Part shown: piece by piece, positions 1 to 64,000 of the stretch | Layout: each line of letters begins with the position of its first letter | Position numbering within the stretch: position 1 is the stretch's first letter | Assembly: GCA_030603495.1 (NCBI GenBank) | Contig: JAUVXR010000011.1 | Span: forward strand, 11,310 to 75,309 | DNA: 64,000 nucleotides | Source of the DNA: a bacterium | GTDB lineage: Bacteria; Armatimonadota; Zipacnadia; Zipacnadales; Zipacnadaceae | Reading direction: 5' to 3' | Notes under the pieces: model-generated | What the model was told of the DNA's origin: nothing | Database searches by the model: none | The model's input: the letters and a program-made list of their open reading frames with translations, nothing else | Made by a program: the position numbers and the translations under genes

Positions 1-15
1 AAAGGGCAAGCAGCC

Positions 16-1041
16 ATGAGAGCTTCGCGCAGGCATAAGGCAGTTATTGTCGGGACAATCATTCTGCTGATCGTCGGCTCGATTCCCCTCCGTGACCACA
101 TCAGATACCAGCGACTAGTCCTGGGCGTGCGGCGGCCGATGCCCCTGACTAAGATCGTTGACTTCGACCCCACAGCCATCACTGGCGTGATGGTCGGGGC
201 CATCCTCGGCGGCTTCCGCGAGCTGGGCGCCGCGATGCTCTGGGTCAAGGTGCATACCCTATGGAACGAGGGCAAGGGCACGTGGCTTAAGTGCCTCAGC
301 CTGATGCGCGCAGTCACCTTGCTCGACCCCCACTGGATTGACCCGTGGCGGCTGACCGCATGGCATTTAGCCTATAATCTTTACGTGGAGACTGACGACG
401 CCGAGCAACAAGCTATCTTGCTAGACAAGGGCATCTCGGCGCTCAAAGAAGGCATCTCCTGGAACCCCGAGGAGAGCACTCTGTACATAGAACTGGGCTG
501 GACCTACTTTGACAAGCTCGACGACTACGATAACGCCGCCAAATGGTTCCGGAGTTGCCTGCAGTTTGAGCACCCCGGGTACGTGGACCGTTTGATCGCC
601 CACGCTTACGAGCGGCTGCCCGACATCCCCAAGGCGCTGGACTGGTACGACTATTGCCTGAAGCGAAATCCCAGCGATTCGATTGCCAAGGGCGCAATAC
701 TGACCATCCGCGAACGCTACCTGGACGCCTGGCGACTCATGGAAGCGGGCGACTATCAGGCAGCTCTGGCGACTCTGCAGAGGCACATAGACGTTGATCC
801 CGAAGACACCATCGCCATACACTTCCGCGCTCATATCTATGAAGAGGCTGGCGACCTGGACGCTGCCCTCGAAGCGTGGCAGATGGCGGTGGAAAACTTC
901 TCGCTCGACGACCTGGCACGTCGTAAGGTCGCCGAGTTAAGCGTCGCACTTGGCAAGCCGGTGGCGCCGGTTCCTACCCACATCTTGCGCCAGCGCCATC
1001 CTGAGCAGATGGCTCCCGTCCGGCGCCCACCCACACCGTGA
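16..1041 (+). CDS. Membrane-anchored TPR-like protein
   Basis: A 341-residue protein starts at an ATG about 15 bases into the window. Residues 8-27 form one hydrophobic segment after a basic start (RASRRHK), suiting an inner-membrane anchor with the rest in the periplasm. From about residue 80 the chain is made of alternating helices with the W/L/A/Y spacing of tetratricopeptide repeats, in two blocks (about 85-220 and 235-310). The tail is proline-rich. TPR proteins are scaffolds, so no reaction can be assigned. It may be the last gene of an operon lying left of the window. The start has only a weak ribosome site, and an upstream start outside the window cannot be excluded. Confidence 0.7.
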   Translation: MRASRRHKAVIVGTIILLIVGSIPLRDHIRYQRLVLGVRRPMPLTKIVDFDPTAITGVMVGAILGGFRELGAAMLWVKVHTLWNEGKGTWLKCLSLMRAVTLLDPHWIDPWRLTAWHLAYNLYVETDDAEQQAILLDKGISALKEGISWNPEESTLYIELGWTYFDKLDDYDNAAKWFRSCLQFEHPGYVDRLIAHAYERLPDIPKALDWYDYCLKRNPSDSIAKGAILTIRERYLDAWRLMEAGDYQAALATLQRHIDVDPEDTIAIHFRAHIYEEAGDLDAALEAWQMAVENFSLDDLARRKVAELSVALGKPVAPVPTHILRQRHPEQMAPVRRPPTP

Positions 1042-1134
1042 GTATCCCTTTTGTCTGCTTGCCGCAGGCCTGTGGTGTTCGGGCAGCTTCCCCCGAAGCC
1101 CCTCGCTCCTTCCCGCCAGCTTGCCCCCTCGCGC

Positions 1135-1164
1135 TTGACAGACCACCGTACTGCCCGATACAAT
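1135..1164 (+). promoter_or_regulatory. Promoter for tRNA-Ala
   Basis: A consensus -35 box TTGACA (1135-1140) and a -10 box TACAAT (1159-1164) are separated by 18 bases. Transcription should begin near 1171, five bases before the mature tRNA. Confidence 0.75.
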
Positions 1165-1175
1165 AATCGTGAAGT

Positions 1176-1251
1176 GGGCGAGTAGCTCAGCTGGGAGAGC
1201 GCCTCCCTCGCACGGAGGAGGTCGAGGGTTCGAATCCCTTCTCGTCCACCA
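1176..1251 (+). tRNA. tRNA-Ala (anticodon CGC)
   Basis: A full cloverleaf can be folded by eye. The acceptor stem is GGGCGAG with CTCGTCC, the anticodon stem CCTCC/GGAGG encloses the loop CTCGCAC (anticodon CGC, reading GCG alanine codons), and the T arm GAGGG-TTCGAAT-CCCTT is canonical. The CCA end is encoded (1249-1251). It stands alone behind its own promoter. Confidence 0.95.
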
Positions 1252-1316
1252 GCACTTCCCTCTTGATATCGCGCTCTTGCCCTGCACCTCGCACACAGGC
1301 CTGCCCACAAGAACCA

Positions 1317-1345
1317 GCCCGTGCCTGCCGAAGCGAAGCACGGGC
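1317..1345 (+). terminator. Possible hairpin terminator after tRNA-Ala
   Basis: GCCCGTGC and GCACGGGC form an 8-bp perfect stem around a 13-base loop between tRNA-Ala and the leftward gene ending at 1411. There is no T-tract, so intrinsic termination is uncertain. The rest of 1252-1410 shows no gene. Confidence 0.35.
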
Positions 1346-1410
1346 CGTGGGTGGTATGTCCACCTAGGCCTTAGCGGTTCGTCGTTCCCTACCCACTATC
1401 CACTATCCGT

Positions 1411-2331
1411 TCACGACATCTCTATCTCGACGTTGTCGGCGACGCCGCCGAGGAGCGTATAGTCGGTCCGCGCCTCCTGAAGAATCGAGCCCGGCACGAA
1501 GCGGTTGACCCGAACGTGTGCCGCCAGCCGCGCGATGAAGCGCTGCCAGCACATCGGCGTGCCCGGCCCGCACATCCCGTCCAGCCAGAAGCTGCGGTGC
1601 TTCGCGCCCAAGATATCCGCTGGCGCGATGGTCGCCGCCTGCGGTGGAACCCACGACCAGTCGCCGCCAAACGAGTGCAGCGCGTTCTGCATAATCGTCA
1701 TCGGCGTCAGCTCGACGATCCGGGCCTTGGCCTGTTTATACTCCTCCAGGCTGTCGAACTCGTGCCCCAGGCTGCTTTCCCAGAAGGCGATATGCCCGCA
1801 CCAGCCGATGCCCCCGTAGCAGCAGTCGGCCCCGCCGGTCGCGGCAATCATGTCCGAGTATTCGCCGATGTTGTCGCTGTTGGGGAAGTGGATATTCTCC
1901 GCCCTGGGCCGCAGCTCGGGATCAATCTTGCTGAAGCAGCCGTCCCACATCGCCGTCGCAAACGAGCCTGCCCAGTCAGCGGGTGCGGTCTGGCCGTTCT
2001 CGTCGGCGTACTCGTCCATATTGAAGGTGATCAGGTGCTTGCAGTCAATGCGCAGCCGGTTGATGATGCCGGCGGCGATCTCGTACTGCGGCACCGGCCC
2101 CACCGGCAAGATCAGCACGCAGTTGCGCTCCTCCTCGGCGGCCTTGACGATGCGGTCCACGATATCGAGCGCGAACTCGGCGTAGAAGACGGTGGCATCG
2201 TCAATGACACGGATCTGAAAATCGGGGTTCGGGTGGTTGGTGATCTCTTCGCGGGTAATCTTCCGCACCCGCGCACACTCCTCGGGGTCCTGAAAGTCAA
2301 TAAACTTGGCCAACGCCGGCATAAAGGCCAT
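1411..2331 (-). CDS. NagB-like glucosamine-6-phosphate isomerase/deaminase family protein
   Basis: The protein is a divergent member of the sugar isomerase fold that includes glucosamine-6-phosphate deaminase. FNMDEYAD matches the family FNMDEYVG strand and GGIGWCGHIAFWE matches GGVGNDGHIAFNE. The histidine and glutamate of the catalytic triad are kept, but the triad aspartate (Asp141 of E. coli NagB) is a cysteine and two asparagines are tryptophans, so the substrate or chemistry may differ. The open frame runs to 2361. The AAGGAGGGG ribosome site, however, lies inside that extension and serves the ATG at 2331, giving 306 residues. The DegT-type aminotransferase gene lies upstream on the same strand, about 118 bases away, which suggests amino-sugar metabolism. 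Confidence 0.8.
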   Translation of the reverse strand: MAFMPALAKFIDFQDPEECARVRKITREEITNHPNPDFQIRVIDDATVFYAEFALDIVDRIVKAAEEERNCVLILPVGPVPQYEIAAGIINRLRIDCKHLITFNMDEYADENGQTAPADWAGSFATAMWDGCFSKIDPELRPRAENIHFPNSDNIGEYSDMIAATGGADCCYGGIGWCGHIAFWESSLGHEFDSLEEYKQAKARIVELTPMTIMQNALHSFGGDWSWVPPQAATIAPADILGAKHRSFWLDGMCGPGTPMCWQRFIARLAAHVRVNRFVPGSILQEARTDYTLLGGVADNVEIEMS

Positions 2332-2448
2332 CACTTGCCCCTCCTTCATTTCGGTAGTCATCTCATGACACTACACCATTTCCCCCGCGGGCCGATTTCA
2401 CCTCCCCTAACCCTCGCGACAGGGCCAGGCATAATGGGTCAGAGGGCC

Positions 2449-3549
2449 TCAGCCAAAGAACTCGCGCACGGTCTGGGCGACGTACTCGATCTGCTCGTCG
2501 GACAGGTAGGGGTGTAGAGGCAGTTGGAGGACTTCGCCGGCGGCCTTTTCGGTCTCGGGCAGCTTCGCCTCACGCAGGCCGTAGGGCCGGCAGGCCGGCT
2601 GGGTATGGGCGGGGTAGCGGTAGTGCGTGGCGAAACCGATCTCGTGCTCTTCGAGGTGGGCAGCCAGATCATCCCGCTGGGAAGTGCGGATGGTGTAGAG
2701 GTGATAGGCGTGCGTGGTGTGGGGGGCAACCGCGGGCCGGGTGATCGGCAGGCCGGCCAGCAGCTCATCGTACTTCGCCGCCAGCTCGCGCCGGCGCTGG
2801 TTGCCCCACTGAAGTCTCTTCAGCTTCACGCGCACGATCGCCGCCTGAAGCTCGTCGAGCCGGCTGTTATAGCCGATCAGCGCATGCTCGTACTTGGAGG
2901 TGTAGCCGTGGCTGCGCAGCAGGCGGGCCTTCTCGGCCAGCTCGTCGTCGTCGGTGGTGATCATCCCGCCCTCGCCGTAGCCGGCGAGGTTCTTACTCAT
3001 ATAGAAGCTAAAGATGCCGCACTGCCCCAGGCTGCCGATCGGACGACCCCGATGCCTCGCCAGATGCGCCTGGGCACTGTCTTCGATTACCTTGAGGTCG
3101 TGAGCGGCAGCCACCTGGTTGATTGCATCCATATCAGCCGGATGACCGTATATGTGCACGGGAATGATCGCGCGCGTGCGCGGGGTAATGGCTTCCGCCA
3201 GCAGCTCGGGGTCAAGGCAGAAGTAATCAGGTTCAATGTCCACCAGCACCGGCTGCGCCCCGACCAGCACAATAGCTTCGATGGTGGCAATGAACGTCCA
3301 GCCGACGGTGATGACCTCATCGCCCGGCCCGATGTCCATCGCCTTCAAGGCGATGACCAGCGCATCGGTGCCACTGCCGACACCGATGGCGTGCTCCGCC
3401 TGACACCGCTCTGCCCATTCCTGCTCCAGGGCCTGGACGTTGGGCCCCAGGAACAGTTGCATCGAGTCAAGGGCACCATCCATTGCTTCAAGGATTTCCG
3501 GCCGCAGCGCCTCGTACTCAGCCTTGAGATCCATCAAGGGGACTTGCAC
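2449..3549 (-). CDS. DegT/DnrJ/EryC1/StrS-type PLP aminotransferase
   Basis: This 366-residue enzyme has the normal length and motifs of sugar aminotransferases that transfer an amino group to a keto-sugar nucleotide. Visible are GSGTDAL near residue 60 (phosphate loop), EDSAQAH with Asp157 contacting the pyridine nitrogen, and FYMSKNL with the Schiff-base lysine 186, followed by GEGGMI. The start is GTG at 3549 with GAGGAG eight bases upstream. It is followed on the same strand by the NagB-like gene. Likely role: amino-sugar synthesis for surface polysaccharide; the exact sugar cannot be told. Confidence 0.9.
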   Translation of the reverse strand: MQVPLMDLKAEYEALRPEILEAMDGALDSMQLFLGPNVQALEQEWAERCQAEHAIGVGSGTDALVIALKAMDIGPGDEVITVGWTFIATIEAIVLVGAQPVLVDIEPDYFCLDPELLAEAITPRTRAIIPVHIYGHPADMDAINQVAAAHDLKVIEDSAQAHLARHRGRPIGSLGQCGIFSFYMSKNLAGYGEGGMITTDDDELAEKARLLRSHGYTSKYEHALIGYNSRLDELQAAIVRVKLKRLQWGNQRRRELAAKYDELLAGLPITRPAVAPHTTHAYHLYTIRTSQRDDLAAHLEEHEIGFATHYRYPAHTQPACRPYGLREAKLPETEKAAGEVLQLPLHPYLSDEQIEYVAQTVREFFG

Positions 3550-3605
3550 TACAGCAACTCCTCAGGATTCAGAATCTTCTCTGGACGCTGGCCATACTAC
3601 CGGTA

Positions 3606-3676
3606 GGACAGGCGTCTCGCCTGTCCCTCAGATCGACGGGCAGCTCGCCAAGCCCACGACCAGCAAGACGCCCGTC
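3606..3676. repeat. REP-like palindromic repeat, copy 1
   Basis: GGACAGGCG and CGCCTGTCC form a 9-bp hairpin with a TCT loop (3606-3626). A degenerate second arm pair follows (GACGGGC 3635-3641, GCCCGTC 3670-3676). The same element recurs at 7854, 43948 and 45237, always between genes. Confidence 0.75.
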
Positions 3677-3762
3677 ACACTGATACATCTTAGCATTTAG
3701 AACAACAAACGAGGGAAAAGTTGCCGGAGGGACGCGCATCTGGCCGCGGGGCGCAGCCGGTC

Positions 3763-5943
3763 TTACGAAGCACTGATGACAGAGACCTGCCGGACGCTGA
3801 TGACGTCAATGAGCTTGCTGAGACGATCCAACAACCGCTCCAGGTCGCCGCGGTTGGCGATATCGAGAGTCAGCAGCAGGCGGGCGAACTCGCGACCCTC
3901 AGCATTGACCCGAGCGGCCGCGATATTGATGTCACAATCGCTGACGATGGCGGTTATGTGCGAGAGCAACCCCACGCGGTCCGAGGCCAGAACTTCCACG
4001 ACGGTGCGAAACTTGGTGGCACTGTCGCCAGTCGCCCAGTTGAGGTCAACAATCCGCTCCGGTTCTTTACCGACGAGGTACTGGAGGTTCTTACAGTCGG
4101 TCCGATGCACACTTATGCCGCCCCCGCGGGTGATGTAGCCGATGATACCGTCACCCGGCAACGGATTGCAGCACTTTGCCAGCCGCGAATGCACGTCGCG
4201 GATCCCTGCGACTGAGACCAGCATCCCTTCGTGGGGCGGCGGCTCCTCAGCCACATCGGGCAGGGCAAGCTGCACCTCTTCGCTGAGCGTCCGCGGGCGA
4301 CGGACTAGCCCTGCCACCAGGTGATCAATGACCGTCCCCGACTCCACCTCCCCGTAGCCGATCGCCGCCAGCAGGCTGTCGGCACTGGGGTAGTTCAGAT
4401 GCGCGGCCACCGGCATCAGCAACTCTTCGTTGGGACTCTGGCCGGTCAACTCCGTGGTCTTGGCGAAGGCGCGTGTCAATTCCTGGCGCCCGATCTGAAT
4501 ATTCTCCTGCTCGGATTGCTGGCGCAGGAACTTACGCACCTTCGCCTTGGCCCGACTACTCTTAATCAGCCCCAGCCAGTCCCGGCTGGGCTGGGCACCG
4601 GACGAGGTTATGATCTCGGCAATGTCCCCGTTCTGGAACTCGTAGTCCAGCGGCACCATCTGACCGTTGACCTTGGCCCCAGCGCAGTGATGACCGACCT
4701 CGGTGTGGATCCGATAGGCAAAGTCAATCGGTCCCGCGCCGCGCGGCAGGTCAACAACATCACCATCGGGCGTAAACACAAAGACCTGGTCCTGGAACAG
4801 GTCGAGCTGAAGAAGCTCGAGGAACTCATGATGCTCTTCCAGATCCGTCTCCAGATCCAGCACCTGACGCACCCAGGACATTTGCTGGTCAAGCTGCGTA
4901 TCGGTCCGGCCCTCCTTGTAGCGCCAGTGTGCGGCCACGCCATACTCCGCCCGCTGGTGCATATCCAGGGCCCGAATCTGGACCTCCATTGGCTGCTTGT
5001 CCGGCCCGAAAACCTTCGTATGGAGCGACTGGTACTGGTTGGCCTTGGGCTTAGCAATGTAGTCGGTGAACATCCCCGGTACCGGCATCCACAGCGCATG
5101 AACCACCCCCAACGCTGCATAACACTGGTCAACAGTTTCGCCAATCACCCGCAGTGCCATCAGGTCGGCAATCTGACCGAAATCAATCTGCTGCTCCTCC
5201 ATCTTGCGGAAGATGCTGTAGATATGCTTGGCGCGTCCCTGGACGCGCGCCGAGATATCAGCCGCATCCAGCGCCGCGGCCAGCTCTTCTCGGACTGACT
5301 CGAGCTGGGCCAGCCGCGCCTCGCGGGTCTGGCCCAGTTTCTCAACAATGTCAAAATAAGCCTCAGGCTCCAGGTATTTGAGCGCCTGGTCTTCCAACTC
5401 CCACTTAATCCGCCAGATGCCCAGCCGGTGAGCAATCGGCGCGAAGATGTGCTGGGTTTCCAGCGCAATACGCTGCTGATCTTCGGGCGCCAGCGGCTCC
5501 AACGTACGCATGTTGTGCAGCCGGTCCGCCAGCTTGATCATAATCACCCGGATATCGTCGGCCATGGCCAGGAACATCTTGCGTAGGTTCAGCGCCTGCT
5601 GCTCCTGGCGACTGGAGAAATCGAGATGGGTCAACGTAGTGACGCCCTCCACCAGATCCGCAATCTGCCCGCCGAATTCGGCCTGGATATCCTCGATGGC
5701 GATATTGGTATCTTCGACGGTATCGTGCAGCAGGGCTGCGGCGATACTATCCGGGTCGGCCTGAATATCCGCAAGGATGTTGGCTACCGCCAGCGGATGG
5801 CTGATGTAGGGGTCGCCCGTCAGCCGCTTCTGGCCCTCGTGAGCTTGGGCGGCAAAGTCATACGCCCGCCGCAGCATCGCCGCATCCGCCTCCGGCCAGT
5901 ACCCGGTCACCCGCTCGATTGTGCTGTCAATGTCAGTGGGCAT
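3763..5943 (-). CDS. rel: Bifunctional (p)ppGpp synthetase/hydrolase
   Basis: A full-length 726-residue Rel/SpoT enzyme that makes and degrades the alarmone (p)ppGpp. In order: the HD hydrolase domain (residues about 25-180, with HDTVEDT), the synthetase domain (about 230-370, with ALRVIG, YQSLHT and EVQIR), the TGS domain (about 390-450), the zinc-finger/helical region with CCNPLPGD, and a C-terminal ACT domain (about 650-725). Both catalytic halves look intact, as in the single Rel enzyme of many non-gamma-proteobacterial phyla. The start ATG at 5943 lies about 50 bases downstream of a good promoter and next to an inverted repeat (5958-5974). Confidence 0.95.
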   Translation of the reverse strand: MPTDIDSTIERVTGYWPEADAAMLRRAYDFAAQAHEGQKRLTGDPYISHPLAVANILADIQADPDSIAAALLHDTVEDTNIAIEDIQAEFGGQIADLVEGVTTLTHLDFSSRQEQQALNLRKMFLAMADDIRVIMIKLADRLHNMRTLEPLAPEDQQRIALETQHIFAPIAHRLGIWRIKWELEDQALKYLEPEAYFDIVEKLGQTREARLAQLESVREELAAALDAADISARVQGRAKHIYSIFRKMEEQQIDFGQIADLMALRVIGETVDQCYAALGVVHALWMPVPGMFTDYIAKPKANQYQSLHTKVFGPDKQPMEVQIRALDMHQRAEYGVAAHWRYKEGRTDTQLDQQMSWVRQVLDLETDLEEHHEFLELLQLDLFQDQVFVFTPDGDVVDLPRGAGPIDFAYRIHTEVGHHCAGAKVNGQMVPLDYEFQNGDIAEIITSSGAQPSRDWLGLIKSSRAKAKVRKFLRQQSEQENIQIGRQELTRAFAKTTELTGQSPNEELLMPVAAHLNYPSADSLLAAIGYGEVESGTVIDHLVAGLVRRPRTLSEEVQLALPDVAEEPPPHEGMLVSVAGIRDVHSRLAKCCNPLPGDGIIGYITRGGGISVHRTDCKNLQYLVGKEPERIVDLNWATGDSATKFRTVVEVLASDRVGLLSHITAIVSDCDINIAAARVNAEGREFARLLLTLDIANRGDLERLLDRLSKLIDVISVRQVSVISAS

Positions 5944-5957
5944 ATAGCCAGCTACGT

Positions 5958-6027
5958 CCTTTGGTATACAAAGGTAGTTGAGCCGGTCTCCTGACCATAT
6001 TATATATCACCCATCCAGTTCCTTCAA
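5958..6027 (-). promoter_or_regulatory. rel promoter and leader inverted repeat
   Basis: On the minus strand, TTGAAG (6022-6027) and TATAAT (5999-6004) are spaced by 17 bases. Downstream, CCTTTG and CAAAGG (5958-5974) form a 6-bp inverted repeat around GTATA in the rel leader, either a small hairpin or an operator. Confidence 0.65.
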
Positions 6028-6041
6028 TCGCCCTCGCCAAC

Positions 6042-6070
6042 TTGACACCCGCGCAGCCCCCAAGTAAACT
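6042..6070 (+). promoter_or_regulatory. Promoter for rsmA-ispE
   Basis: TTGACA (6042-6047) and TAAACT (6065-6070) are spaced by 17 bases and point rightward, back to back with the rel promoter. The predicted transcript begins near 6077, so any translation start earlier than that is ruled out if this promoter is the one used. Confidence 0.6.
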
Positions 6071-6080
6071 CGTGGCACAG

Positions 6081-6974
6081 GTGGAAACAGGCGCTCCGAC
6101 ACCCGACGAAGTCCGCCAGATGCCGCTTAGCCGCCGCACGCAGTGGCTGAGGCGGCATTTCGATTTCCGGCCGCGCAAATCGCTCGGCCAGAACTTCCTG
6201 AGGGACGGGCATGTGGCCACGCACCTCGCCCAGGCTGCTGCACAATTCGCGCCACAGCGGGTGATCGAAATTGGGCCGGGCCTGGGGGCATTGACCGTCC
6301 CCTTGGCCGAGAGCAATTGGGACTTAGTAGCCTTTGAGAGTGACCGCAGACTATGCGAGGTCCTGCACTGGCTGTTTTCTGACTGCGAGCAGGTCGAGAT
6401 ACGCCAGGGCGACTTTCTCGCGGCGGACTTGACTGATCTCGCCGGCCCTGATAGCGTTGTAGTGGGCAACCTGCCCTACTACATCACCACGCCGATCCTG
6501 GAGAAGGTTTTCGAGACGCATCCTGGCTTCGCCGGGCTGGTCATCACTGTCCAGCAGGAGGTCGCGGAGCGTATCCGCGCCCAGCCGGGCACCAAGCAAT
6601 ACGGCTCTTTGACAATATTCTGCCGCTACTACGCGGCCAACATAGAGAGACTGACGACGCTGCCACCACAGGCCTTCTGGCCCTCGCCGCAGGTCAGCTC
6701 CGCAGCGCTACGTCTGACGCTGCGGGCCGAGCCTCCTGACGGGATAGAATCAGAGACGGCCTTTTTCGCTGCCGTGCGGGGCGCTTTCGCCCACCGGCGC
6801 AAGACCCTGCGCAACTCGCTGAAGACGGCTACCCTGCTCGAGCTGTCCGCCGAACAGGTCGAAGCTCTTCTGACCGAGGCGGGCATTGACGGCAGCCGAC
6901 GCGGCGAGACACTCGATTTCGGCGAGTTTGTCAGCCTGGGCAATGCTCTGCACGACATCAGGGAAGGAACTTGA
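6081..6974 (+). CDS. rsmA: 16S rRNA dimethyladenosine transferase RsmA (KsgA)
   Basis: The enzyme dimethylates two adjacent adenines in the 3' hairpin of 16S rRNA during small-subunit maturation, using S-adenosylmethionine. KSLGQNFL, the SAM loop EIGPGLGALT and the NLPYYITTP catalytic motif are all present, followed by the helical RNA-binding C-terminal domain. The frame is open from a TTG at 6042, but that codon is part of the -35 box. GTG 6081 or ATG 6120 (starting MPLSRRTQW) are more likely starts, and neither has a strong ribosome site. The stop overlaps the ispE start by four bases, indicating translational coupling. Confidence 0.93.
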   Translation: METGAPTPDEVRQMPLSRRTQWLRRHFDFRPRKSLGQNFLRDGHVATHLAQAAAQFAPQRVIEIGPGLGALTVPLAESNWDLVAFESDRRLCEVLHWLFSDCEQVEIRQGDFLAADLTDLAGPDSVVVGNLPYYITTPILEKVFETHPGFAGLVITVQQEVAERIRAQPGTKQYGSLTIFCRYYAANIERLTTLPPQAFWPSPQVSSAALRLTLRAEPPDGIESETAFFAAVRGAFAHRRKTLRNSLKTATLLELSAEQVEALLTEAGIDGSRRGETLDFGEFVSLGNALHDIREGT

Positions 6975-7840
6975 CTGTGTCGGGGACCGGCGATGTGGTA
7001 ACGCTGCAGGCCTTTGCCAAGGTGAACCTCACCCTCGAGGTCCTCGGCAAGCGCCCGGACGGCTACCACGAGCTGCGCAGCCTGGTGCAGTGTGTCTCGC
7101 TGGCGGATGAGTTGACGCTGCGCCCCACCGACGGCGGGATAGCAATCTGCGTCTTGGGCCTGTGGGCACCGGAAGGCCCCGAGAATCTCTGCTACCAGGC
7201 GGCGGAGGCCTTCACTCAGCAGGTGGGCAGCCCCGCCGGCGTTGCTATCACCTTGGTCAAGCATATTCCCGCCGGGCGCGGACTGGGCGGTGGCAGCAGT
7301 GACGCCGCCGCAACGCTGCTCGGACTAGCAGAGATGGCTGAGCACCGCCCCGCGGATGAGGTTCTGCATCAGATTGCGGCAGAGATAGGCAGCGACGTGC
7401 CGTTTTTTCTGGGCGGAGGCGGTGCGGTCATCTCAAGCCGGGGGGAGATTGTTCAGCCACTGACGCCACAGTGGCGAGGCGAGGCGCTCGTGATCGCCTG
7501 GCCGGAAGTGGCTGTTTCGACCGCCGAGGCTTACGCTCTGCTGGGCGCCGAAGACTTCACTGACGGGCAGATCACGGCTGCAGCCCAGCAAGCCCTTTCT
7601 GGTGGCCACTTCGACCCTGACCGGCACTTATTCAACTGCTTTGAACGCGCGGTATACTCGCACTGGCCGGAGACTGGCCAGCTCCAGGAGCGGTTGACCA
7701 GCGAGACCGGTCAGCCGGCGCGGCTGTCCGGCTCGGGGTCCGCGGTGTTCGCGATATGCCCGGATTTGGCTCATGCGCAAGCTGCCGCTCAGCGAATGCA
7801 CGAAACCGGCTGTACGACAATCGCCGTGGAGCCAGTATAA
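6971..7840 (+). CDS. ispE: 4-diphosphocytidyl-2-C-methyl-D-erythritol kinase
   Basis: IspE phosphorylates CDP-methylerythritol in the non-mevalonate (MEP) isoprenoid pathway. The 289-residue protein has the GHMP-kinase ATP loop PAGRGLGGGSSDAAA (about residues 97-111), the N-terminal substrate motif AKVNLTLEVLGKRPDGYHEL, and the C-terminal LSGSGSAVFA motif. It starts at a TTG inside the rsmA stop (TTGA overlap). The rsmA-ispE order is also common in Firmicutes and related phyla. Confidence 0.95.
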   Translation: MTVSGTGDVVTLQAFAKVNLTLEVLGKRPDGYHELRSLVQCVSLADELTLRPTDGGIAICVLGLWAPEGPENLCYQAAEAFTQQVGSPAGVAITLVKHIPAGRGLGGGSSDAAATLLGLAEMAEHRPADEVLHQIAAEIGSDVPFFLGGGGAVISSRGEIVQPLTPQWRGEALVIAWPEVAVSTAEAYALLGAEDFTDGQITAAAQQALSGGHFDPDRHLFNCFERAVYSHWPETGQLQERLTSETGQPARLSGSGSAVFAICPDLAHAQAAAQRMHETGCTTIAVEPV

Positions 7841-7853
7841 CCCGGTCCCGATC

Positions 7854-7909
7854 GGTAGGACAGGCGTCCCGCCTGTCCACTGCTCGACGGGCGAGACGCC
7901 CGTCGTACC
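7854..7909. repeat. REP-like double palindrome, copy 2 (most complete)
   Basis: The unit is bounded by GGTA and TACC. Inside are two 9-bp palindromes: GGACAGGCG/CGCCTGTCC (7858-7878) and CGACGGGCG/CGCCCGTCG (7885-7905). The outer arms can also pair with each other, so the unit can fold as two hairpins or one long one. It sits between ispE and the next gene. Confidence 0.85.
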
Positions 7910-7938
7910 ATTCGTTGCCTTGTGGGGAGCAAACAACT

Positions 7939-8730
7939 ATGAGCGACGCAAAGTCAGTGCCCGCGACCGTGCTGGCGGCTGGGACTCAATCCGACCCGGT
8001 CGCGACGGCGGCCAGCGTACCGCACAAGGCGATGGCGCAAGTGGCCGGGCGCTGCCTGGTCAACCGGGTCATTGGCGCCTTACAGAAGGCTCGCAGTGTG
8101 GCTGACATTGTAGTGGTGACCGCCCCCAATTCGCCGGTCCAGCAGATCCTCCCCCCGGGTGTGCCCTGGACCGAGTCGGAGGGCGAGAGCTTCGTGGATA
8201 CGATCACGGCCGGCCTGGACTATCACAGCGGCCACGAGTACACCCTGCTGGCGACCTGTGACCTGGCGCTGCTAACTCCCGAGGCGGTTGATCACTTTGT
8301 TTCTGAAGCACTCGACAGCGGCGCAGAATTGTGTTACAGTATGGTCAGAGCCGAGCGCTCAGAACCGTTGTACGAGACCGCAGGCCATGTTCTGGTACGC
8401 CTGCGCGATGGCAGCTTCACCGGCGGCAACCTGGCCTTAGTGGGTCGTGAGTTTATCCGGCGCCAGGGCCAGCACTTGAAAAGGGCTTTCGCTGGCCGTA
8501 AGAATCCCATCCGCCTGGCCAGATTGCTGGGTGGTACCTTCATCTGGCGCTACCTCACTGGTCGGCTGGCAGTTCCTGACATCGTCGAACGCGCTCGGCA
8601 GATCCTGGGCTGTGAGGCGATGGTAGTAGACTCGCCTTACCCGGAGATCTGCTTCGACCTGGACAAGCCTGAGCACATTGCCATTGCCGAACGCCACTTG
8701 CAGGGAAGATTACCCGAAGCTGGGGCGTAG
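7939..8730 (+). CDS. MobA/GlmU-type nucleotidyltransferase-like protein
   Basis: The 263-residue protein has the Rossmann-like fold of NTP transferases. It shows ATVLAAG at the N-terminus, KAMAQVAGRCLVNRV (phosphate-binding lysine) and LLATCDLALLTPEAV (metal-binding aspartate). The usual Gly-rich loop is degenerate, so the nucleotide and acceptor are unknown. In Firmicutes glmU occupies the same place before prs. The frame is open from 7756, but the ATG at 7939 behind GGGAG is the likely start. Its last codons and stop lie in the 5' end of tRNA-Gln (10-base overlap). Confidence 0.75.
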   Translation: MSDAKSVPATVLAAGTQSDPVATAASVPHKAMAQVAGRCLVNRVIGALQKARSVADIVVVTAPNSPVQQILPPGVPWTESEGESFVDTITAGLDYHSGHEYTLLATCDLALLTPEAVDHFVSEALDSGAELCYSMVRAERSEPLYETAGHVLVRLRDGSFTGGNLALVGREFIRRQGQHLKRAFAGRKNPIRLARLLGGTFIWRYLTGRLAVPDIVERARQILGCEAMVVDSPYPEICFDLDKPEHIAIAERHLQGRLPEAGA

Positions 8731-8795
8731 CCAAGTGGTAAGGCACGGGACTTTGGATCCCGTATTCGCAGGTTCGAATCCTGCCGCCCCAGCCA
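8721..8795 (+). tRNA. tRNA-Gln (anticodon TTG)
   Basis: The acceptor stem TGGGGCG pairs with CGCCCCA, the anticodon stem CGGGA/TCCCG carries the loop CTTTGGA (anticodon TTG), and the T arm is GCAGG-TTCGAAT-CCTGC. The CCA is encoded. The first ten bases also encode the end of the upstream protein. A short ACGGGA/TCCCGT hairpin follows at 8805-8818. Confidence 0.95.
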
Positions 8796-8861
8796 GTAAT
8801 AGTGACGGGAAGTCCCGTGGTGAAGTACTATTAAGATACGCACACCGGCGGCGCAAAGAAG

Positions 8862-9848
8862 GTGTCTGAATTGCTCCACGGACAGATGCGGCTATTCTGT
8901 GGCAACGCTAATCCTCAACTGAGCCAAGCGATTGCTGAGCAACTAAGCATGGAGCTCGGCGACATCAAGGTGAGCCGTTTCGCCGACGGCGAGGTCCTGG
9001 TAAAGATCAACGAAAGCGTGCGCGGCACCGATGTCTTCGTCATCCAGCCCACCTGCTGTCCGGTCAACGATAACCTAATGGAACTCCTGGTAATGCTCGA
9101 TGCCTTTAAGCGGGGGAGCGCCGGGCGCGTCGTTGCGGTACTGCCGTATTATGGTTATGCCCGCCAGGACAAGAAGGCTAAGGGCCGCGAGCCGATTACC
9201 GCCAAGATGGTGGCGAATCTGATCACCAGCGCCGGGGCGGATCGGGTGCTATCCGTGGACCTGCACAGCGACCAGATCCAGGGCTTTTTTGACATTCCCG
9301 TGGATCATCTGCCCGCCCGGCGCATAATGGCCGACTACTTCGCAGCCAGGGAGTTGGACGGCGATGATGTGGTGGTGGTAGCCCCGGACCCCAACGCCAC
9401 TCAGGAGGCGATGGAGCTGGCCGATGACCTGCACGCCACCATCGGCGTGGTGGCCAAGCGGCGCCCCCGCGCCAACGAGGCCCGCGTGGTAGAGGTCATC
9501 GGCGACCTGGACGGCAAGCGAGTGATAATGCTCGACGACATGATTGACACCGCCGGCACAATGATCGAAGGCGCCAAACTCATTATGGAATACGGGGCCA
9601 CCGAGGTGCACTGCGCCGCCACCCACGCCATCCTCTCGGACCCGGCCGCCGAGCGGCTATCGCAGGACTTCATCAAGAGCGTGGTGGTAACCAACTCGAT
9701 CCCGATTCCGCCGGAGAAGCGGCTGGAGAAGATGGATGTTCTCAGCCTATCACCGCTTCTGGCCGAGGCCATTGCCAACATACACAAAGACGCATCCGTG
9801 AGCGCGATCCTAGCCAATAGGGCTGCTCGCCAGAAGCGAATGTTCTGA
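8862..9848 (+). CDS. prs: Ribose-phosphate pyrophosphokinase
   Basis: Prs makes PRPP from ribose 5-phosphate and ATP for purine, pyrimidine, NAD, histidine and tryptophan synthesis. The 328-residue protein contains YYGYARQDKK, DLHSDQIQGFF and the PRPP-binding loop VIMLDDMIDTAGTM. In the first phosphate-binding stretch, the usual PD-x-GG motif reads PDPNATQE, which is unusual. The annotated start is GTG 8862; ATG 8886 is a possible alternative that removes eight residues. It lies directly before rplY, as in many Terrabacteria. Confidence 0.93.
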   Translation: MSELLHGQMRLFCGNANPQLSQAIAEQLSMELGDIKVSRFADGEVLVKINESVRGTDVFVIQPTCCPVNDNLMELLVMLDAFKRGSAGRVVAVLPYYGYARQDKKAKGREPITAKMVANLITSAGADRVLSVDLHSDQIQGFFDIPVDHLPARRIMADYFAARELDGDDVVVVAPDPNATQEAMELADDLHATIGVVAKRRPRANEARVVEVIGDLDGKRVIMLDDMIDTAGTMIEGAKLIMEYGATEVHCAATHAILSDPAAERLSQDFIKSVVVTNSIPIPPEKRLEKMDVLSLSPLLAEAIANIHKDASVSAILANRAARQKRMF

Positions 9849-9898
9849 GTGCAATGCGAAAGTTCGATGTTGCTATTGTCAACAGGAGGTAGTTACAG

Positions 9899-10618
9899 AT
9901 GGAACAGGTAGCACTGGAGGCCCAGCGGCGTGAGCAGGTCGGCAAAGGGCCGGCCCGACGGCTACGGCAGAACGACCTGGTGCCCGGCGTCGCCTACGGC
10001 CTGAACCGAGAAAACATAGTCATCACCGTGCCCCGGGACAAGCTGGCGGCAGCTCTACGTACCGACCAAGGGCTCAACGTCCTGCTCGACTTGCGTATCG
10101 CGGGCGTCGAGGCTGAAGCTGATACCGCAGCGATCATCAAAGAGATTCAGCGTCATCCGGTCAGCCGCGCTCCCCTGAGCGTTGATTTCCAGTGGATCTC
10201 GCTGACCCAGATGATCACGGTTACGGTTCCCATCCACATCGAGGGCGAATCTCCGGGGGTGGTCGAAGGCGGCGCGGTGGACCAGATTATGCACGAGATT
10301 CAAGTGCAGTGCCTGCCCACCAATATCCCCGATTACTTCGTCGCGGACATTACGGGGCTGGAGATTAATGATACCGTCCACGTCGAGACACTGGAGGCCC
10401 CGGCGGGCGTGGAGATCCTCGCTGACCCCAGCGACGCGCTAGTCTCTATTGCCCCGCCCATCACAGATGAAGACCTCGAAACCCGGGTAGAGGAAGAGCT
10501 GCTGGAAGGTCTCGAAGAGTTGCCCCTAGATGAAGAGCTGGAACTGGAAGAGGGGGAGGAAGCGCCTGCCGAGGGAGAGGCCGCCGAAGAGGGTGCCGAG
10601 GAAGAAGAGAGCGAGTAG
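9899..10618 (+). CDS. rplY: Large ribosomal subunit protein bL25 (CTC type)
   Basis: This 239-residue long form of L25 has the N-terminal 5S-rRNA-binding domain (about 1-95) and the C-terminal CTC/TL5 domain (about 95-185). A strongly acidic Glu-rich tail of about 45 residues follows. An AGGAGGT site lies 10 bases before the ATG. CTC-type L25 is linked to general stress in Bacillus. It is the last gene before a strong terminator. Confidence 0.93.
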   Translation: MEQVALEAQRREQVGKGPARRLRQNDLVPGVAYGLNRENIVITVPRDKLAAALRTDQGLNVLLDLRIAGVEAEADTAAIIKEIQRHPVSRAPLSVDFQWISLTQMITVTVPIHIEGESPGVVEGGAVDQIMHEIQVQCLPTNIPDYFVADITGLEINDTVHVETLEAPAGVEILADPSDALVSIAPPITDEDLETRVEEELLEGLEELPLDEELELEEGEEAPAEGEAAEEGAEEEESE

Positions 10619-10637
10619 TGGGTTGTCCACACACCTC

Positions 10638-10660
10638 AGCCCCCCGCATTGCGGGGGGCT
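10638..10660 (+). terminator. Intrinsic terminator after rplY
   Basis: A perfect 10-bp GC-rich stem (AGCCCCCCGC with GCGGGGGGCT) has an ATT loop and is followed by TTGCGTT. The T-tract is poor, but the stem is very stable and ends the rsmA-rplY run. Confidence 0.8.
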
Positions 10661-10693
10661 TTGCGTTGGGCGTGACGCTTCGCGCAGATCCGG

Positions 10694-11061
10694 GCGAACT
10701 TAGAACCCGGCGCAGCCGTCTATACAGATGATCTGGCCTCTTATCGGGGTCTCAATGGGCAATATATGCACCAAGTCATAAACCATGCAGAGTGCTATGT
10801 GAGGGGAGAGTGCAGACTAACGGCCTGGAGAATTTCTGGAGCCTGTTCAAGCGGTGCGTCAAAGGGACCTATGTAAGCATTGAGCCAGTACATCTCTACC
10901 GTTATCTAGACGAGCAGGAGTTCCGCTTCAATAACCGCAAGGCTAACGACGCGGGGCGGTTCGAGAGAGCCACTAAGTCTATTGCAGGAAAGCAGCTAAC
11001 CTACGGCGAACTGATAGGACAGGGAACGCCGTTGGTAACACCGCAATTGGCGACGTCGTAA
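10694..11061 (+). mobile_element. Remnant of an IS1595 (ISXO2-like) transposase
   Basis: The last third of an ISXO2-like DDE transposase is readable: VYTDDLASY (second catalytic aspartate), then after a frame change VQTNGLENFWSLFKR and YLDEQEFRFNNRK near the end, which are typical of this family. The first part (10694 to about 10805) is in frame 2 and the rest in frame 1, so one base, probably a G near 10809, has been lost. The N-terminal two thirds are absent, and the fragment begins about 30 bases after the rplY terminator. No terminal inverted repeats were found. It is inactive. Confidence 0.8.
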
Positions 11062-11099
11062 GAAAACCCAGACGCGGCAGACGTGCAGAGGACGATAAC

Positions 11100-11837
11100 A
11101 TGGCGATTGCTGGCGAACAGACGACAGGAGTCATAACCATAGAAATAGGGCAAGCACAGGTATTGGCCAACAAGTTTGAGCAGGGCATTAGGTCGTTTCT
11201 GACTATGCTGAAGGATGTTTCCCGACACGTCTGCGAGGGGCACATCAAGGGCATAGAATGGAGTATTGGACTTCGCGAGGGTAGTATGATAGTGGATTTC
11301 ATCCCGCGCGCAGTTGCTGCCGCACCAGCCAAGGTTGAGATTGTCCGTGACACGGTGGAAATCGGCATTGATTCCGTCGAAGGGGGTGTGCTCCCCCCCG
11401 CCCACTTCTCTGACAAAGCAATTGCGCATGCCGCAAAGTTTGCTGGAGCGTTGGGCGCGGTGGCCAAGATCAGGGTAGATGGCAGGGTGCATCTTCTTTC
11501 TGCCAACGCAATAGCTAATGCGGACGCCTGGGCTGGTGTTGCAAGCAGAGACTGGGGAACGGTTGAAGGACAACTTTGGGAACTGAAGGAGAGTGGCGGC
11601 CTCAAGTTTATGGTCAATGATATTCTTACGAACCGCTCTACTGAGTGTATTTTTGACGAACAACTTCTTGATGATATTAAGGATTCATTTCGGCATCGCG
11701 TGTCTGTGACGGGTCTCATTAGGTACAAGGCGAACGGCGAACCAGTCAGCATTGACGTTGAAGATTTCTGTCGATTCCCTGAGGAAGATACACTGCCGAC
11801 CATTGATGAGATGAGAGGAATACTGCGAAAGTCCTGA
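11100..11837 (+). CDS. Uncharacterised protein paired with a PIN-domain gene
   Basis: I do not recognise a named family. The 245-residue protein has no signal peptide or membrane segment. It shows two alpha/beta blocks, about 1-135 and 150-245. The second block has alternating strands (QLWELKE, GLKFMVND, HRVSVTGLIRY, PVSIDVEDF) that could form an OB-like barrel and ends with LPTIDEMRGIL, a tail I associate from memory with uncharacterised proteins next to PIN genes. The next gene starts one base after its stop, so the two are co-translated. A role as antitoxin or RNA-targeting partner is inference. GC content appears lower than in the housekeeping genes on either side. Confidence 0.6.
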   Translation: MAIAGEQTTGVITIEIGQAQVLANKFEQGIRSFLTMLKDVSRHVCEGHIKGIEWSIGLREGSMIVDFIPRAVAAAPAKVEIVRDTVEIGIDSVEGGVLPPAHFSDKAIAHAAKFAGALGAVAKIRVDGRVHLLSANAIANADAWAGVASRDWGTVEGQLWELKESGGLKFMVNDILTNRSTECIFDEQLLDDIKDSFRHRVSVTGLIRYKANGEPVSIDVEDFCRFPEEDTLPTIDEMRGILRKS

Positions 11838-11838
11838 A

Positions 11839-12312
11839 ATGGTGGAGCTGCGCTATTGGGATACGGTCACGTTTCTACGATTCCTTCTGAATGACGAGGG
11901 AAGCGATGTATGTGCTTCAATATTGAAGGAAGCACAGGCAGGTCGGTTGTGCATAGTCACTTCAGCCTTGACGCTTGTCGAGGTTGTGAAACTCCGGCAC
12001 CATGAGCCGATACCCAAGGCTGATGCTGACAAGATTCGTCTTTTCTTCCAGCACAAGTACATTGAGGTGAAAGACCTCAATAGATATATCTCGGAGGCCG
12101 CACGCGACCTAGTCTGGAATAATGCGGTAGACCCCAAGGATGCAGTTCATGTAGCCACAGCAATGCGCTTTCACGTGCCACGATTAGACACCTTTGATTG
12201 TGGCCTTTGTAGGCTCGATGGGGGGATGGGTACCCCTCCTTTGAGGATAATGCATCCGAGCCTTACCCAAGGGGCACTTGACTTAGGCGATGACCAGAAT
12301 GAACAAGAATAG
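11839..12312 (+). CDS. PIN-domain ribonuclease (VapC-like)
   Basis: This 157-residue PIN-domain protein keeps the four acidic positions of the family: YWDTVTF at the N-terminus, LTLVEV after the second strand, DPKDAVHVATA and DTFDCGL. PIN proteins are metal-dependent single-strand RNases and many are toxins of type II toxin-antitoxin systems. It follows the uncharacterised gene by one base and overlaps a 34-codon gene at its 3' end. No classic VapB-type DNA-binding antitoxin is visible, so the toxin role is uncertain. Confidence 0.8.
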   Translation: MVELRYWDTVTFLRFLLNDEGSDVCASILKEAQAGRLCIVTSALTLVEVVKLRHHEPIPKADADKIRLFFQHKYIEVKDLNRYISEAARDLVWNNAVDPKDAVHVATAMRFHVPRLDTFDCGLCRLDGGMGTPPLRIMHPSLTQGALDLGDDQNEQE

Positions 12313-12403
12313 CAATGGGCCAAGTGACGGGACATCATCCTTCGAGAAGTTAGTCAGGGCCATTCTGTCTATACCAAAGGCCGAGATCGAGAAGAAGGAA
12401 TGA
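12299..12403 (+). CDS. 34-residue protein overlapping the PIN gene
   Basis: A short frame starts at an ATG 14 bases before the PIN stop. It encodes a hydrophilic N-terminus followed by a predicted amphipathic helix, FEKLVRAILSIPKAEIEKKE. The core resembles small proteins with a VPK-x-E motif that I recall next to PIN genes. No separate ribosome site is needed if it is translationally coupled. It may be an antitoxin fragment or a regulatory peptide. The call rests on the overlap and the helix pattern only. Confidence 0.45.
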   Translation: MNKNSNGPSDGTSSFEKLVRAILSIPKAEIEKKE

Positions 12404-12805
12404 CAGAAGGCCAAAAAGCCGAAGCGTTGAGTAGTAGCAGGGCCCCTTCCGGCAGGTCGCTTGTTAGCGCGGTTTACGTCGACGATGAGCTTTTACCCTC
12501 ACCGTCTTATGGCGTGCGCCGCGTTTTCGGTTCGCCGCCATCTGAACCACCTCATTTGACCGCTGGTTGCGGTTATCAATGCCGCGCCAGCAGCCAAGGA
12601 GATGTCTCGGGGCCCCGCCAACCATAGTATAGTACACCACGGCTGGTGCGCCAAGTATATTGTTACCCTTCCAAGTGCTGTACCACTCCAGCAGCAGCCT
12701 CGCTGCGGGCTGAATAAGGTTGACGACGGCGGTGTGCAGGAGCATAATGTCTGGGCGAATGACCCGGACGTGGTGATATACGAAATCAAGTAGTCCAGGG
12801 CACGT
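12404..12805. other. Intergenic region without a confident gene
   Basis: About 400 bases lie between the PIN module and pth. An antisense frame covers part of it and runs into pth, but it has no recognisable motif and no ribosome site. It may hold eroded coding sequence. Confidence 0.4.
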
Positions 12806-13366
12806 ATGCACTGCATTATAGGCTTGGGCAATCCGGGACCGCAGTACGCACAGACCCGGCATAACGTCGGGTTTCGCGTGGTGGACGTGCTCGCCGAGCG
12901 CCACCGGCTCCCCGAGCCGCAGCGGATGATGCAGGCGATCCTCGGGCGCGGCAAGATTGCCGGTAACAAGGTACTGGTTGTCAAGCCGATGACCTTTATG
13001 AACGACAGCGGCCGGGCAGTCGCCCGTATCTGTATGCACTACGAGCTGACTCCCAGCGACTTGCTGGTCATCTGTGACGATATCAACCTCGACCTGGGCA
13101 TGCTGCGACTGCGGCGCTCCGGCAGCGCTGGCGGGCAGAAGGGGATCCAGTCCATCGTTGACTACCTGGGCACGGACGAGTTCCCCCGCCTGCGCCTGGG
13201 GCTGGGCCGGCTGGACACAGACATGGACGCCAAGGCCTTCGTGCTCTCACCGTTCGAGCCGGAGGAAGAACCCGCCGCAGACGAGATGACCCTGCGCGCG
13301 GCCCAGGCGGTCGAGTGCATTCTCGCCGAGGGCCTCGAGACGGCGATGAATAAGTTTAACGAATAG
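12806..13366 (+). CDS. pth: Peptidyl-tRNA hydrolase
   Basis: Pth releases tRNA from prematurely dropped peptidyl-tRNA. The 186-residue protein has all signature parts: IIGLGNPGPQY, TRHNVGF (catalytic histidine), KPMTFMNDSG and VICDDINLDLG (catalytic aspartate), then GGQKGIQSI. In Firmicutes pth follows prs-rplY directly. Here the pair is separated by the IS1595 remnant and the PIN module, which suggests insertion at this junction. Confidence 0.95.
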   Translation: MHCIIGLGNPGPQYAQTRHNVGFRVVDVLAERHRLPEPQRMMQAILGRGKIAGNKVLVVKPMTFMNDSGRAVARICMHYELTPSDLLVICDDINLDLGMLRLRRSGSAGGQKGIQSIVDYLGTDEFPRLRLGLGRLDTDMDAKAFVLSPFEPEEEPAADEMTLRAAQAVECILAEGLETAMNKFNE

Positions 13367-13556
13367 TGGTTAGTAACGACAACGGCGCACGGCGACGAAT
13401 TGCTCTTCTCCGGTAGAAGCGACATTATTGTCGCGACAAGGCCCACCTTCACTAAAGCTACGGCGCCCGCGAGGTTGCTTCTACCATGAGGGGAAAGCGA
13501 CGGCGGGCGGGAACTAGTTGAGGAGCCTCGGGCTTTCCTTCATTCTACCAGCACTA

Positions 13557-13565
13557 TGGTATAAT
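13557..13565 (+). promoter_or_regulatory. Extended -10 promoter element before the flippase gene
   Basis: TGGTATAAT is a consensus extended -10 element about 50 bases before the ATG at 13618. A clear -35 box is missing, as expected for extended -10 promoters. Confidence 0.5.
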
Positions 13566-13617
13566 ATCCCCAAAGACTGGATGACGCTATCCCAAGACAG
13601 CTTCCGACAAGCGACCT

Positions 13618-15051
13618 ATGAATAACGGTAACCGTAGCACGGCGCGAGGCACGGTCAAGCTGGTCATCGCCCAGGTGGTGATGGCCGCGTGCGGCGTGGC
13701 GACCCACATCTATCTGACCCGCGCCCTCCAGCCCAAGCTGTATGGCCTGCTGGCCGTGGTCACCTCGGTGATCATCTGGTGGGAGGCGATCGGCGCGGCG
13801 CTGGTGCGCAATGCAACTACGCGGTTCGTGGCGCGGGCCGGCGAGCAATGGCAGGGGGCAGCGAGCACTGCGGTGCGCACGATGATCGTGTGGGGCACAG
13901 TGCTTATGATTCTGGGCATCGTGACCGCGCCGCTGGTCAGTGGGGCGCTGGGGCGGCCCGAACTCACCCCCTACTTGTGGCTGTTCAGCATTGACCTGGC
14001 CTTCTTTCCCCTGTTCGTCACGGTAGCTGAAGTGTTGGCCGGGCGGCGTATGTATACCCGCTACGCCGGCTCCTGGGCATTCTACTGGGTGGCGAAAGCC
14101 GCGCTGGTCATTGGCCTGGTAGCGCTAGGTCTGTCGGTAGAGGGCGCGATCATCGGCAGCATCCTGGCCTCAGTGGTCGGGGTTGCGGCAGCGTGGTCCT
14201 GGAGCGGAGCCGGGCTTAAGCAGGGCACCTTACCCGCCCGCCAACTGGTACTGTTCGGTCTGCCCTTGACTGGAATCATGCTGCTGCGCCGCACCGTGCA
14301 GAACATGGACCTGTGGGCTATCACCCGCCTGCTGACCGGCTACGACCGTGTCGCCTACTACGGCCTGGCGCAGTACATCTCGCGGGCGATACTGATGCTG
14401 CCGGTGGCTGTATCGGGGGCCGTCTTTCCCACCTTGACCCAGGCGATAGCGCGGGGCGACCAGTCCGCCTGCCGTCAGCTAGTTCACCAGTCGTTTCGCT
14501 TCGCGCTGGTCATCACCGTGGCGGCTCTGGCTGTGCTGGGCGGCAGTATGCCCGAGCTTATCGTGCTCATCTTCGGAGCAGAATTCGGGCCCGCCACCAC
14601 TGTGGCGGTCTACCTGCTGGTCGCGGCGGTGCTGTTTGCGGTGGAGTTCATAGGTAATCAGCTCCTGGTGGCAGCGGGAAAGCCGGGACTGTGCCTGGCC
14701 GCGTTTGCGCCGGTGGTGCCAGTCAATATCGTGCTCAACTACTTCCTGGTCAGCCGCTATGATATGCTGGGCGGGGCACTCGCGACGATTATCACGGCAG
14801 CCCTCTTGGCAGCGGTGATGATCGTCCTGGTCTGGCGCGAATTTCGCACCATCATCTCGCCACTGACCGTCCTGCGCACGCTGTTAGCCGGGGCGGTCAT
14901 CTACGTCATTGGGATCAATGTTTCCACGCCGGGCTGGCCGGTGCTCCTCAAGTGTGGGGGCCTGGCGCTGCTCTACGGGCTGGTACTTATGGCCGAAGGG
15001 GAACTGCACAAGTCCGACCTGGCGCCGCTAGCCTTGTGGCGAACGCAATAG
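13618..15051 (+). CDS. Wzx-like polysaccharide flippase (MOP superfamily)
   Basis: The 477-residue protein is almost entirely membrane-spanning, with about 12-14 hydrophobic helices, and has the arrangement of oligosaccharide flippases that move lipid-linked sugar units across the inner membrane. The N-terminal helix region (VKLVIAQVVMAACG), the internal loop GLPLTGIMLLRRTVQNMDLW and the late pair of helices (PVVPVNIVLNYFLV, TIITAALLAAVMIVLV) fit the family. The DegT aminotransferase and NagB-like genes elsewhere in the window suggest surface-polysaccharide synthesis. Its stop codon shares a base with the end of an IS1182-type fragment. Confidence 0.85.
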   Translation: MNNGNRSTARGTVKLVIAQVVMAACGVATHIYLTRALQPKLYGLLAVVTSVIIWWEAIGAALVRNATTRFVARAGEQWQGAASTAVRTMIVWGTVLMILGIVTAPLVSGALGRPELTPYLWLFSIDLAFFPLFVTVAEVLAGRRMYTRYAGSWAFYWVAKAALVIGLVALGLSVEGAIIGSILASVVGVAAAWSWSGAGLKQGTLPARQLVLFGLPLTGIMLLRRTVQNMDLWAITRLLTGYDRVAYYGLAQYISRAILMLPVAVSGAVFPTLTQAIARGDQSACRQLVHQSFRFALVITVAALAVLGGSMPELIVLIFGAEFGPATTVAVYLLVAAVLFAVEFIGNQLLVAAGKPGLCLAAFAPVVPVNIVLNYFLVSRYDMLGGALATIITAALLAAVMIVLVWREFRTIISPLTVLRTLLAGAVIYVIGINVSTPGWPVLLKCGGLALLYGLVLMAEGELHKSDLAPLALWRTQ

Positions 15052-15167
15052 CGCCCAGCGTCGGGACAGTAGCAATCGCTGACCAGGTCGGAGACGAAAC
15101 TGAAATCTACTGCCGCTGCCAGTTGACGTAACAGGTGGTCAACGGGGATTAGTTCTTCACAGATCAT
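15051..15167 (-). mobile_element. N-terminal fragment of an IS1182-type transposase
   Basis: The minus strand encodes ICEELIPVDHLLRQL, then VDFSFVSDLVSDCY and PDAGR. This matches the conserved N-terminus of IS1182-family transposases (dHLLR, vDFSFV, Y-spd-GR). The match ends abruptly at the flippase stop codon. Only about 40 codons remain, so the element is dead. Confidence 0.6.
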
Positions 15168-15399
15168 TCCGCAAAAGCTGCTTTGGGTACGGTGCTTTCC
15201 TTGGATTGCTCAAATCACCAACCGATGAAGTTTCCAGAACTCGTGATGATTCTAGCCCAACCGCTCCTTGACAGCAAGCCCCCTGCTCGCCCACAACAAA
15301 AGACAACTTTTGCCGCAGTCTCCTCTTCACATCAAGCTCTCCATACGCTACACTGTCGCGACAACCTTCGCAAGGTCTCGACGAGCAAAGGAGACACCA

Positions 15400-15756
15400 A
15401 TGGCCACCGTGAAGATTGGTTTCGTCGGAGTCGGCCGTATGGGGCAGTGTGCTCACCTGAAGAACTACGTTACGATACCGGGTTGTGAGGTGGTGGCTAT
15501 TGCCGAACTGCGCGAGGAACTGGGTCGTCGGGTGGCAGCTCGATACGGGTTCCCGCACTGTGGCAGATTGCGAGAACGCGGCAGCCTCTGTATTCACACC
15601 AAAGGCCAGCCCCAGAGACGGCCTGCTGGGCACACTAAGGCACAATGCAGGGAGGGCAACGCGGGGATGTTTGGCAACGGAATCAGCGCGGCAATCCCCG
15701 AGAACTGGGACTCAGCCGCCTGCAATAACCCGGAGAGCCAAGAAGAGACCGTTTAA
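15400..15756 (+). pseudogene. Truncated Gfo/Idh/MocA-type oxidoreductase
   Basis: After a good ribosome site (AAAGGAG) the frame begins MATVKIGFVGVGRMGQ, a dinucleotide-binding GxGxxG fold start, and continues through GCEVVAIAEL and AARYGFPHC. This is the normal first 55 or so residues of a Gfo/Idh/MocA oxidoreductase. After about 15565 the similarity stops, and the frame runs on in unrelated sequence to a stop at 15756. The remaining 280 or more residues are missing, so it should be inactive. Confidence 0.7.
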
Positions 15757-15909
15757 AGTGACGGCCAGCTTGCCGGTGATGCCCCTTTGACAGTTGGCGA
15801 GGGCATGGTCCGCCAAGACAGTCAGACAGTTGGCGGGCAGGCACCTGCTTCGACAGCTCAATCTTCGCCTGATCGTTGTGCTAGGGGCCTGACAGCGCAC
15901 TAATAACTG

Positions 15910-15944
15910 GCAGCTTCCGGAGGCTTAAAGCCTCCGGAAGCTGC
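15910..15944. terminator. Large perfect hairpin between convergent genes
   Basis: GCAGCTTCCGGAGGCT and its exact complement form a 16-bp stem with a TAA loop. It lies in the 330-base gap between the broken oxidoreductase and the leftward gene ending at 16085. There is no T-tract on either side. It could be a bidirectional terminator or a mobile-element relic. Confidence 0.55.
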
Positions 15945-16084
15945 ATCGGCCCCCTGAACGACCGCAATCCGCATCCAATTATCTGCTGGCTATTGTCCCC
16001 ACCAGGTCCACCCCACCCGCCATAGGCACCCCGGCTCTTCCTATGCCGCAGGCCCAAGCGGCCCTAGAAGTCGGGCTCGGACTT

Positions 16085-16447
16085 CTATTCCTCTTGTTTG
16101 TTGACCACATGGACAGTGAGGGGACGCGACTTTATCGTGGTGCCGTCCGGCTTTGTCGCGACTGTGTGGAGCTTGTGCTCACCGTCCTCCACCGTCGTGG
16201 TGTCCCACTTGATGACGTACGGCTCGGTATCATCCTTGCCAATCAAGGTATCGTCGCAGTAGAACTCCACCACCTCAACCTCGACCCCCGCCTTGATCGT
16301 TGCTCCCAGTTCCACCGTCCCGGACAGCGTACTACCTTTGTCGGCGGACCAGATCTCGATGGGAGGCAACCCGCAGGCAAAGACAAAGGTGCTTGCTATC
16401 ACAGAAAGACTAATCAACCCGACAACAGCAAATACGGGTACACGCAT
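16085..16447 (-). CDS. Secreted Ig-like domain lipoprotein
   Basis: About 120 residues from the ATG at 16447. The N-terminus MRVPVFAVVGLISLSVIAS is a signal peptide, and VFAC resembles a lipobox with the lipidated cysteine. The mature part is one small beta-sandwich of about 85 residues, with LSGTVELGATI, VEFYCDDTLIG, YVIKWDTTTVEDGEHKL and TVHV, as in bacterial Ig-like repeats that sit on carbohydrate-active or adhesive proteins. Here the domain stands alone. Seven extra in-frame residues upstream (16468) are possible. Role unknown. Confidence 0.7.
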   Translation of the reverse strand: MRVPVFAVVGLISLSVIASTFVFACGLPPIEIWSADKGSTLSGTVELGATIKAGVEVEVVEFYCDDTLIGKDDTEPYVIKWDTTTVEDGEHKLHTVATKPDGTTIKSRPLTVHVVNKQEE

Positions 16448-16618
16448 GGCGCTATCGCTTCCTCTCATGACTTGTTACCGTCCTCTCTGCATATATTAGT
16501 CGTTTGACAATTGATTTGGTTGGGTTCTGACTTGAAACTTTTTCGCATTGCCCCGGTAGTGAGTTGGAAAACATCGCACACCGCCTGCACCAATCCGCTG
16601 CGTCGAGGAACGTTCACC

Positions 16619-18964
16619 TTAGGGACTATCAACCCGGTAGTGCTGAGCGATAAGCCTCGCTTTGTCAGGACGGCCGTGCTCCTCCCATAGAGCAACGAGT
16701 CGGCGCTGAGCCTCCTCCTCGCCCGGGTCTAGTTCCAGTGCCGCCGCGTACTGGTCTGCTGCTTCCTGCCACTCCCCCAGGGCTTGACGAGCAGTACCCA
16801 ATCCAGTATAGGCCTGGGCAAAGTAAGGAGCTTCGTCAGTCGCGTTTCGGTAATGAGCAGCGGCTGCTTGATAGTCGCCACGCTGGTACGCAACTGAGCC
16901 AAGGTTGAACGATGAGACCGCTGACGCAACCTTACGCCCCCGGCCTCGCTCGAACCACATTTCCGCTGCCTCCCAGTTCTGCTCTTCCCAGGATATAGCT
17001 CCCATCAGCGTTGTGGCCCGGACCGAGTCAGGACGCGCGGCCAGCATTGTACCAAGCAGTCGCTTCGACTCGGCCAAGTCGCCAGTTGCTCGCCGAACCG
17101 ATGCCAAATAGTGAGTAGCTTCGAGGTTAGCCGCATCCAGTGCCAGGGCAGACTGAAGACATTGGGCCGCCTCGGCCATGTCATTATCTACAACAATGGC
17201 AACGTACCCCGCCAGGAGATGGCCCCACGCCTGGTATTCGCGCGCCGGAGAGTCAAGGAGGGCGGCAATCTGTTCCTGGGCACCAGCCAGTTGACCATCA
17301 AGCAACAAGATTCTGCCGACAAGATGGCGGCGCTCAGCCGTAGGATCGAGGCTGAGGGCCTTTCTCAAGGTCTCAACGCCGCGGGTAACATTTCCGACCA
17401 GCGCATAGGCTCTGCCCAGCGCGGTCAGCACCGCCGGGCTTGCGGGCGACTGGCGGGTAGCCATCTTCTGCGATTCTACCGCTTCCCGGTACCGGCCCGA
17501 GTACTCCTGCAGTAAGCCAAGATTGAACCACCCCGACCCGCAGGAAGGATAATCGTGGATGAAGCTGAGACACCTTGCTTCCGCCCGCTCCCAGTCACTC
17601 CGAGCGATAGCTGAGCCGATCTGAGTCAACTGGTCGCCGCCGGCCTCGCACATGCTCGGCGCAACGATCCACGAGGGAAGCGGGAGCGTCTGGACAGTCT
17701 CGCTCCGCTTGATGGTCACCGAGGGCTCAGCGACGCTAGCCAGCAGCAGTTCGCCTGCCCCAACGTCTGCGAGGGTCGCCACTGGGTGGTCGCCAATCGC
17801 CAGGAGAATATCGTCCTCACGAACACCGGCCTCGGCGGCAGCCGAATCGGCGGCGACGGCTACGACTCTCAATCCTTCCTGGGAATCCGGCAACGGGATT
17901 AGCCTCAAACCCAGCGGCAGCCGCGGCGCGTCCAGGTGCACGAGCAGATCAGCCTGCGATAGGAAGGCCATGCGCCGGTGTTGGTAGCGTCTCCCCCAGG
18001 CAGTCGAGACTTGCACCAGACGGAGCGGGGACTGTTTCTGTGGAACGAGCGTATTCCCCGCCGGCTCGACCAGCAGCGAATGACCAGCCGGAACCACCAG
18101 CTTATCGCCCTCGCGGTCATAGAGATTGACCTCACCGCGGAAGGCCATTACCTCAACTGGGCCGCTGACACGTTGCTCCGCGCCTGCCCTGGGCCCGGAG
18201 AGGCGCACGAGTGCTTCACCGTGGTGTATGCGCGCGGTAGCCAGGTCGGCCTCTACAGCAATTGGCTGGCCATCGCCTGGGCTCCAGACCCATATCTGGC
18301 CATCGAGTAGTTCCACGGAGGTGGCAGCGACAGGCTCAGCTTCTGCCGGCTCCGAGACCCGAACAGTGCTATCGAAATTGACCACTATCTGGCCCTTGTC
18401 GGGCAACTCAACGAGCACGCGGTCGGTATCACCGGTCTGCAGTTCATCACCTGCGGCCAGGGCCGCACCCGATCTGGCCGGCCTAGACTCGTCGCCCCGG
18501 ACAATAACAGGGCTTCCTTCCACAGACCGGAGCATCATCAGGCCCTCGGACGGCGCCGCGACATACTCGTCCCCGCCCGGCCCCTCAGTTGTCTGCGCAA
18601 TACCTGCGGGTCCGACAGACTCCCCCGGGTGGTAATGGTGAAGCAGTAATAACGCCCCTACAGCAACGTACCCAACCAACGCTGCGGCGGCGGCCACTTT
18701 CCACAAGTTGCGGTGCCAATACTTGCCTCGCTTGAGCGGGTAGAGCTGTCTGAGGCGCTGCTTGATCCGCGCTGCCATGTCCTCCGGCATCTCGGGCGAT
18801 GAGCCGCTCGCGAGCAAAGCCTCGGTCCTCATCAAGCTTTGGTAAATGGTCTGGCATTCTTTACACTTCTGGAGATGGTGGCGCACTTTCTCGCTTGGTT
18901 CAGAAGGCAGCTCGCCGTGGATTAGAAGAACCAACTCCTCCGTACTGACGTGCTCGTTGGCCAT
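16619..18964 (-). CDS. Zinc-finger anti-sigma factor fused to FecR-like, PDZ and TPR regions
   Basis: A 781-residue membrane protein with an uncommon domain order. Residues 1-45 carry the zinc anti-sigma signature H30-x3-C34-x2-C37. One transmembrane helix follows at about 90-108. Residues 150-310 resemble a FecR-type periplasmic domain (AAGDELQTGD, DGQIWVWSP, VMAFRGEVNLY, VPAGHSLLVEP). A PDZ-like domain lies at about 350-415 (AAAEAGVREDDILLAIGD), and about eight TPR-like repeats fill 440-781. The ECF sigma gene ends eight bases upstream, so the pair is an operon and the protein should hold that sigma factor inactive until an envelope signal arrives. PDZ and TPR parts could bind misfolded or partner proteins; that is inference. 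Confidence 0.85.
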   Translation of the reverse strand: MANEHVSTEELVLLIHGELPSEPSEKVRHHLQKCKECQTIYQSLMRTEALLASGSSPEMPEDMAARIKQRLRQLYPLKRGKYWHRNLWKVAAAAALVGYVAVGALLLLHHYHPGESVGPAGIAQTTEGPGGDEYVAAPSEGLMMLRSVEGSPVIVRGDESRPARSGAALAAGDELQTGDTDRVLVELPDKGQIVVNFDSTVRVSEPAEAEPVAATSVELLDGQIWVWSPGDGQPIAVEADLATARIHHGEALVRLSGPRAGAEQRVSGPVEVMAFRGEVNLYDREGDKLVVPAGHSLLVEPAGNTLVPQKQSPLRLVQVSTAWGRRYQHRRMAFLSQADLLVHLDAPRLPLGLRLIPLPDSQEGLRVVAVAADSAAAEAGVREDDILLAIGDHPVATLADVGAGELLLASVAEPSVTIKRSETVQTLPLPSWIVAPSMCEAGGDQLTQIGSAIARSDWERAEARCLSFIHDYPSCGSGWFNLGLLQEYSGRYREAVESQKMATRQSPASPAVLTALGRAYALVGNVTRGVETLRKALSLDPTAERRHLVGRILLLDGQLAGAQEQIAALLDSPAREYQAWGHLLAGYVAIVVDNDMAEAAQCLQSALALDAANLEATHYLASVRRATGDLAESKRLLGTMLAARPDSVRATTLMGAISWEEQNWEAAEMWFERGRGRKVASAVSSFNLGSVAYQRGDYQAAAAHYRNATDEAPYFAQAYTGLGTARQALGEWQEAADQYAAALELDPGEEEAQRRLVALWEEHGRPDKARLIAQHYRVDSP

Positions 18965-18972
18965 GATATGTA

Positions 18973-19572
18973 TTATTGCTTAACGTCCGGATCCTCCTCT
19001 TTTACCAATATACTGCGCAGCCTGCGCAGGCCGTCAGCAACCCGCCATTTCATCGTCCCCACCGCCTCACCGAGAAGCTCAGCAGCCTCCCTGTAGGTCA
19101 AGTATTCCAAGAAGCGCAAGGCTATGGCCGTTCTGGGCTTCTCGGGCAACTGACTTAGACGCCTAAGGGCCCGCGCTGCCAGATCACGTTGTGCCACAAC
19201 CTCGGCTACGTCGGGATCTTCCCCAGCGCTGTCTTCCGCCAGTTCCACTGATTGAGGGCGATGTCTTCTCTTGCGCAGTTCGCTATAGAAGACGTTTCGC
19301 GCCACTCGCTGAAGCCACGTCGCAAACGCACTTTGCCCGGAGAACGAGTGCAAGGACTCGAGGACCTCGCAGAAGATCTCCATGACCATGTCCTCGGTCC
19401 ACTCAGGATCGCCGCCGGCACTGTTGACCACAGCATAGATTGTGCGCCCGTGTCTATCAAAGATGACTTGGCAAGCGGCGTTCTCACCATTGTTGAAGCG
19501 ATCAACTAGCTCTTCATCTGAGAGCTGAGCAAGGTGCTCGTAGTTATCCGGGTCGCTTCCCGTCACTACCAT
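18973..19572 (-). CDS. ECF-type RNA polymerase sigma factor
   Basis: A 199-residue sigma-70 family protein with only regions 2 and 4. Region 2 is at about 20-95 (ELVDRFNNGENAACQVIFDRH, DMVMEIFCEVLESLHSF, FATWLQRVARN) and region 4 at about 130-190 (LSQLPEKPRTAIALRFLEYLTYREAAELLG, with a helix-turn-helix). Such factors direct RNA polymerase to envelope-stress promoters. It is followed after eight bases by its anti-sigma gene. Autoregulation is usual in the family, but I could not define a promoter. Confidence 0.92.
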   Translation of the reverse strand: MVVTGSDPDNYEHLAQLSDEELVDRFNNGENAACQVIFDRHGRTIYAVVNSAGGDPEWTEDMVMEIFCEVLESLHSFSGQSAFATWLQRVARNVFYSELRKRRHRPQSVELAEDSAGEDPDVAEVVAQRDLAARALRRLSQLPEKPRTAIALRFLEYLTYREAAELLGEAVGTMKWRVADGLRRLRSILVKEEDPDVKQ

Positions 19573-19698
19573 AGTCGTTCCAGGAGGTCTTTTGGATGGG
19601 TGCCCGGCGCCAAGAATGGCCAGTCTTTGCTATACTGGTGGACGACCGACTCGTCACAGACTTGCCACTGTATGAGGTTCGTCGGCTGATGCCTGCCG

Positions 19699-21366
19699 TC
19701 AGTCCAAGCTGCCAAACCGTTTGAATGCGCCGACCGCGCCTTCCCAGTCGCCACCGTCTATGTGCCTGGCGCTAAAGACGCCGGTCCACCCATGGCGCAT
19801 CTCCTGGTAGGCCGTTGCCGACCATAACGAGTCGTAACCGCTGCGCTGGGCGTGTTCGATGAACAGGTCTAATCCCAGAGTCTGGTACAGATTGGGGAAG
19901 TAAGTGCCCCAGGTCTCGAGGTGCTGGCCCCAGGGATCGTCCCCGAACTCGGCGTACAGGTCCACATAGCCGGGCACCAGGGGATAGGTGAGGTCCGCGC
20001 TGACCCCAGTGCCCACAGCATTTTCGTGGAAGTAGGTGACCCCTGCCTGGCCGCCGAGTAGCGACATGCTGACCCGCGCTAGTGCCCCGCTACCCTTGCC
20101 CGGTTCTATGATGTCGCGCTGGTAGCTGTCCACCCAAGCCAGGTCCACGGTAAGGTTGCCCGCTTTGTGATGAAGACGGGCGCCGTCGAAGGTGGTGTAG
20201 CTGAACAGTGAGCCGAGCGTACTGTTGTTGACCGGTCCCTCGAGGTAGTGCTGGCGGCCGCCGATAAAATCGGTCTGCCCCGCCCGCCAGACGCCAAAGC
20301 CCTCGCTCAAGGCGGTGTGCCAGTCGCCCTTGAAGTCGGTGGTGCTCTGACCGCCGAGCTCCAGGTAGAGACTGCTGCCCCAGATACCGCTGGCGCGGGT
20401 CCGGAGGCCAGCGAAGGAGCCACCGGTATAGAGCAGCCCGAAGAGGTCCACCTGGGTGCGAGGGCCGTAGAAGGCCCGGCCAAAGACGGTGCCGGGCTGC
20501 GGGTTGAGGGAGCTGCCGAAGGCCCCGGGCACTGCGGCCAGCAGCATTAGACCGGCGGCGCCACTGCGGTTCGCTCCCACTGATGCCCCCGGCATGACGC
20601 CCTCGACAATAACGTCCAGCTTCCCCGTAATCGGCGCGACCAGAGCCTCGGTTGCCGCTCCGAGTTGCCCGGATGAGACTTTCTCCTCCTTGAACGTAGT
20701 GCCCACCGTCGTCCCGGGAGTGGATTGGGTGGTGGTGCCCGGCTCTATCCCGGACCACCAAGGCGTAGATGTGCCCGTCGGGAAGTTGAAAGGAAAACTG
20801 CCGCTCAGGGGCAACAATTCGCCGCTGGGGCCCGCCCCGGCGGTCTGTTGATGACCAACCGTGGTACTGCCCAAGGGGGTACTGAACTGGGCTTCCCCGT
20901 CCCAGACAGACAACTCTTCGAGGCCGCCGGGCTCAGTTGCCCCCTGGAAGAGCATCGTGGTGCCGCGGACGGCTGCTGTGGCCACAGCCCCCTCAATCTG
21001 CGCACCCGAGCCTTTGACTACGTTAGCCAGAACCTGCCCGCTGAGCAGTTTGACCTTGCGCTCGGTGACCGAAGTGATGACCAGATCGCTGCGTGGTGCC
21101 ATGCGCACAACGGTGTCGTTGGGGAACTTGATCTCACATTTTGAGCGCGGACCAGTACGCACCCGGCTGCCTGGGCCCAGCTCAGTGCCTACCTTGCTTT
21201 TCAGGAATTTGCCCTCCGGGCCTACCCGGTGAGTCACGTTGAGTACGATTGCCGTGATCTTGGCTTGGGACTGGGCCAGCAGCGGCTGGGTAGGTAGGAG
21301 CACGCCTACCATTACTGCTGTGACAACAAGCCCTCTGATGATCACTGTTTGCGCGGACTTATGCAT
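19699..21366 (-). CDS. FecR-domain protein with C-terminal outer-membrane-like beta barrel
   Basis: The 555-residue protein has a signal peptide (residues about 8-32, ending PLLAQS) and a FecR domain at about 55-180 (GPGSRVRTGPRSKCEIKFPNDTVVRM split over two strands, VKLLSGQVLANV, AAVRGT, VWDGEAQFSTPLG). A Pro/Gly/Thr linker follows to about 280. The last 270 residues alternate hydrophobic and polar residues with many Gly and aromatic positions and end in a strand (AVGAFKRFGSLD), suiting an outer-membrane barrel. The start ATG behind TGAGGAAAA overlaps the end of the cyclase gene by eight bases, so both are co-translated. Confidence 0.75.
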   Translation of the reverse strand: MHKSAQTVIIRGLVVTAVMVGVLLPTQPLLAQSQAKITAIVLNVTHRVGPEGKFLKSKVGTELGPGSRVRTGPRSKCEIKFPNDTVVRMAPRSDLVITSVTERKVKLLSGQVLANVVKGSGAQIEGAVATAAVRGTTMLFQGATEPGGLEELSVWDGEAQFSTPLGSTTVGHQQTAGAGPSGELLPLSGSFPFNFPTGTSTPWWSGIEPGTTTQSTPGTTVGTTFKEEKVSSGQLGAATEALVAPITGKLDVIVEGVMPGASVGANRSGAAGLMLLAAVPGAFGSSLNPQPGTVFGRAFYGPRTQVDLFGLLYTGGSFAGLRTRASGIWGSSLYLELGGQSTTDFKGDWHTALSEGFGVWRAGQTDFIGGRQHYLEGPVNNSTLGSLFSYTTFDGARLHHKAGNLTVDLAWVDSYQRDIIEPGKGSGALARVSMSLLGGQAGVTYFHENAVGTGVSADLTYPLVPGYVDLYAEFGDDPWGQHLETWGTYFPNLYQTLGLDLFIEHAQRSGYDSLWSATAYQEMRHGWTGVFSARHIDGGDWEGAVGAFKRFGSLD

Positions 21367-23293
21367 TTTTCCTCAGCCCTTTGACGGCAAGGATTTCCAC
21401 CGGCTCAGCGCGCCCACGAACTTCCACCTCTCCCAACGGCGCCAGGTTGAAGCCCGGCCCGGCCGCCTGAGCAGTCGCCTTGCTTATCATTATCCGGGTC
21501 CCAAATTCCTTGTTCAGCCCCTCCAGGCGGGAGGCGGTGCTCACTGTGTCGCCGATTACCGTGTACTCCAGCAGCTCCGGGGAGCCAACATCGCCGGCGA
21601 CCAGCTCCCCAGTATGTATGCCCACCCGGGTGACGGGTGGCCACCGTCCGAGTTGCAAGTTCGCTGTGATGCTATCCATCTCCTGCTGGATCTGGCACGC
21701 AGCTTGCACGGCACGGCGGGCGTGATCCGGCTGGAGCACCGGCACGCCGAAGGTCGCCATCACACCGTCACCAATGAACTTATGGACGGTACCGCCGTGG
21801 CGGCGAATCACCTGGGTAATATGTGTGAGATACTGGTTTAACGTTTCGACGACGTGCTCGGGCGGCTGTTCGTGGCAGAAGGTAGTAAAACCCTGAAAAT
21901 CAGTGAACATCACGGTGGCTACCACGTTCTGGCCCTCTACATGGGCCACGGAGGGATTATCGAGAATGACTCGCAGAATCTCGGGGGAGACACGCTGCGA
22001 CCAGGAACGATGCAGCCGCCGCCGCTGGCGCTCCGTGGTCAGTTCCAGGTAGACAGTCGTGGCCGCGTAACTGAAGGTCACGCCCAGGAACGTCGGCATC
22101 AAGAGCATCCACAAATCGCTGAGGTCGAGCAAGGCCAGTGCCAGTAGCAGGGGAAAAACCATTGCCGGCAGCCAGACGAAGGCCAGCGACCACAGCGGAC
22201 GCAGCCTGATTTCGAAGACAGCGACCGCTACAGCCAGAAGGAAGGTCAGAAAGATGGGCAGGGCCGGAGATGCTGGCCTGATGTAGCGGCCCGTCAGGAT
22301 GGTGTCCATGGCGCTGGCCATTACCTCTACTCCGGGCATCTGCCGCCCGGTTTCATTCGAGCCGCTCGGCTCAAGTCCTAAGCTCAGCGGAGTGTCGTAC
22401 AGGTCTTGGAGTGCGGGGTCGGTCGCGCCAATCAAGACGATCTTACCAGCTACTTGCGCCGCATCAAACTGGCCCCGCAGTGCCTGCCAGTACGGCATAC
22501 GCGTAAACCCAATTCCGGGCCGCCCCCGGTAGGCAATGGCGAAACTGTCACCGTGCAAGTACGCACTGTCCACACGTGCAGCGCGGGCGACCTCTGTGGC
22601 CTGCGTTGTGTGATCAATGCCCTTGAACTCAGCGGCCAGCAGCAGCGGCATGGTAGACAGCCGCTCGTCTTGGTAGCTACGCGTCAGCCAGCAGCGGCGC
22701 ACCCAGCCGTCCAGATCCTTGGGCATATTAACCACACCTAGCCCATAGGCAACCTCCTCGAAGCGCCAGTGGGGAAAGTCGGCCTGGGCGATCTCAGCGG
22801 CCATCTCACCATGCTGAGCGTGACTCTCCGCAATGGCTATCGCAAGCACGACGTTGCCGGCCTTGGCTATGGCCTCCGCTAGAGCCAGATCATCGGCGCT
22901 GGGCTCGGGTTCCCAGTCGAGGGGTTGGTCTGCCGCGGCCTCGAGCTGAGCGTCAGCGCTGCTCAGGGTGCTGAGAATCATGTCCACCCCGATCAGCTTC
23001 GCGTCCGCCTCCGCCAGATTCTCGATGACCCGCGCATGATAGCTTCTGGGCCACGGCCAAGTACCCAATTCGGCGATGGAGCCTTCATCAATGGTCACGA
23101 TGACGATGTCGTCAGCAGGGGTGTTGGGGACTGAGTAAGCCAGGCGAACGTCGTAGGTGGCAAGCTCCAGGCGCCAGAGCGCTTGGCCGAGCAGGCCCAG
23201 GTTGAACCCCGGCCAGGTCAGCACTAGGGCCACGACTGCCGCGGCTAACCCAATGGCCACTGCTGCGATGTAACTGGAGCGGCGGGAGTGCAT
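21359..23293 (-). CDS. CHASE2-domain class III adenylate cyclase
   Basis: The inner-membrane cyclase has an N-terminal transmembrane helix, a periplasmic CHASE2 sensor domain (about residues 45-345, with DDIVIVTIDEGSI and the FDAAQVAGKIVLIGAT strand), two or three further membrane helices (about 350-420), and a cytoplasmic cyclase domain (about 455-640). The two metal aspartates are in MFTDFQGF and FIGDGVMATFG. The lysine before FIGD is the residue that selects adenine, so the product should be cAMP. The frame is open to 23368, but the ATG at 23293 lies just before the membrane helix. It overlaps the FecR-barrel gene downstream. Confidence 0.88.
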   Translation of the reverse strand: MHSRRSSYIAAVAIGLAAAVVALVLTWPGFNLGLLGQALWRLELATYDVRLAYSVPNTPADDIVIVTIDEGSIAELGTWPWPRSYHARVIENLAEADAKLIGVDMILSTLSSADAQLEAAADQPLDWEPEPSADDLALAEAIAKAGNVVLAIAIAESHAQHGEMAAEIAQADFPHWRFEEVAYGLGVVNMPKDLDGWVRRCWLTRSYQDERLSTMPLLLAAEFKGIDHTTQATEVARAARVDSAYLHGDSFAIAYRGRPGIGFTRMPYWQALRGQFDAAQVAGKIVLIGATDPALQDLYDTPLSLGLEPSGSNETGRQMPGVEVMASAMDTILTGRYIRPASPALPIFLTFLLAVAVAVFEIRLRPLWSLAFVWLPAMVFPLLLALALLDLSDLWMLLMPTFLGVTFSYAATTVYLELTTERQRRRLHRSWSQRVSPEILRVILDNPSVAHVEGQNVVATVMFTDFQGFTTFCHEQPPEHVVETLNQYLTHITQVIRRHGGTVHKFIGDGVMATFGVPVLQPDHARRAVQAACQIQQEMDSITANLQLGRWPPVTRVGIHTGELVAGDVGSPELLEYTVIGDTVSTASRLEGLNKEFGTRIMISKATAQAAGPGFNLAPLGEVEVRGRAEPVEILAVKGLRKNA

Positions 23294-23487
23294 CAGGGTG
23301 TTGGTCTGCGGCTCCGATCTCGTGTTGTTGCTCCACGTTACCTGGGCACAGTCTACCACCCAGCGCACGCCGTGGCAAGCTTGGCAAGAGCAGGTCTACC
23401 CGGATGGGAAGGAGAACTTGGAGGAGACTAAGTCGCGAAGACCTAATATACATTGCACGATTAGCCATCTACGAGGAGAATTGTCTA

Positions 23488-24171
23488 GTGAGAAAACTCG
23501 CCTTTGCGGCTGTTGCGCTTGCGCTGTCGCTGACGACTGTAGCCTGGGCTGTGCCCACACCGCCACGGGGCAAAGGGCTGTTCTTCGACGTCCTGCCTGT
23601 TACTATCGAAGGCCGCCAGATGGTACCGCTGCGCGCGATATTCGAGTGGGTTGGGGCTAAGGTGGACTACAAGGGAGGAAGAATCACCGCGTACGAGGCA
23701 GGCAGCGATATCCCCCGTGTGGAGTTATGGATTGGGCAGAAGCAGGCACACCTCTCGGGCCAGCCCTATGAGCTGGCTGTGCCGCCGATGACGGTAGGCG
23801 GGCGGACCTTCGTGCCGCTGCGCTTCGTGGCCGAGTCATTTGGCGTGTGGGTGAAGGCCGACGAGCATCGTGTCATTTACTTGCGCTTACCCCAGGAAAA
23901 CCTGTATGCGGACATGGCGATTGCCCCGCATCCAGACTCACACCTGGGCAAGATGTGGCAGGCCGTACTCCCCCACTACGATCCTCATCCGGGCGGCGAG
24001 GTTGTGGGCATTCGAGTGCGGTACAACGAGGTGGACACATCCGCCGGCACTGGCTTCGCTAGGTTGGCGGTCAAGTACACCGACGGCACCATCAAATCGG
24101 AGCGTATGGACTTCGTCTTGGAACCAGATGGTTGGAAGGGGAGAGTCACCGACGCATACCGGATCAACTAG
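23488..24171 (+). CDS. Secreted protein with copper amine oxidase N-terminal-type domain
   Basis: About 227 residues starting at GTG 23488 behind GAGGAG. A signal peptide (RKLAFAAVALALSLTTVAWA) is followed by the stalk-like domain seen at the N-terminus of copper amine oxidases and alone in many Gram-positive and Armatimonadota surface proteins. Its two repeats, GRQMVPLRAIFEWVGAKV and GRTFVPLRFVAESFGVWV, are visible at about 45-140. The C-terminal 80 residues are an unknown beta-rich region. No catalytic copper site is present, so a structural or binding role is likely. It is divergent from the cyclase gene. Confidence 0.8.
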   Translation: MRKLAFAAVALALSLTTVAWAVPTPPRGKGLFFDVLPVTIEGRQMVPLRAIFEWVGAKVDYKGGRITAYEAGSDIPRVELWIGQKQAHLSGQPYELAVPPMTVGGRTFVPLRFVAESFGVWVKADEHRVIYLRLPQENLYADMAIAPHPDSHLGKMWQAVLPHYDPHPGGEVVGIRVRYNEVDTSAGTGFARLAVKYTDGTIKSERMDFVLEPDGWKGRVTDAYRIN

Positions 24172-24273
24172 TAACACGAACACGTTGTGAGGATGCGCCC
24201 CAGCACGTCACCGGACGCGGAGCCGCTTGCACTGGAGCAACTCCCGCCTTCTGAAAAGGAGACCGTCCCCAGC

Positions 24274-24441
24274 CTACTTGACGTAGCCCAGGGAGAGGGA
24301 ATCTTTTTTGACGGCGAGGTGGCGGCTGCGCGGACTTACGTCGCCGGACCAGGCCAGTTCGACCTTCATCTTACCCGCGTTGATCGCCTGCTGCACCAGC
24401 GTTGCCCGCCAGCAGCAGTTTCGCCGGCGCCCTCCCTCGCA
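24274..24441 (-). other. In-frame open extension after the URO-D stop codon
   Basis: Directly after the UROD-like TAG (24442-24444) the same frame stays open for 55 codons to a second TAG (24274-24276). The stretch encodes NCCWRATLVQQAINAGK, then WSGDVSPRSRH and SLSLGYVK, and looks protein-like. It may be a mutated or readthrough extension, or chance. I do not recognise it. Confidence 0.25.
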
Positions 24442-24888
24442 CTACACAGAATCCAGCGTATATCCCGCGTGCCGAAAAGCCCCAGCCGCCGCAAAGAGTG
24501 CCACGGCATTCTCCGGCGGCACATCCGGCTTGATGTGATGGTCGGGCCCGCAGATGTAGCCACCGTCCTTGCCCAGCGCCTCGATGCAACGCTTGACCTC
24601 CTCAGTGACTTCCGGCGGTGTCGCAAACGGCAGCCGCTGAGTATTGATTGCCCCGAAGAACGTAATATGCTTGCCGTAGTCGCGTTTGAGCTCCTCAGGC
24701 GAGATGGGCAGCGTGTGCAATTGCACGGTCTCCCAGACGTCCATCCCGATGTCAATCAGATCCGGGAGCACCTCCGTGATATCACCGCAGGAGTGAAACC
24801 AGACGAACTTGCCGGCGCGCTTGCCCAGGTCGAACAATTCGGCAAACTTAGGCTTCAGGAATCTACGCCAGTGCTCTGGTGAAATCAT
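24442..24888 (-). pseudogene. C-terminal fragment of a uroporphyrinogen decarboxylase-like protein
   Basis: The 148 residues correspond to the second half of the URO-D superfamily (MtaA/CmuA-like corrinoid methyltransferases and relatives). It runs from SPEHWRRFLKPKF through FHSCGDITEVLPDLIDIGMDV to GAINTQRLPFATPPEV and GGYICGPDHHIKPDVPPEN. The HSCGD and GPDH motifs that place substrate are kept. The N-terminal 200 residues are missing: sequence before the first ATG belongs to something else. This is a truncated gene. Confidence 0.75.
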
Positions 24889-25045
24889 CAGGCCGCTAGG
24901 GCTTCGCTCTCTGGCAGCGCAGTCAGAGCCTGTTGGGCATAATAGTCCATCCGCTCCTCAGTGTGCTCCCGTCCGCCCAGGTGCTCTATAAGCTCGGTGG
25001 CCTGGGCTACCTGCTCAGATCCTGGCCGCCGGCGTCGCCCGCACT
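24889..25045 (-). pseudogene. Possible C-terminal remnant of a polyprenyl synthetase-like gene
   Basis: On the minus strand a frame ending at a TGA beside the URO-D fragment reads VAQATELIEHLGGREHTEE, MDYYAQQALTALPESEALAA. The pattern (helix, GG, helix, A-x2-AL-x-ALP) resembles the last helices of isoprenyl diphosphate synthases. The upstream part is absent because the next gene ends at 25046. Weak call from pattern memory only. Confidence 0.25.
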
Positions 25046-26779
25046 TCACTCTGGCTCGCCGATGCCCCAGTAATGAACTTCGCCCTGCTCGATCATGGCC
25101 TGTTGTTCCTGGTCAAACATCTCCATATTACTCCGGAGGCTATACAGGCCCAGTACTGCGATTATGCAGAATGCAGCGAACGTCGGCGGGAGCAGCGTCC
25201 GCAGGCTCGCGAGATAAGCTCGAAACTTGCCTGGGCGCTCTTCGGCTGAATAGCGTGCTCGCTTTCGGAGCGTCATGACCAGTGTTACAACCAACCAGCC
25301 CACAATCCCGATACCTGCTGAGACAGGTATGGCGGTGAAGTAGACCGGGTCGGCAACAGATATCGCGTCCGCGAGCATTAGGAATTTTGTGGATATGGCG
25401 AGTATCTGTCCTCCAATAACAACAATCGCCAACAGGAACAACCATTGCCAGTAGCTCCATGTGGCACGAGGGTGTGCCTCGTGCCAGTATCGGGCTGCCA
25501 CTGAGATGAGTCCTACTAGCACCCACAAGGCGAGGATGCCAGCAATCTGGGCCCAGACCACCAAGGCGTAACGCATGGGGCCTCCGAAGAAGAGAGATAG
25601 AAGTCGGGGCATGATCTGGGCGGTGTAGGCACGGACTTTTCTTTTCCAAACTGCAGCGGCATTTACATCTGCCTCATAGACCCGTGCTAGATTGCCACGG
25701 CCGTGCTGGCGCAGATAGGCGGCCAAGTTCTCCGCTCGCGCCGCATCTTTCTGCTTGCGGACCGCCTCATCGGTCGGCGCGCTTTCTTCAATCTGTCGGC
25801 CTTGCTCGCTAGTCAGGAAGGGCTGTGCGACGATCCGGGTCATCGCGACGCCAACCAGACCATCTACGATTGTGTAGGCATCGGTGCGCATGGTGTGGCC
25901 CAGGTGAATCACAGCCTCAAAGCAAGAAATCGCCTGGGCGTGGTGCCCGCGCTTACGGAAAGCTTCTCCCCGGTCGGCGAGGTTGCGTGACAGCTCGCGC
26001 AATGCCGCCGTAACAGTAAAACCTGAAGTTGCTGCCGATAGAGCCACAGTTGTCTTCAACATCGGATGCACAGAAGCCGTGTCTAACAGCTTTACCACCG
26101 CGCGTGTTGCCTCCGCCGTACCGGTGCGCCAATGCGGCCTGGTGAGACCCGACCGCAGGGCGGCAAACGCTGCTTCGTCCTGCCCCTGCTCCAGGTAGAG
26201 GTAAGCGAGCAAGTAATCGCAGGCGGCATTCTCGGCGTCTAGCTCCTGAGCATGCTGGAGTAACTCCCCCACTTCGAGCAGTCGCTGCGCATCTTCTGCA
26301 GGCCGAGCCTCTTCTGCTGCTTCATCGGCCCGGCGAGTTTGCGCCAACAGATAAAGCGCATAGCGCAGCAGAGGAGCAGGAGAGTTCGGCGCGAGTGCTA
26401 TGGCCTGCTGATAGGCGTGGTCGGGGGGCCACGGCTCGCCGAGCATATCCGCCATCTCCTGAATGGACACTTCATCCGTCTCTAACCATAATTCTGCTAT
26501 CTCTGGATCAGCCGATTCCTTCATTTTTCTCACCGTTGCGAAGGACTCTGCCATCTGCACGGAGTGCGCTGCTAGCTCGGCGTAGCCCAACCACAAATCG
26601 GCGTCGTCGGGATGCTGCTGGACGATAGCATCAGCCTGCGCCTTGGTGACCCCCAAGAGGATAGGCCCAATGTCCCGGCCGTGGAAGATCATCAACGCAG
26701 TCTCCCGCAGCGCCGGTACCGCCGCCAGCAATGCTACGCCAACCACTAGGAGAATGGCCGTAAGCCGGCCTGCGCGCAT
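25046..26779 (-). CDS. TPR-like membrane protein with four C-terminal transmembrane helices
   Basis: About 577 residues from the ATG at 26779, which has GGAG seven bases upstream; an ATG at 26797 is also possible. An N-terminal signal anchor (LTAILLVVGVALLAAVP) is followed by about 340 residues of helical TPR-type repeats, then four hydrophobic helices (about 400-425, 440-465, 490-515 and 545-565) and a short Glu/Met-rich tail. The topology puts a large periplasmic helical domain on a membrane base. No enzyme motif is visible. Role unknown. Confidence 0.7.
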   Translation of the reverse strand: MRAGRLTAILLVVGVALLAAVPALRETALMIFHGRDIGPILLGVTKAQADAIVQQHPDDADLWLGYAELAAHSVQMAESFATVRKMKESADPEIAELWLETDEVSIQEMADMLGEPWPPDHAYQQAIALAPNSPAPLLRYALYLLAQTRRADEAAEEARPAEDAQRLLEVGELLQHAQELDAENAACDYLLAYLYLEQGQDEAAFAALRSGLTRPHWRTGTAEATRAVVKLLDTASVHPMLKTTVALSAATSGFTVTAALRELSRNLADRGEAFRKRGHHAQAISCFEAVIHLGHTMRTDAYTIVDGLVGVAMTRIVAQPFLTSEQGRQIEESAPTDEAVRKQKDAARAENLAAYLRQHGRGNLARVYEADVNAAAVWKRKVRAYTAQIMPRLLSLFFGGPMRYALVVWAQIAGILALWVLVGLISVAARYWHEAHPRATWSYWQWLFLLAIVVIGGQILAISTKFLMLADAISVADPVYFTAIPVSAGIGIVGWLVVTLVMTLRKRARYSAEERPGKFRAYLASLRTLLPPTFAAFCIIAVLGLYSLRSNMEMFDQEQQAMIEQGEVHYWGIGEPE

Positions 26780-26821
26780 GGCATTGCTCCGTTCCATTTC
26801 ACAGTCAATTATACCACAGAC

Positions 26822-27330
26822 TGACTGCTGAGGGCAGGAATTCCCGCAAGCGGGCCGGCGATACTCGCTTATGACTTGTTAGCTGGTGACCGACTGGGTT
26901 GCCTGGGGGATTGGCTCAAGCGGATACGCTGAGACCAGCCCTGCGGGGTTCGCCCGCCCCCCGAGGGTATTCATGATATTGAGGGTGACGGAAATAAAGG
27001 GACAAGAAATGCTCGAAAGCGCACGAACCTTGCGCGGGAGCGGCTGTCGCCTTCGTCAAGCGGCTACGCAACCGTCGCCCCCCGCTTCACTGGCCCACTG
27101 AGCATACATGTTAGCTCACTGCCCGCCCGTGTCCAGAAAGCGCTGATGTCGAACAAGTGGCGCTGGGCTTGATTGAGTACGCCGCATAGGTACCTCCTGC
27201 CGCTGTACGGACTCCCTGACACTGCTAGGGCACGCTCTGCCACGCGCGCACATTCGCCTGCGTGTCCGCTCAAACAGCCGCCCGCTGGTCATTCAAGCCT
27301 CCGATGCCCACTCCGCAGTATCACATTCCC
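26822..27330. other. Intergenic region with no recognised gene
   Basis: About 500 bases separate the TPR membrane gene from the end of the PD40 gene. Short frames exist on both strands, but none has a ribosome site or motif. I see no riboswitch or tRNA here. Confidence 0.4.
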
Positions 27331-28260
27331 TCAATTCGGAGACCACGCCGGCCAGGACTCTTTGTCCGCGGTGTCTGTGAGCTTGGCTCGTGCAGTGCCG
27401 TCGGCATTCATCACGTAAATGTCGTATGATCCGAGCACGTTGCTCTGGAATGCAATATTGGCGCCGTCCGGGGACCATGTCGGACCCAAATCCGCCGCGG
27501 AGCTGTCGTTGGTAAGATTGGTTTGCCCAGTGCCGTCGGCATTCATCACGTAGATCTCGTAGTCATAGCCGCCAGCTTCCCTCCTGGTAAAGGCAATCTC
27601 ACTGCCATCGGGGGACCACGCCGGGTGCAGGTCCACCCCCAGGCTACTGGTAAGCCTGGTTTGGCCACTGCCGTCGGCATTCATCACGTAGATCTCAGAG
27701 CCGCCGTTGCGCTCGCTCTTGAAGGCGATCTTGCTGCCGTCGGGCGACCACGCCGGATGCAGGTCCAACCCTGGGCTGTTTGTAAGGTTGGTTGACGCGG
27801 TGCCATCAGCGTCCATCACGTAGATTTCGTAGTCTCCGACGAGGTCGCTTTGGAAGGCAATATTGCTACCGTCTGGGGACCACGCCGGAGCCGATTCCGC
27901 CGTCGAGGTGTTGGTAAGTCTGGTTTGCGCGCTACCGTCGGCGTTCATCACGTAAATCTCAGAGTTGCCGTCGCGCTCGCTTCTGAAGGCGATATTGGTG
28001 CTGTCGGGCGACCACGCGGGGGTGGCATCCAACGCCAGATTGTTTGTGAGATTGGTTTGGCGCGTGCCGTCGCCGTTCATCACGTAGATTTCGTGGTTCC
28101 CGTCACGGGTTGTGCAGAAGGCAATACTGCCCGTCGCTGCCGATGCAGCACCACCTGTTGGTGGTAATAGGGAAGCACCTCCTCCACATCCGGCAAGCAC
28201 AAGCATAAACGGCAGTGCCGCTACAAGAATGAGTCCGCGTTGCTGATAGCTTTTCATCAT
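27331..28260 (-). CDS. PD40/TolB-like beta-propeller lipoprotein
   Basis: About 309 residues beginning at ATG 28260 or 28257 behind AGGAGG. A signal peptide ends in the lipobox LAGC. The mature part contains six near-identical repeats of about 43 residues, each with [18 protein letters not shown] and TNLTN or TRLTN, as in TolB-like six-bladed propellers. The chain stops at PAWSPN, which closes the last blade against the first. Likely a periplasmic or surface protein-binding module. It has an unusually long structured leader and a strong promoter. Confidence 0.85.
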
Positions 28261-28457
28261 TTGACCTCCTGGCATTCGCCTGGGTTGTACGGGTTGTCAT
28301 CGCTGCGATAACCCGAGGGTCCGAAAACAGAAGACCGCCTGAGTGTGACGCGACTAGCGCGTGCCCCCAAGCGGTCTGAACTGTCGTTCAGAACCTGTAA
28401 GACCGATTTGTTGCGAACTGCCAGAATAGGTGGATCTGGCAGGTACGTCCACATTGT
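28261..28457 (-). promoter_or_regulatory. Structured mRNA leader (candidate attenuator or riboswitch)
   Basis: The leader between the predicted start (about 28457) and the PD40 ATG can form four hairpins, in transcript order: CTGCCAGA/TCTGGCAG (28418-28442, 8 bp), TCTGAAC/GTTCAGA (28375-28392, 7 bp, 4-base loop), AGACCGC/GCGGTCT (28332-28377, 7 bp, with an inner ACGCG/CGCGT stem) and GGGTT/AACCC with inner ATCG/CGAT (28291-28314). The third is followed by TCTGTTTTC, as in an intrinsic terminator, and shares three bases with the second, so they compete. It matches no riboswitch class I know. Confidence 0.5.
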
Positions 28458-28464
28458 CTACACA

Positions 28465-28493
28465 ATGGTAACATATATCCACAAAATTGTCAA
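28465..28493 (-). promoter_or_regulatory. Promoter for the PD40 lipoprotein transcript
   Basis: On the minus strand, TTGACA (28488-28493) and TACCAT (28465-28470) are separated by exactly 17 bases. The region is AT-rich compared with its surroundings. It lies about 200 bases before the start codon. Confidence 0.65.
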
Positions 28494-28806
28494 GGCCCAC
28501 TCACTTCGTGCCTAACGGTGCTACCTCCGGTAAACGTCGACCACGGCGAGCGACACACTGATAGCAGCAGTAGAGAGTCTGGGAAAAGCAGTTGTTGCAG
28601 GACTTCACTACGGAGAATAGATGTGGGACAGGTGGCTAAAGTATTTGGCCGAGTAGCCGATAAACTCATGCCGGAGGGCATGTGCGCTCGCTTCCTAGGC
28701 CTGAAATAGCACAGGCTGACAGGCGCTGATACCCCAGAACAACCTGACCGGCGCAGCAGGAGAGGCTGGCAGAAAGCCGCACAACTTCAAGGGAGGTGCA
28801 GTTCCG

Positions 28807-29214
28807 ATGGTGCGACCAGTTTTGAGTTCTGTGGTAACGGTGTTGGTTGTTTGTTTCTTCGTGACACTGCTAGGCTGTCATGGAGGGGAACCTGCTGGCT
28901 CGGCCGCTGGGTATGTATACGTATTGGAGGAGCTTGGTGGTGCCGCGGTCAGCGTGCTGCCCCCTATAATCATCAGCGAGAGCAGCACCCCCCCCGAAGG
29001 CTATGTGCCGGCTGTAGGCGCGGTGGTGACGATAGGCCAGAGCTACATCGATACCAACGATCTGGGGTTCTATGTGCTCTCGGGTTTGCCTCCTGGAACG
29101 TATGACTTGGAGGTTGACATTGATGACGATGGGGTCGTGGACATAGCGGTGGAGATAACGATCGTAGCTGGCGAAACGACCTGGGGGGATGACCACGACG
29201 AGGGTGGCGCGTAG
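28807..29214 (+). CDS. Small lipoprotein with carboxypeptidase-regulatory-like domain
   Basis: The 135-residue protein has a good ribosome site (GGGAGGTG), a signal peptide with lipobox LLGC at residues 20-23, and a single beta-sandwich. VGAVVTIGQSYIDTNDLGFYVLSGLPPGTYDLEV is typical of the regulatory fold also seen in SdrD B-type and TonB-plug-associated domains; it is quoted here only to residue-class level. The acidic tail (DIDDDGVVDIAVE) could bind calcium. It sits just before the YjbH-like gene and may work with it. Confidence 0.65.
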   Translation: MVRPVLSSVVTVLVVCFFVTLLGCHGGEPAGSAAGYVYVLEELGGAAVSVLPPIIISESSTPPEGYVPAVGAVVTIGQSYIDTNDLGFYVLSGLPPGTYDLEVDIDDDGVVDIAVEITIVAGETTWGDDHDEGGA

Positions 29215-29216
29215 GT

Positions 29217-29236
29217 CTCAGGCAGCACGGCCTGAG
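29217..29236 (+). terminator. Hairpin after the lipoprotein gene
   Basis: CTCAGGC and GCCTGAG form a 7-bp stem three bases after the stop codon region, without a T-tract. A second G/C hairpin (CGGGGGG with CCCCCCG) lies further down before 29330. No gene is seen in 29237-29474. Confidence 0.4.
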
Positions 29237-29474
29237 GCCCTCTAGATGTCTTCCGTACTGCCGTGTGCACTGAGTTCGTAAGGGCGGGGGGTGCCTTCTT
29301 GAGTGCCCCCCGGTTCGTGGGGATGCTGCCAACCGGCAGCATTTCTTCCTGCACAAGCACATACTCGGCACCAACGCGAGGGGCCCCGATGGAGTGCCGC
29401 TGGGTAAGCGCTGGCATTGTGCGTGATCACGCTTCCGGTCCAATCATTCGGCTATTAAAGAGGAAGCATCGACT

Positions 29475-31778
29475 GTGAGACTGTTCCGGGGCCAAACCGG
29501 CCGCGTCCTTACTCAACCCCTGCCTCTCTTCGTCTGTGCAGCCCTTATTGTAGCTGTCACTATTGCTCCATGCTACAGCGCAGAGGCGCCAGTCCCCGAG
29601 CTGACTGTCAGGCTCCAGACACTGGGAATAGGAATCGTCGAGAGCGCGCTGTCTGACACAGCTCTGCGGGTGGTCTTTGACAGTCCCCGAGACCGCGACG
29701 AGATGCTGGCAATGTGCTCGGTGCTGAGGATTGCTAGTGAATATGCCCCCAAAGAGGGCTTGCTCGAAGTAGTCGCGACACGAAGTAATAAGCCGCTCTT
29801 CCAGGTGCGAACGCGGGCCGCCAATGTGGAGGAATTCATCAATCGTAACCTCGCCAGACGCCGGCAGCCGGTGCTAGAGCAGCTCCCGGCGAGGCAGCGC
29901 GAGGGACGAATATCGAGGGCACAGAGCAGACGAACTGAGGAGATCGTCATCAACCCCGATGTCGAGGCACCGCGCGAGAAGAAGGCGCAAGCCAGCGCTG
30001 AGGACATCGCCTGCGCACTTGTCGCCCTCTATCTTGAGAACGTGCAAGTGGCATGGCAGCACAACGGGGACCTCAACGTTCGGTTCGAGAATCGGACATA
30101 TCGGAGTGATGCAGCAGCGCTGGGCAAGATACTGGGAACCATCGCCGGCATGGTCGAGCCTGACACACTCGTAAGGGTGTTGGCTCTTCGAGACGAAGTT
30201 GTGCTCGGGCGCTTTACCTGCCGTGCCCAGGCCTATCAAGAGCTTCAGGCCCCCGAGGTCAGCGCCGGAGGAAGCACACCCAAGCTGGACACTGATCTGG
30301 ACTTGCAGAGGGGAGCGTGGCCGCAAACCCTTCGCGAGGCTACACCCCGATTGAACTCAAGCCGGGGCCGCTTTGACCTACTCCTGAGGCCGGCATTGGA
30401 ATACCGCATTGGCGGCGAGCTCGATCCTTGGGAGAGCACGCCACTGTTGAAGCCCGAACTTACGGTGGGCTTGGGCAAGGGGTTGCGGGCCTCCGCACGC
30501 GGTAGAGCAGTGCTAGACCAATGGGGCTGGTCAGTGGACCGCGCCTTGCTCAGCAAGGTAGGAAGAGCAGGTAATGCCAGCCTGCTGTGGACCGCGAGTG
30601 TGGGGAAGTTCAGGCACCGCAGATATGGGGGATTCTTTGAAGGACAGTGGATTGATAGCAGCGACCGGACGCGTCTGGGCACCAGACTGGCCGTGCTGGG
30701 ACTGGATTTCGGGCATCGCCATTTTGAGATGCTGACGGGCTATATTGAGCGCGAGTTTGGCGAGCTTGGCCTCACGGCTCGGGCCACCTGTGGCAACTTC
30801 TTGGAATTCAGAGAGAAAGGCTACCTTCTCGAACTGGAGCGGCGGTTCGGCGAGACTACACTCAGGTTGGCGGGCACTCGCGGGCTGGCTACTAACCGAC
30901 TGCTGCTCCGTCTGTCGCTACCATTTGGCGGACCCAGGCAAGGCCAGCCCAGGGGCCTAAGAGTCCGGCCCAGCAGCTCGTTTGAACTTGACTACGGCTC
31001 GACCACCGTGCCGGTGGGCGACGCAATGTGGGATACTCCAGACCTTCGAAGCTTCCGGGGGGAACTCACACTGCCCTACACAAGCAGCCATCCGGAGCGT
31101 CTCGTGGAGGCGCTCGCACGGCCAGTTGACGGAGACGAGTGGCGGGTCGCCCCTTCTTTTGAAGGTATCACCGGGCTGATCCGTACACCTACTGCCGATG
31201 TGATTCCAGATGGCCACTACGTGCTGGGCTGCAGCTGGATTCCCAAAGAATATACGAGCGGGGTGCATCAGGGGAAGTCCCGATCTCGACCGACTTACGC
31301 TAGTGTTGGCTTCTTGCCAAACCTCGAATTGAACTTCCGCTTTACCTTCTACGATGACGTCACGGCGCAGTTCCCCGGCGTCGTGACGCAGTGGCCGTAT
31401 GATCTGGACCGATCCTTCAGTGCGCAGTACCAGGCGTGGCGACAAAAGGGCGGACGGCCGGCTTTGGCCGTCGGTATGCAGGACATCAAGTTCGGCGACG
31501 ATTCACCCAAAGTGGGCCGTGCACAATACGCGGTGGCCAGCCATCAATTCGATGATTTGCGCCTCCACTTGGGGATAGGCAGGGGACGCTACCAGGGCCT
31601 CTTTGGTGGTATCGAGGCCCGCCTCAGCGATCGCATAAAGCTGATGGGCGAATATGACACGAATAATGTAAACCTGGGATTACGCCTCCACTTATCTCAC
31701 GGTCTCACCCTTGACGCAGCCTGGCCTGACACTACTGACTTCGGCGCTGCGGTCAGTTACCAGGGAGCATTCCCCTAG
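29475..31778 (+). CDS. YjbH-like exopolysaccharide-associated outer-membrane protein
   Basis: A 767-residue secreted protein starting at GTG 29475 behind AGAGGAAG. The signal peptide covers about residues 12-36. The C-terminal part carries the signature of the YjbH family: GITGLIRTPTADVIPDGHY, then VGFLPNLELNFRFTF, KFGDDSPKVG, GLFGGIEARLSDRIKLMGEY and VNLGLRLHLS. Long alternating strands fit an outer-membrane barrel. E. coli YjbH belongs to a polysaccharide operon (yjbEFGH). The partners are not here, but a lipoprotein gene precedes it. The N-terminal 250 residues (repeated alpha/beta motifs) are not recognised. Confidence 0.8.
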   Translation: MRLFRGQTGRVLTQPLPLFVCAALIVAVTIAPCYSAEAPVPELTVRLQTLGIGIVESALSDTALRVVFDSPRDRDEMLAMCSVLRIASEYAPKEGLLEVVATRSNKPLFQVRTRAANVEEFINRNLARRRQPVLEQLPARQREGRISRAQSRRTEEIVINPDVEAPREKKAQASAEDIACALVALYLENVQVAWQHNGDLNVRFENRTYRSDAAALGKILGTIAGMVEPDTLVRVLALRDEVVLGRFTCRAQAYQELQAPEVSAGGSTPKLDTDLDLQRGAWPQTLREATPRLNSSRGRFDLLLRPALEYRIGGELDPWESTPLLKPELTVGLGKGLRASARGRAVLDQWGWSVDRALLSKVGRAGNASLLWTASVGKFRHRRYGGFFEGQWIDSSDRTRLGTRLAVLGLDFGHRHFEMLTGYIEREFGELGLTARATCGNFLEFREKGYLLELERRFGETTLRLAGTRGLATNRLLLRLSLPFGGPRQGQPRGLRVRPSSSFELDYGSTTVPVGDAMWDTPDLRSFRGELTLPYTSSHPERLVEALARPVDGDEWRVAPSFEGITGLIRTPTADVIPDGHYVLGCSWIPKEYTSGVHQGKSRSRPTYASVGFLPNLELNFRFTFYDDVTAQFPGVVTQWPYDLDRSFSAQYQAWRQKGGRPALAVGMQDIKFGDDSPKVGRAQYAVASHQFDDLRLHLGIGRGRYQGLFGGIEARLSDRIKLMGEYDTNNVNLGLRLHLSHGLTLDAAWPDTTDFGAAVSYQGAFP

Positions 31779-32163
31779 TTTATCTATCAGTCCACTGGCC
31801 CATCGAGTAAGCGAGATAACTCACGAGCCACATGGGCTATCTTAGGTATCTGGCGGCTTCTTGGGCCATTCTTGGCTGCGCCCATCTGCAATCCCTGACG
31901 AGGACTACGTCCTCGCCCCAGCCGATACCTTCGCTATTCAACTGCGCCAGGGCAGAACACGCAACTGCGACCATCAATCCCCCATCGTGGCCAGTAGACC
32001 GTCCGCGTTGGGAGGGATTTGAGTGAGCGGCAAGGAATCTTATGGTGAACGAGGCCCCGTGCGCAGCAGCTCTGCTTATCGCGTAATGCTGGCGCTACCC
32101 AATTTGAGGGGAACGGTTGGACACGCGTTACGCAACAGGATATTTCGCAAAGGAGGATGATCA
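31779..32163. other. Intergenic region upstream of rubrerythrin
   Basis: About 385 bases without a supported gene. One perfect 7-bp hairpin (CGAGGAC/GTCCTCG, TAC loop) lies at 31899-31915. A promoter for rubrerythrin is expected here, but I could not define a convincing one. Confidence 0.4.
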
Positions 32164-32742
32164 GTGGTGAACAGCATCAAGGGAACACAGACGGAAAAGA
32201 GCCTGTTGGCGGCGTTTGCCGGGGAGTCACAAGCGCGCAACCGGTATGCCTATTTCGCCAGCGTTGCCCGGAAAGAGGGCTACGAGCAGATTGCAGCTAT
32301 CTTTCGGGAAACAGCCGGGAACGAAAAGGAGCACGCGGAGGTCTTCTTCGGCTATCTGGAAGGTGGGGAGGTGGAGATCACGGCCGGATATCCGGCTGGG
32401 GTAATAGGCGATACGCTGACCAATCTGAGGGACGCGGCTGCTGGCGAGAAGCTGGAATGGAGTACGCTGTATCCCGATTTCGAAGAAGTCGCCCGTGCTG
32501 AGGGCTTCTCCGAGATCGCGGCCTCCTTCGGTGAGATTGCGGAGGTCGAAGAATACCACGAGCGGCGGTACAATATCCTAGCCAACCGCGTGGCAGACGG
32601 TGGAGTCTTCAAGCGCGCTGAGCCGATCAAGTGGAAGTGTCGCAACTGCGGCTACGTCCACGAGGGCACGGAAGCGCCCGCGGTCTGCCCGGCTTGCAGG
32701 CATGTCCAGGCCTACTACGAGCCCTGGGCCGAAAACTACTGA
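32164..32742 (+). CDS. rbr: Rubrerythrin
   Basis: A 192-residue classical rubrerythrin that reduces hydrogen peroxide in the cytoplasm of anaerobes. The four-helix diiron domain (about 1-140) carries the paired ExxH-type ligands (GNEKEHAEVFF, EVEEYHERRY and two further glutamates). The C-terminal rubredoxin-like domain has C-x2-C-x12-C-x2-C (CRNC to CPAC). Translation starts at GTG 32164 after an excellent AAAGGAGGATG site. It opens the stress island of this window. Confidence 0.95.
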   Translation: MVNSIKGTQTEKSLLAAFAGESQARNRYAYFASVARKEGYEQIAAIFRETAGNEKEHAEVFFGYLEGGEVEITAGYPAGVIGDTLTNLRDAAAGEKLEWSTLYPDFEEVARAEGFSEIAASFGEIAEVEEYHERRYNILANRVADGGVFKRAEPIKWKCRNCGYVHEGTEAPAVCPACRHVQAYYEPWAENY

Positions 32743-32879
32743 GGTGTAGCTGAGGTAAGCAAGCTAACGGTTGGCGACCGGTTCTGTAGTGCTGTAGCGT
32801 TTGACTGAGGTCACACCTGCAAACGCACGATCCCTGGCGAGGTTACGCGGGCAATCCAACGATGAGACGGGAGGCAGCC

Positions 32880-34241
32880 ATGACTGCGAGCAGTGGTCAC
32901 GTCAACTTCATAGTCATTCTGTGCGACAACCTGGGATATGGTGACTTGGGGTGCTACGGCCACCCGCTCCATCGCACCCCGAGCGTGGACCGGATGGCCC
33001 GGGAGGGTATGCTCTTCACCGACTTCTACGTTACCAGCGGTGTGTGCACTCCCTCGCGCGCCAGTCTGATGACCGGTTGTTACGCTCAGCGCGTTGACAT
33101 GCACAAGAGCGACAAGGGCGGGGCGGTGCTGAAGCCAGTAGCAACCAAGGGCCTGAACCCGGACGAGATTACCGTGGCCCGGTTGCTTCGGGGCCGTGGT
33201 TACGCCACCGGGTGTGTCGGCAAATGGCACTTGGGTGATCAGCCACCCTTCCTTCCTACTCGGCATGGCTTCGAGTACTACTTCGGGATCCCGTACAGCG
33301 AGGACATGGTCCCGAGGATAAACGCCGACTGGCCGCCCCTGCCGCTGATGCGCAACGAGGAGGTCATCGAGGCGCCCGTCCATCTGCCCACAATCACTGA
33401 ACGCTACACCCGCGAAGCAATCGCGTTCATAGAGCGCAATGTGGGACAGCCCTTCTTACTGTATGTTCCGCAGGCGCTGCCGGGCAGTGCGCCGATTCCC
33501 GAGGTGGGTGAGGCCTTCGCGGGACAGTCCGGCAATGCAGAGTACGGGGACTCGGTGGAGGAGCTCGACTGGTCCACAGGCGAGATTCTTAGCGCGGTGC
33601 AGAGGCTGGGACTGGACGAGCGGACGCTCGTGATCTTCACCTCAGACAACGGCACCCCCAAGGACCACGGTGGCAGCAATGCGCCACTGCGCGGCTCGTA
33701 TAGCACGTGGGAGGGCGGGATGCGAGTGCCTTGCGTGATGTGGTGGCCCGGGAGTATCCCTATCGGGCACACGTGCGGGGAGCTGTGCACCACCATGGAC
33801 TTGCTGCCGACCTTCGCCCGGTTGGCGGGGACGGAGCCGCCTGGGGACCGCACTATTGACGGCCACGACATTCGGCCGCTGCTCTATGGCGAAGAGGGTG
33901 CCACCTCGCCTTACCGGGCGTTCTACTACTACCATATGGATGAGCTCCATGCCGTTCGCTCAGGCCGTTGGAAGCTGCACCTGTCTCGCCACAATCGCCG
34001 CGCCTTCTACCCCGAGGACGCTGGTCCTACGCGCGCTCTTCTGTTCGATGTAGTCGGCGATCCCGGGGAGACAGAGAACGTGGCCGGCCAGCACCCGGAC
34101 GTGGTGGCTGCCCTGACGGCGTTGGCTGAAGAGGCCCGGGAGGAGCTTGGGGACACGGACAAGCACATGGACAGGCCGGGGAAGGGTATCCGACCGGCAG
34201 CTCACTACCTCGATGCTACACCGCGTGTGCCGGACCGATAA
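32880..34241 (+). CDS. Sulfatase (arylsulfatase family)
   Basis: About 453 residues from the ATG at 32880, which has GGGAGG upstream. The metal-binding start is VILCDNLGYGDLGCYGH, and the active site CTPSRASLMTG has the cysteine that is converted to formylglycine. The later FTSDNGTPKDHGG supplies further ligands. There is no signal peptide, so it acts in the cytoplasm or is exported by other means. Such enzymes remove sulfate from sulfated sugars or aryl esters. No maturation enzyme is seen in the window, and no polysaccharide-use genes surround it. Confidence 0.9.
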   Translation: MTASSGHVNFIVILCDNLGYGDLGCYGHPLHRTPSVDRMAREGMLFTDFYVTSGVCTPSRASLMTGCYAQRVDMHKSDKGGAVLKPVATKGLNPDEITVARLLRGRGYATGCVGKWHLGDQPPFLPTRHGFEYYFGIPYSEDMVPRINADWPPLPLMRNEEVIEAPVHLPTITERYTREAIAFIERNVGQPFLLYVPQALPGSAPIPEVGEAFAGQSGNAEYGDSVEELDWSTGEILSAVQRLGLDERTLVIFTSDNGTPKDHGGSNAPLRGSYSTWEGGMRVPCVMWWPGSIPIGHTCGELCTTMDLLPTFARLAGTEPPGDRTIDGHDIRPLLYGEEGATSPYRAFYYYHMDELHAVRSGRWKLHLSRHNRRAFYPEDAGPTRALLFDVVGDPGETENVAGQHPDVVAALTALAEEAREELGDTDKHMDRPGKGIRPAAHYLDATPRVPDR

Positions 34242-34310
34242 CTGCGCCATTAGTGACAACGGCCTCGCTAAGCCAACATTGCCAGCATATCACTACAAGG
34301 CGTGCTCAGT

Positions 34311-34342
34311 TGAGCTCGAAATTAGTCCACGATGGGGATCCA
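34311..34342. repeat. 32-base direct repeat, copy A
   Basis: This sequence recurs at 35521-35552 with 27 of 32 bases identical. Shared blocks are TGAG-TCGAAAT, GTCCA and GATGGGGA-CCA. The two copies flank the cold-shock gene region. Confidence 0.6.
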
Positions 34343-34550
34343 TGCACCAGGCGAACTGCACTGTGCGTCTCATCATTCGCCTGGTCTGGCGCGGGGACGG
34401 CGACATAACAAGTGGTACTACAAACGGGGGCAGATCATAGAGCGGCACGGTAGGAAGTCAGGCCCCTGATGTGAATAGTATGACTATCACGAACCCAGAC
34501 TGTGGACAAATATCCGGCCTTCGAGGGTTCAACAGGCAAAAGAGCTGATT

Positions 34551-34766
34551 ATGGAGGAACGTGTGCGAGACGAGGAAGCACGGGTGAAATGTGACCATCT
34601 GCTTATCCGCCGAACCTGGGATGGGCGGCTCGGCAACCATATCCTCCTTGCGCACTACTACTGCACTTTAGAGGGCTCACCCGGTGTTTGCGTGCTCCCG
34701 TCTGAACACTGCGTCCTCTGTGAGCTCAACGAGTGGCAGCACTGCAACCAAGACGTGGCAAGTTGA
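34551..34766 (+). CDS. Possible 71-residue Cys-rich small protein
   Basis: A free-standing frame in a 700-base gap starts MEERVRDEEARVKCDH. It carries six cysteines and several histidines, including CVLPSEHCVLC, which could bind a metal. Upstream is AAAGAG, a weak ribosome site. No homology is recognised. It may be chance; the rest of 34242-34868 shows no gene. Confidence 0.3.
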   Translation: MEERVRDEEARVKCDHLLIRRTWDGRLGNHILLAHYYCTLEGSPGVCVLPSEHCVLCELNEWQHCNQDVAS

Positions 34767-34868
34767 TTCCGGAAGGCCACACAAAGGTGGTTGAGGGGGT
34801 AAAGTCGGAGTATTGACTGGGAATAGCTGCCCGTCCTTTCCACTCACAGATAGCACAGATACACGCAA

Positions 34869-34896
34869 CAGGCGGAGAGGTTTAACTCTCCGCCTG
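34869..34896 (-). terminator. Terminator of the cold-shock gene
   Basis: An 11-bp stem (CAGGCGGAGAG with CTCTCCGCCTG) with a 6-base loop lies about 50 bases after the csp stop codon on the minus strand. The following bases (TTGCGTG) form only a weak T-tract. Confidence 0.65.
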
Positions 34897-34948
34897 TGCT
34901 ATGTTCAGTGTGTCCACACGTTTTCACGTTGGGCACGAGCGGCTTGGT

Positions 34949-35164
34949 TTAGGCCGACGCCGATTGAACAACAGTCACGTTTTCGGCGCGGGGCCCCTTG
35001 GCGTCCTGAACGAGGTTGAACTCAACGCTGTCACCCTCGTTCAATGTCCGGTATCCGTCACCTTCGATGGCGGAGAAATGTACAAATGCATCTTCGCCAT
35101 CCTCGGTCTCGACAAAGCCAAAGCCCTTAGAATCATTGAACCACTTTATCTTACCTACTGACAT
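34949..35164 (-). CDS. csp: Cold-shock domain protein (CspA family)
   Basis: A 71-residue single-domain OB-fold protein that binds single-stranded RNA and [16 protein letters not shown] (RNP1) and [10 protein letters not shown] (RNP2) are both intact. The reading frame is open further upstream, but AAGGAGGTG lies eight bases before the ATG at 35164. It has its own promoter and a long 5' leader, the layout used for cold-induced translation control in E. coli cspA. Confidence 0.95.
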
Positions 35165-35346
35165 TACGAAGCACCTCCTTATTCCAATATCGGCTATGTA
35201 ACGCCCAGTAGCCAAACTTGGAAGAGGTGCCTCTTCTTAGCCAAGCAACCAGCTTTCACTCTAGCCTTCAATACATAACTGCGCTTGGTCACACCAAGCT
35301 GCAGCAACTGTACATTAGCATATTTCATTGCATTAGTCAAGCAACC
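35165..35346 (-). promoter_or_regulatory. csp promoter and long 5' leader
   Basis: On the minus strand, TTGACT (35335-35340) and TAATGT (35312-35317) are 17 bases apart, giving a leader of about 140 bases. It contains two perfect hairpins (GCTTGGT/ACCAAGC at 35283-35299; GAAGAG/CTCTTC at 35221-35236). A 14-base direct repeat, TTAG-(C or T)-CAAGCAACC, occurs at 35237-35250 and 35333-35346. Confidence 0.55.
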
Positions 35347-35520
35347 TTGCCTCTGGAAACGAGTTTAGGGACGGTGTTGGCATTGGGGGGTTCTGGACGT
35401 GTAGAGGGAGGCAAGGTCAGGCGAACAGTCGGGCCCAGGCATGTCGCGCTTCCGTCTCGGGGGAAGATTTCACTGGCAAGCCTGCAGGAAGTCCGTATAT
35501 CCCTAGCCCTTGACATCACC

Positions 35521-35552
35521 TGAGTTCGAAATGGGTCCATGATGGGGAGCCA
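35521..35552. repeat. 32-base direct repeat, copy B
   Basis: Partner of the copy at 34311-34342 (27 of 32 identical, same orientation). It lies in the gap between csp and the Rrf2 gene. No gene is seen in 35347-35652. Confidence 0.6.
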
Positions 35553-35652
35553 CTGGGCTTTTGGGCCGTCCCTGGGGGGTCTGGGCGGTGGCTGTTTGGA
35601 TTGAGGGCGCGTGCACAACCCCGGGGAAGACGACAAATTCTTCTGTGGGGTC

Positions 35653-35697
35653 TTGACAAGAGAACAATAATGTGGTATAGTAGTACCAAAATACCAC
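35653..35697 (+). promoter_or_regulatory. Promoter and candidate operator of the Rrf2-hcp operon
   Basis: TTGACA (35653-35658) and TATAGT (35676-35681) are 17 bases apart. Overlapping the -10 box is GTGGTAT-N12-ATACCAC (35672-35697), a perfect 7-bp inverted repeat, with a nested TGGTA-N6-TACCA (35673-35688). Its position suits repression by the Rrf2 protein encoded next. Confidence 0.7.
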
Positions 35698-35708
35698 TAA
35701 GCATTGTG

Positions 35709-36149
35709 ATGGATATGGCGAACCTGCTCAAAATCTCTGAAGCTGCCTCGCTGGCGCTGCACACTATGGTCTACCTGGCGGCAGACGATGGGCGGCTGGT
35801 TACGACCCACGAGATCGGTGAGGCCCTGCGGGTCTCCGAGGCCCATCTGGCCAAAGTGCTCCAGCGCCTGGCTCGGGTGGGCCTAGTGGACTCCACGCGG
35901 GGGCCGAAGGGAGGCTTCCGCCTGGCCAAAGCGGGCGATAGCATTAGCCTGCTGGAAGTTTACGAGACGATTGAGGGGCCGTTGACCGACACTGTGTGTC
36001 TGCTGGGCGAGCCGGTCTGTCAGGGGGAAAAGTGCATCCTGGGCGGCTTGCTGGAGACGGTCAACCGCCAGGCACGAGAATATCTAGCAGGCACGACTCT
36101 TGCTGACTTGACCGATGTCTATGGAGGGACACAAGATGGAAAGGCTTAG
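35709..36149 (+). CDS. Rrf2-family iron-sulfur transcription regulator
   Basis: About 146 residues from the ATG at 35709 (35715 also possible). The N-terminal winged helix includes SLALHTMVYLAADDGR, TTHEIGEALRVSEAHLAKVLQ and the wing TRGPKGGFRLAK. Three cysteines spaced C-x6-C-x4-C (CLLGEPVCQGEKC) should hold an iron-sulfur cluster, as in NsrR and IscR. It begins an operon with a ferredoxin, a Zn-ribbon protein and Hcp. Hcp is a known NsrR target, so nitric oxide or redox sensing is the likely signal. The ferredoxin gene overlaps its end by 14 bases. Confidence 0.9.
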   Translation: MDMANLLKISEAASLALHTMVYLAADDGRLVTTHEIGEALRVSEAHLAKVLQRLARVGLVDSTRGPKGGFRLAKAGDSISLLEVYETIEGPLTDTVCLLGEPVCQGEKCILGGLLETVNRQAREYLAGTTLADLTDVYGGTQDGKA

Positions 36150-36906
36150 AAAGATAATCAAGATTGATGAGGAGAAGTGCGACGGCTGTGGGCAGTGCGT
36201 GCCGGCGTGCGTCGAAGGAGCAATCCAGATCATTGACGGCAAGGCGCGCCTGGTCCGGGAGGACTACTGTGATGGGCTGGGGGCGTGCCTGGGCGAATGT
36301 CCTCAAGGAGCGATAACCATAGAGGAGCGAGAGGCCGAGGAGTTCGACGAAGCGGCGGTCGAGCGTCATCTGGCGGAGCACGTAGCAGACGAGGCGTCCC
36401 CAGCTTGTGCCGCTGCGCCCGCTACGGGGTGTCCCGGGGCGGTGGCCTTTGCGCTGGACCAGCCTGCGGCGGCCGAGCCGGCCGTCGCAGCCCCGGAGGA
36501 TGGCCCATCGCCGTCTCGGCTGGGCAACTGGCCAGTGCAGCTTAGCCTGGTTCCTGTGCAGGCTCCTTATTTCCAGGGAGCCCGGCTGCTGATTGCTGCG
36601 GACTGTGTGCCCTTCGCCTTCGCTGACTTTCACCAGCGTTTCCTGGCAGGGCGCGTGCTTCTGGTGGGCTGCCCCAAGCTGGATGATGCGGAGCTGTACC
36701 GGCAGAAGCTGGCCGAGATCTTCGCGACGAACGACATCAAGTCGGTGGACATACTGCACATGGAAGTACCGTGCTGTTTCGGACTGGTGCGGTTGGTACA
36801 GTTAGCTCTGCAGGACTCGGGCAAGCAAATACCGGCCAGCGTGACCAAGGTCGGGGTCCGCGGTGAGATTCTGGAAACCGGCCGGCTTGGCGATCTGGAG
36901 GCGTAG
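36136..36906 (+). CDS. 4Fe-4S ferredoxin-like protein of the hcp operon
   Basis: About 256 residues from ATG 36136, which has GGAGGG seven bases upstream. Two ferredoxin motifs occupy residues 10-60. The first is canonical (CDGCGQCVPAC). The second lacks its second cysteine (CDGLGACLGECP), as in a subgroup of such proteins. After an Ala/Pro linker, the C-terminal 140 residues form an alpha/beta domain with further cysteines (AADCVPFAF, VGCPKLDD, PCCFGLVRL). It probably passes electrons to Hcp or reads the redox state. Found with Rrf2 and Hcp genes in other anaerobes, from memory. Confidence 0.85.
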   Translation: MERLRKIIKIDEEKCDGCGQCVPACVEGAIQIIDGKARLVREDYCDGLGACLGECPQGAITIEEREAEEFDEAAVERHLAEHVADEASPACAAAPATGCPGAVAFALDQPAAAEPAVAAPEDGPSPSRLGNWPVQLSLVPVQAPYFQGARLLIAADCVPFAFADFHQRFLAGRVLLVGCPKLDDAELYRQKLAEIFATNDIKSVDILHMEVPCCFGLVRLVQLALQDSGKQIPASVTKVGVRGEILETGRLGDLEA

Positions 36907-36910
36907 GGCC

Positions 36911-37153
36911 ATGCTGAAGTGCCCAGGACAGGATACTCAATACTGGAAACCTGAAGACATCTTTGACTTGCCTTGCCCAGTGTGCGACACAGCAGTCGAA
37001 TTCCTGAAGACCGACGGACGACGCAAGTGTCCGAACTGCGGATACACCCTCAATAACCCGCGCTTGGAACTGGGCTGTGCTAAGTGGTGCCCGCACGCCG
37101 AACTGTGCCTGGGAGGACATACGCCGCCACCAGGCTCACGACCCAAACCGTGA
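36911..37153 (+). CDS. Small Zn-ribbon protein of the hcp operon
   Basis: An 80-residue protein (ATG 36911, five bases after the ferredoxin gene) with a treble set of cysteine pairs: CPVC, CPNC and CAKWCPHAELC. The first two pairs make a rubredoxin/zinc-ribbon knuckle. It begins MLKCPGQDTQYWKPEDIF, a start I have seen in hcp-linked small proteins. Likely zinc or iron binding; partner unknown. Confidence 0.75.
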   Translation: MLKCPGQDTQYWKPEDIFDLPCPVCDTAVEFLKTDGRRKCPNCGYTLNNPRLELGCAKWCPHAELCLGGHTPPPGSRPKP

Positions 37154-37220
37154 CCAGGTATGCCTGATAGCCATATCAAATAGAAGGCACATTGCCGAAA
37201 ACTAACCGGAGGTGACTCTA

Positions 37221-38873
37221 GTGACTATGTTCTGTTACCAATGTGAACAGACGGCCAAGGGGAGTGGTTGCACTGTAAAGGGAGTATGCGGTAAAGAGCC
37301 GCAAGTTGCAGCGCTGCAAGACTTGCTGATACATGCGACTAAGGGATTGTCCATGTACGCGCACCGGGCCCGAGAATTGGGCGTTCAGAATCGAGATGTT
37401 GACGTTTTCGTCCTGGAGGCTCTATTCTCGACAGTGACCAACGTGGACTTCGATGTCGAGCGTCTGAAGGTGCTGCTGGCGCGGGCGGTGCAGTTGCGTG
37501 CTAAGGCGCAGGAGATGTACGAGGAGGCCTGCCAACAGATGGGGGACACTCCCGAGACACTTTCGGGTCCCGCCTCGTGGGCTCCGGCTGATGACCTGGA
37601 CAGTCTGCTTGAGCAGGCCGAAGAAATTGGCATCGCCCGGCGCAAGGAAGCGCTCGGTGAGGTGGTCGCCGGTCTGCACGAGCTTATCACCTCCGGACTT
37701 AAGGGCGCGGCTGCCTATGCTGACCATGCGCAGATACTGGGCTATGAAGACGATGATGTGTATGCGTCTTTCCATGGAACCTTAGACTTTCTAGCCGGTG
37801 AGCCAACTGATATTGATGAACTCCTCGCTAGAGCGTTGAAAGTCGGGGAGTTGAATCTGAAGGTGATGGCACTGCTGGACGCAGCCAACACCACTACGTA
37901 CGGAGCCCCGGAGCCGACCCCGGTCCGAATCGAGCCGGTTGCCGGCAAGGCGATAGTCGTCTCGGGCCACGATCTGAAGGACTTGGAGGAGTTGCTCAAA
38001 CAGACCGAGGGCACCGGCATCAATGTGTATACGCACGGCGAGATGCTGCCCGCCCACGGATATCCGGGACTAAAGAAGTACAAGCACCTGGTGGGCAACT
38101 ACGGCGGGGCCTGGCAGAACCAGCACAAGGAGTTTGATGTCTTCCCTGGCGCGATCCTGATGACCACCAACTGCATCCAGAAGCCCCGGGACAGTTACCA
38201 GGACAGGATATTCACCAGCGGACTAGTCGCTTGGCCCGGGGTCGTCCACATCGGCGATCGGGGTTTTACTCCCGTCATTGAGGCAGCTCGGGCCGCCGAA
38301 GGGTTTGCAGAAGACGGCTCTGACAGGACTATTCTCGTGGGCTTTGGGCATGAGGCGGTTCTGAATGTGGCTGACCAGGTTATCGAGGCGGTCAAGAGTG
38401 GGGCTATCCGGCACTTTTTCCTCATCGGCGGCTGCGATGGGGCCAAGCCCGGCCGCAACTACTACACCGAGCTTGCCCAGGCTGTTCCGGACGACTGCGT
38501 GATATTGACTTTGGCCTGTGGCAAGTACCGCTTCAACAAGCTGGAGTTCGGGGACATTGGTGGTATTCCTCGCCTGCTGGACGTCGGGCAGTGCAACGAC
38601 GCCCATTCGGCGATTCAGATTGCCTTGGCACTGGCCACGGCCTTTGATTGTGGAGTCAATGATCTGCCGCTGTCGCTAATCGTCTCCTGGTATGAGCAGA
38701 AGGCCGTGGCGATTCTGCTCAGCCTGTTGCACCTGGGCATAAAGAATATTCGCCTGGGCCCGACGCTGCCGGCCTTTGTCACGCCACCGGTGCTGGAGGT
38801 GCTCAGCGAGAAGTTCAACATCGTGTCCATCACAACCCCCCAGGAGGATTTGCAGGCTATACTGGGGGAGTGA
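37221..38873 (+). CDS. hcp: Hybrid cluster protein (hydroxylamine/NO reductase type)
   Basis: Hcp carries a 4Fe-4S cluster and a hybrid Fe-S-O cluster and reduces nitric oxide or hydroxylamine in anaerobes. The N-terminal cysteines are spaced C-x2-C-x8-C-x5-C (CYQC to CTVKGVC), the class I pattern of strict anaerobes, and the length of about 550 residues fits class I. Hybrid-cluster ligands lie in the second half, for instance ILTLACGKYRF and VGQCND. The start is GTG 37221 with GGAGG eight bases upstream; GTG 37212 lies inside the ribosome site. Confidence 0.95.
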   Translation: MTMFCYQCEQTAKGSGCTVKGVCGKEPQVAALQDLLIHATKGLSMYAHRARELGVQNRDVDVFVLEALFSTVTNVDFDVERLKVLLARAVQLRAKAQEMYEEACQQMGDTPETLSGPASWAPADDLDSLLEQAEEIGIARRKEALGEVVAGLHELITSGLKGAAAYADHAQILGYEDDDVYASFHGTLDFLAGEPTDIDELLARALKVGELNLKVMALLDAANTTTYGAPEPTPVRIEPVAGKAIVVSGHDLKDLEELLKQTEGTGINVYTHGEMLPAHGYPGLKKYKHLVGNYGGAWQNQHKEFDVFPGAILMTTNCIQKPRDSYQDRIFTSGLVAWPGVVHIGDRGFTPVIEAARAAEGFAEDGSDRTILVGFGHEAVLNVADQVIEAVKSGAIRHFFLIGGCDGAKPGRNYYTELAQAVPDDCVILTLACGKYRFNKLEFGDIGGIPRLLDVGQCNDAHSAIQIALALATAFDCGVNDLPLSLIVSWYEQKAVAILLSLLHLGIKNIRLGPTLPAFVTPPVLEVLSEKFNIVSITTPQEDLQAILGE

Positions 38874-38915
38874 AGTCTGCGCCCCGAAGATCGACATTGA
38901 GGAGGATGGATACGG

Positions 38916-41315
38916 ATGACTGAGCAATCCGTGACCTTGGAGATTACCGGTATGAACTGTGCGGCTTGCGCGCAGACGATTGAGAAGTTCCTGCGTCGCG
39001 TGCCTGGGGTTGTTGAGGCGAATGTCAACTTCGCTGCTGAGACGGCGCGAGTCACCTTCGACCCGCAGCAGGTAGGAGCCCCGCTACTCATTAAGGCAGT
39101 GGACGATGCAGGCTATGGCGCACGCGTACAAGGCCGACGGCCGCAGCGAGTGCGTCTGCGCATTGGCGACATGACCTGTGCCTCTTGCGTCCAGCGCATC
39201 GAACGCCGCCTCAAGAATGCTCCCGGTGTCATCTCGGCGACAGTCAACCTGGCTGCTGAGAGCGCCGATGTGACGTTCGACCCCGCGCAAACCGGCATCA
39301 AGCAGCTTATCGCCGTGGTACAGGATACTGGTTACACCGCCGAAACTGCGGGCGAGCAACCTCAGGACGAGCAGGAACAAGCGCGTGCCGCTGAAATCCG
39401 CCGCCAGGGACGGCTGTTTGTCCTAGGAGCGGTGGTCAGTGTTCCGTTATTCATCCTCAGTGTGTGGTTTGAGTTCCCGAGCAGGCTCTATGTGCTGTTT
39501 GCTATGGCTACGGTTGTTCAGATCATGCTGGGCTGGCAGTATTATCGCAACTCTTATCGGGCGCTGAAGCACGGCAGCGCTAATATGGACGTGCTCGTTG
39601 CCATGGGCTCCTCGGCTGCCTATCTATACAGCGTCTATGTCACATTCCTTGTCCAGGACCAGGTGGACGTCTACTACGACACGGGTGCTGTCATCCTTAC
39701 ACTCATCACTCTGGGGCGCTTCCTGGAGGCGCGCGCCAAGGGTCGCACCTCCGCGGCAATCCGCAAGCTGATGCAACTGGCCCCGGTCCAGGCCTCGGTA
39801 GTCCGCGATGGGGAAGAGGTCAAAGTTTCGCTTCAGCAAGTCGAGGTGGGCGACCTAATCGTGGTTCGGCCCGGAGAGAAGATTGCGGTTGATGGCGAGG
39901 TGGTCGAGGGTCACTCCACAGTGGACGAGTCGATGATAACCGGTGAGAGTATCCCTGTGGATAAGGCTGCCGGCGATGGAGTTATTGGCGGCACTATCAA
40001 CAAGACCGGCACATTCAAGTTCCAGGCCACCCGCGTAGGCAGCGAGACGGCCCTGCAGCAAATCATACGTCTAGTCCAGGAAGCGCAGGGCACCAAGCCG
40101 CCTATCCAGCGGCTGGCCGATACGGTTGCCGCCTACTTTGTGCCGGCGGTCATTGCTATTGCCCTCCTGACTTTCCTCGGCTGGCTGCTGGCGGGAGTCG
40201 GTTTGGCACATGCTCTGATCCCCGCGGTGGCCGTGCTGGTGATTGCCTGTCCCTGTGCTCTGGGACTGGCCACACCGACGGCAGTGATGGTAGGCACCGG
40301 CTTGGGCGCGGACTACGGGATTCTCATCAAGCAGGCTAGCGCTCTAGAGATGGTGGGCCGCCTCGATACTATCCTTTTCGACAAAACCGGCACCCTTACC
40401 CGCGGGCAGCCCGAAGTCACTGAGTTGCGCACACTAACCGATGATCTCTCGACCGATGACTTGCTGCGCCTCGCCGCAGCAGTCGAGAATCCTTCGGAAC
40501 ACCCCCTGGGCCAGGCGATTGTGGCCCGGGCCAAACAGACCAACCTGGAGATTGCCGCAGTGGATGACTTTGAGGCGCTGGCGGGCCGGGGGGTGCGCGC
40601 GACGGTAGACGGGCAGCAGATTCTGGTGGGCAGCAACGGGCTGATGCACGAAGCGGGCGTGGATGTCTCTTCTGCGCAGGAAGCTAAGAGCAGCCTGGAA
40701 CAGCAGGGCAACACAACCCTGCTGGTGGCAAGAGACGGCCAGCTGGTCGGACTGGTAGCTCTGGCTGACACGCTCAAACCGGGAGCGATGCGGGCCGTCT
40801 CCCGTCTGCAACAGATGGGCCTGGATACCTATCTCATCACGGGCGACAATCGGCGTACCGGCGAAGCTATCGGCCAGCAGTTGGGTATGGACAACGTGCT
40901 TGCCGAAGTCCTGCCCGAGCAGAAGAGAGACCAGGTGAAACAGCTTCAGCAGCAGGGCCACCGCGTCGCGATGGTGGGCGACGGCATCAACGACGCGCCG
41001 GCGCTGGCGCAGGCCGACGTGGGGATTGCACTGGGCACCGGCACAGATGTAGCGATGGAGGCGGGAGAGATCACGCTGGTCAGCGGCGATCCGCTGGGCG
41101 TAGTGCGCGCTATACTGCTGAGCCGCCGGACTCTGACTCATATCAAGCAGAATCTGTTCCTGGCGTTCTTCTACAACATTGCCGCTATCCCATTGGCCGC
41201 CGCGGGTCTGCTGAATCCGATGATTGCCGCCGCCGCGATGGCGGCCTCCTCGGTGTCTGTGGTATCCAATTCGCTGCGCCTGCGCCGCTACTCCCCGATT
41301 AAGGGCGAAGGATAG
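38916..41315 (+). CDS. copA: Copper-exporting P-type ATPase
   Basis: A 799-residue P1B-type ATPase that exports Cu(I) from the cytoplasm. Two N-terminal heavy-metal domains have GMNCAAC (about residue 14) and DMTCASC (about 87). The membrane channel contains the CPC metal site ([12 protein letters not shown]). DKTGTLT holds the phosphorylated aspartate, HP (SEHPLGQAI) binds nucleotide, and [10 protein letters not shown] closes the hinge. The ATG has AGGAGGA upstream. It follows hcp after 42 bases and may be co-transcribed. The ArsR gene downstream runs in the opposite direction. Confidence 0.95.
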
Positions 41316-41349
41316 AGGTCATCCGGCTGCAGAAAGCAAAAAAAGGCGA

Positions 41350-41378
41350 CTGGGGCCCCTCATTGAGCTGGGCCCCAG
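41350..41378 (-). terminator. Terminator between copA and the ArsR operon
   Basis: CTGGGGCCC and GGGCCCCAG form a 9-bp stem. Read leftward, the hairpin is followed by TCGCC and then seven Ts, a proper intrinsic terminator for the ArsR-peptide operon. Rightward there is no T-tract, so copA termination is less sure. Confidence 0.8.
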
Positions 41379-41390
41379 CCGCGAATACTG

Positions 41391-41513
41391 CTACCGGCAA
41401 CACGACTTCTTTGGCTTTTCCTCTTCACAACACGTCTCTGCCTTTTTCTCTTCGCACGTCTTCTTCTCTTCGCACGTCTCTTCCTTCTTGGGTGCGCAGC
41501 ACTCCTTACACAT
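41391..41513 (-). CDS. 40-residue cysteine-rich peptide, metallothionein-like
   Basis: The frame is short but has a perfect ribosome site (AAGGAGGTG, seven bases before the ATG at 41513). The peptide has nine cysteines (positions 2, 5, 6, 14, 20, 28, 29, 38, 39), arranged in C-x2-CC and CC pairs, in a background of Lys and Glu with almost no hydrophobic residues. It should therefore not fold without metal. It lies 43 bases after an ArsR-family regulator gene on the same strand and before a terminator, next to copA. Likely a metal-binding buffer or chaperone induced by the metal. No homology to a named metallothionein family is claimed. Confidence 0.75.
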   Translation of the reverse strand: MCKECCAPKKEETCEEKKTCEEKKAETCCEEEKPKKSCCR

Positions 41514-41556
41514 CTGTGTCACCTCCTTATAGGGAATCGGCAATGATTCCACGGAA

Positions 41557-41880
41557 TTAGTCGCTGACCATCAACTCCAGGGTCTCACTGTTGCTCAGGC
41601 ACTGGGTCTTGAGGATTTCGTCGAGCAACTCAAGCATCTGATTAACGGTTTCGTCGGCAATAGTGTAGTAGACTCGCGTGCCCTCTTTGCGCGTCGCGAC
41701 CAGTCCGCTGGCGCGCAGAGTATTCAGGTGGCACGATATAGTAGACTGATTCATGCCCAGGGTGCCAGCCATCTCGCAAACTGTCATCTCCCCGTCGCTA
41801 AGCAGATCCAAAATGTGCAACCTGGTATGCGAAGCAAGAGCTTTCAGAACGCCGACCCTAAGTTGGTGAACGCACTTGAT
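41557..41880 (-). CDS. ArsR/SmtB-family metal-responsive repressor
   Basis: The core (LKALASHTRLHILDLL, EMAGTLGMNQSTISCHLNTLRASGLV, TRVYYTI) is a standard ArsR winged helix. Cysteines that could sense metal lie in KCVHQL, TVCEMA and TQC. The only usual start codon in frame is TTG at 41820, which would remove the first helix and one cysteine. The family-like sequence continues upstream to an ATC at 41880, behind AGGTAGGGG, and then meets a stop. Either a rare ATC start or a one-base error or frameshift is present. Promoter and operator lie upstream; the Cys-rich peptide gene follows. Confidence 0.85.
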   Translation of the reverse strand: MKCVHQLRVGVLKALASHTRLHILDLLSDGEMTVCEMAGTLGMNQSTISCHLNTLRASGLVATRKEGTRVYYTIADETVNQMLELLDEILKTQCLSNSETLELMVSD

Positions 41881-41906
41881 GGTGATCCCCTACCTTTTGC
41901 GCAAAC

Positions 41907-41961
41907 ATTGTAATATTGCAATAGCTAAATGTATTGTATCACAATGCCTGACCTCTGTCAA
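41907..41961 (-). promoter_or_regulatory. Promoter and operator of the ArsR-peptide operon
   Basis: On the minus strand, TTGACA (41956-41961) and TACAAT (41933-41938) are 17 bases apart. At the predicted transcript start lies ATTGTAATATTGCAAT (41907-41922), a 16-base palindrome with one mismatched pair, like ArsR/SmtB operators. Binding there would block transcription. Confidence 0.75.
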
Positions 41962-41980
41962 TACCGATCGTTGTTCTTTC

Positions 41981-42595
41981 TCACGCGAGGGTGGTAGCGG
42001 CAACCGCAGCCAGGCGGGCGGCGACATCGTCCCAGTTGATTACGTCGAAGAAGCCTGCGGTGAACTCGGGACGGCGGTTCTGGTACTGCAGGTAGTAGGC
42101 GTGCTCCCAGACGTCCAGAACGAGAATGGGAGTTACTCCCCACTGGGCCAGATTCTGGTGCTTCTCGGCCTGCAGAATTACCAATTGTGAACCTAAGGGC
42201 TGCCACGCCAGTACACCCCACCCCGACCCTTGGACGCTGTTGGTCGCGGCGAGAAACTGGGCCTTGAAGGTAGCGAAAGAACCGAAGTCTTTCTCGATTT
42301 GGGCGGCCAGTTCGCACGTGGGTTCGCCTCCGCCATCCGGACTCATGTTCTGCCAGAACAGACTATGCAACAGATGGCCGGAGTAGTTGAAGGCCAACGC
42401 GTCGCACAAGCCTCGAATAGCCGAGAAATCTCCCGACTGCTGAGCGGCTTTTATCTTCTCCTCCGCCTCATTGAGGCCCTTAACATACCCCGCGTGGTGC
42501 TTGTCGTGATGCAGATGCATCGTCTCTTCATTCAGAAACGGCTCCAGGGCATCATAAGCATACGGCAGGTCAGGTAGTTGGTGTGCCATAGTCAT
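41981..42595 (-). CDS. sodB: Iron/manganese superoxide dismutase
   Basis: A 204-residue cytoplasmic superoxide dismutase. The metal ligands are visible as His in HHDKHHAGYVKGLN, His in NYSGHLLHSLFW, and Asp and His in LDVWEHAYYLQY. An insert-free core typical of the Fe/Mn family surrounds them. Metal choice cannot be settled by eye. AAGGGGG lies before two close ATGs (42595 and 42589). It is the last gene of a leftward run of oxygen-defence genes. Confidence 0.95.
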   Translation of the reverse strand: MTMAHQLPDLPYAYDALEPFLNEETMHLHHDKHHAGYVKGLNEAEEKIKAAQQSGDFSAIRGLCDALAFNYSGHLLHSLFWQNMSPDGGGEPTCELAAQIEKDFGSFATFKAQFLAATNSVQGSGWGVLAWQPLGSQLVILQAEKHQNLAQWGVTPILVLDVWEHAYYLQYQNRRPEFTAGFFDVINWDDVAARLAAVAATTLA

Positions 42596-42673
42596 AGCCC
42601 CCTTCGTAGGTTTGGCCTACACGCAGTTCCACCTGGCTCCGGACTGTACCATCCGAACAGCTCTTGACCGTGT

Positions 42674-43207
42674 TTACTCCGTGTCGTCGGCGTGGATATC
42701 CAGATGATCAGTCTCAATCTCTACTAATGCCCCAAAGAACTCTTGCATCCGCGGCTCGGTGGCCTCGTCGCGGAATCTGGCGTAGGCCTGGATAGCGCGG
42801 TCTTCCCGCTCGTACCCCTCGCGCGAGTTCTCCACCCCGTCGGCGCTGCAAGTGGCCGGCGATAGCTCGGGCTTGTCTATCTTCAGGGACTTGCAGATAG
42901 CCGAGGCGTGTTCGGCTTCCACCTTCATCAAGCACTTGAACTTGGCCAGCATATACTCGTCGCCAGCCGCTGCTGCTTCGTCCCGCGCACAGGCATAGAA
43001 AGCAGCATTACCCATCTCTAGGTCCAGAGCCGCTTCCAAGTTCTCCTGCGAAACCTCAGAGAGGGCCACATCAAACTCGCCGCTGTCCCAGTCGTGCGCA
43101 TCAATGATGTACTTGGCCTCCGCCCCGCAGAAGGGACAATGAGTCAGCGGGCTTTCCCCAATATACGGGTCCCCACATATTCGGCATCGAAATACCTTCA
43201 CTCTCAT
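42674..43207 (-). CDS. Reverse rubrerythrin
   Basis: The 177-residue protein has the domains of rubrerythrin in the opposite order. A rubredoxin-like CRIC-x12-CPFC region comes at residues 8-25, then a ferritin-like four-helix domain with diiron ligands (ENLEAALDLEMGNAAFY, EAEHASAI, EDRAIQAYARF, EIETDHLDI). Reverse rubrerythrins reduce peroxide and oxygen in anaerobes such as Clostridium. It lies between the SOD gene and a second ferritin-like gene, with short gaps that suit one operon. Confidence 0.9.
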   Translation of the reverse strand: MRVKVFRCRICGDPYIGESPLTHCPFCGAEAKYIIDAHDWDSGEFDVALSEVSQENLEAALDLEMGNAAFYACARDEAAAAGDEYMLAKFKCLMKVEAEHASAICKSLKIDKPELSPATCSADGVENSREGYEREDRAIQAYARFRDEATEPRMQEFFGALVEIETDHLDIHADDTE

Positions 43208-43252
43208 AGTCAGCTTCTTTCTTTGCGCTGGTTAGGTAGGATTCGCCCGATG

Positions 43253-43735
43253 CTATTCCAGCGCTGCTTTGGCTTTCATAATGCGGGATACGTGCGCCTT
43301 TTCCTCTGCAATGATCTCGTTGACCTGGTCAATGGCACTGGCTGGCACCATCTCCCGCATCTCGTACAGAAAGATGATTGTGTCTTTCTCGAAATTAAGG
43401 GTGAAATGGAGGATGTCCTGCGCGGACATGTCCCTGACGAGCGCCTCCGCCTCCTCGGGCCTAGGCATGAACCGGGAGCCCAACAGAGCGTCAATGAACT
43501 CGGCCCTCTCGGCCGGCCACTCCTCGGGCTCCTGGGGTGGCGGTAGGTTCTGCCCCATCTGGCGAAAGATCCGCTCGTGCGTCTGCTCTTCGCCGGCCAG
43601 CCATTCGCACAGGACTCTAACCTGCGGGTTGTCAGCGTGCTGAGCCGCTGCTTCGTAGAAGACGTGGCCAGCCTGTTCGGTCTGGATAGCGATATCAACC
43701 ATCTGGTTTGCCGAAAACATTGCGTGTTGTGCCAT
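43253..43735 (-). CDS. Ferritin-like diiron protein (rubrerythrin-related)
   Basis: A 160-residue four-helix protein with the E-x6-Y and ExxH ligand pairs of the rubrerythrin superfamily (IAIQTEQAGHVFYE, EEQTHERIFRQM, FTLNFEKDTIIFLYEM, EEKAHVSRIM) but no rubredoxin domain. GGGAGG precedes the ATG at 43735. It is the first gene of the leftward set with reverse rubrerythrin and SOD. Likely a peroxidase or an iron-handling partner. Confidence 0.85.
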   Translation of the reverse strand: MAQHAMFSANQMVDIAIQTEQAGHVFYEAAAQHADNPQVRVLCEWLAGEEQTHERIFRQMGQNLPPPQEPEEWPAERAEFIDALLGSRFMPRPEEAEALVRDMSAQDILHFTLNFEKDTIIFLYEMREMVPASAIDQVNEIIAEEKAHVSRIMKAKAALE

Positions 43736-43947
43736 AGTCTTCCTCCCTGTGGTATAGGGTCAAGCGGTCTGGTGCAATTCATATTCCCCGCCGCGACGAT
43801 TATTCCTGCCCTGCGGGCTGTTGCGGAGGGACACCACGGTTGACGATGCAAACAGACGGAGATTCAGCAACGGCCCGAGCGCGCCATTGACGGGCAGCTT
43901 TTCTGCTGGCGCGCAAAAAGGCTGCGCTTCCTGCAGTAATGCGAAGC

Positions 43948-43972
43948 TAGGACAGGCGAGACGCCTGTCCTA
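43948..43972. repeat. REP-like palindrome, copy 3
   Basis: TAGGACAGGCG and CGCCTGTCCTA form an 11-bp perfect stem with an AGA loop, followed by CC to complete TACC. This is a half unit, without the GACGGGC part. Confidence 0.8.
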
Positions 43973-44002
43973 CCGGCGATCCCTGGGGGTGACTGTTGCG
44001 CT

Positions 44003-44034
44003 GCTTGTCCTAAGCCTGCCGAAGGGCCGTTGAG
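44003..44034. repeat. Second dispersed repeat type
   Basis: GCTTGTCCTAAGCCTGCCGA followed by AGGGCCGTTGAGC resembles the short repeat CTTGTCCTGAGCCTGTCGAA that I recall as abundant in Chloroflexi and other genomes. Only one copy is seen here. Confidence 0.4.
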
Positions 44035-44040
44035 CTGTCT

Positions 44041-44556
44041 TTACTGCCCCCACTTCTCGTACGCCACGATCTCCTCGAGCGCCAGGCGGTGCTTGATGCC
44101 GGGCTGGTCATCGGGGTAGCCCAAGGGCATCAACTGCACCACGCGGATCTGCTGGGGTATGTCCAGGATTTCTTTGACCGCCTCCGCGTCGAAGGCGCCC
44201 ACCCAGCAGGTGCCCAGGCCCTCTGCTACCGCCTGCAGCGCAATATGCTCCAGCGCAATCGCTACGTCAATTGGGTAGCACATCAGGCCGCAGCGCATCA
44301 CGTGCTCATCGGTCTCGGCGCAGGCGGCAATCACCACCGGGGCCTGGCCGACGAAGCCCTGTCCGCCCGCGGCTGCCATCAGTTTCTGCCGGGTCTCGGC
44401 ATCTGTCACCACCACGAAGCGCCACTCCTGCCGGTTGCTCGCCGAGGGCGCCAGCCGCGCAGCCTCCAGCACTCGTTCGAGCTTCTCGGCTTCCACCGGT
44501 TGGTCCTTGTACTGGCGCACGCTGTAGCGCTGCTGGATAGCTTCGAACACGTCCAT
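44041..44556 (-). CDS. Nitroreductase-family FMN oxidoreductase
   Basis: A 171-residue enzyme from the ATG at 44556 (AAGGAGG upstream; the frame is open further). The FMN-binding pattern is clear: IQQRYSVRQYKDQPV at the start, RLAPSASNRQEWRFVVV, AIALEHIALQAVAEGLGTCWVG, and LGYPDDQP near the end. It uses NAD(P)H to reduce nitro compounds or quinones; the natural substrate is unknown. It lies 20 bases after the RsmC-like gene and is probably co-transcribed with it. Confidence 0.9.
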   Translation of the reverse strand: MDVFEAIQQRYSVRQYKDQPVEAEKLERVLEAARLAPSASNRQEWRFVVVTDAETRQKLMAAAGGQGFVGQAPVVIAACAETDEHVMRCGLMCYPIDVAIALEHIALQAVAEGLGTCWVGAFDAEAVKEILDIPQQIRVVQLMPLGYPDDQPGIKHRLALEEIVAYEKWGQ

Positions 44557-44576
44557 TACAATCAGCCTCCTTGAGG

Positions 44577-45203
44577 CTATTTCTGACAACAAAATACGCG
44601 GTAACCTCTTTTCCGGGATACCGTCTCAACACTAGTAAACAGCGGGGTAATGTCGCGGATGCGGCTCTTGGCCCCCTGTTTGGTGCGGGCGACCAGCCAG
44701 AGCATCCCGCCGGGGCGCAGGCGATCGGTTGCATCTGTCAGGAGCCGGTAGACCTCCTGCTTACCGGCCCGAATGGGCGGGTTGCACAGGACAACATCGA
44801 ACTTCCGCCCACCGAGCACCTCTGGCGCGTCGCCGGTCAGCGCCTCGACATTGATCACCGCATTGGCGGCAGCATTTTCGGCGGCGAGTTGCGTGGCACG
44901 CTTGTTGATATCTACCAGCGTCACCCGCGCGCCCGGCGCGAGCTTGGCCGCCACCAGTCCGAGTATGCCGTAGCCGCAGCCCAGGTCGAGAATATCGCCC
45001 GACTCGGGCAGCGCCATCTTCCTGGCTAGCAGCAGGCTGCCGGGATCAACGCGCCCGTGCGAAAAGATGCCCCGGTCCGAGGTCAGCGTAAGCTGCACCC
45101 CGCGCACAGATACATCGAACTTCCGGGGCCGGGAAGGCGTGTGCGGCTGCTCGCTGAAGTAGTGACTTGTGTCGGGTTTCGTAGTAGGTCTATTCTTGGC
45201 CAT
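44577..45203 (-). CDS. rsmC: RsmC-like class I methyltransferase
   Basis: The 208-residue protein matches the small-subunit methyltransferase group (16S rRNA m2G1207 in E. coli RsmC, C-terminal half). The SAM loop ILDLGCGYGILGLVAA (about 91-106), the acidic VTLVDINKRA and the catalytic NPPIRAGK are present, with GIFSHGRVDPGSLLLA before them. The N-terminal pseudo-domain of E. coli RsmC is missing, as in most non-proteobacterial members. The rRNA target is inferred from the family. Confidence 0.85.
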   Translation of the reverse strand: MAKNRPTTKPDTSHYFSEQPHTPSRPRKFDVSVRGVQLTLTSDRGIFSHGRVDPGSLLLARKMALPESGDILDLGCGYGILGLVAAKLAPGARVTLVDINKRATQLAAENAAANAVINVEALTGDAPEVLGGRKFDVVLCNPPIRAGKQEVYRLLTDATDRLRPGGMLWLVARTKQGAKSRIRDITPLFTSVETVSRKRGYRVFCCQK

Positions 45204-45236
45204 CAGTAGTGTAGTCGAACACCGCGCTGTACAATC

Positions 45237-45300
45237 GGTACGACGGGCGTCCCGCCCATCGCTTCTGTTTACAATGGACAGGCGGGACGCCTGTCCTACC
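45237..45300. repeat. REP-like double palindrome, copy 4
   Basis: GGTA opens and TACC closes the unit. Inside are CGACGGGCG with CGCCCATCG (one mismatch) and GGACAGGCG with CGCCTGTCC (45276-45296), in the opposite order to copy 2 (7854), so the element is inverted. It lies six bases from the thiD stop codon. Confidence 0.8.
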
Positions 45301-45305
45301 GTCGG

Positions 45306-46121
45306 CTAGCTCAGCACCGATTCTCCCGGATTGACTGGGCCGGGGCCTTCACCGAGGGGCAGGGCAGACTCGATAGCCTGCGCGGCGAAGGCCTTGGCCC
45401 GCTTCACCGCCGCGAGGGGTTCGTAACCGCCAGCCAGATAGGCAGCGATGGCCGAGGCAAATACGCAGCCGCTGCCGTGGGTGCCGGCACTGTCCAACCG
45501 CGGCCCGGTGAATTCGTGTGTTGTCCCCGTTTCGCCATTGTAAAGGACATCCACAGCACTTTCGGCCAGGTGACCGCCAGTCACTACCACTACCTGAGGC
45601 CCTAGCTCAGACAGTGCTTGAGCGGCTGCCCGCATCTGTTCGAGGTTCTCTACCGGTTGCCCCAGCAGCGCACTGGCCTCGGCCATATTGGGCGTGATCA
45701 CCTCAGCCAGCGGCAGGAGCAGGTCAATATATGCGGCTTCTGCAGCCTCCAGTAGGAGCCGTGCTCCGGAGGTGGCGACCATCACTGGGTCCACGACCAG
45801 GTGCGGAATCTGGTGGTGCTGAATACGGTCCGCCACGACTTCGATTATCGCGGCGGTCGCCAGCATCCCGGTCTTGACGGCGTGACAGGGCAGGTCGGAT
45901 ATGATAGAATCTATCTGCGCGGCGACCAGCTCGGGCGGCAGCGGGAAAGCCTGCTGCACGCCGACGGTATTCTGCGCCGTGATGGCAGTAATCGCACACG
46001 TGCCGTGGACGCCCAGGGCGGCGAATGTCTTAAGGTCGGCCTGGATTCCCGCCCCGCCGCCCGAATCGGACCCGGCGATAGTCATGGCCACGGCAATTGG
46101 TCTCTTAGTTAGCTCAGCCAT
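45306..46121 (-). CDS. thiD: Hydroxymethylpyrimidine/phosphomethylpyrimidine kinase
   Basis: ThiD phosphorylates HMP and HMP-P for thiamine synthesis. The 271-residue ribokinase-fold protein has [18 protein letters not shown] (about 14-31), TAQNTVGVQ, the substrate-contact [10 protein letters not shown], and the anion hole [21 protein letters not shown] with its catalytic cysteine/aspartate region. It stands alone, without other thi genes. I see no TPP riboswitch in its 150-base upstream region. Confidence 0.95.
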
Positions 46122-46268
46122 ACATCATCCGTCCCGGTGTGGAGTTGGTCCCGCCGGTACTATTCACCAACCGGTGGGCTCTCACCTACCTGAGCTGACC
46201 TGGCCGCACGAGTAACCAAGGCAAAGTCTCGGCGTTCATCGGCGAAAGCCAAAGGAGAAGATGACCAA

Positions 46269-46934
46269 GTGAAAGATATTCCCATTCCTTGGCCTGAGAA
46301 AGGCGATGACCTGTTCAACGGGGAGGGTCATCGCTGGGAGTTCGCATGTTTGAATTTCACCCCCTACCAGTGGGACTTATATGCAGACGGCTATAAGCGC
46401 GCCGCAGATTTGCTCGTCGAACATGTTAAACATACAGGTGAAGATCAGGATACTTTGGTTTATCCCATAGTCTTTTCGTATCGACAGTATCTCGAACTAC
46501 GGCTCAAAGAGCTCATTATCGGCGGCAGTCGACTTCTTGGCATTCCTGATGAGTTCCCCAATACTCATAACATCAATAAGCTTTGGCGACTATGCAGGAT
46601 AATACTAGAAAAGGTATGGCCTGAAGGTCCATGTGAGGCTCTATGCACAGTGGAAGAATGTATCGATCAATTCTCGAAGAAAGACCCCTGGTCAACGGCG
46701 TTCCGGTACCCCACCGATGTGCATGGTGACCCATCACTTCCTGGTCTGAGAGAAATCGATCTTGCAAACTTGTCAACGGTTATGGACAAAATCTCGTCCC
46801 TACTTGAGGGCTCAAGTACAGGGATTTATGAGAATATGGAGGCCAAACGAGAGGGGGAGCAAATGGCAGAAGACTTTAGGCAAGAAATGGCACAAGATAT
46901 GGCGGAAGACTTCAGGGAAGAAATGGCGGAATAG
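46269..46934 (+). CDS. Uncharacterised protein, possibly HEPN-like, with repeated acidic tail
   Basis: A 221-residue protein starting at GTG 46269 behind AAAGGAG. The central part, YPIVFSYRQYLELRLKELI and THNINKLWRLCRIILEKV, resembles an uncharacterised helical family that I associate with HEPN-like folds. FRYPTDVH could be an R-x5-H motif. The tail has two 36-base tandem repeats (46863-46898 and 46899-46934) coding MAEDFRQEMAQD and MAEDFREEMAE, a charged helix. GC content is lower than in neighbours, which suggests recent acquisition. No function is assigned. Confidence 0.6.
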   Translation: MKDIPIPWPEKGDDLFNGEGHRWEFACLNFTPYQWDLYADGYKRAADLLVEHVKHTGEDQDTLVYPIVFSYRQYLELRLKELIIGGSRLLGIPDEFPNTHNINKLWRLCRIILEKVWPEGPCEALCTVEECIDQFSKKDPWSTAFRYPTDVHGDPSLPGLREIDLANLSTVMDKISSLLEGSSTGIYENMEAKREGEQMAEDFRQEMAQDMAEDFREEMAE

Positions 46935-47010
46935 ACTATGCGGGAAATGAAAGAAGACATTCACTGATGGATAGCCACCCAACTCTATACCTACCGGGGA
47001 GCAGCAACTG

Positions 47011-47613
47011 ATGCGCCGCAAGCCGGCGATATTGCTCGATCGCGATGGAGTAATAAACATAGACGGGCCCGGCTATGTCGAGAGTTGGGACGAGTTTCAG
47101 TTTTGTCCCGGTGCGCTGGAGGCTATTCGCAAGCTCACTGAGGCTGGCTGGGAGGTCTACGTCATCACCAATCAGGCAGGCATAGCCAAGGGCCTGTACT
47201 CAAAGCAGCGCCTGACGGATATTCACTGGCGCATGCTGCTGGAGATTGGCAAAGCAGGCGGACGGGTGCTGGGCATCCAGTTCTGCCCGCATACTGACGA
47301 AGATGGGTGTGCCTGCCGCAAGCCCGAACCAGGGATGCTGCTTAAGGCCGCGGCCAAATGGGGCCTTGATTTGGCCCAGTCTTACTTCATCGGCGATTCG
47401 GCCCGTGATATTCAGGCCGGCGCCGCTGTCGGCTGCACTACCCTCTGGGTGCAGACTCAGTGCACCGACGAGCGTACCCGAAATCAGCGCGAGAAGATGG
47501 TTATCGCTCCTGATTATGAGGTTGAGGACCTGGCGGAGGCGGCCGAGATTATCTTAGGCCACGGCTGCCCGCCAAATGTGATCACTCAGTCTGGAGGAAT
47601 GCAGCGATGGTGA
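47011..47613 (+). CDS. gmhB: D-glycero-D-manno-heptose 1,7-bisphosphate phosphatase-like HAD enzyme
   Basis: A 200-residue HAD phosphatase of the histidinol-phosphatase/GmhB type. LLDRDGVINID carries the catalytic aspartates, VITNQAGIAKG follows, the zinc loop is CPHTDEDGCACRKPEPG, and YFIGDSARDIQAG binds magnesium. GmhB acts in ADP-heptose synthesis for lipopolysaccharide core or glycoproteins. The stop overlaps the next start codon by seven bases (ATGGTGA). Confidence 0.88.
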   Translation: MRRKPAILLDRDGVINIDGPGYVESWDEFQFCPGALEAIRKLTEAGWEVYVITNQAGIAKGLYSKQRLTDIHWRMLLEIGKAGGRVLGIQFCPHTDEDGCACRKPEPGMLLKAAAKWGLDLAQSYFIGDSARDIQAGAAVGCTTLWVQTQCTDERTRNQREKMVIAPDYEVEDLAEAAEIILGHGCPPNVITQSGGMQRW

Positions 47614-48746
47614 ACCAACCAAAAGGCGACACTGTACACTCATCGGCGACGGATCAACTGCGTGGCAAGGTGGCCGCCGTCTGGGCGCGGCCGGAGACGG
47701 TGAGCGAGGATATCCAGCGCGTTATGGAGCTAGCGGGTTACACGGAAGCGCTGCCCGCTGGCGTTGATACGCTGCTCAAGATAAATATCTCCTGGCACCA
47801 CTACTACCCGGCCTGCTCAACCACGCCCTGGCAACTCGACGGGGTGACCCAGGCAATGCGGCAGGCCGGCTGGAAACCCGAGCAGCTCATCCCTGCGCAG
47901 AATGCCACCGTCGTGGTTGACCCGAAGGTCGGCTCGGTCAACAACCACCTGGTCTCGGTGGCCGACAAGCATGGGCTGGAGTTTGTCTGGCTGTACGAAC
48001 CGCCCGTGAAGTGGATTACTTACGAGCCCCAAGGCCACTTGCTCTGCCTGCCGGAGATCTTCCCCCAGGGCATCGAGATCCCGGAGATGTTCATCGGCAA
48101 GAGCGCTATCCATCTGCCTACCGTCAAGACTCACGTCTTCACTACCACCACCGGTGCCATGAAGAATGCCTTCGGTGGGCTGCTCAACAACAATCGCCAC
48201 CGATGCCACGGGCGCATCCATGAAAGCCTAGTGGACCTGCTGACCATCCAGCAGGAGATTCATCCCGGGCTGTTTGCGGTAATGGACGGAACTATTGCCG
48301 GCAACGGGCCAGGCCCGCGCTGTATGATCCCGCACGTCAAGAATGTTTTACTGGCCTCAGCGGACCAGGTGGCGATTGATGCGATCGCCGCCAAGATAAT
48401 GGGCTTCGATCCGATGAGCCTTGGTTACATCCGGCTGGCACACGAACGGGGGCTGGGTATCGGTGACCCCGGCGAGATTGAGGTGGTTGGTGACGAGGAG
48501 ATCGCCAGCGAAAGCTGGGGCTTTGAGGTGGGGGACACCTTCGCCAGCCGCGGCCAGAAGTGCATCTATCACGGGTGCCTGAGGCCCTTGGAGAGTCTGC
48601 TGCTGCGGACGCCGCTGGTGCCGTGGTCGTATCTGGCTTCGCGCCTGTACCACGATGCCTGGTGGTTCCCGCGCATCGGTCGCAAGCGGGTGAGGGAGAT
48701 CATCGAGAACACCGGCTGGGGCGAGCTGTTTAAGAAGTACGGATAG
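47607..48746 (+). CDS. DUF362-family protein
   Basis: The 379-residue protein has the features of DUF362: LLKINISWHHYYPACSTTPWQ near the N-terminus, IHLPTVKTHVFTTTTGAMKNAFGGL in the middle (about 170-195), and AVMDGTIAGNGPGPR with VLLASADQVAIDAIAAKIMGF. DUF362 members often carry a C-terminal ferredoxin domain, which is absent here. Function in the family is mostly unknown; some are linked to metal or cofactor handling. A ribosome site (GGAGGAATG) lies inside gmhB and the genes overlap. Confidence 0.8.
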   Translation: MVNQPKGDTVHSSATDQLRGKVAAVWARPETVSEDIQRVMELAGYTEALPAGVDTLLKINISWHHYYPACSTTPWQLDGVTQAMRQAGWKPEQLIPAQNATVVVDPKVGSVNNHLVSVADKHGLEFVWLYEPPVKWITYEPQGHLLCLPEIFPQGIEIPEMFIGKSAIHLPTVKTHVFTTTTGAMKNAFGGLLNNNRHRCHGRIHESLVDLLTIQQEIHPGLFAVMDGTIAGNGPGPRCMIPHVKNVLLASADQVAIDAIAAKIMGFDPMSLGYIRLAHERGLGIGDPGEIEVVGDEEIASESWGFEVGDTFASRGQKCIYHGCLRPLESLLLRTPLVPWSYLASRLYHDAWWFPRIGRKRVREIIENTGWGELFKKYG

Positions 48747-48793
48747 CGGTGTTTGGAGGATGCCGGCTGTTTCAGCGGTACGACAGCATGCCT

Positions 48794-49465
48794 CTATGGG
48801 TTGTGAGGCTGAGGTGGCCGTACAGTGACGTATGGCTTGATCTTATCGAAGGTGTGCTGGCCGATGCCCTGGATGAGTTGCAGTTGGTAGACGGTCTTGA
48901 ATGGCCCGTAACGCTGTCGGTAGGCGATGATGCGCTGGGCCAGGACCGGGCCGATGCCCGGCACGCGCTCCAGATTGGCCTGGGTGGCGGTATTGAGGTC
49001 AACTAGCAGCGGCGCGGGCGCGGCAGGCTTTATCGGCTGAGGGTGTGCGCTGGGTTGGACCGGTCTGGTGACAGGCTGCGGCTGTGGTGGCGGTTGGAGC
49101 GTAGGTGTAGGGAGCGGCTCAGGCTCGGGTTTATAGGGTACAGTCACCTTATCGCCGTCTGCCACCAGTGCGGCGAGGTTGGCCGCTTCGGTATCCGCCT
49201 CGGCAGCAAACCCGCCGGCCAACTCAATCACTTCATACACGCGCGTCCCCGGCTCCACCCGGTAGATCCCCGGACGATTCACCGCTCCGGCCACGTGCAC
49301 CATCACTTGCGCGGCATCTTCCCCCTCGGCAGGCGGCTGGTAGAGCTGCTCTGCCGCCCGCACCCGGACCGTGTTGCGCGCGGAGAACAGGTAAACGCTG
49401 CTCCCTCCGAGCACCGCAATCGCCACCGCCAGGACTATCTTCTGCGCCGTCGTCAGTTCCAGCAT
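48794..49465 (-). CDS. comEA: ComEA-like DNA-binding protein
   Basis: About 223 residues from the ATG at 49465 (GAGGAG seven bases upstream; the frame opens at 49507). A membrane anchor (IVLAVAIAVLGGSSVYLF) is followed by an SLBB domain (VMVHVAGAVNRPGIYRV, about 60-115), a Pro/Gln/Thr-rich linker, and two helix-hairpin-helix motifs (LNTATQANLERVPGIGPVLAQRIIAYR and LIQGIGQHTFDKIKPYV). ComEA binds incoming double-stranded DNA in the periplasm during natural transformation. The other com genes are not in this window. Confidence 0.9.
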   Translation of the reverse strand: MLELTTAQKIVLAVAIAVLGGSSVYLFSARNTVRVRAAEQLYQPPAEGEDAAQVMVHVAGAVNRPGIYRVEPGTRVYEVIELAGGFAAEADTEAANLAALVADGDKVTVPYKPEPEPLPTPTLQPPPQPQPVTRPVQPSAHPQPIKPAAPAPLLVDLNTATQANLERVPGIGPVLAQRIIAYRQRYGPFKTVYQLQLIQGIGQHTFDKIKPYVTVRPPQPHNP

Positions 49466-49516
49466 GGGCGTCTCCTCGAAAAGCCATACTGGCTCTTCTT
49501 CGCACATCGAGGGTCT

Positions 49517-52129
49517 CTAATTTTTGTGGGCCTTCCCTAGTCTTTTGAAGTCTGCCTGAAGACCTCGGAGTTCTTCGAGGAATTCTTTCAAGTCGTCAAT
49601 TTCTGGGGGAGCTGCTTGATAAATGTCACTGTGTGAGTGAGCCCGGATGAATCTCGACACCTTCCCATGCAGGGCGATTACCCGTTTGATCAGTCCCTTA
49701 TCGTGGACCATCCCGTCGAGACTCTTGACATTTACCCTATCCTCAAACCGAGTGACTACCTCGTTCAGGATTCTGTAAATGATAAATGCCTCGAGGTGTG
49801 TTCGAGCAGCAGCAAACCCGTCTCTTATGGCTCGTTCCCGTTCCTCGCCCCGGCTATTCCGAGCACGTTCGTAGGCCCGTTCTACCTCAGTGAGTTTCCT
49901 GTAATCACGCTCAGTCGCTGGTCCAGCGTCATTCGAGACGGCCCCCGGTGTGCTGGTGTCCAGTTGCTCAACCCAGTGACAGCGGCAGTCTATTGCGAGA
50001 GCCTCTGCCTCCCTCTTTAGGAAATAGCAGAAGTCGAGCGCATGTGTGAAGATGATCACTTGCCGGGTGGCTGCTTCCTTCGCAAGTCGCTTCGCAATTT
50101 TCTCCCTGTACTTGTGGTCGAGAGAGTTGACTGGGTCATCCAGGATAATACCTGCGCTTCGCTGGTTCTCATTGACCTCGGTCAGGAAGTCTGCCAATGC
50201 GGCAGCACATTGTTCGCCTTCGCTCAGCACCTCAGAGGGTTCACACTCTTGTTCCGCATTTAGCCCTAACCAGTGCTTGCCGCGCCCACGTTCTCCTTTT
50301 ACTTCCACGCCAAGTGGCAATGGGCAGCCCAAGCGCTCTCGTTCGTGCCTAAATCGCTGCTTATAACTCTCGGTGACGAAACGTCTACTGATTCTCTTGT
50401 GCTCATCGGTTACAGACTTTGTATTCAAGGCTTTCGTCTGCACTGTCTCGGCTGCGGCGGCGCTCCGGTGTTTGGCAACGAAGTCCTTAACTCGCGACCT
50501 TATATCGGCGAGTCGTTTCCTATCAGATAGCTCTGTCTGTTCCGATTCAAGTTGTGTGAGCTTTTCCTCTACCGCTGTGGCATTTAGGTCTTCTATTTGC
50601 TCTGCGACTTGCTGGACTAAAGCGTCCAGTTCCTTCTTTTGCGGGGGCGGACTTACGGGTGGCTCTGCTATTGCGGCTCCCTCAAGCAAGCGAACTATGG
50701 CGCAACGTCGCACTTTCAATCTTGCCAGGCACTTGCGCACAGCGCGCAGTACCTGTGGATCGCGATCTTCGAGTAGTGCTGCGACCTTCTTGTCACTGCT
50801 AACCAGGTCAAACGTAAGTGCCGCTAGGGTCTCTTTGAGCTCCTGCACTCTATCGTTGGCTTTATTGAGAGCCTGTTCCGCGGATTCCTCCAGGTATTCC
50901 CAGTAAGCACTGACTAGCGTAATAGCTGTGTCTGACAATTCCTGTTGGCAGAACAAGCATATGTCGCCTTCAGCCGGATAGGGCTTGTCTCTGGCCTCCG
51001 CCTCTTCTGCTGCCAACTGTTGTGCCGTCTGGATGAATTGGCGCCATGTCTCCGTGCCCACTATATTCAATTCCGGACGGCTGAACTGCTCGACACCTAG
51101 CTTGTGCGCCGTAGAACGAGCTGAGGCCAACTCGCACAACGCTGCTCGCACATCAGTGAGGACATCATCTGATAACTTCGCCGCAAGGTCGCTTATCTTC
51201 TCGGACAGTTCTTGGTAGGCTACTTTCTCGGTCTGCAGCGCGGACTGCTGTTTGTCAATGCCCGACGCTCCGAGCCTGTCGATGTTCTTGCCAAGTAGCT
51301 CGATTCTCTTCTTTTCTTTTGGCGACAGCGTTGCGAGAGTCGCCAGCTCTGACAGATCAGTGTCACAGCCAAGAGTCCTGACGAAATTCGCTGCCTTAGT
51401 GTCGCCAGGGAAATCGTCTTGGAATTCGTTTTCTGGGCTATTGTCGCTAATGTAGGTCGCGAGCTTCTGGTCCAGCTCCCCTGTGATCAGGGAGCATAGG
51501 CGTCCGAAAACCGCTAGCGACGACGGCTCGAAGTCGAACTGAGACTTGGCGGTGACATGCAGCCGTGCCGCATCCGAGTCAAAGAAGCGAAAATGGCTCA
51601 TCTCCGGGCAGGGCTGACCAGTTGTCCATGTGGTTATACATTGCTCTCCATCTTCATCTGCGAGCACGATCTCGGCGCCCTGTGGGCCCGACTCTTGTTT
51701 GTATACGTTGGGGAGAACTTGACGCTGAGATCTACTGCTACCAGTGGCGGCTTCCAAGACACGTGCGTATCCCGATTTACCGGAGGCGTTGGCGCCGTAG
51801 ACAATGGTAAGTGCCTTGCCAAAGCGAAGAACCTCCTTCTCTGGCAGTGCATTAACGTTTCTCAGACTGCGCATCTCGGCGAGCGTGAACCGAGCCTTGG
51901 GCACCCCCTCCTCCGCGCCCCCCGCCATCGTGAACACGTCGATCTCTGGAAGTTCTTCGGTGTCAGACAGCCCTTCATCGGCTAATAGCAGCCTGTACAC
52001 TTCATCCACTTGCGCGTCCGACAGGGTTGCGTGCTCATTCAGAAGAGACACTGCGTGCTTTTGCCATCTTGGCAGGACGGATACCCATTTTTGAATGGCT
52101 TCTTCAAGAGTACACTCGTCCGTATCCAT
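49517..52129 (-). CDS. SMC/RloC-like AAA ATPase, candidate defence protein
   Basis: About 870 residues from the ATG at 52129 behind GGGGGGAG. An N-terminal helical region (WVSVLPRWQKHAVSLL) is followed by Walker A GANASGKS (about 112-119). A long coiled coil is interrupted by a CLFC pair near residue 392, the sort of zinc hook found in Rad50 and RloC. The ABC signature LSEGEQ (about 640), Walker B GIILDDPVNSLDH and the switch VIIFTHALDF follow. The last 110 residues are helical with RFIRAH, a possible R-x4-H motif of HEPN nucleases. RloC and PrrC relatives cut tRNA after phage or DNA-damage signals; such a role here is inference. GC content is lower than in leuS next door. Confidence 0.8.
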   Translation of the reverse strand: MDTDECTLEEAIQKWVSVLPRWQKHAVSLLNEHATLSDAQVDEVYRLLLADEGLSDTEELPEIDVFTMAGGAEEGVPKARFTLAEMRSLRNVNALPEKEVLRFGKALTIVYGANASGKSGYARVLEAATGSSRSQRQVLPNVYKQESGPQGAEIVLADEDGEQCITTWTTGQPCPEMSHFRFFDSDAARLHVTAKSQFDFEPSSLAVFGRLCSLITGELDQKLATYISDNSPENEFQDDFPGDTKAANFVRTLGCDTDLSELATLATLSPKEKKRIELLGKNIDRLGASGIDKQQSALQTEKVAYQELSEKISDLAAKLSDDVLTDVRAALCELASARSTAHKLGVEQFSRPELNIVGTETWRQFIQTAQQLAAEEAEARDKPYPAEGDICLFCQQELSDTAITLVSAYWEYLEESAEQALNKANDRVQELKETLAALTFDLVSSDKKVAALLEDRDPQVLRAVRKCLARLKVRRCAIVRLLEGAAIAEPPVSPPPQKKELDALVQQVAEQIEDLNATAVEEKLTQLESEQTELSDRKRLADIRSRVKDFVAKHRSAAAAETVQTKALNTKSVTDEHKRISRRFVTESYKQRFRHERERLGCPLPLGVEVKGERGRGKHWLGLNAEQECEPSEVLSEGEQCAAALADFLTEVNENQRSAGIILDDPVNSLDHKYREKIAKRLAKEAATRQVIIFTHALDFCYFLKREAEALAIDCRCHWVEQLDTSTPGAVSNDAGPATERDYRKLTEVERAYERARNSRGEERERAIRDGFAAARTHLEAFIIYRILNEVVTRFEDRVNVKSLDGMVHDKGLIKRVIALHGKVSRFIRAHSHSDIYQAAPPEIDDLKEFLEELRGLQADFKRLGKAHKN

Positions 52130-52164
52130 CGCTCCCCCCAATTCCTGCGGCCGACTGGCACAGA

Positions 52165-54654
52165 TCAGCCAACGACGATATTTATCAGCTTATTGGGAAC
52201 CGGAATGATCCGCTTGATCTGTTTGCCTTGGATGTGGCGCTTGACGCTCTCGGCTTGCAAGGCCAGCTCCTGGACTTTCTCCATATCTGTCCCGGCGGGC
52301 ACCTGGATAGTGCCGCGCAGCTTGCCATTGACCTGCACAGCGATGGTAATCCGCTCCTCCGCTGCGATCTGCTCGTCAGCGACTGGCCAGGCCTGCTCGT
52401 AGGTGGTCGTGGGCAGGTCGAGGCGCTCCCACAGCTCATCGGCAATGTGCGGGGCCAGTGGCGAGAGCAGCAGCAGCAGGTTCTGCGCGGCCTCACTGAG
52501 CACCGCGCAGGAGGTGGCGTCATCAGGGCTGATCTGTTCAGCGAAAGGCAGAAGCTCGTTGACCAGCTCCATCAGGGCGCTGACCGTCGTATTGAGCGCC
52601 ATCTCTTCGATGTCCCCACTGACCGCCTGGATGGTTTGGTGAACCTTGCGGCGGGCGGCGCGCTGCTGTTCATTGAGCTGAGCGTCCAGATGTTCAGCCC
52701 AGTCTGCGTCGAACTTATCCATGCTGCCGCTGACCAGTCGCCAGACGCGGCCCAGGAAGCGGTGTGCACCCTCCACGCTCTGGTCACTCCACTCGGCATC
52801 TTGGTCGGGCGGGCCGACAAAGAGGATGAAGAGGCGGCCGGTGTCCGCACCGTAGCGGGCATTGATCTCGTCGGGCGTGACCACATTGCCCTTGGACTTG
52901 CTCATCTTCGCGCCATCTTTGTAGATCATTCCTTGGGTAAAGAGTTCCGCGAACGGCTCGGAAAAGCCGATATGGCCCAGGTCGTGGAGGACCTTGGTGA
53001 TGAAGCGAGCGTAGAGCAGGTGGCGGACGGCGTGCTCGATACCGCCAACGTACTTGTCCACCGGCAGCCAGTAATCCACCGCCTCGCGCCGGAAGGGTAG
53101 TTCGTCGGCGTCGGGGCTGGTGTAGCGCAAAAAGTACCATGACGAGTCCACGAAGGTGGTCATCGTATCGGTCTCGCGCCGCGCCGGGCCGCTGCACTGG
53201 GGGCAGGTGGTATTGACGAATTCGTCCGCCTGGGCCAGGGGAGACTCGCCCGTGGGCTTGAATTCGGCGTCGGTAGGCAGCAGAACCGGCAGGTCCTCCT
53301 CGGGCACGGGGACCTCGCCACAGTTGTCACAGTAGATAATGGGAATCGGGCAGCCCCAGTAGCGCTGGCGGCTGAGCAGCCAGTCGCGCAGGCGCCAGTT
53401 GATCTCGCGGTGACCAATGTCCTGCTCCTCCAGGTAGTCGGCAATGGCTTCCTGGGCTGCTTCGCTATTCAACCCCGAGAATTGGTCGCAGTTGACCTGG
53501 ACACCCGGCTCGACGTATGCCTCGGTCATCGTGGTGGCATCCAGCTCTTCGCCGGGCGGCTGGATGACCACCTTGACGGGAATATCGTACTTGCGGGCAA
53601 ACTCCAGGTCGCGCTGATCGTGGGCGGGCACGGCCATAATTGCCCCGGTACCATACTCCATCAGCACGTAGTTGGTCACCCAGATCGGCACCTTCTCGCC
53701 GGTGAGCGGATGGGTGCAGTAGGCCCCGATGAAGATGCCGCGCTTTTCGACCTCCTCGGAAATGCGCGCTAGTTCACCCTCGGCCAGCGCCTCCCGCACA
53801 AAAGCCTTGACGGGCTCTTCGTACTCGGTGCCCTCAACCAGCTCGTTTACCAACGGATGCTCCGGGGCCAATGCCATGAAGGTGATGCCGTAGATGGTGT
53901 CAATGCGGGTGGTGAAGACTTCGATAGAATCAGTTCTGCCGTCCATAGGCAGCTTGAATTGCACGCCCTCGGAGCGGCCAATCCAGTTCTCCTGCATCAC
54001 CCGCACGCGCTCGGGCCAGTCGTCGAGCATCGCGATGTCATCCAGCAACTGCTGCGCGTACTTCGTTATTGCAAAGTACCATTGCCCGGAGACCTGACGC
54101 CGCTCGACGGGGGCGCTACAGCGCTCGCAGAGATCTCCTTCCAGCTCTTCATTAGCCAAGACAGTTTGGCACGAGGGGCACCAGTTGACTGGCGCCTCGC
54201 CGCGGTAGGCCAGACCGTTGTGGTAAAGCTGCAGGAACAGCCACTGCGTCCACTTGTAGTAGTCCGGCGCGGAGGCGTTCACCTCGCGGCTCCAGTCGTA
54301 GCTGATGCCCAGTCGGTCGAACTGGTCCTTCATTCGCCCAATGCAGTCCTCAGTCCACTGAGCGGGATGGGTCTGGTGCTCGATAGCGGCATTCTCGGCG
54401 GGTAGCCCGAAAGCGTCCCAGCCCATCGGGTGCATGACGTTGTAGCCGCGCATATGCATATAGCGGGCGACCACGTCGCCGATGATGTAGTTGCGCACGT
54501 GGCCCATGTGCAGCTCGCCGGATGGATACGGGTACATATCCAGGTAGTAGAACTTCTGTCGGTCCGAGTCTTCGGCAGTCCGGAACAGCTCCCGCTCGCG
54601 CCAGGTCTGCTGCCACTTGGGTTCGATAGTCGCGAAATCGTAACGGTCAGGCAT
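52165..54654 (-). CDS. leuS: Leucyl-tRNA synthetase
   Basis: The 829-residue class I synthetase charges tRNA-Leu. The HIGH motif appears as YPSGELHMGHVRNY (about 41-54), the editing domain spans about 225-415 with the TR-rich segment VFTTRIDTIYGITFM, and the KMSKS loop is AKMSKSKGNVVTPDEI (about 610). The helical anticodon domain and the C-terminal tail (VQVNGKLRGTIQVP) follow. AAGGAG precedes the ATG. It is a bacterial-type enzyme with no anomalies seen. Confidence 0.97.
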   Translation of the reverse strand: MPDRYDFATIEPKWQQTWRERELFRTAEDSDRQKFYYLDMYPYPSGELHMGHVRNYIIGDVVARYMHMRGYNVMHPMGWDAFGLPAENAAIEHQTHPAQWTEDCIGRMKDQFDRLGISYDWSREVNASAPDYYKWTQWLFLQLYHNGLAYRGEAPVNWCPSCQTVLANEELEGDLCERCSAPVERRQVSGQWYFAITKYAQQLLDDIAMLDDWPERVRVMQENWIGRSEGVQFKLPMDGRTDSIEVFTTRIDTIYGITFMALAPEHPLVNELVEGTEYEEPVKAFVREALAEGELARISEEVEKRGIFIGAYCTHPLTGEKVPIWVTNYVLMEYGTGAIMAVPAHDQRDLEFARKYDIPVKVVIQPPGEELDATTMTEAYVEPGVQVNCDQFSGLNSEAAQEAIADYLEEQDIGHREINWRLRDWLLSRQRYWGCPIPIIYCDNCGEVPVPEEDLPVLLPTDAEFKPTGESPLAQADEFVNTTCPQCSGPARRETDTMTTFVDSSWYFLRYTSPDADELPFRREAVDYWLPVDKYVGGIEHAVRHLLYARFITKVLHDLGHIGFSEPFAELFTQGMIYKDGAKMSKSKGNVVTPDEINARYGADTGRLFILFVGPPDQDAEWSDQSVEGAHRFLGRVWRLVSGSMDKFDADWAEHLDAQLNEQQRAARRKVHQTIQAVSGDIEEMALNTTVSALMELVNELLPFAEQISPDDATSCAVLSEAAQNLLLLLSPLAPHIADELWERLDLPTTTYEQAWPVADEQIAAEERITIAVQVNGKLRGTIQVPAGTDMEKVQELALQAESVKRHIQGKQIKRIIPVPNKLINIVVG

Positions 54655-54730
54655 ACCTAAGCTCCTTAGAATTGACAGCCATTGCTAAGACTTCCGCGAT
54701 CAATCCGATTCCTACTTGGCTCCGACGCTA

Positions 54731-55963
54731 TTACGGTAGCTGGAGCGTTACCCGGTGCCAGTCGCTCCCAAGGGGGGCCTCCCAAGAGCTGTAAACAGGG
54801 AGCGAAACGGAACTCCCGTCCTCAGCCCATACGATCCCGGGAGGGAACTCGTCGGCCAGCCATTCCGGCGCCCAACTCACCATGCCCTTTTCGTAAACCT
54901 TCGTCTCGCCGGTTACCACATTCACTGCGCCCATCCCGGTTGCGAGTGGGCTGGCATCGTAGGGACCTTCCATAAGCCAGAGCAAGGCGTGGTGTCCACC
55001 CGGAGACAGCTCGAAGCCGAGCACCTCAGGGTTCTTCCACAAGGCCCGCAACTCGCTTCCATCAGGCTTTATCGTGTATAGTGGACCGGCCGCGTCGTAC
55101 ATCGAGCATTCCACGACCGCAAAGACAATCAGCTCCCCGTCAGGTGTCCACTGAGGACTGGGAATATAGTCCTTGAGACTCTTGTCTTGCCAAAGTACTT
55201 TAGCTGAGTCAGCACCCGGCCAGGTCAAGAACAGAGCCGGGGCAGTGACCCAATGGTCCCCAGGCCGGTCCCCGTCATGGGTCTGTACGTACGCCACGCC
55301 GAGCAGCTTGCTGCTGTCAGGGGCCCAGTGCAGTTCCCTAATGGTATGGTGTTCAAGCACTGGGAGATCGAATATTTCCTCGGCCGGTTCCTCGAGAAAA
55401 GCGGACTCCGCAGCTAGAGTCTTGGGAAAGCACCTGACCCGAGAGTCATCTTCCTCGTCGTAGACAAAGGCCAGGTAGCGGGAATTGGGTGACCACGCTG
55501 TGCAGCCAGCGCTATTGGAAAGCCGCCGGACTTCAGGCTGCCAGGGCTGCCCGACTGCGGGCCGCAGATGACAGAGTGTGTATTGATCCCAGTCGGGGCC
55601 CGTCTCTTCGTAGAAAGCAAATGCCTGCCCATTCGGTGACCATGACATCCCGGACAGGCCTGGCGGGCCTTCCAGTGGTACGTGTCGAAAGTGCCCCGTC
55701 AGCTTATAGGAAGGCCTGCGATGTCTCCACACGTACAGGTATCCAGCCCCGTCCTCACCGAACTCTCTCATCATAACCACTGACCACTCTTTACCTGGTA
55801 CTACGTATAGGTCGCCCTCCTCCAACGGACCAGGCTCTTCTTGTTGGGTCGTCTTGGCTGCAGCGATTACCGTCGGCTGTGGTGCCGCGACATGCTCGTT
55901 ATCTCTACCGCATCCCATTGTCAGCACAATAAGCGCCACACACGCTGTGCGACTTATCCGCAT
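54731..55963 (-). CDS. Propeller-like (TolB/PD40) lipoprotein
   Basis: The 410-residue protein has a signal peptide with lipobox LTMGC (residues 14-18) and a ribosome site GGAGGGG. The mature part contains repeated strand patterns of WD40-like propellers: LSGMSWSPNGQAFAFYEE, CTAWSPNSRYLAFVYDE, LHWAPDSSKLLGVAY and PQWTPDGELIVFAVV, about six blades. The repeats are more divergent than in the protein at 27331-28260. Likely a periplasmic binding scaffold. Confidence 0.75.
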   Translation of the reverse strand: MRISRTACVALIVLTMGCGRDNEHVAAPQPTVIAAAKTTQQEEPGPLEEGDLYVVPGKEWSVVMMREFGEDGAGYLYVWRHRRPSYKLTGHFRHVPLEGPPGLSGMSWSPNGQAFAFYEETGPDWDQYTLCHLRPAVGQPWQPEVRRLSNSAGCTAWSPNSRYLAFVYDEEDDSRVRCFPKTLAAESAFLEEPAEEIFDLPVLEHHTIRELHWAPDSSKLLGVAYVQTHDGDRPGDHWVTAPALFLTWPGADSAKVLWQDKSLKDYIPSPQWTPDGELIVFAVVECSMYDAAGPLYTIKPDGSELRALWKNPEVLGFELSPGGHHALLWLMEGPYDASPLATGMGAVNVVTGETKVYEKGMVSWAPEWLADEFPPGIVWAEDGSSVSLPVYSSWEAPLGSDWHRVTLQLP

Positions 55964-56160
55964 CGCGATCCCCTCCAGTGCAAGCTACTTCGCCATTGCC
56001 AGGTTAGTCTACCACATTTTCCACGAGGTTTGAAGAGGTGGGGAGGGGAAGAGGCGTCCTGTGAAAAGACGGTAGGCAAGGCAATACTTGCGTTTGGTCC
56101 CACTGACAAGGGCCAGCAGCACCGGATTGTGACGTGCTGAGAGCGCACGGTGCGAAGTGG

Positions 56161-56883
56161 CTAAACGATGTCGTTCTTCTCGACCTGGCGATATTTTCCC
56201 GGCTTCAGACCAAGCTTGCTTAACTTGAGCTTGCCAACTCTGATGCGATGCAGGTTGATGATGGTCAGGCCCAGCGCTTCGCACATACGCCGGATCTGGC
56301 GGTTGTAGCCAGTGTGCAGGACCAGCCGCAGGGTCACTACGTCGGCGCGCTTGGGACTCCGGCGCAGCAGCGTGACCCGGTCAGCCTGCATTAGCTTCCC
56401 CTCGATCTGCAAGCCTACCTCGAAGGGCTGCGTGACTTCTCTTGGGCTGATCCCCTCCGGAATCTGCACCACCACTTCGTATTCCTTCTCGTGCCCGAAG
56501 CTGGGGTGCATAAGCTGGTGGGTCAGCTCGCCGTCGTTGGTCAGCAGCAACAGACCTTCCGAGGTCAGGTCGAGCCGACCGACCGGGTAGACGCGGGGCT
56601 GTTGCGGGAGGAGGTCGGTGACCGTGGTGCGGCCTTTCTCGTCGGCGGCCGTTGACACAACGCCTTTGGGCTTGTACAGAGCGTAGTAGACGAGTTTCTC
56701 CGCGCGTCGCCTGACCGGCGTGCGGCGAAAGACGACGTCGTCCTTGTCCGGATCAATCTTCATCCCCAACGTGGCCCGCTCGCCGTTGACGTAGACATCG
56801 CCCGAGGAAATATGCTCGTCAGCTTTCCGCCGCGAGCATATCCCGGCTTCGGCCAGAAACTTGTTGAGGCGAATGTAATTCAT
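56161..56883 (-). CDS. rluB: RluB/RsuA-family rRNA pseudouridine synthase
   Basis: A 240-residue enzyme that isomerises uridine in rRNA. An S4 RNA-binding domain (residues 5-65, LNKFLAEAGICSRRKADEHI) is followed by the catalytic domain with GRLDLTSEGLLLLTNDG, which contains the active aspartate, and LVLHTGYNRQIRRMCEALG near the end. The domain order suits RluB, which modifies 23S rRNA helix 93. Its ATG overlaps the stop of the upstream nuclease gene (TGATG), so translation is coupled. Confidence 0.92.
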   Translation of the reverse strand: MNYIRLNKFLAEAGICSRRKADEHISSGDVYVNGERATLGMKIDPDKDDVVFRRTPVRRRAEKLVYYALYKPKGVVSTAADEKGRTTVTDLLPQQPRVYPVGRLDLTSEGLLLLTNDGELTHQLMHPSFGHEKEYEVVVQIPEGISPREVTQPFEVGLQIEGKLMQADRVTLLRRSPKRADVVTLRLVLHTGYNRQIRRMCEALGLTIINLHRIRVGKLKLSKLGLKPGKYRQVEKNDIV

Positions 56884-57686
56884 CAGGGGGCCGTGGCGGG
56901 GAGGTCTTCGGTGGGGGCGGTCTTGCGCGTCTTTGCGCGTTTCTTTCGCAGTGTCTTACCAACAGCCCGCTGAACTTTCCGCTGCGCATCTTCGGCGTCC
57001 TCGCCCTGGACGACATCTCGCTTGAAGACTTCCTGGGTCAGGACGTTCTCTATCTTTTCAAGGTCTATCTTCACGTCAGGCGATAGCCGCTTTAGCTCGC
57101 GGCGAATGACCTTGACGACGGGCTCGGTGAGAATAACCGCCGCAAGCGTGAAGCGGCTTATGGCCTGTCTTTGCACATGATATGCGTCTAATGCCGACTT
57201 CGGCAATGCTTCACAGCTTAATAGGAACAGTGTTTCGAGGTCGGATGTGTTTTTGGGGTCCAGCGAGACGATGTCGAACTCGCAGATTAGCTCTTGGCTG
57301 ATTGGTTTCGTGAACCCAATGCGGAATACCTGCCAAGTGACTGCATTTGTGAGGACCGTCCACTCGACGCCCTCGTTTGCCGCATAATCAACAGCCTGCC
57401 GAACGTGCCGATCCTTCAATTCGGTTCCGATTGCCTTTACCTCAATAAGGAACTGAAGTTTGCCCTCAACTCTTACGGCGATGTCGCAATATCTGCCTCG
57501 TATAGCGTGTTCTGAAGTAAGCTGTGTATATTTGTCATAGCCAAATAGCTCGCTGAGGATATCCGTTACAATGGTCACGGTATCAGATTCATTCAGATCG
57601 CGGGCGCGTGCAGAGGTAACGATTGGCTGGAAGTGTTTGAGTTTGCTTGCCAACCGTCTTGATATTTTACTGGGAACTCTCGCCAT
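56883..57686 (-). CDS. Restriction endonuclease type I R-subunit N-terminal-like nuclease
   Basis: The 267-residue protein has a PD-(D/E)xK core like the N-terminal domain of type I restriction R subunits (HSDR_N). TVTIVTDILSELFGYDKY is followed by the catalytic YCDIAVRV and LIEVKAIG, then RQAVDYAANEG. The rest is helical with a Lys-rich tail. There is no helicase and no modification or specificity gene nearby, so it is not a complete restriction system. AGGAGGG precedes the ATG. It is translationally coupled to rluB; the reason is unknown. Confidence 0.8.
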   Translation of the reverse strand: MARVPSKISRRLASKLKHFQPIVTSARARDLNESDTVTIVTDILSELFGYDKYTQLTSEHAIRGRYCDIAVRVEGKLQFLIEVKAIGTELKDRHVRQAVDYAANEGVEWTVLTNAVTWQVFRIGFTKPISQELICEFDIVSLDPKNTSDLETLFLLSCEALPKSALDAYHVQRQAISRFTLAAVILTEPVVKVIRRELKRLSPDVKIDLEKIENVLTQEVFKRDVVQGEDAEDAQRKVQRAVGKTLRKKRAKTRKTAPTEDLPATAP

Positions 57687-57838
57687 GTGTTGTCCCTCCT
57701 ATGAGGCGATGTCACGCCAAATGCGTATGTCCCTCTCGCTTCTGTGCCTGTATTTCCCTACGAAATGGAAAAGACCTTCTTGGGTATGAGCAGTCTGCGT
57801 CTTCTGGCTCCGCGTCCTACTCTTTGGTCACATGCGGT

Positions 57839-58711
57839 TTACGGTCCCATATCGAAGATGCGGTCCATGGCCCGGGAGGTGGCGAAGACTAGCTCTTCGG
57901 GGGCGTGCCGGTACGGTGGCATCATCTCGGCAGCCACCCAGCCGTCGTAGCCGACCTCCGCCAACGCGCCCATGACCGCCGGCCAGTTGACATCACCCTC
58001 CAGCAGGTCGCAGAAGCCCTCAATAGTGCCCACGCTACGCTTGAAGTCCTTGAAATGGACGCGGACCAGGTGCTCGCCCAGGAGGCGGATCCACTGCTCG
58101 GGGAAGCCGGTGGGCATCATGTTGCCGGTGTCCATATAAAAACCGACACGCTCGCTGCCGACCTCTTCGATGAACCGGAGCATCTCCAGCGGGCTGAGCA
58201 GGAACATATTCCAGACATACTCCAGGCCCAGGGAAACCTCCAGCTCTGCGGCGAGCGGTGCGATCTCCTGCATTGCGACCAGCGCCCGGCCGTAGGCCAC
58301 GTCGTAGGGCACGACGGGGCAGCCGGGGATGAAGGTGGCATGTACATTGCCGGGGATGACCAGCACGCCGTCCACGCCCACCAGACTAGCTGAGCGCAGC
58401 AGGGCTTGGGTGACATCCATTGCCTTGGCCCGCTCTTCGGGGTCGTCGGCGGTCAGCGAGTAGGACCAGTAGAGGCCGGTGGCAACCCCGGAGATCTCAA
58501 TGCCAGCGCGCCGCGCCGCCCCTACGATCCGGGGAGCATCTTCGCTGTAGGACTGCATACACAGCAGCCCCGCGCCGCTCTGCGAGCCCGCCTCGTCGTC
58601 CTCCGTCAGCGCGATTTCGATTCCCTCGAAGCCCGCCTCCTTGGCCAGGACCATTCGATCGTACAGCGACATCTTAGCGGGGAAGGACCATTCACTGATG
58701 CTCTTGCGCAT
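57839..58711 (-). CDS. Sugar phosphate isomerase/epimerase (TIM barrel)
   Basis: The 290-residue protein has the AP-endonuclease-2-like barrel shared by xylose isomerase-type sugar epimerases. Visible elements are GFEGIEIAL early, LEYVWNMFLLSPLEML with a metal-binding glutamate, VGFYMDTGNMMPTG, RVHFKDF and YDGWVAAEMM near the end. The metal-binding Glu, Asp, His and Glu pattern is kept. AAGGAGG precedes the ATG. The Gfo/Idh dehydrogenase gene lies 29 bases upstream, so they form an operon, probably for oxidation and isomerisation of a polyol such as inositol. Confidence 0.88.
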   Translation of the reverse strand: MRKSISEWSFPAKMSLYDRMVLAKEAGFEGIEIALTEDDEAGSQSGAGLLCMQSYSEDAPRIVGAARRAGIEISGVATGLYWSYSLTADDPEERAKAMDVTQALLRSASLVGVDGVLVIPGNVHATFIPGCPVVPYDVAYGRALVAMQEIAPLAAELEVSLGLEYVWNMFLLSPLEMLRFIEEVGSERVGFYMDTGNMMPTGFPEQWIRLLGEHLVRVHFKDFKRSVGTIEGFCDLLEGDVNWPAVMGALAEVGYDGWVAAEMMPPYRHAPEELVFATSRAMDRIFDMGP

Positions 58712-58740
58712 AATCTGATTCCTCCTTAGTGGCGTGATAT

Positions 58741-59763
58741 CTAGTCAAGCTCAACGACTTCGCCCGTCTGGGCAGATTGCTGCTCGGCCATTACTACCGC
58801 AACCGACTCGCGGGCAGATTGTGCTGTAACCCGCTCGGGTGGCTGATCGTTCTCCATGCACTCGACGAAATACGCGAGTTCCCGTTCGTAGCCAGTGCCT
58901 GCGGCGACCTCTGGGGAGTAGGGCTCGCCGTCGCTGGGGTAGAAGGTGAGCATCGGCTGCTTGGCGAGCGAGAAGTCCAGCACGCCCTTCTCGCCGAGGA
59001 CCTGGAAGCCCATCTCGAAGGGGAAAGCCCCCGGCATCGCCCAGCCGCCTTCGGCCACGCAGACAAAGTCATCGTATAGATAACTCGTAACGACGTGATC
59101 CACCTTATTGCCCTCGCTGAACAGGTTGGCAGCCTGCGAGAGTACCGCCGGCGGTTTGCCCAAGGCCGACAGGATGAAATCAACATCGTGGATGTGCAGG
59201 TCGAGCATCGCGCCGCCGCTAAGCCCGGGATCAAGAAGCCAGCCGTCCTCGGCCCAGGTCGGTGGAGGCGACTGGCGGGTGAACTTCGCTGTCGCCAGGC
59301 GGCCCAGCTCGCCGCTGCTGAGCATATCGGCGAGCGCTTCATACTCGGGCCAGAAGCGGATACACTGGGCGATGAACAGCATCCTGGCAGTGGCCTCTGC
59401 GACGGCGATCATATGGTCGCAATCCTCGAGGGTGCGGGCCATCGGCTTCTCACTGATGACGTGGCAGCCGGCCTCGAGCGCAGCAACGGCCAGCTCGGCG
59501 TGCAAGTGCGTGGGCACGCAGACGTCTACACAGTCAAGCTCCTCTTTTGCCAGCATGTCATCGAAACAGACATACCGAGCCTGCGCGGACAGGTCCAGCT
59601 CGGTGGCCTCACCGATGTTGCCGCCGATGCTGGGGGCCGCTTCGGCGATCTTAGTGGGGTTCTTGTCGCATACCGCTACTACCTCAACATTATCCAGGCC
59701 CTGATAGATGGCGAAATGTTGCTGGCCCATGAAGCCCATTCCGACTATGCCGATACGGTTCAT
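58741..59763 (-). CDS. Gfo/Idh/MocA-family oxidoreductase
   Basis: The 340-residue NAD(P)-dependent dehydrogenase has GIVGMGFMGQQHF as nucleotide loop, then CVDVCVPTHLHAELAVAALEAGCHVISEKPMA with the catalytic lysine of EKP. LDLHIHDVDFILSALG carries the HDVD motif that places substrate. It resembles inositol or glucose-fructose oxidoreductase relatives. AAGGAATA precedes the ATG. Its partner is the sugar isomerase downstream. Confidence 0.92.
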   Translation of the reverse strand: MNRIGIVGMGFMGQQHFAIYQGLDNVEVVAVCDKNPTKIAEAAPSIGGNIGEATELDLSAQARYVCFDDMLAKEELDCVDVCVPTHLHAELAVAALEAGCHVISEKPMARTLEDCDHMIAVAEATARMLFIAQCIRFWPEYEALADMLSSGELGRLATAKFTRQSPPPTWAEDGWLLDPGLSGGAMLDLHIHDVDFILSALGKPPAVLSQAANLFSEGNKVDHVVTSYLYDDFVCVAEGGWAMPGAFPFEMGFQVLGEKGVLDFSLAKQPMLTFYPSDGEPYSPEVAAGTGYERELAYFVECMENDQPPERVTAQSARESVAVVMAEQQSAQTGEVVELD

Positions 59764-59783
59764 TATTCCTTGCCTCGCAATTC

Positions 59784-60190
59784 TTAAGCGTCAGTACTCA
59801 CCTTGATTAGGATTCTTCGTCCGGTCTCGAATTCCTTCATACGGCGTCCCCTGACCAGGCTGCTCAGCCGGCCGCCAGTTCTGAGGCACCAGTCCACCTC
59901 GCCGATCTCTCCCTCAGTATCACAACATCTGGCCCCCGCCATCTTCACCGCCTTCTGGGTGAGAGCGATGTTCTCATTAAAGGGTAGCTGTGAGGCGTCG
60001 AGCATCACGGAGGTAAAGCCCGCGTCGAGACATTCCGCGACCATTTCGAGGCTGTTGCCGTGGTCCACAGATGGATGGCGACGGGGATCTCTACAGACTC
60101 CGCCTCGGCTCGGGCAAGCGGGTGCAGCGCAGCATCTGGGCAACACCGACTAGTGGCACTGTCGTTCTTTCTTTCGGTTGAGTACTGCGA
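59784..60190 (-). pseudogene. Broken class II fructose-bisphosphate aldolase-like gene
   Basis: Two frames together spell a class II aldolase core. EIPVAIHL is in one frame (about 60075-60190); DHGNSLEMVAECLDAGFTSVM, LDASQLPFNENI and EGEIGEV are in another. At the junction (near 60070) CTGTGGACC would read CTGGACC without two extra bases, giving HLDHG, the zinc-binding motif. The N-terminal third and all sequence after EGEIGEV are missing or scrambled. It lies directly before the Gfo/Idh gene and was probably once part of that sugar operon. Confidence 0.75.
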
Positions 60191-60283
60191 CATCCCTGAG
60201 GGTTATTCCTCGGCAATTGCCAGATACCTTTTTGTGTTGACGTTGCTTCTCTGCACACCTCGTGGGGGCCGCTGCGGCGGTGC

Positions 60284-60312
60284 TTGACTGCGCAGGTTAA
60301 TTATGCTATTCT
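60284..60312 (+). promoter_or_regulatory. Promoter before the truncated transporter gene
   Basis: TTGACT (60284-60289) and TATTCT (60307-60312) are 17 bases apart, about 30 bases before the ATG at 60340. It may now drive the NIF3 gene. Confidence 0.5.
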
Positions 60313-60339
60313 CCGCCCAATTTACTGCGAGGTAATCTC

Positions 60340-60582
60340 ATGGAATCGTACTCTATTATTCTGGTATTCTTCTCAGCTGTCTGCCGTGCCGGGTGGAATT
60401 ATCTTATTCAGAACTTCAAGCGCCCGCTGGTGGGGATGTGGCTTATGACGGGGATCGGGCTTCTGGTCTATCTGCCCGTATTCTTATATACCTCCCGATC
60501 GCTCGTCCTGACGGCCCCCCTTGCCTGGCAGGCAGGTATTGACCCAGAGAGTTGCGAAAAGCATTACTGCTGTCCCGGTTAA
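60340..60582 (+). pseudogene. Truncated EamA/DMT-type transporter
   Basis: The frame has a ribosome site (GAGGTAA) and begins like an EamA transporter: IILVFFSAVCRAGWNYLIQNF is the first helix and its loop, then MWLMTGIGLLVYLPVFL is the second. After about residue 66 the sequence becomes unrelated and stops at 60582. Full proteins have ten helices, so this one is non-functional. Confidence 0.6.
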
Positions 60583-60610
60583 ACTTAGTTTATAGGGAAC
60601 AACATAGACT

Positions 60611-61417
60611 ATGAATTCACCAGGTAGCTCCGGAAAAGAGCAGATAACGGCTGGCGACGTCGCTGACTTTATTGAAAGCTTGGCTGGCAAGCCGGGGGGT
60701 GACGAAGGATTCAAGTTCGGCGATCCGCAGGCGGTGGTCAGCAGTGTGCTTGTCTGCTGGATGAGCACATTGGCAGCGATTGACCGGGCTACCCGCGAGG
60801 GCTGCAATATGATCATCTGCCACGAGGAAATGCACTATCCCTATGCTGCGTTCGCCCCCGGGCTGGAGAAATACCTGACCTGGACGGTCAATCGTTCGCG
60901 CATCAGTAAGCTCGTGGCCGGGGAGATGGTCGTCTACCGGGCACATGGTATGCTCGACCGTTACTGCTTACTGGACGACTTCGCCGCCCAGTTGGGCCTG
61001 GGCAAACCGGCAGTGCGAGAGGAGCCCTACCACCGCCTCTACGATATTGAGCCGCGGACTGTCGCTGAGCTTGTCGAAGAGACTAAGGCGGCGATGGGCA
61101 TGGACTGTGTGCGGGTAACTGGTGACCTCGAGCGGCTAGTCCGGCGCGTCGGCCTGCCCTGGGGTGGTCTGGGGCTTTCGGTGAATATGGGCTTCATCGA
61201 GGGGCTAATACGCCACGGCGCTGACGTGCTGATCGCCGGGGAAAGCGACGAGTACGCAATGTTTTACTGTCTCGATGCGGACATTCCCATGATCGAAACT
61301 AGCCACACGGCTAGCGAGAACTGGGGACTGGCTCACTTCGCCGAGGATCTAGCTGCGCATTTTGATGGGCTGAAAGTGGTCTTCTATCGCTGCCCGGTGC
61401 CGTGGCAAGAAGGTTAG
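60611..61417 (+). CDS. NIF3 (DUF34) family metal-binding protein
   Basis: The 268-residue protein matches the NIF3-like family: a long N-terminal region, AAIDRATREGCNMIICHEEMHY as the first metal motif, VYRAHGMLDRY in the middle and ADIPMIETSHTASENWGLAHFAEDL at the end. The usual HHP motif is replaced by CHEEMH, so the metal site may be changed; the H-x3-E of the C-terminal motif is kept. NIF3 proteins have been linked to GTP cyclohydrolase-like folds, but their function is largely unknown. Confidence 0.85.
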   Translation: MNSPGSSGKEQITAGDVADFIESLAGKPGGDEGFKFGDPQAVVSSVLVCWMSTLAAIDRATREGCNMIICHEEMHYPYAAFAPGLEKYLTWTVNRSRISKLVAGEMVVYRAHGMLDRYCLLDDFAAQLGLGKPAVREEPYHRLYDIEPRTVAELVEETKAAMGMDCVRVTGDLERLVRRVGLPWGGLGLSVNMGFIEGLIRHGADVLIAGESDEYAMFYCLDADIPMIETSHTASENWGLAHFAEDLAAHFDGLKVVFYRCPVPWQEG

Positions 61418-61472
61418 CCGGATTGGGGACATCTGCCGGGCGTGGAGGAATGGCCAAAGCGGTTGGCGAATG

Positions 61473-61481
61473 TGATATAAT
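61473..61481 (+). promoter_or_regulatory. Extended -10 promoter before the HEAT-repeat gene
   Basis: TGATATAAT matches the extended -10 consensus, about 80 bases before the GTG at 61564. No clear -35 box. Confidence 0.5.
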
Positions 61482-61563
61482 AGTGGAGCGGCGCTTAGCG
61501 ACGGGTTGTGCCGGTGGAGTGCGCCCGTCGTCTCGCGCATTCAGTATTAAGGAGCTGACAGCG

Positions 61564-64000
61564 GTGGACGAGAATACCAGGCGCCAGGTCACCTGGGTCA
61601 TAGTGATAGGGCTGGTGGTGGTCCTGGTAATAGTTGGCGTTCATCAGCGCGGAGCCCTGGACCGAGCGGTAGGTAAGCTGGCACGGGGTACGCCTGCGGA
61701 GCGGGTGGCGGTCGTCCGGGGACTGATTAACTCGGACAAGCTGGCCGACACTGTAGAGGACCAACCACGGTGGGTCCAGGACCGGGCGGTTGCCGCTGCA
61801 TGCCAGGTCGGCACGCCTCAGGCCTGGGAGCAGCTCGCCGTGATCATACCCCTTCTCGACCAGCCGGTCGCCGACGAGGCCAAAGCCTACCTCATAGCCC
61901 AAGGGGAACAGGCGATTGGGCCGATGGCGCAGATTCTCTACCATAAAGATGTGCAGGTGCGAGCGGTCGCGCCGGGTGTGCTAGCCAATATTGGCCCACC
62001 GGCCGTGCCCACACTGCTGGGGATGCTGGGTGTCTACGATGACGACGCGCGGGCTGGCGTCCTGGGGGCCTTGGCAGGTATTGGCGAGCCAGCGGTTGAG
62101 CCCCTCATTAAGGTTCTAAGAAAGACCGGGCCGGGAGCGGGTCAATTGGCAGCCGAGTTCGTGCGAGCACAGGACACCGCATACGGGGCACTCAATGCGA
62201 TGAAGGTAACCAGCCTGAGTACTGTGATGGCTGAGCTGCTTGCCTACGGGGAGCCCAAGGCGCGTGAGACCGGCGCGCGGTTGGTCGGTGACATTATCGA
62301 CCAAACCGCCAAGTTCTATAAGCATCCCGCCGTGGTCGAGCCGATACAACTGGTTACCCCGATTCCAACGGAGGATGCGCAGACGGCAGTGGCTCCGCTC
62401 ATCAATCGGGTGCGCCATGACGTGGACTGGCGCGTGCGCCGGCAGGCAGCGCTCTCGCTGGGGCGTCTGCTCACTGCCGGCAATCAACCTGAGGTCATCG
62501 CTGCTCTGGTTGATCACTTAGGCGACCGGCGAGTGGAGGTCAAAGCGGCCTGTGTGACCTCACTGGGCCATATTCGCGCCGTCCAGGTTGCGCCGATCCT
62601 GGTCAGTGTCCTGTTGGAGGATCGCGGGGGCGCTGTTACCGAGTTGCAGGTGGCGCTCCAGCGTCTGGGCACCTCGGCTATCAACGCGTTGTCTCCTGCG
62701 CTCAGCTCGACCGATACGGAAAGCCGTCGCCTGGCCACGGAGATTGTGGCTGGTATCGGTGGCCGCCGGGCGGTGGCTGTGCTGGCGGCCCGCTTGCACG
62801 ATTCGAATGCGGTCATCCGCCAGTTGGCGGCGGAGACTCTGGGTGATATGTCCGCCGACACGCTGGTGCCCACGGCAACACCCGAAGTGGTAAGCAGCCT
62901 GGTGGCGGCGCTGGACGACGCCGACTGGCACGTCTATCATGCGGTGCGAGGGGCGCTGGCCGAGGTCGGGGCGCCGGCGGTGCCAGCCCTGATAAAGAAG
63001 CTAGCCGCCCTGGACGTGCGCAGCAGGTATATGGCCCAGGAGGCGCTTGCGGAAATCGGTGGTGACGCTGTCGGGCAATTGCTGGGCTCACTGCACGATG
63101 AGCGCAGTGAGATTCGTCACTGGGCTGCGATCACGCTGGGCAAGATCGGGCCAAACATCATTGGGCCGACGGGGCGGCTGCTCAAAAATCTGGCTGAATC
63201 CTCTCAAGCGCGGGCGGCAGCGGCGCGCACACTCGGTTACACCGGCTCGCCAGCGGCGACCGAAGTGCTGAAGGAGGCGGCCGACGCTCCCGAGCCGATG
63301 GTGCGGCTCGCTGTACTGAAGGGGATCAATGACCTCCGCGATGCGGATGGCACCGAGACGTTGGTTGCGGGGCTGCAAGATTCGAATATGGCAGTACGGG
63401 AGGTCGCTACGGCTTTACTTAAGCAGTGGCAGCTTGGTGAGGTGACCGACCTGCTGAACAAGGTTCTGGCCGAGGGGGATGAGAACGCCCGGCGGCGGGC
63501 GGCGATAATCCTGGCGTATCATAGCTCCCCGGAAGCGAATCGGCTGTTGTTCGAGGTGATGGGGAGTGCTGCGAAACCTGCGGAATCAGGAGCGGTCACT
63601 GAGATCCTGACGGCGACCATCGAGGACGCCGAGGAGGGCCGAGAGATGAGGCGAGCAGCGGTGAAGAACCTGGGGGCGGTGGGCACGCCGACCTCGGTCG
63701 GCGTGCTGGAGACGATGCTGACGCCCGAATCGGAATTCATGGCGGAGGCCGCCGGGTCTGTGGCGCAGATCGGGCTGAGAAGTGTGCAGGGCACTCGAGC
63801 CCGAGATCGGAAGGAGTTGGGCAGGCCGGCCGAGTTGCTCATAAAGATCTTCAAAGAGACGCAGGACGAGAGGCTGCGCGGGGAAGTAGCCCAGGCGTTG
63901 GCGACGATGCAGGAGTTGCCCGTGGCCGAGCTTCTCCAGGGGTTGCGGACCTATCCCGACCAGCTCAAGCCCTGGGTCGCGGGGATTCTGGCGGCGATTG
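61564..64000 (+). CDS. Membrane-anchored HEAT-repeat protein (3' end outside window)
   Basis: The frame is open from GTG 61564 (AAGGAGCTG ribosome site) to the end of the window, about 812 codons. One N-terminal transmembrane helix (VIVIGLVVVLVIVGV) is followed by at least fifteen HEAT/PBS-lyase-like repeats of about 30-40 residues, with recurring LGHIRAVQVAPILV, LGDMSADT, LAEVGAPAVPALIKKL and LGKIGPNIIGPTGRLL patterns. Such solenoids bind proteins; no catalytic motif is seen. The C-terminus lies beyond the window. Confidence 0.85.
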   Translation, partial: MDENTRRQVTWVIVIGLVVVLVIVGVHQRGALDRAVGKLARGTPAERVAVVRGLINSDKLADTVEDQPRWVQDRAVAAACQVGTPQAWEQLAVIIPLLDQPVADEAKAYLIAQGEQAIGPMAQILYHKDVQVRAVAPGVLANIGPPAVPTLLGMLGVYDDDARAGVLGALAGIGEPAVEPLIKVLRKTGPGAGQLAAEFVRAQDTAYGALNAMKVTSLSTVMAELLAYGEPKARETGARLVGDIIDQTAKFYKHPAVVEPIQLVTPIPTEDAQTAVAPLINRVRHDVDWRVRRQAALSLGRLLTAGNQPEVIAALVDHLGDRRVEVKAACVTSLGHIRAVQVAPILVSVLLEDRGGAVTELQVALQRLGTSAINALSPALSSTDTESRRLATEIVAGIGGRRAVAVLAARLHDSNAVIRQLAAETLGDMSADTLVPTATPEVVSSLVAALDDADWHVYHAVRGALAEVGAPAVPALIKKLAALDVRSRYMAQEALAEIGGDAVGQLLGSLHDERSEIRHWAAITLGKIGPNIIGPTGRLLKNLAESSQARAAAARTLGYTGSPAATEVLKEAADAPEPMVRLAVLKGINDLRDADGTETLVAGLQDSNMAVREVATALLKQWQLGEVTDLLNKVLAEGDENARRRAAIILAYHSSPEANRLLFEVMGSAAKPAESGAVTEILTATIEDAEEGREMRRAAVKNLGAVGTPTSVGVLETMLTPESEFMAEAAGSVAQIGLRSVQGTRARDRKELGRPAELLIKIFKETQDERLRGEVAQALATMQELPVAELLQGLRTYPDQLKPWVAGILAAI

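Follow-up and report, generated by a model that had tools for sequence, protein, structure and literature searches.

A two-gene operon, in which a gene for an ArsR-family repressor is followed by one for a short, cysteine-rich peptide, is present in nine genomes of Zipacnadia (Armatimonadota), including that of the window, the 64-kb stretch analysed here, which belongs to a 2.67-Mb draft genome that is 94% complete. We consider it probable (at roughly 0.7), judging from sequence, that the operon is an autoregulated pairing of an ArsR repressor with a metallothionein-like peptide that would bind metal, and that together they constitute a self-contained detoxification module. That the peptide frame is a real gene, in a real operon with arsR, appears near certain from its conserved anatomy. 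The class Zipacnadia (Armatimonadota) comes from anoxic sediment of the Guaymas Basin, and a survey of classes that include it recorded ArsR in 53 of 77 genomes, ArsC in 16 and ArsB in 21, with the supposition that ArsR controls arsenic detoxification (PMC10290634). In at least these nine genomes the evident target of this ArsR, as read from operon and operator, would be a cysteine-rich peptide and not an arsenic pump. The module would pair a clean single-target regulator with a candidate sink in an abundant uncultured sediment class; tested function is known for few bacterial metallothioneins, and genes of 27-40 codons are readily overlooked by gene callers.

Anatomy of the operon

The first-pass annotation of this DNA had described a 40-residue frame with nine cysteines, a ribosome site and an intrinsic terminator, together with an arsR gene lying 43 bases ahead of it on the same strand, and all of these are borne out by the sequence (Table 1). 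The arsR stop codon occupies 41559-41557, leaving a gap of exactly 43 bases to the peptide ATG, which AAGGAGGTGA precedes. The window contains 1,370 start-to-stop readings of 25-60 codons, and only the four in-frame starts of the peptide ORF reach at least 15% cysteine. The background of the peptide, previously characterised as Lys/Glu-only, is indeed rich in these two residues, but they account for 53% of the composition and are not exclusive.

Table 1. Features of the arsR-peptide operon, in window coordinates
Feature	Position	Strand	Remarks
Sigma-70-type promoter, TTGACA-17-TACAAT	41933..41961	-	TG before the -10; spacing the same in nine loci
Operator, 16-bp near-palindrome ATTGCAATATTACAAT	41907..41922	.	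10 nt past the -10; exact match found once genome-wide
ArsR/SmtB-family repressor gene, 107 aa	41557..41880	-	apparent ATC start at 41880; invariant C3, C50 and C94
Shine-Dalgarno AAGGAGGTG	41520..41528	-	6-nt spacer; GGAGGTG with 6-nt spacer in 9/9 loci
Cys/Lys/Glu-rich 40-aa peptide gene	41391..41513	-	ATG at 41513, TAG at 41391; 9 Cys; product MCKECCAPKKEETCEEKKTCEEKKAETCCEEEKPKKSCCR
Intrinsic terminator, GC-rich hairpin then T7	41338..41383	-	-32.1 kcal/mol; position kept in relatives

The layout is common to all nine loci: TTGACA and a -10 box are set 17 nt apart, a 16-bp ATTGNAATNTNNCAAT site begins after exactly 10 nt more, and then come 22-26 nt, the ArsR frame, GGAGGTG, 6 nt, a start codon and the peptide, with terminator hairpins of -20 to -32 kcal/mol that carry a T-rich tail. 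As the nine loci themselves supplied the operator pattern, its presence in them is by construction; elsewhere in the genome the exact operator is absent in eight of the nine, and G016 has one extra copy, inside an aldo/keto-reductase-like frame. A one-mismatch search returned further scattered sites in most genomes. As judged by presence of the site, the operon carries the inverted-repeat operator at its promoter that would be expected of an autoregulated unit. Given that the exact operator occurs once per genome, G016 apart, the evident regulon of the repressor would be its own operon, and the peptide looks like the only output of this candidate repressor besides itself, weaker sites being possible.

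The ArsR frame seems to begin at ATC in the window genome, G010 and G013 (L011, L061), and at ATG in G001, G016 and G036. In the former three the first in-frame ATG, GTG or TTG is the TTG of L21, although codons at the N-terminus are still conserved. It seems that ATC serves here as a rare start codon, which would keep the repressor low, the alternative being an internal TTG start.

Relatives of the peptide and selection upon it

Used as a query, the peptide returned two clear relatives, in G001 (MCKECCAPKKEEEKYEDEKEEKCCEEEKPKKSCCQ) and G010 (MCKECCAPKKEEKCEEKKAEKCEEEKPKKSCCK). Used as a query, ArsR returned nine orthologs (about 73% identity or more, window included) among 41 genomes of the order, and the search beside ArsR genes that had been proposed as a check places a peptide frame 43-59 nt downstream in all nine of these close orthologs, intact in eight. 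The additional peptides are those of G011 (MCKECCEPKKEEKKEEKCEEKKEKKSCCK) and G004 (MCGCCEPKKEKECCEPKQEECCPEEKKEEKCEEEKKSCCE, with a close copy in G006), and the GTG-started peptides of G016 and G036 (e.g., VGKCCKPKKEDKCCDKKAEKKEKKSCS). A frame-breaking change, named in advance as evidence against the gene, does occur in G013, where an in-frame TAA is the seventh codon, but eight operons are intact; the codons past this TAA still fit the family, which suggests either a recent stop or a fault of the assembly. The ArsR-linked peptides have 27-40 residues with 5-10 cysteines, Lys and Glu exceed half of the composition, and a single Tyr (G001) is the only aromatic residue, so that they are short, cysteine-rich and aromatic-poor in the manner of a broad-sense metallothionein.

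A pattern search of 291 genomes of the phylum added the G014 peptide (MSAKSCCGPKKEEKKEEKKEVKKGCCSKK), and a search with the latter added that of G009 (MCAKSCCGGVKKEEKKEEKKDEKKGCCGKK). In both genomes a shorter peptide, with 4-5 cysteines (4-10 over all relatives), stands alone behind its own promoter-like sequence without ArsR directly in front, the upstream sequence covered in G014 being only about 170 bases. Their leaders contain inverted repeats (AGGAGCGACCGCTCCT in G014, AGAAGCGACCGCTTCT in G009) whose two arms vary together, and which may be a further operator or else a hairpin in the RNA. Genus g4 genomes retain a related peptide unaccompanied by the window-type ArsR. Matches to CCxPK in G112, G052, G135, G162, G094 and G031 were rejected as chance frames outside the family. 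No family member was found in plasmids and viral contigs, nor in the phyla to which the Bacilli MAG L060 (392 genomes) and the Actinomycetota MAG L053 (396 genomes) belong, the two pattern matches in these genomes being unlike the peptide. Searches by tblastn over genome and viral contigs gave candidates of which none was confirmed, owing to a threshold that is strict for such a short, low-complexity peptide.

Purifying selection on the peptide and on its cysteines is evident from sequence comparison. The contrast of synonymous with non-synonymous change, also proposed beforehand, gave pN/pS of 0.03-0.37 over ten peptide pairs (Nei-Gojobori style), where counts are small, pairs are non-independent and the peptide middle is loosely aligned. 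Across the same ten pairs, cysteine columns show no change in six, one in three and two in one, cysteines being rarely lost. All length differences among the peptides amount to whole codons.

Searches of Pfam, NCBIfam, PHROG and the PDB gave no family or relative for the peptide, and no report of it was found in the literature searched. The earlier description of it as an undescribed peptide holds across the libraries searched, and cysteine is its conserved feature. PF02069 (Metallothio_Pro) had no match at the peptide locus among the 41 genomes of the order and none over the cut-off genome-wide, while a control search found its match in Synechococcus elongatus; HMMER filters can lose short low-complexity peptides, and a missing match is not proof of no relation. 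AlphaFold predicted no confident fold (mean pLDDT 55, with a helix at 14-28 only), a low pLDDT being neutral for a metal-free metallothionein.

Repressor cysteines, proposed mechanism and known systems

The repressor matches Pfam HTH_5 (PF01022; E 3e-16, 59.4 bits against a cut-off of 22) and NCBIfam HTH_metalloreg (NF033788; E 6e-28, 96.6 bits against a cut-off of 55). In an alignment of the nine orthologs C3, C50 and C94 are invariant, and there is no conserved alpha-5 His of the kind that marks SmtB/CzrA zinc sensors, whose ligands in that helix are Asp/His...His/Glu. The Cys-x-Cys type site of ArsR/CadC alpha-3(N) sensors is likewise absent, a single C35 being found in alpha-3, with Gln in G011 and Arg in G036. 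C50 falls within STISCHL, which lines up with HlyU and NolR chains over what would be, by the fold, their DNA-reading helix. With cysteines as its only conserved candidate ligands, this ArsR suggests a thiophilic ion or sulfur species. Relatives at about 52% identity (G034, G041, G017; L067, L068, L069) keep the recognition-helix and C-terminal cysteines, but in place of the peptide they are followed by genes that look, by eye, like those of nitroreductases or flavodoxins.

We propose that the repressor sits on the single operator just past the -10 box and silences the operon that encodes it until a thiophilic metal or metalloid ion (Cd, Pb, Hg, Cu(I), As(III) or Sb(III)) binds its cysteines, whereupon it would be released. 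The mRNA would then carry two messages, one for a repressor whose start is weak (ATC in the window) and one for a peptide with a near-perfect ribosome site, so that the peptide would be made in excess of the repressor. The peptide would act as a metallothionein-like sink, protecting the cell by binding the ion until its free level falls and repression returns. Its presumed metal-binding clusters are C-x-x-CC or CC near the N-terminus and CC or C at the C-terminus, with extra C or CC in the Lys/Glu linker. Counterpoints are that the 4-5 cysteines of the G014 and G009 forms are few for a metal-thiolate cluster, that a stop follows codon 6 in G013, and that the related peptide in genus g4 is kept without the window-type ArsR. 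A more specific version is held only tentatively: the peptide may be a new lineage-specific metal-buffering micropeptide, with cysteine pairs at the ends of a helix-forming Lys/Glu linker, and the repressor a new ArsR sensor with C50 as a ligand in the DNA-reading helix, such that metal would directly block DNA contact, in a unit of one regulator, one operator and one micropeptide. Three invariant cysteines, one in this presumed helix, would make this ArsR a tractable case in which to find a new sensor site.

Metallothioneins controlled by ArsR-family repressors are a known arrangement, as in the smtB/smtA divergon and the bxmR/bmtA operon (PMC8790569). The present operon would bear a close working resemblance to both SmtB/SmtA and BxmR/BmtA. 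With the Synechococcus system (SmtB/SmtA; PF02069) it shares a repressor, an inverted repeat at the promoter and a short, cysteine-rich peptide of similar cysteine number; smtB and smtA are divergent, however, whereas arsR and the peptide gene form one operon in the window. SmtA has His ligands and a zinc-finger-like fold, while the window peptide has no His, has a Lys/Glu linker, and is not matched by the SmtA family model; further, SmtB carries the alpha-5 His site that is not conserved in the window's ArsR. The ArsD-related VcpD (NF047871) and ArsD itself resemble the peptide in having vicinal cysteine pairs, with which ArsD binds As(III)/Sb(III), but ArsD, at about three times the length, is a folded protein, and the match to VcpD is at chance level (E 4.1). 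MymT of Mycobacterium tuberculosis has another type of regulator and presumably another sequence. MymT is comparable as a small cysteine-rich metallothionein of a non-cyanobacterium (PMC7387436), and BxmR/BmtA of Oscillatoria brevis as a repressor and metallothionein arranged as an operon (PMC8790569), BmtA being a cyanobacterial metallothionein and the window peptide having no detectable relation to PF02069.

Alternative readings and the genomic neighbourhood

The first-pass annotation placed the operon beside copA and took peptide, regulator and copper pump together to suggest a Cu, Zn, Cd or As response. The ArsR-peptide operon stands by its anatomy, but copA (38916-41315, plus strand) is convergent and hence outside it, adjoins it in only three of nine genomes (the window's, G001 and G013), is missing from the flank in G010, G004, G006, G011, G016 and G036, and has no operator of its own. 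As the conserved unit is ArsR and peptide only, the copper argument falls, and the copA neighbour says little about the metal. The same pattern makes it improbable that the peptide is a chaperone delivering Cu(I) to the neighbouring CopA pump, as adjacency in three genomes might suggest; nor did the peptide match a CopZ/HMA model. We give a similarly small chance to the peptide being a regulator of its own repressor, which would take metal from ArsR or bind it and so end the response, rather than provide tolerance: in favour of this, the operon yields nothing else and its operator is found at no further site, but the related peptide occurs without window-type ArsR in two genomes.

Unlikely, if less so, is a reactive-sulfur or redox module, in which ArsR would sense persulfides or disulfides as BigR and SqrR do, and the peptide would be a thiol buffer or persulfide sink in sulfidic sediment. 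ArsR has a sub-threshold NCBIfam match to BigR (E 5e-15, 55 bits against a cut-off of 155), and its PDB sequence relatives include the ArsR-family entries 6o8k-6o8o, which we take to be SqrR. However, by alignment ranges and the residue numbers of those proteins, the ArsR cysteines appear to lie off the BigR/SqrR pair positions. A superoxide dismutase (SOD) gene adjoins the operon in three genomes (the window's, G010 and G013), an adjacency that is not conserved, other genomes having unrelated flanks that include sulfatase-like and epimerase-like genes (by eye). Habitat is compatible with a sulfur role, the sediment from which the class comes being anoxic, and anaerobic sulfite reductase is encoded in most of its genomes (PMC10290634). 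The least probable reading, to which we attach very little weight, is that the locus is not a protein gene but a conserved 3' RNA element or chance ORF. Both ORF ends are identical in DNA among the window genome, G001 and G010, and the G013 stop is in frame, as this would allow; set against it are the synonymous excess, the in-frame length differences, the ribosome site and start kept in all loci, and the lack of an Rfam match for the locus.

Upstream of arsR, at 41981-43735 on the minus strand, SOD is accompanied by a rubrerythrin with a rubredoxin-like domain and a second rubrerythrin-family gene, a row of oxygen-defence genes in what is expected to be an anaerobe. The arsR-peptide cassette of G010 is flanked on either side by a copy of the 21-bp TCGCCGCCCGCCTGGCTGCGG (L011:5592-5612 and 6349-6369), one of which falls in the end of the SOD gene; the window copy is at 42004-42024, and in G001 foreign upstream sequence joins at this 21-mer as well. 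The 21-mer has the look of a joint at which the cassette recombined.
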